From an uncultured Thalassolituus sp. (GTDB taxonomy: Bacteria > Pseudomonadota > Gammaproteobacteria > Pseudomonadales > Oceanobacteraceae), in contig NZ_CATMFB010000024.1 of the NCBI RefSeq assembly GCF_950066645.1, positions 1 to 32,557 on the forward strand: 32,557 nucleotides of DNA. The letters are read 5' to 3'. The position numbers and the translations under genes were made by a program. Position 1 is the first letter of the stretch; the number at the start of each line of letters is the position of its first letter. A model generated the notes under the pieces. That model saw nothing but the letters and a program-made list of their open reading frames with translations, was not told the origin of the DNA and searched no databases. Below are positions 1 through 32,557 of the stretch, in pieces.

Positions 1-62
1 ACGCAGCATCGCCGATGGTAGTGTGGGGCTTCCCCATGTGAGAGTAGGTCATCGTCAAGCTC
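1..62 (+). rRNA. rrf: 5S rRNA, 3' portion (gene starts before the window)
   Basis: The first ~62 bases match the conserved 3' half of gammaproteobacterial 5S rRNA: the GCCGATGGTAGTGTGGGG / CCCCATGTGAGAGTAGG hairpin, followed by TCATCGTCAAGC, the 3' strand of the terminal helix. The wording is closest to Pseudomonas-type 5S from memory. The 5' half and the rest of the rRNA operon are off the left edge. A strong terminator follows within 10 bases, so this is the end of an rrn operon. The exact 3' end is uncertain by 1-3 bases. Confidence 0.93.
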
Positions 63-70
63 TTATTCAA

Positions 71-106
71 AACCCCCGATTGCTCACGCAGTCGGGGGTT
101 TTTTCA
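71..106 (+). terminator. Rho-independent terminator of the rRNA operon
   Basis: AACCCCCGATT (71-81) pairs with AGTCGGGGGTT (90-100), an 11-bp stem with one G-T wobble and an 8-base loop. A run of Ts to 104 follows. It lies just after the 5S 3' end, where the rrn terminator is expected. Confidence 0.92.
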
Positions 107-113
107 TTGCGAG

Positions 114-150
114 CTTGACGAACACGTCAAGGTCGGGCGCGACCCCGGTC
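114..150 (+). other. Hairpin stretch resembling a collapsed 5S rRNA terminal helix
   Basis: CTTGACG (114-120) and CGTCAAG (125-131) form a perfect 7-bp stem with a 4-base loop. These are the two strands of the 5S rRNA terminal helix (5' GCTTGACGA, 3' TCGTCAAGC), here separated by only 4 bases. A second small hairpin, GGTCG/CGACC (131-135/140-144), follows. Next comes TCTATTCAAAG, which resembles TCTTATTCAAAA after the intact 5S, and then another terminator. I infer a second 5S gene whose core was deleted. It could instead be a chance hairpin or an RNA-processing site. Confidence 0.45.
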
Positions 151-159
151 TATTCAAAG

Positions 160-190
160 CCCCTGATCACTAATGTGGTCAGGGGTTTTT
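160..190 (+). terminator. Second, tandem Rho-independent terminator
   Basis: CCCCTGATCAC (160-170) pairs with GTGGTCAGGGG (175-185) with a single G-T wobble and loop TAAT. TTTTT (186-190) follows. Its flanks resemble those of the first terminator (ATTCAAA before, TTTTTCATT after), so the two may derive from duplication of a 5S-terminator unit. Confidence 0.88.
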
Positions 191-397
191 CATTTGGTCA
201 CATCTGTATGTGTTGTGCTGCGCTACTTATGAGACACCTGTCTTAAGCAAATCATAGGCCTTTAGTATTCTTTATTTTTAATGTGGCCTGATATGGTGCT
301 GAATATATTGAAGATGGCCTGAAAAGATGTCTTTTTTTCACCTATTTATGACACAAATCTACCTGATTGGATAAATGATATTCGTCTAATCTTACAT
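191..397. other. AT-rich intergenic region upstream of the FilA-like pair
   Basis: This is about 207 bases without a convincing gene on either strand. It must hold the promoter of the following two-gene unit, but I could not place a good -35/-10 pair. There is a T-run at 330-339 and several AT-rich stretches at 260-285. A sigma-54-like string near 283-299 was considered and rejected because the GG-GC spacing is one base too long. Confidence 0.5.
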
Positions 398-1576
398 GTG
401 TCTAAGAATAAGTATGGATTAAGCATGATTCTCGCTACCTTCCGGACGGTTGCACTTGTCACCGCGGTTTCGTTATCTCCGTCGATATGGGCTTTAGAAG
501 CATTGACTGATCGTGGGCTGTCAGAAGTCACCGGCCAGGCGTTTATCAATATCCAGGATGACTCATACAGCTCAGGAAGCGGTCAATGGTCTGGTGAGTA
601 TGAGTTCACTACGGTTTCGCTCGGTATGGAGCTGGAGACGGTGTTCAATATTGATGAGTTGCGTGTTGGGCAGTTTGAGCGTACAGCCTATGAGGACGGT
701 ACGGTGCCTGTCACAGACGATGACCGCAATATTATCTATGAGAACGGCGAAGCGCTGGTGTACGACGCGGATATCATGATCGACAACTTTGCACTGGGCC
801 GGGTTGATAACTATAACGACGCTGCCAACGCTGAGTACGCTCCATTCAAGGCTCAGAATCCGTATATTGAACTGGCATACAAAGTAGAAAACGGTGAGCG
901 CAGAGTGGCCGGTGTGCGTTTCGGGTTCGAGCGCGCTCAGGGGGATCTCTCTGGCGACCTGATTGCACTTACCGGGAAGATTGAAGGCGAGATTCGTGGA
1001 GATGCGGGTCTTGTTTATAGCCAGAACTGTCCCGGCGCTGGATTATTCAACTGTATCGCTTTATCGCTGGCTCAGGGGACCGAGATTTATACTCAGGTAG
1101 ACCTGCTGGATGCCTCTACCGGTAACGGTGCTGAAGATCTCAATACTACCTACCTCAAGCGTGCGTCCTGGTTCGGCGTCCCGAACGGACGTAATTTCGA
1201 CTCGGATGAATCCGGGCTTGTTGCGTCTCTGATTCCTCTGCTTACCGTTGCCGATGACTGTGAAGTGACGGGAACACCAGGCTGTTTCCGTACCCGAATT
1301 TATCAGTCGATATACATTGGCGATCGCGATGCGTCTTTTGAAGAGGGGTCGGCTTCGGGAGTATTTGTCTCTGTTCAGACGGAGGCTGTGCCCTGGGAAG
1401 ATTTGTCGGGGGTTCCTGGCACTGACCGTATCCTGACTGAGCGTGGGGCGTATATGAATATCGCCCGCTATCAGTCCGGAACAGAAACCAAATATCCGCT
1501 CTATCTCACTCTTGAGGAAGCAACCAACGGTACCGCCCGTGTTGCTACCTGTGTTGGCCAGCTGAAGGGGTGCTGA
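398..1576 (+). CDS. Exported protein with FilA/DUF6160-like N-terminus (first of a pair)
   Basis: The product is 392 residues and opens with a Sec signal peptide: a short basic start, a hydrophobic core, and probable cleavage after SIWA (about residue 32). The mature N-terminus LEALTDRGLSEVTGQA fits the L-x-x-L-x-D-x-x-L-x-x-x-T-G-Q/E signature that I associate with FilA-like (DUF6160) proteins of a putative pilus locus in Acinetobacter; this is from memory. The rest is acidic, probably beta-rich, and carries three short cysteine loops (two CX7C, one CX6C), which suggests periplasmic or surface disulfides. No other membrane segment is seen. The start is GTG at 398. No clear ribosome binding site supports it, and ATG at 425 (residue 10) would also leave a signal peptide. 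The next gene starts one base after the stop. Function is unknown; a surface-structure role is an inference. Confidence 0.72.
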   Translation: MSKNKYGLSMILATFRTVALVTAVSLSPSIWALEALTDRGLSEVTGQAFINIQDDSYSSGSGQWSGEYEFTTVSLGMELETVFNIDELRVGQFERTAYEDGTVPVTDDDRNIIYENGEALVYDADIMIDNFALGRVDNYNDAANAEYAPFKAQNPYIELAYKVENGERRVAGVRFGFERAQGDLSGDLIALTGKIEGEIRGDAGLVYSQNCPGAGLFNCIALSLAQGTEIYTQVDLLDASTGNGAEDLNTTYLKRASWFGVPNGRNFDSDESGLVASLIPLLTVADDCEVTGTPGCFRTRIYQSIYIGDRDASFEEGSASGVFVSVQTEAVPWEDLSGVPGTDRILTERGAYMNIARYQSGTETKYPLYLTLEEATNGTARVATCVGQLKGC

Positions 1577-1577
1577 G

Positions 1578-2612
1578 ATGAAATATGTCGCTTTGTTGGG
1601 CTTTGGTTTGTTAGCGGCTTCCGCGAAGGCTGACCTGCAGGTCATGGATGACTCTCAGCTGGCTGACGCGACCGGTGAAGGGCTTGGTCTTGTCATAGAG
1701 GACTTTGTATTTAATTCCGACAGCGCTGTTCTGACTGTCTCTGAGATCAATGATGCCAGTGGTAACCCGGTTGAGATCGGCTGGAGTGAGCTCTACATCA
1801 TGGGTGAGGGTAGCCAGAACGGTACGGTAGAAACGCCGGTCGATATCGGTAATTATTTTAATCCCTGGACGATCAGCTCACAGCGCGGAACGGCCGATTG
1901 GTCGGCGGGTGGAGAGGCTGTGCACTCTGGTGAATATGCTGCAATCGGAGATGACCTGGCATTACTTGAGTTTGCAACGTCAGACTACGAATCACCCGCA
2001 CAGGATACCGTCAGCTATGTCACTGACTGCGTAATGGGTGCCGCATCTGATTGTGCGACCCGCACGGCTCAGCGCAGGTCGGGTGCGGATGTTGGTTCAC
2101 GCTTCCGGTTTGCTTTCGCGTCTGGTCGGGAAGATGTACTCGACATTGATATCCGCGGTATGTACGTGGATGGGACGCACTTGCGGCTGTGGTCGTCACC
2201 GGATGAAAACGGTCAGTCAGAACTGAGCGGGAATCTCCGCCTTGCCCTGTTTGCTGAAGAGTTAAATATCGATGTCTGTAATGGCGTCTGCAACAACACA
2301 ACGTCGGTTCTGAATATAGACAACCTGCTGCTCGATCTGAATATCGGGTACGGTGAAATTCAACCTGTTAAGTTCAGTGCAACGTCAGACGGCAACTTTG
2401 TACTGGAGCTGACAGCACCCGATCCGACGCCCCTGGGGATTGATACAACCGACAGCGTTGCCATGCAGCAGTTCTACGATGATTATTACGCCAATGCACC
2501 GAAGAGCAATATCTACATAGGCAATATTCAGGTAGGGCAGAACACGGTTGGAGAGACAATTGTGAACGGTTTCCGTGCTCAGTATTTCAAAATAACCAGT
2601 ATGGATCTGTGA
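1578..2612 (+). CDS. Exported protein with FilA/DUF6160-like N-terminus (second of a pair)
   Basis: The product is 344 residues. The signal peptide starts MKYVALLGFGLLAASAKA and cleavage is predicted after AKA. The mature protein begins DLQVMDDSQLADATGEG, the same L-x-x-M-x-D-x-x-L-x-x-x-T-G-E signature as its neighbour, so the two are probably ancient paralogues that diverged strongly elsewhere. It has one CX7C loop near residue 150 and one CX3C near residue 230. The stop of the preceding gene is one base upstream. AAGGGG at 1564-1569 is a good ribosome binding site for ATG 1578, so the two are co-transcribed and perhaps translationally coupled. The stop codon sits inside a perfect hairpin. 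Export is well supported; the role (adhesin, pilus-associated or other surface protein) is not. Confidence 0.75.
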   Translation: MKYVALLGFGLLAASAKADLQVMDDSQLADATGEGLGLVIEDFVFNSDSAVLTVSEINDASGNPVEIGWSELYIMGEGSQNGTVETPVDIGNYFNPWTISSQRGTADWSAGGEAVHSGEYAAIGDDLALLEFATSDYESPAQDTVSYVTDCVMGAASDCATRTAQRRSGADVGSRFRFAFASGREDVLDIDIRGMYVDGTHLRLWSSPDENGQSELSGNLRLALFAEELNIDVCNGVCNNTTSVLNIDNLLLDLNIGYGEIQPVKFSATSDGNFVLELTAPDPTPLGIDTTDSVAMQQFYDDYYANAPKSNIYIGNIQVGQNTVGETIVNGFRAQYFKITSMDL

Positions 2613-2623
2613 TCCATACTGGT
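2595..2623. terminator. Perfect 13-bp hairpin over the stop codon, between convergent genes
   Basis: ACCAGTATGGATC (2595-2607) pairs perfectly with GATCCATACTGGT (2611-2623) across a 3-base loop that contains the first base of the TGA stop. It lies between two convergent genes. A second small stem, AGCTCA/TGAGCT (2625-2630/2638-2643), covers the stop of the opposite gene. Neither side has a T-run, so this may be a 3'-end-stabilising hairpin or a bidirectional terminator of non-canonical form. Confidence 0.6.
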
Positions 2624-2633
2624 CAGCTCACGG

Positions 2634-3464
2634 TTACTGAGCTTGTGCGGCATCCGTGACAATCGTAATGGGGTATACCGCTGACTTCTTCAGCTGAGGA
2701 TTCAGTGCGAGCATGTCGCCGCCCAGCTTGCCCAGAGTTTTTGCCCGATTGCCCGGAGATGGGTGAGTGCTCAGGAATTCCGGGCCTCCACCGCCTCCAG
2801 CTTTCTGCATTTTATTCCACAGAGAAACCGCAGCGTCCGGCTTATAGCCTGCGAGCGTCGCGAGCTTAATTCCGATCTCATCCGCTTCAGATTCTGCAGT
2901 ACGGCTGTTTGGCAGTTCAAGTGCGAGTTTTGCGGCCATCGCCGTGCCAGTAAGAACCATGCCGTTGTTATCCGTCACCGCGCCTGCCGCCAGCAGGCCA
3001 GCATTTAACACAACGGCACGCGACATGCGCTCAGCGGTGTGATTGGCAAGTGCGTGAGAGATCTCGTGTCCCATGATCTGTGCGATTTCATCGTCTGTCA
3101 GATTGAGTTGAGTAACGATGCCGCTGTAAATCGCCATGCGTCCTCCGGCCATACACCAGGCGTTCAGGGTGTTTGGATCATCAATAATGGCGACGCTCCA
3201 TTCCCAGTTTTTAGTTTCCGGCTGAAGCTTGATGGCCTCCGTCACGAGGCGACCCGTGATATCGGAAATACGTTTTACCCAGGAGGGGTCCGTCAGCAGT
3301 TGATTATTCTGATCCAGTTCGCCGACTGTGCTGGCGTAGGCTTTCTGAGATTCCACAATGGCAGAATCAGGCGACACTATCATTAACTGTGAGCGACCTG
3401 TTGGCGTGGTTGCGCAGCCCGCGACGGTGGCACCGATCAGTGAGGCGAGAATCAATGGTTTCAT
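2634..3464 (-). CDS. M48-family zinc metalloprotease, outer-membrane lipoprotein (LoiP/YggG-like)
   Basis: The protein is 276 residues. It has a lipoprotein signal peptide with lipobox VAGC (lipidated Cys17); with no Asp at +2, the anchor is probably in the outer membrane facing the periplasm. The M48 catalytic motif HEISH is at residues 133-137 (zinc ligands His133 and His137, catalytic Glu134). The third-ligand motif ESEAD is at 191-195. Length fits the LoiP/YggG group, single-domain periplasmic proteases; it lacks the TPR repeats of BepA. The known role of relatives is quality control of envelope proteins under stress; the substrate here is unknown. AAAGGA lies 7 bases before the ATG. It is convergent with the FilA-like pair and divergent from the helicase, so it is a single-gene unit. 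Confidence 0.9.
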   Translation of the reverse strand: MKPLILASLIGATVAGCATTPTGRSQLMIVSPDSAIVESQKAYASTVGELDQNNQLLTDPSWVKRISDITGRLVTEAIKLQPETKNWEWSVAIIDDPNTLNAWCMAGGRMAIYSGIVTQLNLTDDEIAQIMGHEISHALANHTAERMSRAVVLNAGLLAAGAVTDNNGMVLTGTAMAAKLALELPNSRTAESEADEIGIKLATLAGYKPDAAVSLWNKMQKAGGGGGPEFLSTHPSPGNRAKTLGKLGGDMLALNPQLKKSAVYPITIVTDAAQAQ

Positions 3465-3587
3465 CGGAGTGTCCTTTGCGTTCCTTTGACGAAAATAATG
3501 GCGCCAGTGTAAGGCTTCAGTCTGTTTAGTTACAGCCTGCCTTTGATGGTTCCGTGTGGGCAGATGCGCGGGATATTCTCAAGAGTC

Positions 3588-3596
3588 TGGTATAAT
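3588..3596 (+). promoter_or_regulatory. Extended -10 promoter of the DEAD-box helicase gene
   Basis: TGGTATAAT (3588-3596) is a consensus extended -10 element (TGnTATAAT). No good -35 is visible at 17 bases, as is common with extended -10 promoters. Transcription would start near 3603, about 24 bases before the GTG start at 3627. Because it lies inside the longest possible reading frame, it argues against the upstream ATG at 3543. Confidence 0.8.
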
Positions 3597-3626
3597 GCTC
3601 CTTTTACTCTGACGAGAAGACCGCCT

Positions 3627-4970
3627 GTGTTTGCGAAAACAGAATTACATCAGCGCCTGTTGCTGGGACTGGAAAAACAGAACATCTCTGAAGCAACAGA
3701 AGTTCAGGCTGAGGTCATCCCTCTGGCGGTCGCAGGTAAAGACCTTCAGGTCTGTGCAGAGACCGGTAGCGGCAAGACACTGGCGTACCTGTTGCCTGTT
3801 ATGCAGCAGTTACTATCGGTCGAAGCTCCGGACTCTGCAACTAGGGCGCTTGTGCTCGTTCCTACCCGGGAGCTGGCTCGCCAGGTCTTTAAAGAGGCGA
3901 AGAAGCTGACGGATCTCACGTCTCTTAATGTCGGTGTGCTGACAGGCGGAGAGGAGTTTAAGTATCAGGCATCTATGCTGCGTAAAAATCCTGAGATCCT
4001 GATCTCGACGACCGGGCGCCTGGTCGATCATATCAAGCGGGATACCGTCGAGCTGGGAGATCTGGAGTTTCTGATTCTTGATGAAGCGGATCGCATGCTG
4101 GACATGGGCTTCTCCGAAGACATGGAGATCATTGTCGGTAAGTGTCGTTCCGAGCGTCAGACCATGATGTTGTCTGCCACGTTAAGACATGAAGGTGTCG
4201 GACGTATTGCCCGCTCCTGGCTTCGTTCACCGTCTAAGATCACTACCCAGAGTGTGCAGGAGCAGCACGAGTTTATTGTTCAGCAACGTATTCTCGCCGA
4301 CGACAACAGCCATAAAGACCGTTTGCTGACCTGGCTGTTGGCTAATGAGACCTTCGGTAAGGCAATTATTTTCGTTAACCGTCGTACTGAGGTTGAGCGT
4401 CTGTCAGAGTTTGTTCGCCGGCATCGCAACGGTGTCGCTATGCTGCATGGCGACATGACTCAGGATGAGCGGAATTATGTCATGCAATGTCTGCGTGAGG
4501 GGCGCCGTGACGTTCTGATTGCAACTGATGTGGCGGCCCGTGGTCTTGATGTTGATGGCATGGATCTGGTGATCAACTACGATCTGGCCCGTAAGGGGGA
4601 TGAATATATCCACCGGATCGGACGTACGGGTCGTGCAGGGCGTCAGGGGCTGGCAATCAGCCTGATTTCTCCCCGCGAGTGGAACCTTAAAGCTGCCATC
4701 GAGCGTTATATTCAACAGGAGATGGAGCCCCGGACGATCAAAGAGCTGAAGGGCAACTATACCGGGCCGAAGAAAGTGAAGGCGTCTGGTAAGGCGGCGG
4801 GGCCTAAGAAGAAAAAGACGAAAGACAATAAAAAAGTGGGTGCTAAGAAAGCGCCGTCTGCGAAGAAGAAACTTGGCCCACGTCCATCCCGGCCTAAATC
4901 CACAGGTACTCTGATGGATAACGAGGGCTTTGCGCCAGTGAAGCGTAAGAAGCCCTCGGCTGAATCCTGA
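3627..4970 (+). CDS. DEAD-box ATP-dependent RNA helicase, SrmB-like
   Basis: The protein is 447 residues from the chosen GTG. RecA-like domain 1 carries the Q-motif region, AETGSGKT (motif I), PTRELA (Ia), TTGRL (Ib), LDEADRMLDMGF (II) and SAT (III). Domain 2 carries IIFVNRR (IV), ATDVAARGLDVDG (V) and HRIGRTGRAGR (VI). The roughly 70-residue tail is very Lys-rich, as in many RNA-chaperone helicases. TTGRL in place of the usual TPGRL, the DDNSHK region and the IKELKG end of the core resemble SrmB, a ribosome-assembly helicase, so a role in 50S biogenesis is plausible but inferred. The frame is open back to an ATG at 3543, but the extended -10 at 3588-3596 and GAGAAG at 3614-3619 select GTG 3627. 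It ends two bases from the convergent pirin gene. Confidence 0.9.
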   Translation: MFAKTELHQRLLLGLEKQNISEATEVQAEVIPLAVAGKDLQVCAETGSGKTLAYLLPVMQQLLSVEAPDSATRALVLVPTRELARQVFKEAKKLTDLTSLNVGVLTGGEEFKYQASMLRKNPEILISTTGRLVDHIKRDTVELGDLEFLILDEADRMLDMGFSEDMEIIVGKCRSERQTMMLSATLRHEGVGRIARSWLRSPSKITTQSVQEQHEFIVQQRILADDNSHKDRLLTWLLANETFGKAIIFVNRRTEVERLSEFVRRHRNGVAMLHGDMTQDERNYVMQCLREGRRDVLIATDVAARGLDVDGMDLVINYDLARKGDEYIHRIGRTGRAGRQGLAISLISPREWNLKAAIERYIQQEMEPRTIKELKGNYTGPKKVKASGKAAGPKKKKTKDNKKVGAKKAPSAKKKLGPRPSRPKSTGTLMDNEGFAPVKRKKPSAES

Positions 4971-4972
4971 GA

Positions 4973-5815
4973 TCAGCGCCCGAACTGGCCACTGTTGTAG
5001 TCGCGGATGGCCTGTTCAATTTCTTCTGTGGTGTTCATTACAAAGGGACCGTAATGCGCCACTGGCTCGAGAATAGGCTGCCCGGTGAGAAAGAGCACAC
5101 GGCTGTCGCTGTCGGCCTTCAGAGTGACCTCATCTCCTTGCGTTGAATACACAAGCAATGTTTTGTCCGGCAGTGTCTGACCGGTACTCAGCGCCCCCTG
5201 ATAGACATAGGCGATTGCGCGCTCTCCGTCGTTTACGGGCAGGGCAATGGAAGCGCCGGCGGGGATAAACAGATCCAGGTAGCCCGCAGAGGCTGAAAGG
5301 TCCATCAGTGGGCCCGTTACTTGTCCTTCCTCAAAATTCCATTCGCCGGCAATCACAGTGGCCGTGATTTCGTCGTTGAGTGTGACTACCGGGATTTCCT
5401 CCGCGGTCACATCACGGTACTTCGGGTCACACATCTTTTCGGCTGCCGGGAGATTGATCCAGAGCTGGAAGCCGTGCAGCCCTCCGAGATCCCGTTCAGG
5501 CATTTCGCTGTGAATGATGCCTTTGCCGGCGGACATCCACTGTGCGCCACCGCTGCGGATTTCCCCACGGTTACCGAGATGATCCCGATGTATCAGGGCG
5601 CCTTTGCGCAGGTACGTCAGTGTTTCCATGCCACGGTGTGGGTGAGGTGGGAAGCCGCCCATGTAGTCTTTTTCATCGTCGGACACCAGCTCGTCGAGCA
5701 TCAGGAACGGATCGGCCTGGCGCTGATTGAAAAGCGCCAGCCGGCGGATTTTTACGCCGTCGCCGTCAGAGCTCGGGTGGCTGCGGATAAAGCTTTCGAG
5801 GGTGCGTTGCGTCAT
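4973..5815 (-). CDS. Pirin-family protein (bicupin)
   Basis: The protein is 280 residues, the usual bacterial pirin length. The N-terminal cupin has PPHPHRGMETLTY with metal ligands His58 and His60, and the HSEMP motif with His102 and Glu104. These match the Fe-binding His56/His58/His101/Glu103 of human pirin. The C-terminal cupin (pirin_C) spans roughly residues 165-270 and is less conserved, as is usual. Known bacterial relatives include quercetin 2,3-dioxygenases such as YhhW and regulatory partners of metabolic enzymes; the substrate here cannot be predicted. GGAGG (plus-strand complement at 5820-5824) is a strong ribosome binding site 4 bases before the ATG. It is convergent with the helicase and downstream of glnD on the same strand, with a 96-base gap, so it is probably its own unit. 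Confidence 0.9.
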   Translation of the reverse strand: MTQRTLESFIRSHPSSDGDGVKIRRLALFNQRQADPFLMLDELVSDDEKDYMGGFPPHPHRGMETLTYLRKGALIHRDHLGNRGEIRSGGAQWMSAGKGIIHSEMPERDLGGLHGFQLWINLPAAEKMCDPKYRDVTAEEIPVVTLNDEITATVIAGEWNFEEGQVTGPLMDLSASAGYLDLFIPAGASIALPVNDGERAIAYVYQGALSTGQTLPDKTLLVYSTQGDEVTLKADSDSRVLFLTGQPILEPVAHYGPFVMNTTEEIEQAIRDYNSGQFGR

Positions 5816-5911
5816 GTTGCCTCCGGGAATGACTACTAGGGCATGTCTTAATAATTTAACCGGAAAAACCCGTTACTGCCGAGCAGGGCCGTCAGAACGC
5901 ATTGTTCTGCT

Positions 5912-8608
5912 TCAGACGGCCGTCTGCTCTTCGACCTGCTGATCCAGGCCTTTTTCGACAGCATCGGTAAGCGCCTGGCAGAAGTCAGGGTCAGAGAAAG
6001 GTTCGTTGTTCTGATCAACGATAAAGAAGATATCCGAGACCCGCTCGCCCTCGGTCAGGATCTTGGCGCCCTGTAGCTGAGCATTATGCTCTGCCAGTAT
6101 CTTACCCATACGGGCAAGAAGCCCGGGGCGGTCAGCTGCCACGACTTCAAGCACGGTGCGCTTGCGGATCGGATCATTACTGATCGTCACCTGGGTTGGC
6201 ACCATAAACTGCTTGAGCATCCGGGGGGTGCGGCGCTGGATAATCGTGCTGTAGTCTTCTGGCTCAGCCAGTGCTTCGCACAGCGTATTTCTGATGGAGC
6301 GGATGTGCTCCGGATCAACGATTGCCTCATTGTTCTCGTCGAGAACAATATAGGTATCTACCGCATTGTTTTCAGCTTCTGAGGTCATGATGCGTGCATC
6401 CTGAATATTCAGATTGAGCTGATCCAGCGTGGCGGTTGTGACGGCGAAGAGATTCGGCTGATCTTTCATAAAAATGAAAATCTGTGTCGCCCCTTCAAAC
6501 TGCCGGTCGGAGGTCTGGCGGATGGATACCAGCGGCTTTTCGCTGCTGCCGTGTGAATCTATCTCACGGGTGTGCCAGACGATGTTGTCTACCCCTTCAC
6601 GCAGGAAGTAGTCATCTCCGGGGACACCCCATATTTCACGGACACGGGATTCAGGCAGGCCGTAGTCTTTCAGCTGGGCAATGGCCTCCTGCTGAATTTC
6701 CTCAATGACTTCGTCTTTGTGCAGTGGATTTTCCAGGCCGCGACGCAGCGCCGCCTGTGTACTGCGGTAAAGGCTTCGCATCTGTTCTGCGCGCCATGGC
6801 GTCCAGAGATCAGGATTCGTCGAGTGCGTATCTGCAACAGAGATCAGGAAGAGCATATCCAGGTGGTACTGATCGCCCACTTCGAGTGCAAACTGATGTA
6901 TGTCTTCCGGGTTACTCAGATCATACTTCTGCAGCGCGTCGGACATCAGCAGGTGATTGCTGACCAGCCAGCTGACCATGTGAGTGTCGGCGGGTTTGAG
7001 TGCATGTTGTCTGCAGAACGCTTCGGCAATCTCCCCGCCGTGAAGGCAGTGATCGCCTTCCATGCTTTTGCCTGTGTCGTGAAGCAGAGCGGCGAGATAC
7101 AGGACTTCTTTTTTCTGAATTTTGTGAATCAGTCGAGAGGCGATAGGAAACTGCTCCCGAACATCGCCATAACGGAAGTGTCTGAGCAGGCGGATCATAC
7201 GGAAGCTATGATCATCGACCGTATATTTGTGCAGCAGGTCGTATTCCATCATGCCAATGACACGGCCAAACTCCGGAATGTAGCGACCCAGAATGCCATG
7301 ACGCATCATCCGTGAGAGCTCGCGGACTACCCGTGACTTGTTGCGGAGCAGGGCCATAAACGTGGCGTTATGCTCAGGGTTCTGGCGATAGTCGTCATCG
7401 ATCATATTGCGGTTATCCCGCAGTGCGCGGATGGTACTGGAGTGCATCCCTCGGGTATCAGGCAATTGTGCAAGGAGAACAAAGACCTTCAGCAGCCACA
7501 CAGGTTCATCGCGGAACAGGCCAGGGGTTTTCAGTTGCAGATAACCATTACAGAGCACGAAGTGCTCATTAACCGCCTGAAACTGGTTATCGTTGCACTT
7601 CATGTAATCTTCGTTGAAATGCATCAGTAGCATCTCAGACAACTGTATGGTCGAGAGCTGATGGCGGTAGAACTGTGACATAAACCGCTCTACGCCAAGT
7701 TGGCGGCTGTTGTCGCGATAACCGAGCAACTCTGCGACCTGCTTCTGCAGATCAAATAGCAGACGGTCTTCTTCGCGCCCCGCAAGCATGTGCAGTGCGT
7801 ACCGGACCTGCCAGAGAAAGCTGACGCTGCTCGCCAGGCGCTGGTATTCAAACGACGTAAGGAATCCGCTGTCCTGGAGGTTGGACAGAGTGCCTTTACC
7901 GAAGTGACGCATAGCCACCCAGCTGATGGTCTGTACATCGCGAAGTGCGCCCGGAGAGTTTTTAACATTCGGCTCCAGGTTGTACTCGGCGCTGTTGTGT
8001 TTGTCGTGTCTTTGATTCAGTTCGGTCCACTTGGCCTCAAAGAAGGATGCAGCCGGCCAGATTCTGTCTGCGGCGACACTGTCTTTCAGATCAGGGTGGA
8101 GCGATGTGTCTCCCGCCAGGGTGCGGCTCTCCATCATGTTCGTGATGATGGTCAGATCGCCGCTGGCCTCGGAGACGCATTCGGCAAGTGTGCGGACACT
8201 GTGTCCAACATCGAGTTTCAGGTCCCAGAGGAGGGTGATGAAGTCCTGCAGGTCGCTGGCATTGTTGTTGATGTCGTCTTCGCTGCGGGCCAGTATCAGT
8301 ACATCGATATCAGAGTAGGGGTGGAGTTCGCCGCGCCCATAGCCGCCGACAGCAATCAGTGCCAGCCCTTCCGCTGGCAGATTGCGGAACCGCCATAAAG
8401 CACGCAGAACGCGGTCCATCAGAGTTGCACGCAGCGGCACCAGAGTGTCAGCATCGAGGGTTTCTCTGAAGTACGCATTGGCTTCTTCGCGGATGCGTGT
8501 CAACTCAGGTTTGATCACGGGCAGGGGCAGGCCCCGCTCGGTGAGCTGCTGATAAAGTACGTCTTCGTCCAGTTCCGGGAGTGCTGGAGCAGCCTGCCCG
8601 TTACTCAC
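5912..8608 (-). CDS. glnD: Bifunctional PII uridylyltransferase / uridylyl-removing enzyme GlnD
   Basis: The product is 898 residues, in the family range. Domain order is a nucleotidyltransferase with GGYGRGELHPYSDID at residues 88-102 (catalytic GG...DxD), the GlnD linker/GlnE-like helical region, an HD domain with LLHDTGKSMEGDH (His510-Asp511), and two ACT domains at about 705-780 and 818-890 that sense glutamine. It uridylylates PII (GlnB/GlnK) when glutamine is low and removes UMP when glutamine is high, setting nitrogen assimilation. The ATG overlaps the map stop by 4 bases (ATGA), so the two are an operon, as in enterics. No clear terminator follows; a 14-bp palindrome (5913-5926) covers the stop. 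Confidence 0.97.
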   Translation of the reverse strand: MSNGQAAPALPELDEDVLYQQLTERGLPLPVIKPELTRIREEANAYFRETLDADTLVPLRATLMDRVLRALWRFRNLPAEGLALIAVGGYGRGELHPYSDIDVLILARSEDDINNNASDLQDFITLLWDLKLDVGHSVRTLAECVSEASGDLTIITNMMESRTLAGDTSLHPDLKDSVAADRIWPAASFFEAKWTELNQRHDKHNSAEYNLEPNVKNSPGALRDVQTISWVAMRHFGKGTLSNLQDSGFLTSFEYQRLASSVSFLWQVRYALHMLAGREEDRLLFDLQKQVAELLGYRDNSRQLGVERFMSQFYRHQLSTIQLSEMLLMHFNEDYMKCNDNQFQAVNEHFVLCNGYLQLKTPGLFRDEPVWLLKVFVLLAQLPDTRGMHSSTIRALRDNRNMIDDDYRQNPEHNATFMALLRNKSRVVRELSRMMRHGILGRYIPEFGRVIGMMEYDLLHKYTVDDHSFRMIRLLRHFRYGDVREQFPIASRLIHKIQKKEVLYLAALLHDTGKSMEGDHCLHGGEIAEAFCRQHALKPADTHMVSWLVSNHLLMSDALQKYDLSNPEDIHQFALEVGDQYHLDMLFLISVADTHSTNPDLWTPWRAEQMRSLYRSTQAALRRGLENPLHKDEVIEEIQQEAIAQLKDYGLPESRVREIWGVPGDDYFLREGVDNIVWHTREIDSHGSSEKPLVSIRQTSDRQFEGATQIFIFMKDQPNLFAVTTATLDQLNLNIQDARIMTSEAENNAVDTYIVLDENNEAIVDPEHIRSIRNTLCEALAEPEDYSTIIQRRTPRMLKQFMVPTQVTISNDPIRKRTVLEVVAADRPGLLARMGKILAEHNAQLQGAKILTEGERVSDIFFIVDQNNEPFSDPDFCQALTDAVEKGLDQQVEEQTAV

Positions 8609-9384
8609 TTCCAGAATTGCTCTTCTTCTTTCCGTCGGGTCAGCACGTCAACGCCATCAGCCGTGACGACCATAGTGTGCTCCCATTGTGCTGAGGCCTT
8701 GCGGTCTTTCGTGACGACTGTCCAGCCATCTTTCATCAGCTTGTTGTGGCGGGTGCCCAGGTTGATCATTGGCTCGATAGTAAAAATCATACCTTCCTGC
8801 AGCTCCATGCCTGTGCCGGGCTTACCGTAGTGCAGGATCTGAGGGTCTTCGTGGAAGTTCTTACCGATACCGTGTCCACAATACTCGCGTACAACCGAGT
8901 AATGATTGCCTTCGGCATGTGTCTGGATGGCATGGCCGATATCACCGAGGCGAACGCCGGGTTTGACCATATCAATGGCCAGATAGAGGCATTCCTGGGT
9001 GACCCGGATGAGGCGTTCGAGAGCAGGCTGAACCTCACCGACGCAGAACATTGCGCTGGTATCACCGTGATAACCATCCTTGATGACGGTGATATCAATG
9101 TTAACGATGTCGCCTTTCTTCAGGATCTTGTCGTCACTGGGAATACCGTGGCAGATGACCTGGTTGATCGATGTGCAGATCGACTTAGGAAAGCCGTGGT
9201 AATTCAGCGGAGCTGGGATGGCGTGCTGCACATTGACAATGTAGTCGTGGCAGATCCGGTCGAGCTCGCCCGTGGATACACCCGGCTTTACATACTCGCC
9301 AATCATTTCCAGCACCTCGGCCGCCAGACGGCCGGCTACCCTCATCTTGGCGATGTCTTCCGCCGTGTTAATCGTGACGCTCAT
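8605..9384 (-). CDS. map: Type I methionine aminopeptidase
   Basis: It removes the N-terminal Met from nascent proteins in the cytoplasm. The metal-binding residues of the pita-bread fold are all visible: Asp in NIDITVIKDGYHGD (two Asp), His in GHGIG, Glu in FTIEPM and Glu in WEHTM. The chosen start gives 259 residues, close to the family's ~260. The frame also offers an ATG 10 codons upstream (9414), but only the 9384 ATG has an AGG-type ribosome binding site, and MSVTINTAEDIAKM fits the usual N-terminus. It overlaps glnD by 4 bases and is divergent from rpsB, the standard gammaproteobacterial arrangement. Confidence 0.95.
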   Translation of the reverse strand: MSVTINTAEDIAKMRVAGRLAAEVLEMIGEYVKPGVSTGELDRICHDYIVNVQHAIPAPLNYHGFPKSICTSINQVICHGIPSDDKILKKGDIVNIDITVIKDGYHGDTSAMFCVGEVQPALERLIRVTQECLYLAIDMVKPGVRLGDIGHAIQTHAEGNHYSVVREYCGHGIGKNFHEDPQILHYGKPGTGMELQEGMIFTIEPMINLGTRHNKLMKDGWTVVTKDRKASAQWEHTMVVTADGVDVLTRRKEEEQFWK

Positions 9385-9421
9385 CGGTACCTGCGATTCC
9401 GTTATGTCATTCAATCTGGCT

Positions 9422-9450
9422 ATTGTACTGCCAGATGGCTATATGTTGAA
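9422..9450 (-). promoter_or_regulatory. Candidate promoter for map-glnD
   Basis: On the minus strand TTCAAC (complement of 9445-9450) and TACAAT (complement of 9422-9427) are separated by exactly 17 bases. The -10 is 5/6 to consensus and the -35 is weak. It would start transcription about 30 bases before the map ATG at 9384. An alternative pair shifted upstream (TTGATG-17-TATAGC) overlaps it. This is sequence inspection only. Confidence 0.45.
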
Positions 9451-9514
9451 CCGCTACCTTCATCAATCCATACCCTCCTTAAGTATCCCGGGGCTGGTGC
9501 GGCTGGAGTAAAAG

Positions 9515-9523
9515 TGGTATAAA
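9515..9523 (+). promoter_or_regulatory. Extended -10 promoter of rpsB-tsf
   Basis: TGGTATAAA (9515-9523) is an extended -10 element followed by a GC-rich discriminator (GCGCCC). That is typical of ribosomal-protein promoters under ppGpp control. The predicted start is near 9530, giving an untranslated leader of about 140 bases before rpsB. Confidence 0.7.
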
Positions 9524-9529
9524 GCGCCC

Positions 9530-9668
9530 GCGCTCGACGCCGTATGCCGGAGAGACCGGTATAACGTAATAACACACACGCACTGTAACGAAGTGCCGGG
9601 GTGCCTGCTTAACCGCAGGTCGGTGCTGAGGGTGCGTGGAGGCCTAACCCCTATATAAGGTAAAAATA
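9530..9668 (+). promoter_or_regulatory. Structured rpsB leader, probable S2 autoregulatory element
   Basis: The leader contains a stem TATGCCGG/CCGGTATA (9543-9550/9556-9563, one G-T), a stem GCACT/AGTGC (9580-9584/9592-9596), a stem CCTGC/GCAGG (9604-9608/9615-9619), and a possible long-range pairing GGGGT (9598-9602) with ACCCC (9647-9651). The ribosome binding site AAGG (9657-9660) lies at the 3' end. In E. coli, S2 represses rpsB-tsf through a conserved structured 5' UTR, so this is the expected position and kind of element. Assignment here is by structure and position, not by comparison with aligned leaders. Confidence 0.6.
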
Positions 9669-9670
9669 TC

Positions 9671-10408
9671 ATGGCACAAGTAAGCATGCGTGACCTGCTG
9701 AAAGCAGGTGTACACTTCGGTCACCAGACTCGTTACTGGAACCCAAAGATGGGCAAATACATCTTTGGCGCACGTAACAAAATCCACATCATCAACCTTG
9801 AGCAGACTGTTCCAGCACTGAACGGCGCTCTGAAGCTGGTTGAAGGTATGGCTTCCAAGAACAACAAGGTTCTGTTCGTTGGCACCAAGCGTGCTGCGGG
9901 CAAGATCATGAAAGAGCAGGCAGAGCGTTCTGGCCAGCCTTTCGTTGCTCACCGCTGGCTCGGCGGTATGCTGACCAACTACAAGACTATCCGTCAGTCC
10001 ATCAAGCGTCTGCGTGACCTTGAAGCTCAGAAGCAGGACGGCACTTTCGAACAGCTGACCAAGAAAGAAGCTCTGATGCGTACCCGTGAAATGGATAAGC
10101 TCGAGCGTTCTATCGGTGGTATTAAAGAGATGGGCGGTCTGCCTGATGCTCTGTTCGTAATCGACGTTGATCACGAGCGTATCGCTGTTCAGGAAGCAAA
10201 CAAGCTGGGTATCCCGGTTGTAGGTATTGTTGATACTAACTCTAACCCTGACGGTGTTGATCATGTTATCCCAGGTAACGATGATGCGATCCGCGCAATC
10301 CAGATCTACGCAACTGCCATGGCAGACGCGATCCTGGAAGGCAAGCAGGGCGGTGCTTCTGCAGATGAGTTCGTCGCTGTAGCCGACGAAGCACCTGCGG
10401 CTGAGTAA
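9671..10408 (+). CDS. rpsB: 30S ribosomal protein S2
   Basis: The 245-residue protein begins [20 protein letters not shown], the S2 N-terminal signature. It also contains [10 protein letters not shown], the [13 protein letters not shown] stretch, and the second S2 signature around [13 protein letters not shown]2 joins the small subunit late and helps bind S1. Codon use is strongly biased to CGT/CTG/AAC types, as expected for a highly expressed gene. A terminator-like hairpin separates it from tsf, so their ratio may be set by attenuation. Start is ATG 9671 with AAGG 10 bases before. Confidence 0.98.
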
Positions 10409-10422
10409 TCAGACCGGAATCG

Positions 10423-10447
10423 AAAAAGGGGCCTGGCCCCTTTTTTT
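10423..10447 (+). terminator. Intercistronic terminator/attenuator between rpsB and tsf
   Basis: AAAAAGGGGC (10423-10432) pairs perfectly with GCCCCTTTTT (10436-10445) across loop CTG, with 7 Ts at 10441-10447. It is a complete intrinsic terminator inside the rpsB-tsf spacer, 41 bases before tsf. tsf therefore depends on read-through or another promoter. Confidence 0.9.
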
Positions 10448-10487
10448 AAAACGTTTACTGACAAGTTAAATCAAGAGGAAATTCAAC

Positions 10488-11342
10488 ATGGCAAACGTAT
10501 CTGCTGCCCTGGTTAAAGAGCTGCGTGAGCGTACCGGCCTTGGCATGATGGAGTGCAAAAAAGCACTGACCGCTGCTGAAGGTGATATCGATAAAGCAAT
10601 CGAAGACCTGCGTAAGAACTCCGGTCTGAAAGCAGCTAAGAAAGCTGACCGTACTGCTGCAGAAGGTAAGCTGCGTGTTGTTGTTAACAACGGTTCTGCG
10701 GTAATCGTTGAAGTTAACTCTGAAACTGACTTCGCTGCTGGCGATGCTAACTTTGCAGCATTCGCTGACAAAGTCGTTGCCAAACTGGCTGAAACAAAAG
10801 AAACCGACGTCGCTGCTCTGATGGCTGGCGAACTGGAAGAAGCTCGTGAAGCTCTGGTTCAGAAAATCGGTGAAAACATCACTGTTCGTCGTCCGGCAGT
10901 AGTTGAAGCGCCAGTTGTTGGTGCTTACGTTCACTCTAACGGCAAGATCGCATGTATTGTTGCGCTGACTGCGGGTGACGAAGAGCTGGCTAAAGACGTT
11001 GCTATGCACGTTACTGCTTCTAACCCACGCGTTGTTCGTGGTGAAGATATGCCTGCTGACGTTCTCGAGAAAGAGAAAGAAATCATCAAGGCGCAGCCAG
11101 ACATGGCTGGCAAGCCAGAAGAAATTGTTGAGAAAATGATGGTTGGTCGTATCAACAAGTTCCTGAAAGAAAACAGCCTGCTGGATCAGCCGTTCGTTAA
11201 GAACCCTGACCAGACTGTAGGTCAGCTGGTTAAAGCTGGCGGTGCCGAAGTTGTCAGCTTCCTGCGTATGGAAGTAGGCGAAGGCATCGAAGTTGAGAAG
11301 ACTGACTTCGCTGCAGAAGTTGCTGCTCAGCTGAAAGGCTGA
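10488..11342 (+). CDS. tsf: Translation elongation factor Ts
   Basis: It is the guanine-nucleotide exchange factor for EF-Tu. The 284-residue protein (E. coli 283) starts [27 protein letters not shown], split here only for reading: the N-terminal UBA-like domain and EF-Ts signature 1 ([16 protein letters not shown]). The core has the TDF motif at [10 protein letters not shown], which contacts EF-Tu, and a coiled-coil/dimerisation region. The sequence AAGAGG lies 7 bases upstream of ATG 10488. Codon use is strongly biased, matching high expression. It follows rpsB after an intrinsic attenuator and is followed by a terminator, so rpsB-tsf is largely separate from the pyrH run. Confidence 0.98.
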
Positions 11343-11352
11343 TCGTAGCTGC

Positions 11353-11411
11353 GGGTAGTTCACGCGATGTGAATACCCATTCATATGCCGGGCTTGCCCG
11401 GCATATTTGTA
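11353..11411 (+). terminator. Tandem hairpins ending the rpsB-tsf unit
   Basis: The main hairpin ATATGCCGGG (11383-11392) / CCCGGCATAT (11397-11406), loop CTTG, is perfect and followed by a T-rich tail (TTGTATTT). Just before it GGGTA-TTCAC / GTGAA-TACCC (11353-11378) forms a second stem with one bulge. The pair sits between tsf and pyrH. Incomplete termination could still feed pyrH. Confidence 0.8.
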
Positions 11412-11469
11412 TTTATCTGGCTTATGCCGTGGGTGTATAAGCTTTCCTATCTTTCTGGAGACATTTGTC

Positions 11470-12201
11470 ATGGCCGAGCAAAAAAGTCCGAAATACAAGC
11501 GAATTCTGCTGAAACTCAGTGGTGAGGCTCTTATGGGAGAGCTCGATTTCGGGATCGACCCTAAGGTCCTTGACCGTATGGCGCTTGAAATCGGTCAGCT
11601 CCGGGGTATAGGTGTGCAGGTTGGTCTCGTCATTGGCGGTGGCAACCTGTTCCGTGGTAAGGCGCTGAGCGAAGCGGGCCTTGATCGTGTTGCTGGTGAC
11701 CACATGGGGATGCTGGCGACTGTGATGAATGCGCTGGCGATGCGTGACGCACTTGAGCGCGCCAACATGCCAACCCGCGTGATGTCCGCAATTCCGATGA
11801 GCGGTGTTGTTGATCATTATGATCGTCGCAGTGCTATTCGTGCGCTGAATCAGGGGGATGTTGTTATATTTTCTGCCGGTACCGGCAATCCCTTCTTTAC
11901 TACCGATTCCGCTGCCTGTCTGCGTGGCATTGAAATTAACGCTGATCTCGTACTGAAAGCGACCAACGTCGACGGCGTTTACACTGCAGACCCTAAAAAG
12001 GACCCAACGGCGCAGAAGTACGATACTCTCACGTACGCCGAAGTCCTGGAAAAACAACTGGGCGTGATGGATCTGACGGCTATTGTTCTGGCCCAGGATC
12101 ACAAGATGCCATTGCGCGTATACAATATGAACGAAACTGGTGTGCTGGGTCGTCTGATGACAGGCGGCAGCGATGGCACCCTGATTGTGAGTGGAGATTA
12201 A
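11470..12201 (+). CDS. pyrH: UMP kinase
   Basis: It phosphorylates UMP to UDP; bacterial UMP kinase is a hexameric amino-acid-kinase-fold enzyme regulated by GTP and UTP. The chosen start gives 243 residues, near the family length. Visible motifs are [12 protein letters not shown] at the N-terminus, [22 protein letters not shown], and [13 protein letters not shown] with [13 protein letters not shown], the nucleotide-binding region. An in-frame ATG at 11407 lies inside the terminator tail region and is rejected; GGAG at 11457-11460 is 9 bases from ATG 11470. frr begins 4 bases after the stop. Confidence 0.97.
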
Positions 12202-12205
12202 AAGC

Positions 12206-12763
12206 ATGATCAACGAAATCCATAAAGATGCTGAAGATCGTATGTCCAAGAGCGTGAATGCTCTGATCGATGCCTTTAAGAAAGTACGTACCGGTCGTGC
12301 GAATCCAGCCATTCTGGATAACGTGATGGTTGATTATTACGGCACTCCGACCCCGATTAACCAGGTCGCGAACGTAATTGTGGAAGATGGCCGTGCACTG
12401 GCGATCAACCCATGGGAAAAGAACCTGGTTCCACAGATTGAGCGTGCAATTCTGAAGTCTGACCTGGGTCTCAACCCTGCAACTAACGGCGATACCATTC
12501 GTCTGCCGATGCCAGCTCTGACTGAAGAAACCCGTAAGGATTACATCAAGCAGGCGCGCTCTGAAGCAGAGAAAGGCCGTGTCTCTGTGCGGAATATCCG
12601 TCGTGATGCGAACAGCACTTTCAAGGATCTGCTGAAGGATAAAGAGATCACTGAAGACGAAGCGCGTGGTGCGGAAGATCAGATGCAGAAGCTGACCGAT
12701 AAATATATCGCGCAGGTGGATGCACTGCTGGCAGAGAAAGAAAAAGACCTGATGAAGGTCTGA
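12206..12763 (+). CDS. frr: Ribosome recycling factor
   Basis: Together with EF-G it splits post-termination ribosomes. From ATG 12206 the protein is exactly 185 residues, the family length, starting [13 protein letters not shown]. It has the characteristic [12 protein letters not shown] and [14 protein letters not shown] segments and a C-terminal helix with [16 protein letters not shown] at 12192-12195, inside the pyrH end, is its ribosome binding site. A GTG-type start at 12191 in the same frame would overlap pyrH and is unnecessary. Confidence 0.98.
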
Positions 12764-12766
12764 TTC

Positions 12767-13525
12767 ATGTCCACCAGTATCGACCACACCTCAGCGGCGC
12801 AGGGAAGTGTGCCGCGCCATGTTGCCATCATTATGGATGGCAACAATCGTTGGGCTAAAAAGCGTTTTATGCCCGGCGTTGCGGGACACAAAGCTGGCGT
12901 TGATGCCGTCCGTGCTGTCGTTGAGACATCCGCCCGTGAGGGCGTAGAAGTCCTCACACTGTTCGCGTTCAGCAGCGAGAACTGGCGTCGCCCGGAGGAT
13001 GAGGTCGGGGCGTTAATGCAGCTGTTTATCATGGCACTGCAGCGTGAAGTGAAGAAACTCCACAAAAATAATATCCGCCTCGTAGTGATGGGAGACCTGT
13101 CTGGTTTTTCTGCTCAGATTCAGGGGCTGATCGCTGAAGCCGAAGCACTGACCCGCGACAACGACAGCATGACACTGGTCGTGGCCGCAAATTATGGTGG
13201 TCAGTGGGACATCGCTCAGGCAGCCCGTAAAGTGGCTGAAGAAGTTAAGGCCGGACGTCTTGAACCTGCCGACATCGATGAGCAGACTCTCCATCGTTAT
13301 ACCTGGCTGAACGAGTTTCCAGCGCCTGATCTGATGATCCGCACAGGCGGTGAGCAGCGCATCAGTAATTTCATGCTCTGGCAGACCGCATACGCTGAGT
13401 TTTACTTCAGTGATGCACTCTGGCCGGATTTTAAAGAAGAAGAATATAAAAAGGCGTTAGCCGCATTCGCCGCGAGAACACGGCGATTCGGACGGACTGA
13501 CGACCAGTTGAAGGGATCTGAATAA
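12767..13525 (+). CDS. uppS: Undecaprenyl diphosphate synthase (cis-prenyltransferase)
   Basis: It condenses isopentenyl diphosphate onto farnesyl diphosphate to make the C55 carrier lipid for peptidoglycan and other envelope polymers. The 252-residue protein has HVAIIMDGNNRWAKKR with catalytic Asp24, FAFSSENWRRP, and the C-terminal RTGGEQRISNFMLWQ and AEFYF region that binds IPP and Mg. The start lies three bases after the frr stop. The downstream cdsA start is one base after its stop. Also known as ispU. Confidence 0.97.
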   Translation: MSTSIDHTSAAQGSVPRHVAIIMDGNNRWAKKRFMPGVAGHKAGVDAVRAVVETSAREGVEVLTLFAFSSENWRRPEDEVGALMQLFIMALQREVKKLHKNNIRLVVMGDLSGFSAQIQGLIAEAEALTRDNDSMTLVVAANYGGQWDIAQAARKVAEEVKAGRLEPADIDEQTLHRYTWLNEFPAPDLMIRTGGEQRISNFMLWQTAYAEFYFSDALWPDFKEEEYKKALAAFAARTRRFGRTDDQLKGSE

Positions 13526-13526
13526 A

Positions 13527-14372
13527 GTGACAAAGCAGCGCGTTCTGACCGCACTGGTGCTCGCGCCGGTGATGATTTTTGGGATCTTCTTCCTGGAGCT
13601 CAAACCTTTCGCTGTATTTATCGGGATCATTGCCAGTCTGGGGGCATGGGAATGGGCCAATATTGCCGGCTACAAAAAGAACTGGAGCCGGGTTCTCTAC
13701 GCCGTATTTGTGTTTGTCTGTCTCTACATCAGTGCGCGGTTTCTGCGCGTCTGGCCGGAATATAAAATCTGGTTCCTCGCCGCGGGGACCCTGTGGTGGG
13801 TTGTTGCGTTTGCCCTGGTGAAACGCTATCCCGGCGGTACCGACCTGTGGAATGCCCGTGTTATCCGGGCGTTTCTCGGTTTGTGTGTACTTATTCCTAT
13901 GTGGGTTGGCTTTATGCACCTCAAGGAAGAACCCCACAGTTCACTGTTAATTATCTACGTCATGCTGGTGGTCTGGGGAGCAGATACCGGCGCTTACTTT
14001 GCTGGTCGTAAGTGGGGCAATACCAAACTTGCACCTAACGTCAGTCCGGGCAAATCCTGGGCCGGCTTCTGGGGCGGTCTGGCAACCACACTCGTACTGG
14101 CGGCATTCGCCTGTTGGTACGTTGATAGCCAGCTGCAGGCGCTCAATACTGCTCAGGCACTCAAGATTTTTGCCATCACAGTCGTGACTATGGTGATCTC
14201 TGTATTGGGTGATCTGGTCGAAAGTATGATGAAGCGCCACCGCGGTATCAAAGACAGTTCATCGCTGCTTCCCGGGCATGGTGGTGTGATGGACCGGATT
14301 GATAGCATGGCGGCGGCAGTACCCGTCTTTGCCTTTATGATGATGGTGCTGCAGTGGGGGCTGGTTGCATGA
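13527..14372 (+). CDS. cdsA: Phosphatidate cytidylyltransferase (CDP-diacylglycerol synthase)
   Basis: It makes CDP-diacylglycerol from phosphatidic acid and CTP at the inner membrane, the entry to phospholipid synthesis. The 281-residue protein is highly hydrophobic with about 7-8 membrane segments. Near the C-terminus it has the CDS signature [20 protein letters not shown] followed by GVMDRID, including the KD...PGHGG..DR core. Start is GTG 13527, one base after the uppS stop, with AAGGG at 13511-13515. The stop overlaps dxr (ATGA). Confidence 0.95.
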
Positions 14373-15550
14373 GCCAATGGCTCACGATTCTTGGCTCCAC
14401 AGGTTCGATTGGTTGCAGCACACTGGATGTTGTCCGGCGTCACCCTGACCGTTATCGCGTCTATGCTCTGACCGCTGCTCGCCGGGCAGAGGACATGCTG
14501 GCACAGATTGCTGAATTTTCTCCCCGGTTTGCTGTGATGACTGACGCAGAGGCTGCAGAAAGCGTGCGTGCAGGTCTGCCTTCCGACGCCACCACTCAGG
14601 TTCTCGCGGGTGCTGATGCCCTCATTGATGTTGCTTCTGCGGCTGAGGTTGATCAGGTCATGGCAGCGATTGTCGGCGCGGCTGGGTTGTTGCCAACACT
14701 CGCAGCGGCGGAAGCCGGCAAGCGGGTTCTGCTGGCGAATAAAGAAAGTTTGGTGATGGCGGGGCCACTCTTCATGGAGGCGATCCGTCGTGGCGGCGCT
14801 GAGCTCCTGCCGATCGACAGCGAACACAATGCGATATTTCAGTCCATGCCGGCTGATTACGCCGGAGATCTCTCTGAGAAAGGTATCCGCAAGATCTTAC
14901 TGACAGCGTCTGGCGGTCCATTCCGCGGGCGTACTTCAGAGGCACTGAAGGACGTCACACCATCCCAGGCCGTTGCTCATCCGAACTGGTCGATGGGGGC
15001 AAAAATCTCAGTTGACTCCGCCACCCTGATGAACAAAGGGCTGGAGTTAATTGAAGCCTGTTTTCTGTTCAACTGTCAGGCCGATGATGTTCAGGTCGTG
15101 GTGCACCCGGAGAGCGTGATTCATTCCATGGTGCAGTACTGTGATGGCTCGGTGCTGGCGCAGTTAGGGCAGCCCGATATGCGTACTCCCATTGCGTACG
15201 GTATGGCCTGGCCAGAGCGTATTGAAGCCGGGGTTGCCTCGCTCGATTTATTTGAAATAGCCCGCCTGAATTTTGAAGCCGCAGATGAAGAAACCTTTCC
15301 CTGTCTGGGGCTGGCCAAGCAGGCATTCGCTGCTGGCGGGACCATGCCTGCCGTGCTGAACGCAGCGAACGAAGTGGCTGTTGACGCTTTTTTACAGGAA
15401 CAAATCCCGTTTAATGATATTCCTACCCTGATTGCCCGGGTTATGTCAGAACATCGTCCCGTCGCGGCGGATGATATTGAAACCATCCTGTCGGCGGATG
15501 CCTGGGCGCGAAGCCGGGCCCGGGAAACAATCGCGGAGGTAAGTCAGTGA
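14369..15550 (+). CDS. dxr: 1-deoxy-D-xylulose 5-phosphate reductoisomerase
   Basis: It is the first committed enzyme of the MEP isoprenoid pathway (DXP to MEP, NADPH and divalent metal). The protein is 393 residues. NADPH-binding GSTGSIG is at residues 9-15. LLANKESLV and the metal-binding IDSEHNA region follow, with the flexible-loop [10 protein letters not shown], the [23 protein letters not shown] substrate loop (read in two parts), and [11 protein letters not shown]. Its ATG at 14369 overlaps the cdsA stop by 4 bases. An in-frame ATG-like start at 14354 adds 5 residues inside cdsA and is less likely. Confidence 0.97.
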
Positions 15551-16887
15551 CCCTGCTGTCATTCATCGTTGCTATCAGCATTCTGGTGGTTATTCACGAG
15601 TATGGTCACTTCTGGGTTGCCCGTCGTTGTGGAGTTCAGGTACTGCGTTTCTCTGTGGGCTTCGGTAAGCCACTGTTCTCCCTTAAGGATAAGCAGGGCA
15701 CTGAATATTCCGTGGCGCCCATTCCTCTGGGTGGCTACGTAAAAATGCTCGATAGCCGTGAAGCCACGGTACCAGAGCATCTTCGTCATCAGGAATTCAA
15801 CAGTAAGTCTCCCTGGGCCCGCATTGCGATTGCGGCCGCAGGCCCTCTGGCGAATTTCATATTTGCCGTGTTCGTTTACTGGATGCTCTTTTTAGGTGGT
15901 ACCACCGGGCTGGTGCCTGTGATTGGTAGCGTCGATGAAGATTCGCCGGCAGCCGTTGCCGGTCTCTATCCGGGAGACGAGATTCTTTCTGTCGGCGGCG
16001 AGACGGCGCAGTCCTGGCAGGACGTCAGTTGGCATCTGCTGAGCTACATCGGTGAGACGACCAATGTAGAGCTGGCCGTCAGAGATGAAGCAGGCAGCAC
16101 CCGTAATGTGACTCTGGCGCTCAGAGACTGGTTGGGAGATACCGATACCCCTGAACCCGTTTCGGGGATTGGTGTGTCTCCGCGTCTGCCCGATCTTCCT
16201 CTGCGGATTGGTCAGGTGATGGATGATTCTCCGGCTCAGAAAGCGGGCATGTTGGCGGGCGATGAAATAGTCGCCGTTAATGGCGCTCCGGTGAATGACT
16301 GGGCAGATTGGGTAGACCAGATCCGGGCAGCGCCGGATCAGACTGTCTTTGTCGATGTTCTTCGCAACGAACAGATGATCGGCCTCGAAGCGCGGCCCAA
16401 AGCCATCACCCTGGACAGTGGCGAAGTGATCGGTCAGATCGGCGTTATGGCTGAAGCGCCTGATATTCCTGAGAGCTGGTTGCGCGTAAGCGAGCCCGGA
16501 GTGGGCCCGGCGTTGGTCATGGGGCTGGAAAAAACCGGACAGTTGATCGTCTTCACGCTGGAATCCCTGTGGAAAATGATCACAGGTGATGTGTCGGTAA
16601 AGAACTTGAGTGGCCCAATCACGATTGCTAAAGTAGCCGGCGCTTCAGCGTCAGGTGGAATGGAAGCATTTATTGGGTTCCTGGCTTTGCTGAGTGTCTC
16701 TCTTGGGGTACTGAACCTGCTTCCGGTACCTATGCTCGACGGTGGGCACATACTGTTTTATCTGGCTGAACTGGTGCGGGGCAAACCTCTGCCCGAATCG
16801 GTTCAGATTGCCGCGGTGAAGGTGGGCATGGTTATGCTGCTGACCTTGATGGTGGTGGCTTTTTATAACGATATCAGCCGGCTCTGA
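15547..16887 (+). CDS. rseP: Site-2 intramembrane zinc protease RseP
   Basis: It cleaves the anti-sigma factor RseA after DegS during the sigma-E response and removes remnant signal peptides. The 446-residue protein has HEYGH in TM1 (His17, Glu18, His21), two tandem periplasmic PDZ domains (about residues 115-200 and 205-290), and the membrane metal motif [11 protein letters not shown] near residue 395. Four transmembrane segments are expected, and the length is close to E. coli's 450. Start is GTG 15547, overlapping the dxr stop (GTGA). bamA follows after 26 bases, the conserved order linking envelope stress control and OMP assembly. Confidence 0.96.
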
Positions 16888-16913
16888 CCGGCTGTCACGG
16901 GATTTACTGTTAC

Positions 16914-19472
16914 ATGCGCTTCTGGCTGGCTTTGCTTTTTTTGGGGATGTTTCCGGCGTCGGTGCTGGCGTCTTCCTTTGTTGTAGAAGATATCCGACTT
17001 GAAGGTCTGCAGCGTGTGTCTGCGGGTACTGTATTTGAAGCCTTTCCGGTGACGGCTGGCGATGAGGTTGACGATGAGCGTCTGGCAGAAGCGACACGCC
17101 GACTGTTCCGTGAAGGCCTGTTTGACGACATTTCTCTTTACCGCGATGGTGGCGTCCTAATTATTCAGCTGGTCGAGCTGCCGACCATTACCAGTATAGA
17201 AATTGATGGCAACAAAGCGATTCAGACAGAAGCACTGCTGGATGGCCTGAAACAAAGTGGTCTTGCGGAAGGGCTGGTACTCAAACGTGCGACACTGGAA
17301 CGCATCTCTCTTGAACTTGAGCGTCAGTATGTGGCTCAGGGCCGCTATGATGCGTCCATCGAAACGGAAGTGACACCGCTGCCCCGCAACCGGGTGTCAC
17401 TGAAAATTGATGTCGACGAAGGCAATATCGCTTCCATTGCCCATATCAACATCGTCGGCAACGAAGTCTTCACCGACGAAGAGCTGCTGGGGCCTCTCAG
17501 CCTGCAGGCAACGAATTTCTGGTCCTGGTATTCCAGCGATAACAAATACAGCCGCGAAAAACTCGCTGGCGATCTTGAGACTCTGCGCTCCTACTACCTG
17601 GATCGTGGTTATATACGCTTCAACATTGAATCTACCCAAGTTTCTGTTTCGCCGGATAAGAAAGGCGTATACATCACAGTGAATGTCACGGAAGGGGAAG
17701 TTTACAGTATCCGCGATATGAAACTGGCGGGTGACCTGGTGGTTGATGAGGACGATCTGACGCGCCTTTACCTTCTGAAAGAAGGCGATACCTTTTCCCG
17801 TCGCCGAGTGACGCTCAGCAGTGACCTGATGACCAAACGCCTGGGCAATGAGGGATATACCTTCGCAAAAGTGAATGGCATTCCGAAAATTGACGACGAA
17901 GCCCGTCTGGTGGACATGACCTTTTACGTAGAACCGGGCAAGCGTACTTATGTGCGCAGCATTCAGTTCAGTGGCAACGACGGCACCAAAGACGAAGTAC
18001 TGCGCCGCGAAATGATTCAGATGGAAGGCGGCTGGGCGTCAACCGATAAGATTGAATCCGGCAAGAACCGCCTCAATCAGCTCGGCTTTTTCAAAAGCGT
18101 CAATGTCGAAACACCGCCAGTTCCCGGGACTGACGACATGATCGATGTGAAATACAACGTTGAAGAGCAGCTCAGTGGCAGTCTGAACTTTAACGTCGGT
18201 TACGCTGCGGGCTCAGGGATGATTCTGGGCGCGAGCGTCAGCCAGAATAACTTCATGGGCAGCGGTAACCGTATGTCTCTTGGGGTGCAGAAAACAGATA
18301 CTCTGCAGTCTTACAATTTCTCGTATCTTAATCCGTACTACACCATTGATGGCGTGAGCCGTGGCTTTAACCTCTTTTATCGGGAAACGGATTACGAAAG
18401 TCTGAGCACAGTGAGCGATTATCAGACAAATACGTATGGCGGCAACGTGACCTTCGGATATCCGATTTCACGTCAGCAGCGACTGTCGTTCTCCATCGGC
18501 TATTCCAACACTGAGATGTTTACCGGGGTCACGGTGCCTGCGGAAATCATCGATTTCATCGAGAATGAAGGTGATGTATTCGACGAGTATTCTCTGGGGC
18601 TGAACTGGCGCTATAGTGACCTTAACCGGGGGCTGTTCCCGACGGCGGGTATGGAGCAGAAAGTCAGTGGTGATATCGCAATTCCAGGCAGTGACCTGAC
18701 GTACTACAAATTATCCTACACAGCGAACTATTACTTCCCGATCCGCAACGAATGGACGTTCCGCATCCGTACAGACCTTGGCTATGGCGACGGCTACGGA
18801 GACCTTGACCGCCTGCCGTTCTTCAAGAATTTCCGCTCAGGCGGTATGGGATCCGTACGTGGTTACCAGAGCAACAGCCTCGGGCCAAAGGGACTGCCTG
18901 AATACGTTGTCGTGGATGTTGCTGAATCCGACAGCAATGGAGATTTCGTCTACGAAACCGATATCTTTGGTCGTCCTGTCGTTGACGATGCAGCGCCTTC
19001 CATTGTGTATATTGAAGACGCAGACGGCGGTACTCAGGCGATCAGTAATACAGCAGAATATTCGCCGGTCTATAAAACAGACAGCTCAGGTTCTGTCGTG
19101 ACAGGGCCTTACTTCCTTGAGTCTGAACGCTCACTGGGCGGTAACATGCTGATGGAAGGCAGTCTGGAACTTATTTTCCCGACGCCATTTATTGAAGATC
19201 GCAGTTCTGTGCGCAGCGTCGTATTCCTCGACGCGGGTAATACTTTTACAAACGAATGCTATGTACCATCAGACATTGATATCCCGACTCTGACGACTCA
19301 TCCTTTCTGTGATGAGGGAATCGACCCGGATGAAATCCGTCTGAGTACCGGCCTTGGCCTGACCTGGATCACCGCGATCGGGCCACTGACATTTACCTAC
19401 TCTTTCCCGCTTAACGAGAAAGATGGTGACAAGACCGAAGGCTTTGAGTTTACTCTCGGTCAGGTCTTCTGA
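16914..19472 (+). CDS. bamA: Outer-membrane protein assembly factor BamA
   Basis: It is the Omp85 core of the BAM complex and folds beta-barrel proteins into the outer membrane. The 852-residue product has a signal peptide ending SVLA, five POTRA domains (about residues 20-420) and a 16-strand barrel ending in a terminal Phe beta-signal (GQVF). The essential L6 motif VRGY is at residues 648-651. Between VRGY and the conserved GGN (742-744) lie about 90 residues; E. coli has about 40, so the L6 region carries an acidic, Asp/Ser-rich extension of roughly 50 residues. This explains why the protein is longer than the usual ~800. Only a weak GGGA (16899-16902) precedes ATG 16914. Confidence 0.97.
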
Positions 19473-19499
19473 CGATAAATACAACACGAGGAGAATGGA

Positions 19500-19997
19500 A
19501 TGCGTTGGTTAATTGCTTTGGTCGCTGCAGCGGCAATGAATGTGGCAGTGGCAGCAGATACAAAAGTAGCAGTGGTCGATATGGAGCGCGCGCTGTTTCT
19601 TTCTGATGCTGCAAAAGCAGCAGTACAGGAATTCAAGAAAGCCAATCAGGCGGAACTGGACAAGCTGAACAGCCTGCAGGAATCCCTGATGGCGGCGAAA
19701 ACCCGTCTCGATAAAGAAGGTGACATTATGAGCGAAGAAGAGCGCCGTAAAATCACCAACGATATGGAGCAGAAAACTCAGGAATATCAGTTCTACGGCC
19801 GCAAACTGCAGCAGCTGGAAGAAGGCTGGAAGCGTGAGCTGTTCAACAAACAGCTGCCTTCTATGGAAGAGACTCTGAAAGAGATTATCGACGAAGGTAA
19901 GTACGACGTCGTACTGAACGCTCAGGCCGCGATCTTCTCCTCTCCAAAAGCTGATATCACTAAGCTCCTGATTGAGCGCCTGAACAAGAAAAAGTAA
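19500..19997 (+). CDS. skp: Periplasmic chaperone Skp/OmpH
   Basis: It is a trimeric jellyfish-shaped holdase for unfolded outer-membrane proteins. The 165-residue protein has a signal peptide MRWLIALVAAAAMNVAVAA with cleavage before DTKVAVVD. The OmpH core VAVVDMERALFLSDAAK is followed by a long charged coiled-coil (about residues 40-120) and the closing beta strand around YDVVLNAQAAIF. AGGAG at 19489-19493 is 6 bases from the ATG. Position between bamA and lpxD is the standard one. Confidence 0.95.
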   Translation: MRWLIALVAAAAMNVAVAADTKVAVVDMERALFLSDAAKAAVQEFKKANQAELDKLNSLQESLMAAKTRLDKEGDIMSEEERRKITNDMEQKTQEYQFYGRKLQQLEEGWKRELFNKQLPSMEETLKEIIDEGKYDVVLNAQAAIFSSPKADITKLLIERLNKKK

Positions 19998-20009
19998 TCA
20001 GGACATCAC

Positions 20010-21026
20010 ATGCAGATCAGTCTTACTGACCTGGCCAGTCACCTCGGAGCTGAGCTCCGGGGGGATGGCAGCGCCACTATCACCGGCCTGGCAACTCTGA
20101 AAGATGCCACCGCCGGTGAAGTTGCATTTCTGGCCAACGAAAGTTATCGCAGTCAGCTGAGCGAAACCTCAGCCGGTGCCGTTATTGTCCGCCCTGAACA
20201 CGCAGATGAGGTGGCTTCTGCTGCGCTTATTACGGCGAACCCTTATCTGGCTTTTGCCCGGGCCACTCAGCTGTTTGATAATCGCCCCAGAGTGAATACC
20301 GGAATTCATCCCACTGCCGTGGTGGCGGATTCGGCGACGCTGGGAGCAGGTTGTCGGGTGGGTGCTCACGCGGTGATCGGTGAACAGGTGATTCTCGGCG
20401 ACGATTGTGAGATTGGCGCCGGGACCGTGATTGGCGATCATTCAGTACTGGGGCGTCAGTGTCACCTGAATGCTAACGTCACTGTCTATCACGATGTGGT
20501 GATGGGCGACCGTGTACGGGTTCACTCAGGTACCGTGATTGGTGCGGATGGTTTTGGTTTTGCACCCGATCAGGGGCGCTGGGAAAAAATCTGCCAGCTC
20601 GGTGGTGTGCGCATTGGTAACGACGTAGAGATTGGTGCGAACAGCTGCGTCGACCGTGGAGCCCTTGGCGACACTGTGATAGGCGATAACGTCATTCTGG
20701 ATAACCAGGTTCAGGTGGCGCACAACGTTGTGCTTGGCGAAGGAACAGCCATGGCTGCGCAGGCAGGTGTGGCGGGCAGTTCTGTGCTTGGTAAACATTG
20801 TACGCTTGCAGGTAATGCCGGTGTGGCAGGGCATCTTGAGCTTTGCGACGGGGTGTTCGTCGGCCCTAAATCCGTGATCAGCAAATCAATTGATACACCG
20901 GGAGGCTACGCCACCGGTACTGCGCAGATGCCATTGAATGAATGGCGTAAGGCGGCAACCCGCTTCCGTCAGCTGGACAGCATGGCGCGCAGAATACAAC
21001 AACTAGAGAAACGTACGAAGGACTGA
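20010..21026 (+). CDS. lpxD: UDP-3-O-(3-hydroxyacyl)glucosamine N-acyltransferase LpxD
   Basis: It adds the second hydroxyacyl chain (from acyl-ACP) to the lipid A precursor in the cytoplasm. The 338-residue protein has an N-terminal uridine-binding domain (residues 1-100), a left-handed beta-helix built of hexapeptide repeats (about 105-300), and a C-terminal helix (RKAATRFRQLDSMARRIQQL). His238 in VQVAHNVV and His275 in AGHLEL match the catalytic/important His239 and His276 of E. coli LpxD. The start follows the skp stop by 12 bases. Confidence 0.97.
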   Translation: MQISLTDLASHLGAELRGDGSATITGLATLKDATAGEVAFLANESYRSQLSETSAGAVIVRPEHADEVASAALITANPYLAFARATQLFDNRPRVNTGIHPTAVVADSATLGAGCRVGAHAVIGEQVILGDDCEIGAGTVIGDHSVLGRQCHLNANVTVYHDVVMGDRVRVHSGTVIGADGFGFAPDQGRWEKICQLGGVRIGNDVEIGANSCVDRGALGDTVIGDNVILDNQVQVAHNVVLGEGTAMAAQAGVAGSSVLGKHCTLAGNAGVAGHLELCDGVFVGPKSVISKSIDTPGGYATGTAQMPLNEWRKAATRFRQLDSMARRIQQLEKRTKD

Positions 21027-21030
21027 GGTC

Positions 21031-21495
21031 ATGTCCATAAAAACCATAGCTGACATTCAGGATGTGATGCCTCATCGCTACCCGTTTCTGATGTTAGACA
21101 GGATTGTTGCGGTGGATACCGAGGCAGAGAGTGGGGCAACTATCCACGCTCTGAAGAACGTGACCATTAATGAAAATTTCTTCAACGGACACTTTCCCGG
21201 TCACCCGGTGATGCCCGGCGTGATGACGCTGGAAGCCCTTGCGCAGGCAGCGGGCTATCTCGGAATGATGGTGAAAGGTGAAGATCGCGACCGTAGTGTG
21301 ATTTTTTATTTTGCCGGCAGTGAGCGGGTGCGTTTCAAGCGTCCTGTGGTGCCGGGAGATCAGCTGAACCTCCGTGCGACGCTTGTGAGCTGTCGACGTG
21401 GGATCTGGAAATTTGAGAGCCAGGCTGAGGTGGATGGTGAGATTGTATGTTGCGCAGATATCATCTGTGCAGAGAAGAGGCTTGAATTGCCATGA
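21031..21495 (+). CDS. fabZ: 3-hydroxyacyl-ACP dehydratase FabZ
   Basis: It dehydrates 3-hydroxyacyl-ACP in fatty acid elongation and competes with LpxA/LpxD for hydroxyacyl-ACP, hence its place in the lpx cluster. The 154-residue hot-dog-fold protein has FFNGHFPGHPVMPGVMTLEA with catalytic His54 and Glu68, at the same numbers as E. coli. The stop overlaps the lpxA start (ATGA). TGAGGT just before ATG is the ribosome binding site. Confidence 0.97.
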   Translation: MSIKTIADIQDVMPHRYPFLMLDRIVAVDTEAESGATIHALKNVTINENFFNGHFPGHPVMPGVMTLEALAQAAGYLGMMVKGEDRDRSVIFYFAGSERVRFKRPVVPGDQLNLRATLVSCRRGIWKFESQAEVDGEIVCCADIICAEKRLELP

Positions 21496-22262
21496 TTGAT
21501 TCACGAGCAATTATTGATCCGGCTGCGAAGATTGCAGACGGAGTAGAGATCGGTCCATTTTCAATTATCGGACCGGATGTAGAAATTGGCGAAGGTACGG
21601 TTGTTGGCCCTCACGTAATTATTCGTGGACCAACCAAAATTGGTAAAAACAACCGCATTTTCCAGTTTTCCAGCATCGGCGAAGAGTGCCAGGACAAAAA
21701 ATACAACGGCGAGCCAACCACGCTGGTGATTGGTGATAACAATGTGATCCGCGAAGCCTGTACGTTTCATCGCGGCACAGTTCAGGACCAGGGCACGACC
21801 ATCGTCGGCAGCAATAACCTGTTCATGGTGAATGTGCATGTTGCTCACGATGCGATCATTGGTGACAACTGTATTCTGGCGAACGACACCAACGTCGCCG
21901 GCCACGTAAAAGTGGGAGACTGGGCGATTCTCGGCGGTTCTACACAAGTGCACCAGTTCTGTACGATTGGCGCGCATTCCATGTGTGGCGCTGGTTCAGT
22001 CGTACTGAAAGATATTCCCGCCTATGTGATGGCTCAGGGGTACCCGGTGACACCGCATGGCATCAACAGTGAAGGTCTGCGTCGTCGTGGCTTCAGTGCG
22101 GAAAGCATTTCCCTGATCAAGAAAGCGTACAAAACGATTTATCGCAAAGGTCTGACGCTTGCGGAAGCCATGGCCGAGCTTGAGCCGGTTGCGCAGGAAG
22201 ATGCCGGTGTCGCTGCACTGGTAGAAAGTATCCAGGCAGCATCACGTGGCATCATCCGATAA
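21492..22262 (+). CDS. lpxA: UDP-N-acetylglucosamine acyltransferase LpxA
   Basis: It catalyses the first step of lipid A synthesis, adding a hydroxyacyl chain to UDP-GlcNAc. The 256-residue protein is a hexapeptide-repeat beta-helix with a C-terminal helical domain. Catalytic His119 in [10 protein letters not shown] aligns with E. coli His125. The 6-residue difference fits one hexapeptide turn fewer near the N-terminus. [13 protein letters not shown] and RRRGFS are conserved family segments. It overlaps fabZ by 4 bases and lpxB by up to 17. Confidence 0.97.
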
Positions 22263-23403
22263 TATGCGGATAGCGCTGGTAGCGGGCGAAACGTCCGGAG
22301 ACATGATAGGCGCGGGGCTGATCCGCTCACTGAAAGCCAGATATCCGCAGGCGGAGTTCGAGGGGATCGGTGGGCCGCTGATGCAGGCCGAAGGCATGAC
22401 CAGTTTCGTGCCTATGGAGCGTTTGTCCGTGATGGGGCTGGTCGAGGTGCTTGGGCGACTGTTTGAGTTGCTCAAGGTTCGCAAAGACCTCATCCGCCGC
22501 TGGATTGCTAATCCCCCGGATGTCTTTATCGGTATTGATGCGCCTGATTTTAATCTCGGCCTGGAGCTGAAGCTGCGTCAGGCGGGCATTAAGACCGCCC
22601 ATTACGTCAGTCCTTCTGTCTGGGCATGGCGTCAGAAACGTGTATTGAAAATTGAAAAAGCGGTCGATCTGATGATGACGCTGTTTCCGTTCGAAGCACG
22701 ATTCTATGAAAATCATAAGGTGCCAGTGCGTTTCGTTGGTCACCACCTTGCCGATAAAATCCCATTTGAGACGGCAAAAGAGCCGGCGCGGGATATTCTT
22801 GAGCTGGATAAAACGGCCCCGACCGTCTGCCTGATGCCAGGTAGCCGCAGTGGTGAAGTCTCGCGTTTGTGTCAGGTGTTTCTGGATACCGCCAGCGCGA
22901 TGCTGAAGGTGCGTCCTGAGCTTAAATTTATCATTCCCGCTGCCAGTGTTGATCGTCGTGATCAGATAGAGCAGATCGTCACGGAATACCCGGAAGTCCT
23001 TCCGGTAAAGATTATCCTGGGGCAATCGCAGACCTGTATGGCAGCGTCAGATGCCATACTTCTCGCGTCAGGCACAGCCACGCTTGAAGCCATGTTGATG
23101 AAGCGGCCGATGGTGGTCAGCTATATCGTAGCCCCTCTGACACACTGGATTCTGAGCCGTCTTATCACGCAGGAATTCGTGTCTCTTCCCAACCTGTTAG
23201 CCGGTAGAGAAGTCGTTCCTGAACTGATTCAGCATGATGCGACGGTTGAAAACCTGTCGGCTGCCTTGCTTGCCCGACTGGAAGACAATGATACCGTGCA
23301 TCAGCTTCAGGAGACCTTTCAGTTTATTCATCGTCAGCTGAAAAGAAACGCCGATTCCGAAGCCGCACAGGCCGTGGCCGACCTGTTGGATGATCGCTTG
23401 TGA
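22246..23403 (+). CDS. lpxB: Lipid A disaccharide synthase LpxB
   Basis: This GT19 glycosyltransferase joins lipid X to UDP-diacylglucosamine at the inner membrane face. The 385-residue protein has [16 protein letters not shown], the GIDAPDFN segment, [24 protein letters not shown], and [18 protein letters not shown], all family hallmarks. Two starts are possible. GTG 22246, inside lpxA, has an AGG 9 bases upstream and gives the same N-terminal length as E. coli. ATG 22264, one base after the lpxA stop, is the other. I keep the GTG, with moderate certainty. Its stop overlaps rnhB. Confidence 0.95.
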
Positions 23404-24011
23404 GTGTCGAAACCGTGATTGAGCAGTCACTGATTGATCAGCAGCTGCTCTATTGTGGCGTCGACGAAGCGGGGGCAGGCCCTCTGTGTGGGGATGTCTA
23501 TGCGGCAGCGGTCATTCTCGATCCTGAGCAGCCCATTCCTGAACTGACAGACTCCAAAAAACTCTCCGAAAAAAAGCGTGAGCGCCTGTTCGACGAAATT
23601 CGTGAACGTGCCCTCGACTACTGTATCGCCAGCGCCACTGTTGAAGAAATTGACAGCATTAATATTCTCAATGCGCGGATGCTCGCGATGTCCCGTGCCG
23701 TCGCAGGGCTGACGCTGCCATGTGACCATGCTCTGATTGATGGTAACCGCCTCCCTGAACTGACTATCCCAGCAGATGCGATTATCAAAGGGGATGCGCT
23801 TGTAGCGGCCATCTCTGCTGCCTCCGTACTTGCCAAAGTACAGCGCGACCGGGAAATGATTCAGATGGATGAAAAATACCCGGGTTATGGTTTTGCCAAA
23901 CACAAAGGCTACGGGACCAAGGCACACCTTGAAGCACTGCAGGCGCTGGGCCCATGCCCGATACACCGGCGCACGTATGCACCGGTGAAGGCGTTACTCA
24001 AAGAAGAGTAA
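23400..24011 (+). CDS. rnhB: Ribonuclease HII with variant GAG signature
   Basis: It cleaves RNA of RNA-DNA hybrids and nicks at misincorporated ribonucleotides. The 203-residue protein aligns throughout with RNase HII: GVDEAG with catalytic Asp22-Glu23, [17 protein letters not shown] with another catalytic Asp, [12 protein letters not shown], and the [13 protein letters not shown] basic region. The normally invariant GRG motif that recognises the ribonucleotide-DNA junction reads G-A-G (residues 25-27; codons GGG GCA GGC). Start is GTG 23400, overlapping the lpxB stop. In many relatives dnaE and accA follow; here an unrelated chemoreceptor gene follows, so the run ends at rnhB. Confidence 0.93.
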
Positions 24012-24034
24012 GCTTCTGCAGGGTCAGTATCCTC

Positions 24035-24045
24035 GTCTAGACTGA
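24035..24045 (+). promoter_or_regulatory. GTCTAGACTGA element upstream of the chemoreceptor gene
   Basis: GTCTAGACTGA lies 40 bases before the ATG of the chemoreceptor gene. The identical 11-mer is found 29 bases before the H-NOX operon start (27873-27883). It contains CTAGACT, similar to RpoS-type -10 sequences (CTAtACT), and the palindrome GTCTAGAC. A separate CATAAT at 24053-24058 could also be a -10. Function is unproven. Confidence 0.45.
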
Positions 24046-24084
24046 CAAGATACATAATAGACCTGATACCTGTGGGGACTTCTG

Positions 24085-25557
24085 ATGTTCGCCCTGTTAG
24101 ATGCTTTTCTTGCTTCGCCGCGTCCTGCCGAACCAAACAGGCTACTGAAAGGCCGGGTTCTTGTTGGCACTGCCTTTTGCGCCATCGTTGCCATGATATC
24201 CATTATCGCAATGCAGTCTGCGCTCGGTGTTGAAGGCTTTTTGATCGAACACCTGTATTTTCTTTCGATGTCCTTTGGATGTCTTGCGATTGTCCGGTTT
24301 ACTTCTCAGATAGAGAAGGCCTGCAGCCTGATGCTGTTTTCGATCCTGACGTATTTCACCTGGGGGTGTTACCTGTCTGGAGGGATCTCCAGTTATCTCG
24401 TACCGGGACTGTTGGTGTTTCCACTGACAAGTGCCATGCTCGCCAGCCACCGCCAGGGTGGGGTCTGGACTGCCATTGGGTTCGGCGTCCTCGTTTTCTT
24501 CGGCGTTGTTCAGCCTGAGAATACCTTAAACATCGATGAGAGCTCACAGCACATCCTCGATACCCTGGGTTTTCTGCTAGGGGCCGGTGCTATTGGGGTG
24601 TTGGCTCTTATTTATGAATCGTCTAAAAATACGGGTTTCTCACTCTTACGGGAACGACGGGAAGAGGCTGAAAAACTTGCCAACCGGATCAGTGAACTGC
24701 TGATTTCGATTAATCAGTCACTGAATGTCATACGCTCGGACAGTAACGATATCTCGTTTCACTCCCAGAGCACTGCGGCTGGTATGAAAGAGCAGTCTGA
24801 ACACGCTAACAGCGTTGCTGAGGGAATGGCTGAGTTGCGCCAGAGGACCATCAGGAACTATGAAGATGCAAAGCGTGTTGCTGACTCTGCGTCCGGGGCC
24901 GGAGAACAAGCCTCTGTCAGCGCTAATATCATGAGTGTGACAAATGCGAACATGCAGAAAGTCTCAGCTACCGTCACGCTCGCCGCGAAGCAGATTCAGG
25001 AGCTGACACAACGCAGTGACGAAATCACCAGTATTGTTGGTGTGATTCAGGCGGTTGCGGAGCAGACCAACCTGTTAGCGTTGAACGCGGCGATTGAAGC
25101 TGCGCGCGCTGGTGAGCACGGTCGGGGGTTTGCAGTTGTGGCTGATGAAGTACGTCAGCTGGCAGAGCGTACCCATCGTTCGTCCGGTGAGATCAGCACT
25201 CAGATCGGTAACATACTTGATGTCACTCAGCAGGCGATGGCCTCGATGGAGGAGGTGACAGAGCTTGTCACGACAGGGCTGGAGAATTCTGAAAAAGCGG
25301 ATGCAGCGATGCAGGCATTACGCTCGAATTCCAATGAAGTCTCTGAATTTCTTGGTGAGCTATCGCAATCGAGTAAGCAACAGAATGAAATGAACGAGGC
25401 GATGACCGACCAGTTTGATCTGATTCGGCAAGCAATTGAAAAAGCGCATCAGGCGACCTCTGATATCGCGGGAACGATTCAGAGCCTCGAACGTGAGATT
25501 TCGACACTCTCTGATCTGGCAGGCTCGTTTGCGTCGGAGGAAACCCAATTATTCTGA
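24085..25557 (+). CDS. Methyl-accepting chemotaxis protein with polytopic membrane sensor
   Basis: The protein is 490 residues. The N-terminal ~180 residues hold about six hydrophobic segments (roughly 24-47, 52-71, 80-98, 102-121, 126-143, 157-178) with only short loops, so there is no periplasmic ligand-binding domain. The [16 protein letters not shown] stretch recalls the membrane sensor part of some histidine kinases. I see no HAMP; the coiled-coil runs straight into the signalling domain. The hairpin tip [20 protein letters not shown] starts at residue 326 and continues with [18 protein letters not shown], which contacts CheA/CheW. The C-terminus (ETQLF) lacks an NWETF-type CheR tether. 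GGGGA is 6 bases before ATG. It is monocistronic and convergent with the next gene. The signal is unknown and may be membrane-borne. Confidence 0.93.
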
Positions 25558-25568
25558 CGATGTCACTG

Positions 25569-26363
25569 TCATGACGTTCGCATCGAATAGGTCCGCTCGT
25601 GCAGCAGGTCTCGCACTTCCTCTTCACTCAGAGCCGCAAGCTCGCTGGCTTCAATCCGGTCTCCGATGCCGAGGCGGATTTCGCTCTTCTGCTTTTTCAG
25701 AAATTCTGCAGGAATACGCAACGTGCGCAGCATTGGGTGCAGCTTACCAAGCAGGTGGAAGCTCAGGCTGTTCTCGCCGTCAAAATAGACAGGCACAACA
25801 GGAACATCTGCCCGTTTAATCAAACGCATACTCGATAGTGACCACTCACGATCACGGACGCCTTTCTGCCCAGGATACCAGGTGGATACTTCGCCCGCCG
25901 GGAACAAGCCAAGCCCAAGTCCTTTATTCAGTTGCTCGAGTGACTTCTGTGTACCGCCCATGCCTTTGGGACCGCTGTTCTCAAAGGGGTTTACCGTAAT
26001 AAACAGGTCGGAGATGGGTTCAAAGTACGCCAGCAGAAAGTTGGCAACGGCACGGAACTCCGGCCGTATCCGCCCGATAATCAGCAGCAGAATAATTCCG
26101 TCGAGAAAGCCGAACGGGTGATTGGATACGGTAATGAAAGGGCCTTCCGCAGGAATTGACTCAATCAGTTTTTCTTTGTCGTAGACGAGATCCATTTCCA
26201 GTGCACGGAGTGCATCTTCGATCATGTCGATGCCTTCTTTGTGCTCAAGACCTTCCCAGATCCGGGTCAGAACGGGTCCCTTGAGCAGCGAAAGAATGAA
26301 ATCTGTTTTTCTGGCAGACAGGCCTGTGGCTTTCATCAGGCCTTCACGATCAATCAATTGCAT
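25569..26363 (-). CDS. Lysophospholipid/1-acylglycerol-3-phosphate acyltransferase-like protein
   Basis: The protein is 264 residues. The acyltransferase motif is NHPFGFLDG (His82, Asp88), the H-x5-D form typical of the hemolysin-like/OlsA-like branch rather than the HX4D of classical PlsC. Block III is LFPAGEVS (about 153-160). The middle contains VNPFENSGPKGMGG, another conserved substrate-loop region of this branch. It has no N-terminal signal but is amphipathic, so it is probably peripheral to the inner membrane. Relatives acylate lysophospholipids or lyso-ornithine lipids; no OlsB-like partner is adjacent, so the acceptor is open. GAGGA is 9 bases before ATG 26363. Confidence 0.85.
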   Translation of the reverse strand: MQLIDREGLMKATGLSARKTDFILSLLKGPVLTRIWEGLEHKEGIDMIEDALRALEMDLVYDKEKLIESIPAEGPFITVSNHPFGFLDGIILLLIIGRIRPEFRAVANFLLAYFEPISDLFITVNPFENSGPKGMGGTQKSLEQLNKGLGLGLFPAGEVSTWYPGQKGVRDREWSLSSMRLIKRADVPVVPVYFDGENSLSFHLLGKLHPMLRTLRIPAEFLKKQKSEIRLGIGDRIEASELAALSEEEVRDLLHERTYSMRTS

Positions 26364-26391
26364 GAATCTGCATCCTCAGAACAATGGGCGG

Positions 26392-26398
26392 TATAATA
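26392..26398. promoter_or_regulatory. Overlapping divergent -10 elements
   Basis: TATAAT at 26392-26397 on the plus strand serves the flavoprotein gene. TATTAT on the minus strand (complement of 26393-26398) lies 16 bases from TTGCCC and could serve the acyltransferase gene. The two -10 boxes overlap almost completely, so the promoters should be mutually exclusive. The plus-strand -35 is weak. A GCCCC/GGGGC hairpin (26406-26418) lies in the plus-strand leader. Confidence 0.5.
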
Positions 26399-26450
26399 TC
26401 AGCCGGCCCCGGTGGGGCAAGTTACGATAAATGCGATGTGAGGTTATGTA

Positions 26451-27635
26451 ATGTCTGGCAAGACCGATGTTCTGATAATAGGGGCGGGAGCTGCTGGTCT
26501 GTTCTGTGCTGCGCTTGCCGGTCAGAGAGGGCGCCGTGTCGTCGTGCTGGATCATGCAAATAAGCCAGGAAAGAAAATTCTCATGTCTGGCGGTGGTCGC
26601 TGTAATTTCACTAATTACTATATCGAGCCCGAACGTTACCTCAGCCACAACCCACATTTCTGCAAAAGCGCCCTGAGTCGTTATACCCAATGGGACTTTA
26701 TCGAACTGGTGACTAAGCACGGTATTCCGTTTCACGAGAAAAAAGATGGTCAGCTGTTCTGTGACAATAAAGCCTCCGACATTCTGAATATGCTCCTCAC
26801 TGAGTGTGAGCAGGGTGGAGTCGACATCCGGATGAATACTCAAATTGAAGCGGTCAGTCATAACGGAGCTGAATTCAGTGTGACGACTCAGACCGGAAAG
26901 TGGAACGCTGAGAGCCTGGTGATTGCTACCGGAGGGCCTTCAATCCCGACGTTAGGTGCCAGTGGTTTTGGGTACGAGATAGCCCGTCAGTTTGAGCATG
27001 AGGTCTATGCCCCACGCGCAGGCCTGGTGCCATTCACCATCACGGATGACAACAAAGCGCTGTGTTCGGCGTTGTCGGGCACCGCGCTGCCTGTGACGGT
27101 GGGCTGTAACGGGAAGTTCTTCAGTGACGACATGCTTTTCACTCATCGGGGGCTGAGCGGGCCCGCCATGCTGCAGATATCGTCCTATTGGCGCGAAGGC
27201 GATTTTATCGACATCGACCTGCTTCCATCGGTCGATGTGGCGCAACATCTGCAGGCGCAGAGAACTGAGCGGCCGAAGGTGCATATACAGACCTGGCTGG
27301 CCGAGTTGACGACGCAGAAGTTCGCAGAGCAATGGCTGGCCGCCCTGAATATAGAGAATCGTGCTCTGGCAGAGTTCGGTGGCGAAAAGGCAGAACGGTT
27401 GATTCATTCTTTACAGCATTGGCTGGTACGCCCCGCAGGCACAGAAGGCTACCGGACTGCTGAAGTGGCGTTAGGGGGCGTGAACACGGATGAGCTGTCT
27501 TCTCGCACTATGGCGTCGAAAAAAGTCCCCGGGCTGTATTTCATTGGTGAGGTCGTGGATGTCACAGGACATCTGGGCGGGTTTAACTTCCAGTGGGCCT
27601 GGGCCAGCGCCGCAGCTGCCGCAGAGGCTATCTGA
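26451..27635 (+). CDS. HI0933-family FAD-dependent oxidoreductase (YhiN-like flavoprotein)
   Basis: The protein is 394 residues, the usual length. The N-terminal dinucleotide fold is DVLIIGAGAAGLFCA (GxGxxG at 11-16), followed by GKKILMSGGGRCNFTN, the diagnostic HI0933/YhiN sequence. Further markers are VIATGGPSIPTLGASGFGY, FTHRGLSGPAML and the C-terminal FAD-binding GLYFIGEVVDVTGHLGGFNF. The biochemical role of this widespread family is not established; some relatives are annotated as aminoacetone oxidases. GAGG (26440-26443) is 7 bases before the ATG. It is a single-gene unit, divergent from the acyltransferase. Confidence 0.92.
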   Translation: MSGKTDVLIIGAGAAGLFCAALAGQRGRRVVVLDHANKPGKKILMSGGGRCNFTNYYIEPERYLSHNPHFCKSALSRYTQWDFIELVTKHGIPFHEKKDGQLFCDNKASDILNMLLTECEQGGVDIRMNTQIEAVSHNGAEFSVTTQTGKWNAESLVIATGGPSIPTLGASGFGYEIARQFEHEVYAPRAGLVPFTITDDNKALCSALSGTALPVTVGCNGKFFSDDMLFTHRGLSGPAMLQISSYWREGDFIDIDLLPSVDVAQHLQAQRTERPKVHIQTWLAELTTQKFAEQWLAALNIENRALAEFGGEKAERLIHSLQHWLVRPAGTEGYRTAEVALGGVNTDELSSRTMASKKVPGLYFIGEVVDVTGHLGGFNFQWAWASAAAAAEAI

Positions 27636-27872
27636 CAGGAAAAATTTCAGGCTGACAATCCGGACTGCCTGAAGACACTCCATATTCCTCCTCGTTCTAT
27701 AACTCAACAGTAATTCAGGCATCTCAGAATACTTCGTGCTCCTGTGATGTCTGATTGACGTTATTTTGATTGCTTCGCGTCGGAAATGTGACAGTCAGTC
27801 TGTGAGGAGTGATTCTTCATAATCCGGCCCTGTTGGAAAACAAAGGTCTGGCCCATCGAAGGCGTTCAGCTT
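27636..27872. other. Intergenic region before the H-NOX operon
   Basis: No gene is seen. TTCAGGC (27646-27652) and GCCTGAA (27667-27673) form a 7-bp stem with a 14-base loop. A T-run would follow only if it is read on the minus strand, so as a terminator for the plus-strand flavoprotein gene it is weak. The right half carries the regulatory DNA of the following operon. Confidence 0.45.
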
Positions 27873-27883
27873 GTCTAGACTGA
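27873..27883 (+). promoter_or_regulatory. GTCTAGACTGA element upstream of the H-NOX operon
   Basis: GTCTAGACTGA is identical to the element at 24035-24045 and sits at a comparable distance before the start codon. It could be an RpoS-like or sigma-70 -10 (TTGTCTAGACT) or an operator with palindromic core GTCTAGAC. No good -35 is seen 17 bases upstream. Confidence 0.45.
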
Positions 27884-27911
27884 GGATAAGTAGGTCCAAC
27901 GGAGCGCCTGA

Positions 27912-29267
27912 ATGTCGTTTTCTTCCTCAGTCAAAGTTACCACAACACCGGATAATGCCCCGGTGGTGTTACTGGTCGACGATGAAGAAGAGATCCTGCG
28001 GGCTCTCACTATGCTGCTCACTCCCCTCAATGCCCGCATTCTCACCGCAGAATCCGCCGAGAGTGGTCTTCACCTATTAGAATCAGCCATCCCGGTGGTT
28101 GTGATTTCTGATATGCGTATGTCGGGGATGGACGGTGCCGATTTTCTGGGTGAGGTCGCGCGCCGGATGCCAGACACGACACGGCTGCTGATCACTGGCC
28201 AGGTGGACACAGACACCACATTGAAGGCGATCAATACCGGACAGGTTCATCGCTTTATTCCTAAGCCCTGGAACGACGCAGAGTTGAAAAAGCTGGTGGC
28301 GGATGCCGTAAAAGGGCACATGCTGGAGCTGCGTAACCAGAAACTTCAGGGGGAGCTCAAACAACGCAATGACGAGCTGGCTGAGTTAAATGCGACGCTT
28401 GAGAAGCGTGTCTCTGATCGTACCGAAGAATTGCGTCTCCACGCCCGTCTGATTGAGCATGCCTTCAGTGACCTGCAGAAAAGCTACGGGCATGTACTGC
28501 GCCTGGCAACGTCTCTGGCGGTGTTAAGAGACCCGAAGGGAAGTACCACGGCTGGCTTGCGGGCTGAAATGGCGGCTTCGCTGGCTGAGGCTGCGGGTTT
28601 GGGCGAGCAGGACATCCGCAGTGTCAGAGATGCTGCCATGCTGGCAGATCTGGGGACTATTGGTCTGCCCGATGAGCTGCTAACGAAACCCTTCACGGAC
28701 TTTGACGGCGAAGACCTGAGGCTGTTCTCGCAATCGCCTGTGCTGGCCGAGGCGGCCCTGATGGGTGTCCCCGGGATGCAGCAGGCCGCCGTGATGCTCC
28801 GCCATCAGTTTGAGCGCTTCGACGGGTCCGGTTACCCGGATAACCTTACGTCAGAAAACATTCCGGTTGGGTCACGTATTATTTCTCTCGTTCGTGACTA
28901 CACTGATTTTATCCGGGGGCGTTTCAATGGTGTTGAGATGACCCCCGCAGCTGCGCGCGCCGAACTGCTGAACCAGGCCAGCCGATATGACGCCAGGCTT
29001 CTGGCTGTGTTCTGCGAACAGTGTGGGGCATTCGTCACGGCGCCTTTAGTGGCCGACGAGAAAAGGCTGAATGCTGCTGATCTTGAACCTGGAATGGTTC
29101 TGGCGGACGACCTGTTCAGTGAGCGGGGTATGATCCTGCTGACCAAAGGTCACACATTGACAGATGAGCTGATCGGTAAGCTCCGGAGTCTGCAGAGCTG
29201 TACTGGGCGGGAGCTTGATATCCGCGTGCGCCGCGATCAGTCCGAACTGGAATCTACAGGGGCATGA
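27912..29267 (+). CDS. Response regulator with degenerate HD-GYP domain (HnoD-like)
   Basis: The protein is 451 residues. The receiver domain (about 17-135) has DDEEE acids (23-27), phosphoacceptor Asp67 in VISDMRM, and Lys118 in FIPKPW. A coiled coil runs over about 137-180. The HD-GYP-like domain (about 185-370) is recognisable by IGLPDELLTKP and ERFDGSGYP, but the metal ligands are gone: HDxGK reads ADLGT (245-249) and the HHExxDG site reads QFERFDG. The C-terminal part (385-440) has LEPGMVLADDLF, a common tail of such regulators. Phosphodiesterase activity is therefore unlikely. HnoD of Shewanella, a degenerate HD-GYP regulator of the H-NOX pathway, is the best analogue by architecture. 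GGAG is 7 bases before the ATG. The H-NOX gene follows after one base. Confidence 0.88.
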   Translation: MSFSSSVKVTTTPDNAPVVLLVDDEEEILRALTMLLTPLNARILTAESAESGLHLLESAIPVVVISDMRMSGMDGADFLGEVARRMPDTTRLLITGQVDTDTTLKAINTGQVHRFIPKPWNDAELKKLVADAVKGHMLELRNQKLQGELKQRNDELAELNATLEKRVSDRTEELRLHARLIEHAFSDLQKSYGHVLRLATSLAVLRDPKGSTTAGLRAEMAASLAEAAGLGEQDIRSVRDAAMLADLGTIGLPDELLTKPFTDFDGEDLRLFSQSPVLAEAALMGVPGMQQAAVMLRHQFERFDGSGYPDNLTSENIPVGSRIISLVRDYTDFIRGRFNGVEMTPAAARAELLNQASRYDARLLAVFCEQCGAFVTAPLVADEKRLNAADLEPGMVLADDLFSERGMILLTKGHTLTDELIGKLRSLQSCTGRELDIRVRRDQSELESTGA

Positions 29268-29268
29268 C

Positions 29269-29817
29269 ATGAAAGGTGTAGTGTTCGATATTCTCAGAGA
29301 CATGGTCGAAGAACAGTTTGGCCTCGAGGGCTGGAACGCGCTTCTTGAGAAAGCCGGGTCCGATGGTCTCTATCTGTCTTCCGAAAGCTACCCTGATGCC
29401 GAGATGACAAAGCTGGTGGTGGTTGCTTGTGAATTTACCGGTATGGAGCAGGAGGCACTACTTCGTCACTTCGGTAAATACATGGTCAAACAGTTCTACG
29501 ATCGCTTCCCTTCTTTTTTTGATAACTGCACTGGGCTGCTCGAATTCCTCGCGTCGGTTGATCGCATTGTGCATGTCGAAGTCCTGAAGTTGTATCCGGA
29601 TGCCAATCTGCCGCGCTTTAACTACGATCAGCGTCCTGGGTCGATTCTGATGGAGTACCACTCCAAACGAAGAATGTGCTGGTTGGCTGAGGGCCTGATT
29701 CTGGGCTCTGCAGAGCATTTTAAGGAACCGATCCGGATTACCCACGATGTCTGTATGCACAAGGGTGATGAGTCTTGCCATATTCAGGTTGATTTAGTGG
29801 AGTCAGATGATGGCTGA
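29269..29817 (+). CDS. hnoX: H-NOX heme nitric-oxide sensor
   Basis: The protein is 182 residues, a stand-alone heme-NO-binding domain of typical length, starting MKGVVFDILRDMVEEQFG. Proximal heme ligand His102 is in VHVEVLKLYP, Pro115 in LPRF, and the heme-propionate motif Y-x-S-x-R is YHSKR (130-134). Cys137, His159, Cys162 and Cys170 have the spacing of the zinc/redox site of Vibrio and Shewanella H-NOX. No distal Tyr for O2 binding is obvious, so NO selectivity is expected. It senses NO in the cytoplasm and controls the adjacent kinase. The frame is open upstream, but ATG 29269, one base after the preceding stop, gives the proper N-terminus. It overlaps the kinase gene by 11 bases. Confidence 0.96.
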   Translation: MKGVVFDILRDMVEEQFGLEGWNALLEKAGSDGLYLSSESYPDAEMTKLVVVACEFTGMEQEALLRHFGKYMVKQFYDRFPSFFDNCTGLLEFLASVDRIVHVEVLKLYPDANLPRFNYDQRPGSILMEYHSKRRMCWLAEGLILGSAEHFKEPIRITHDVCMHKGDESCHIQVDLVESDDG

Positions 29818-30754
29818 CGATTACAAAGACGCCTATCTGAGAGAGAAAGAGCTGCGCAAGCTGGCCGAGCAGAAGCTGGAAGATAAGTCTCGTGAATTGT
29901 ACGAGTCATTCGAGGCGCTGAAAGCGGCCAACAGCAGCATGCAGGAAAACCAGAAGGCGATGGTTCACAACGAAAAAATGGCGTCTCTGGGGGTGTTGTC
30001 TGCAGGGGTCGCGCACGAGATTAATAACCCCATTGGCTTTATTTACAGTAACTTCTGCACGATGGCGGAAGGGATGTCAGATATCAATACCTTCGTCTTT
30101 ACGATGGATCAGCTGGTAAACAGTGGAGCTGACGCAGAGACGATCCGTAACGCCTGGCGCGAAGGACTGACCCGTCACGATGTCGAGTATCTGTTGATGG
30201 ACTTCGAAAGCCTGACCTCAGAAACCATTGAGGGGCTCGAACGGGTGAAGCAGATCGTCGCCGATCTCAAATCCTTCACCCGGGAAGACAGCGGTGATAT
30301 GGACATGGTTGACGTTAACGAGTGTGTCCGTGGTGCGGTCAACATCCTCAGTAACCAGACCAAGTATCACGCCCAGGTCATCGTTGATTACGCCGACGAT
30401 CTGCCTAAGGTCCGGGGCTACTTTGGCAAGCTGAACCAGGTATTCACCAACATGATCGCCAACGCGAATCAGGCGGTCAGCGAGAATGGCGAAATACACA
30501 TCACCACCCGGATGAAGGATGAGCGTGTCGAGATTTCTTTCCGGGACAACGGATGTGGCATCAGCGAGACCAATATGAAGCTTCTGTTCACCCCCTTCTT
30601 TACCACTAAACCGGTGGGGCAGGGGACGGGACTTGGGCTATCCATTTCCCATGGGTTCATTGAAGAGCACAATGGCGAAATCCGCGTCGAGAGTGAGATC
30701 GGCGTAGGAACCACCTTCCTGATATACCTGCCAGCAGCGGACCAGGATCAGTGA
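29807..30754 (+). CDS. hnoK: H-NOX-associated soluble histidine kinase (HnoK-like)
   Basis: The protein is 315 residues with no membrane segment. A Lys/Glu-rich N-terminal coiled coil (about 8-55) leads into HisKA with GVLSAGVAHEINNPIGFIYS (phospho-His70). The HATPase_c domain has N box NMIANANQAV, G1 DNGCGI, F box FTPFFTTKP and G2 GTGLGLSIS. In known systems NO-bound H-NOX inhibits autophosphorylation of this kinase. It lacks its own sensor domain, so H-NOX is the obvious partner. ATG 29807 overlaps the hnoX end; ATG 29810 is equally possible, with GGAG at 29796-29799. The stop lies in a perfect hairpin. The likely phosphorylation target in the window is the first gene of the operon. Confidence 0.94.
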   Translation: MMADDYKDAYLREKELRKLAEQKLEDKSRELYESFEALKAANSSMQENQKAMVHNEKMASLGVLSAGVAHEINNPIGFIYSNFCTMAEGMSDINTFVFTMDQLVNSGADAETIRNAWREGLTRHDVEYLLMDFESLTSETIEGLERVKQIVADLKSFTREDSGDMDMVDVNECVRGAVNILSNQTKYHAQVIVDYADDLPKVRGYFGKLNQVFTNMIANANQAVSENGEIHITTRMKDERVEISFRDNGCGISETNMKLLFTPFFTTKPVGQGTGLGLSISHGFIEEHNGEIRVESEIGVGTTFLIYLPAADQDQ

Positions 30755-30759
30755 TCCTG
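30743..30759 (+). terminator. Hairpin over the stop codon of the kinase gene
   Basis: CAGGATC (30743-30749) pairs with GATCCTG (30753-30759), loop AGT, with the TGA stop at the loop edge. No T-run follows. The central string GGATC-nGT-GATCC is the same design as the hairpin at 2595-2623. It could be a 3'-end hairpin or a weak terminator. Confidence 0.4.
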
Positions 30760-30787
30760 ACCGCTCTCTTCTGGCATTCATACAAAA

Positions 30788-30809
30788 AATAGTACACATA
30801 GATACTATT
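30788..30809. promoter_or_regulatory. Inverted repeat upstream of aceA, candidate operator
   Basis: AATAGTA (30788-30794) and TACTATT (30803-30809) are perfect inverted repeats spaced by 8 bases, centred about 120 bases before the aceA ATG in an AT-rich stretch. The form fits a dimeric regulator site, and the regulator is unknown. The rest of the 163-base gap (30755-30917) must contain the aceA promoter, but no clear -35/-10 pair stands out. Confidence 0.4.
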
Positions 30810-30917
30810 GATTTTAATTATGAGTGCCAAAGCACTAACATTCGCATGTCCTAAGTATCAGGCCAGCCCCGGTTAGTCTGAATAACTTTTACTACCCACT
30901 CTTTGAAGGATTGACTC

Positions 30918-32510
30918 ATGTCGACTTACCAAGAAGATATCAAAGCGCTTGAAGGCGTTATCGGTGGCAACGAATTCTGGGGTGCTATCAGCCCAGAGTC
31001 TGCGGCACGTATGCGTCAGCAGAACAAATTCAAAACTGGTCTGGATATCGCTCGTTACACTGCCAAAATCATGCGTGAAGACATGGCAGAGTTCGACAAA
31101 GACAAAACCAAGTACACTCAGTCTCTGGGCTGCTGGCACGGTTTTGTAGGTCAGCAGAAGCTGATCTCTATCAAGAAGCACTTTGGTACTACTAAGCGTC
31201 GTTACCTGTACCTGTCTGGTTGGATGGTAGCTGCTCTGCGTTCTGACTTCGGTCCTCTGCCTGACCAGTCTATGCACGAGAAAACTGCTGTAGCTTCTCT
31301 GGTTAACGAACTGTACACCTTCCTGCGTCAGGCTGATGCACGTGAACTGGGTGGTCTGTTCCGCGCTCTGGACGCAGCTCGTGAAGCTGGCGATTCTGCA
31401 AAAGAAGCAGAAATCCTGAACCAGATCGACAACTACGAAACTCACATCGTACCTATCATTGCTGACATTGACGCTGGTTTCGGTAACGCTGAAGCGACTT
31501 ACCTGATGGCTAAGCAGATGATCGAAGCTGGTGCTTGCTGCCTGCAGATCGAAAACCAGGTTGCTGACGAGAAGCAGTGTGGTCACCAGGACGGTAAAGT
31601 AACCGTACCTCACAACGACTTCCACGCTAAGCTGCGCGCTCTGCGTTACGCTTTCCTGGAGCTGGGCGTTGACGACGGTGTTATCGTTGCACGTACTGAC
31701 TCTGAAGGCGCTGGCCTGACTAAAGAAATCGCAGTGGTTAAAGAGCCAGGCGATCAGGGTGACGTTTACAACTCTTACCTGGACGTTGAAGAAATCGACG
31801 TAGCTGACATGGCTGAAGGTGACGTTGTATTCAACCGTGGCGGCAAGCTGGTTCGTCCTAAGCGTCTGCCTTCTGGTCTGTACCAGTTCCGTCAGGGCAC
31901 TGGCCACGAGCGTTGCGTATTCGACTGTATCGAAGCTATCAACGCTGGTGCTGACCTGCTGTGGATCGAAACTGCAGTACCTACAGTTCACGAAATCAAA
32001 GGCATGATGGACGAAGTACGTAAAGTACACCCAGATGCGAAACTGGTTTACAACAACTCTCCATCATTCAACTGGACTCTGAACTTCCGTCAGCAGACCT
32101 ATGATGCATGGGCAGCCGAAGGTAAAGACGTTTCTGCATACGATCGTGCAAACCTGATGTCTGCTGAATACGACAACTCTGAGCTGTCTGCAGCTGCTGA
32201 CGAGCGTGTTAAGACTTTCCAGGCTGACACTTCTCGCGAAGCGAACGTATTCCACCACCTGATCACTCTGCCTACTTACCACACGACTGCACTGTCTGTG
32301 GACAACCTGGCTAAAGAGTACTTCGGTGAGCAGGGCATGCTGGGCTACGTTGCTGGCGTACAGCGTAAAGAGATCCGTCAAGGCATCGCTTGCGTTAAGC
32401 ACCAGAACATGGCTGGCTCTGACATGGGCGACGACCACAAAGAATACTTTGCTGGTGAGAACGCTCTGAAAGCCGGTGGTGCTAAGAACACTTCTAACCA
32501 GTTCTCTTAA
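30918..32510 (+). CDS. aceA: Isocitrate lyase (~530-residue type)
   Basis: It cleaves isocitrate to glyoxylate and succinate, the first step of the glyoxylate bypass needed for growth on acetate or fatty acids. The 530-residue protein belongs to the longer Pseudomonas-like subclass. The active-site loop reads DEKQCGHQDGK with catalytic Cys221, a KQCGH variant of KKCGH that is usual for this subclass. DIDAGFGN, ARTDSEGAG and NNSPSFNW (substrate binding) are also present. AAGGA (30906-30910) is 7 bases before ATG. Codon use is strongly biased (CTG, CGT, GCT, GAA), like rpsB/tsf and unlike the neighbouring kinase gene, so high expression is likely. It is monogenic with its own terminator; aceB/glcB is not in the window. 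Confidence 0.97.
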   Translation: MSTYQEDIKALEGVIGGNEFWGAISPESAARMRQQNKFKTGLDIARYTAKIMREDMAEFDKDKTKYTQSLGCWHGFVGQQKLISIKKHFGTTKRRYLYLSGWMVAALRSDFGPLPDQSMHEKTAVASLVNELYTFLRQADARELGGLFRALDAAREAGDSAKEAEILNQIDNYETHIVPIIADIDAGFGNAEATYLMAKQMIEAGACCLQIENQVADEKQCGHQDGKVTVPHNDFHAKLRALRYAFLELGVDDGVIVARTDSEGAGLTKEIAVVKEPGDQGDVYNSYLDVEEIDVADMAEGDVVFNRGGKLVRPKRLPSGLYQFRQGTGHERCVFDCIEAINAGADLLWIETAVPTVHEIKGMMDEVRKVHPDAKLVYNNSPSFNWTLNFRQQTYDAWAAEGKDVSAYDRANLMSAEYDNSELSAAADERVKTFQADTSREANVFHHLITLPTYHTTALSVDNLAKEYFGEQGMLGYVAGVQRKEIRQGIACVKHQNMAGSDMGDDHKEYFAGENALKAGGAKNTSNQFS

Positions 32511-32533
32511 GATCTGATTAGTTGTTCTTAAAG

Positions 32534-32557
32534 AAGCGGCCTACGGGCCGCTTTTTT
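32534..32557 (+). terminator. Rho-independent terminator of aceA
   Basis: AAGCGGCC (32534-32541) pairs with GGCCGCTT (32546-32553) around a TACG tetraloop (UNCG class, very stable). A T-run reaches the window edge. It starts 23 bases after the aceA stop. Confidence 0.93.

Follow-up and report, generated by a model that had tools for sequence, protein, structure and literature searches.

The window analyzed here, a 32,557-nucleotide stretch of DNA from an uncultured Thalassolituus sp., contains an operon of three tightly spaced genes (positions 27912-30754) in the order REC-HD-GYP regulator, H-NOX, and sensorless histidine kinase. We interpret this operon as an NO-sensing H-NOX/kinase/regulator module that corresponds to a four-gene operon in shortened form and whose nonhydrolyzing regulator would act by contact, a reading to which we assign a probability of roughly 0.7. 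The phosphorelay residues are kept, the metal ligands of the regulator are lost, the gene order is conserved and the regulator is under selection in relatives, and the nearest clade carries an EAL gene. Because the operon resembles a known circuit without its working enzyme, the NO signal is probably passed on by protein contact and not by chemistry.

Organization of the operon

The gene coordinates (Table 1) agree with the preliminary description of this DNA, which reported three co-directional genes with a 1-base gap and an 11-base overlap. Its proposed domain content is likewise supported by Pfam matches to REC (E=1.7e-18) and HD_5 (E=5.6e-27) in the regulator, HNOB (E=1.6e-41) in the H-NOX, and HATPase_c (E=1.8e-25) in the kinase, where the HisKA match is weak and partial. 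The H-NOX frame, which ends at 29817, was listed from a TTG at 29215 and has an in-frame ATG at 29269. This protein is the only H-NOX match in the genome and retains the proximal His102 and the YxSxR motif (Y130-x-S132-x-R134) expected of the family; Cys137, Cys162, and Cys170 are conserved. The kinase has the features of an HnoK-type protein: it is soluble, lacks a sensor domain, adjoins the H-NOX, and keeps a phospho-acceptor His70 within AHEINNP together with the H-E-x-x-N and ATP-site motifs. In the kinase tree, it groups with H-NOX-linked kinases in a set of 33 rows (support 80/85) that includes one Shewanella kinase whose gene is away from H-NOX.

Table 1. Positions of the operon genes, regulator domains, and upstream element in the window.
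Feature	Position	Strand	Details
Conserved element TTGTCTAGACTGA, 28 bases upstream of regulator start	27871..27883	+	Comparison of upstream regions
Response regulator of the HnoD/NosR type, with REC, a long helix, degenerate HD-GYP, and a C-terminal part	27912..29267	+	ORF, ATG, 451 aa; Pfam
Receiver domain, residues 18-129	27963..28298	+	Acceptor Asp67 (28110-28112) and Lys118 kept
Degenerate HD-GYP domain, residues 196-363	28497..29000	+	HD -> AD, HH -> QF, GYP kept
H-NOX (heme NO sensor)	29269..29817	+	182 aa; Pfam, alignment
Soluble sensorless histidine kinase	29807..30754	+	315 aa; Pfam

A search of 44 genomes of the family recovered the three-gene unit in 11 of the 31 that bear H-NOX, and the flanking genes are the same ones in the same-genus genomes read; this recurrence with shared flanks places the unit above chance. 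The conserved element upstream of the regulator is a putative promoter or operator. When 11 upstream regions were compared, that of the window among them, 10 had exact TTGKCTARACTGA (L099 deviates), the pattern having been derived from the same regions in which it was counted. As a regulon marker it was rejected, having a single match in its own genome. A consensus scan of the window for promoters and terminators found 3 and 3, against 2.4 and 3.0 in shuffled sequence, and being at chance level it contributes nothing.

The regulator combines a receiver with an HD-GYP domain without the catalytic HD, as does HnoD. At the eight ligand positions it reads TADTSQFD, compared with HHDKHHHD in an intact paralogue from the same genome, so that the degeneracy proposed from the single sequence holds and both the HD dyad and the HH pair are lost. 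A paralogue that keeps all eight ligand positions is found, with a longer kinase, on contig C3. An AlphaFold2 model (mean pLDDT 82.6, pTM 0.49) retrieved the HD-GYP structures 4r8z, 9rbz, and 4mcw with Foldseek.

A probably shortened four-gene operon

The nearest clade to the window regulator (support 100/97) comes from gammaproteobacterial MAGs (L111, L112, L114, and L115), and in 4/4 of these the regulator lies in a four-gene operon encoding REC-EAL, REC-dead-HD-GYP, H-NOX, and kinase. Since the trees have no outgroup, calling this clade the sister assumes a root outside the 16 rows concerned. The last three genes occur in the window in the same order, whereas the four-gene operons additionally carry an EAL gene in first place, its catalytic positions (ENEDDKEQ) intact in all four. 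On this gene-order comparison, the window operon is best read as a four-gene operon whose first gene is missing. This replaces the earlier proposal that the EAL gene had been exchanged for flanking metabolic genes. Nor is the regulator-first order peculiar, as had been thought, for it is shared by relatives, by the EAL-containing operons of other Gammaproteobacteria, and, according to the available part of its description, by nosR-nosP-nosK (PMC12570481).

Signal path and candidate partners of the regulator

In the mechanism that we propose, H-NOX would bind NO and alter autophosphorylation of the kinase, with NO-H-NOX presumably being inhibitory, and the kinase would transfer phosphate to Asp67 of the regulator. 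This protein, which should be incapable of c-di-GMP hydrolysis by known HD-GYP chemistry, would then contact a partner, encoded elsewhere in the genome, under the control of its phosphorylation.

The preliminary description had placed no EAL gene beside this Hno-like module or anywhere in the window. A genome-wide search bears this out, with 20 EAL matches, 0 of them on the window contig, and no clear HnoB among the 20. A receiver accompanies only two, an 802-aa REC-PAS-GGDEF-EAL protein and a 576-aa protein with a degenerate EAL. The 802-aa protein does not rank in the top five for Shewanella HnoB or for any EAL protein from the four-gene operons. One possible partner is nonetheless an active EAL phosphodiesterase that the regulator binds and inhibits, with phosphorylation relieving the inhibition and NO thereby raising c-di-GMP. 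HnoD offers a precedent as far as the available text of the reviews goes, being itself inactive and inhibiting HnoB, with the kinase acting on both (PMC6335343, PMC8846402, PMC8738867). The nearest operons contain an intact EAL gene, and in one alignment 15 of the genome's 20 EAL domains, that of the 802-aa protein included, keep all eight catalytic positions. Against it, the regulator gene is unlinked to any EAL gene of the genome, and the receiver of the 802-aa protein differs, scoring 31 bits to a local REC profile as opposed to 108 and 114 for Shewanella HnoB-like proteins. We consider this mode possible, at rather less than even odds.

Relatives of HnoB and HnoC do occur, as a divergent pair on another contig (C2) that is conserved across the family. 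The HnoB-like member is a REC-PAS-degenerate-EAL protein with an intact receiver, and its EAL has lost the DD, K, E, and Q positions in three alignments, among which single columns (the EAL motif and N) vary, so it lacks the catalytic EAL of HnoB. Among plus-strand copies, which cover 16 of the 30 loci, 14 EAL domains are degenerate and 2 intact; the degenerate ones comprise 14/14 Thalassolituus-type copies aligned. The HnoC-like member is an HTH protein whose HTH is near-invariant, while its own receiver is without Asp and Lys. The preliminary description suggested searching the genome for HnoB and HnoC and named an HnoB/HnoC/HnoD set elsewhere as the finding that would count against it. Both points are answered in part, because the HnoB/HnoC-like pair exists, but with a degenerate EAL and a receiver lacking Asp and Lys, and not as a working enzyme.

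This pair could form a relay of pseudoenzymes, in which the kinase would also phosphorylate the HnoB-like protein, and this protein together with the regulator would control the HnoC-like protein. The analogy is with Escherichia coli, where the degenerate-EAL protein BluF antagonizes the MerR-like BluR according to the part of the report available (PMC3509220). Conservation of the pair, its intact HnoB-like receiver, and its near-invariant HTH are in keeping with such a relay, and of the three regulator-less genomes, two (G645 and G651) have kept the HnoB-like gene. It is weakened by the occurrence of the HnoB-like gene in five genomes without H-NOX (G038, G199, G219, G646, and G650; HnoC-like neighbor in 3/5) and in genus g381, 5 genomes of which have H-NOX alongside a GGDEF protein. 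Conversely, among the 16 genomes with the window-type H-NOX-kinase unit, the gene is missing in G648 (86% complete) and scores only 150 bits in G638. Furthermore, the C2 protein resembles Shewanella HnoB mainly in the receiver, and the palindrome of the C2 pair, considered as a possible tie to the H-NOX operon, was rejected, being absent from that operon; the genome has a single perfect site, at the palindrome's own promoter, plus two sites with 2 mismatches, no more than the control. On balance we regard the relay as unlikely. Slightly more doubtful still is the broader idea that the whole Hno output of the Thalassolituus lineage is pseudoenzymatic, with the dead HD-GYP and the dead-EAL receiver protein acting by contact on a pseudo-receiver HTH repressor, such that NO would control transcription without c-di-GMP turnover by this pathway. 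If true, this would amount to an NO equivalent of the BluF/BluR light switch.

Conservation of the dead HD-GYP domain

The HD dyad is broken in 28/28 complete gammaproteobacterial H-NOX-linked regulators tabulated (25 distinct from the alignment and 3 read by eye). The REC Asp and Lys are retained in the window regulator and in the H-NOX-linked regulators of the alignment. By comparison, it is broken in only 4/28 background regulators of the NosR family. This contrast of intact dyads, 24/28 versus 0/28, is no test of independent events, since the background was taken among top-scoring matches of the NosR model, which favors intact regulators, and since the rows are related. The dyad is intact in 3/3 Paenibacillaceae regulators tabulated (L161, L172, and L173 are outside the table). 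The analysis covers regulators other than fragments of <330 aa (L243, L247, L249, L250, and L252), background rows L055 and L061, which yielded no complete frame, and L146, whose regulator lies outside the range read. The three Paenibacillaceae regulators, L050, and L051 were dropped from the trees. Placing every gammaproteobacterial H-NOX-linked regulator, that of Teredinibacter included, in one clade was rejected (p-AU 0.0135), and joining the window clade to the C11 paralogues not linked to H-NOX was not (p-AU 0.379).

Both regulator domains are under purifying selection among three same-genus genomes. For HD-GYP, w is 0.02 in the pairs G156/G178 and G178/G104, at synonymous differences of 0.68-0.73 that are near saturation, and pairs involving the window are saturated except that with T. 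marinus (0.21). As judged from these substitution patterns, the dead HD-GYP domain of the same-genus relatives is held by strong purifying selection. This, and retention of the operon in 11 genomes, argues against the idea that the true partner of the kinase is another response regulator and the operon regulator a decaying passenger. In its favor are four family genomes that keep H-NOX and kinase, three having no regulator (G645, G648, and G651) and one having only its receiver (G642). In T. alkanivorans, the H-NOX operon has no regulator gene. We consider decay improbable; such losses do mean that the regulator may not be the sole or main output. Active c-di-GMP phosphodiesterase function, which the name of the NCBIfam NosR family NF053512 implies (420.6 bits, above the curated cut-off of 400) and the intact C3 paralogue might suggest, can be virtually dismissed for the regulator, as 6/8 ligand positions are lost and the same model takes in the Shewanella HnoD-like protein (457.8 bits), HnoD being called inactive in the available portions of reviews.

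Among the gammaproteobacterial H-NOX-linked HD-GYP regulators read here, a dead enzyme is the norm, and the genus of the window retains the dead domain under selection. The operons form a natural series, with EAL present in the nearest outsiders, EAL absent, receiver only, and regulator absent, that makes the role of the dead domain testable.

Comparison with known systems

The operon shares its three-gene order with Burkholderia nosR-nosP-nosK, along with a soluble kinase without a known sensor domain and a degenerate HD-GYP regulator, a comparison made with the available part of the published description, in which NosK phosphorylates NosR (PMC12570481). The Burkholderia sensor is a FIST protein in that account, whereas the window sensor is an H-NOX; the genome search gave no FIST match, and no FIST gene lies between regulator and kinase. 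FIST matches were found in 13 of 36 genomes with NosR-family regulators, always on another contig or >1 Mb away, and a recent swap between H-NOX and FIST sensors is therefore unsupported. Plasmid loci of B. arboris and B. stagnalis were of no help on such a swap, and viral contigs compared with the H-NOX alignment gave 29 pattern matches, 0 of them confirmed.

With the Shewanella Hno system, the window shares an H-NOX and a soluble sensorless kinase, a degenerate HD-GYP regulator with an intact receiver, and relatives of HnoC and HnoB elsewhere in the genome. The preliminary description needs one correction concerning Shewanella: both genomes read have the HnoD-like gene away from H-NOX and kinase, clustered with HnoC- and HnoB-like genes. 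The window regulator, in contrast, is inside the H-NOX operon and belongs to a different clade from the Shewanella HnoD-like proteins, although their union is not rejected (p-AU 0.166). Further differences from Shewanella are the degenerate EAL of the HnoB relative and the pseudo-receiver of the HnoC relative. The window operon is a variant of the known HnoX/HnoK/HnoD circuit.

Operon genes and their setting

The preliminary description had placed a compact NO-sensing operon at positions 27912-30754, and an ORF reading of the window bears out both the coordinates and the spacing of its three genes.

Genes of the H-NOX operon (forward strand of the window)
Gene	Position	Pfam matches	Retained features
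Regulator	27912..29267	REC, HD_5	GYP motif, phospho-acceptor Asp and Lys
H-NOX	29269..29817	HNOB	Proximal His102, YxSxR
Sensorless kinase	29807..30754	HATPase_c; HisKA (weak, partial)	H box, ATP-binding motifs

The regulator falls in the NosR family NF053512 of NCBIfam (420.6 bits, cut-off 400), and in a structure search its AlphaFold2 model (mean pLDDT 82.6, pTM 0.49) matched receivers as well as HD-GYP domains (4r8z, 9rbz, and 4mcw). The nearest solved structures to the H-NOX are chains 4u9b/2kii at 35% identity, which we take to be the Shewanella oneidensis H-NOX. The window spans one entire contig of a 3.7 Mb genome in which a genome search found one H-NOX match and no FIST match; 68 of 244 genomes sampled from the order have an H-NOX match. 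Contigs C3 and C11 each hold a further, paralogous kinase-regulator pair, whose kinase is longer and is read from its sequence as a probable membrane protein; the HD-GYP ligands are intact on C3 and degenerate on C11. The NosR model is passed by all three regulators of this genome as well as by the Shewanella HnoD-like protein, and the name "c-di-GMP phosphodiesterase" is therefore no evidence of activity.

A degenerate HD-GYP domain

Across eight aligned ligand positions the window regulator reads TADTSQFD versus HHDKHHHD in the intact paralogue of the same genome, and it has the appearance of an inactive enzyme. None of the 28 complete gammaproteobacterial H-NOX-linked regulators examined has an unbroken HD dyad; they comprise 25 distinct tabulated sequences, 4 of which (L086, L119, L174, and L251) are divergent neighbors outside the H-NOX operon proper, and 3 read by eye. 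The dyad is kept in 24/28 of the NosR-family background, a sample of top scorers to the model that is biased to intact domains, and in 3/3 tabulated Paenibacillaceae H-NOX-linked regulators. At 3 Paenibacillaceae loci (L144, L154, and L178) a REC-HD-GYP gene with an intact dyad lies immediately 5' of H-NOX; these operons may represent the same arrangement with an active phosphodiesterase.

The dead domain is maintained in the genus, as judged from low pairwise dN/dS: 0.02 for both same-genus pairs, G156/G178 and G178/G104, with synonymous sites near saturation, values equally low as those of the receiver (0.04 and 0.02, respectively). Between the window and its same-genus relatives synonymous sites of the HD-GYP domain are saturated, except with T. 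marinus (dN/dS 0.21), and pN against the four nearest genomes is 0.26-0.28 for HD-GYP and 0.33-0.38 for the receiver.

Relatives of HnoB and HnoC

Two Shewanella genomes (G609 and G610) carry one cluster of HnoD-like, HnoC-like (HTH_17 plus REC), and HnoB-like (REC-GGDEF-EAL, 658 aa) proteins with a REC protein of HDOD look, names given from domain make-up and reviews rather than from S. oneidensis itself. The preliminary description had found no EAL partner in the window and left room for one elsewhere. A genome search gave 20 EAL matches, all checked by Pfam, 15 with all eight catalytic positions in a single alignment. Receivers are found in 2 of the 20: an 802-aa REC-PAS-GGDEF-EAL protein on contig C5, with an intact EAL domain and a receiver of different type, and a 576-aa REC-PAS protein on contig C2, with a degenerate EAL domain. 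The gene of the latter is divergent from that of a 181-aa HTH_17 protein, which is 32% identical to the Shewanella HnoC-like protein over 121 residues and lacks the receiver Asp and Lys.

The 576-aa protein has matches of at least 190 bits in 25 of the 44 genomes of the Thalassolituus family. The EAL domain is degenerate in 14/14 aligned Thalassolituus-type copies and intact in the copies of G622 and G626. The gene also occurs in five H-NOX-less genomes (G038, G199, G219, G646, and G650; the G199 copy has one stop), of which G038, G199, and G646 have the HnoC-like neighbor. Relatives of HnoB and HnoC are thus present, though not in the form of a functional phosphodiesterase, and a connection between them and the window operon is hypothetical.

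The C2 pair (L045:966-3404), an HTH_17/pseudo-receiver gene divergent from REC-PAS-degenerate-EAL, is conserved across the family with a near-invariant HTH. Between the genes lies a CTAYACTG-N4-CAGTRTAG palindrome, a pattern derived from the 11 loci in which it was then sought; 8 of them match it with one mismatch or none. The pair may be a separate pseudo-enzyme transcription switch.

Presence and absence of output genes

Four MAGs (L111, L112, L114, and L115) have the gene order REC-EAL, REC-HD-GYP, H-NOX, kinase, each with all eight EAL catalytic positions intact. Their regulators group with 12 Thalassolituus-family regulators (100/97), each set forming one side of the branch in a tree with no outgroup. 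The window operon is best read as this four-gene operon minus its first gene. In two f4 genomes (L090 and L091), REC-EAL lies directly 5' of H-NOX in a unit without the REC-HD gene, with an HD-type gene lacking a receiver close by. Since REC-EAL is missing from the window operon and REC-HD from this unit, either output gene can be missing.

In two same-genus genomes a second, divergent H-NOX adjoins a 636-aa EAL-containing protein (L047:3228-5734 and L048:5106-7612). A Vibrio coralliilyticus plasmid with an Hno-like set, typed as mobilizable, has REC-EAL overlapping a REC-HD-GYP gene with a broken HD dyad, with H-NOX ~5 kb off (L303:4364-13260).

H-NOX was found in 31/44 family genomes, and the units were sorted by gene neighborhood.

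H-NOX units in the Thalassolituus family
Unit	Genomes	Identity
Regulator-H-NOX-kinase	11	
Receiver-only-H-NOX-kinase	1	G642
H-NOX-kinase without regulator	3	G645, G648, G651
H-NOX-kinase then regulator	1	G638 (complete reading as L108)
Divergent regulator, H-NOX and longer kinase	6	
H-NOX and GGDEF protein	5	
Other, partial, or unplaced	4	G624, G632, G636, G641

At L100 (8471-9004), L104, and L105, from an Oceanobacter MAG, a Saccharospirillaceae MAG, and Thalassolituus alkanivorans, the regulator is a receiver-only remnant or absent in an otherwise syntenic H-NOX operon. No closer regulator relative was found elsewhere in these genomes (G612, G613, and G614), where the best full-length matches are 31-33% identical.

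Comparison with known circuits

Among the papers searched, none names both Thalassolituus and H-NOX, and the titles and abstracts listed for H-NOX together with HD-GYP, or for "degenerate HD-GYP", contain no description of the window arrangement. Passages of three reviews (PMC6335343, PMC8846402, and PMC8738867) describe a Shewanella kinase acting on HnoB, HnoC, and HnoD, with HnoD inactive and inhibiting HnoB; its dead domain is called a DGC in PMC8738867 and a degenerate HD-GYP in PMC6335343. An operon in which a degenerate HD-GYP regulator precedes the sensor and then the kinase is already described for Burkholderia (PMC12570481); this gene order is common to both operons, but the sensor is FIST in Burkholderia and H-NOX in the window.
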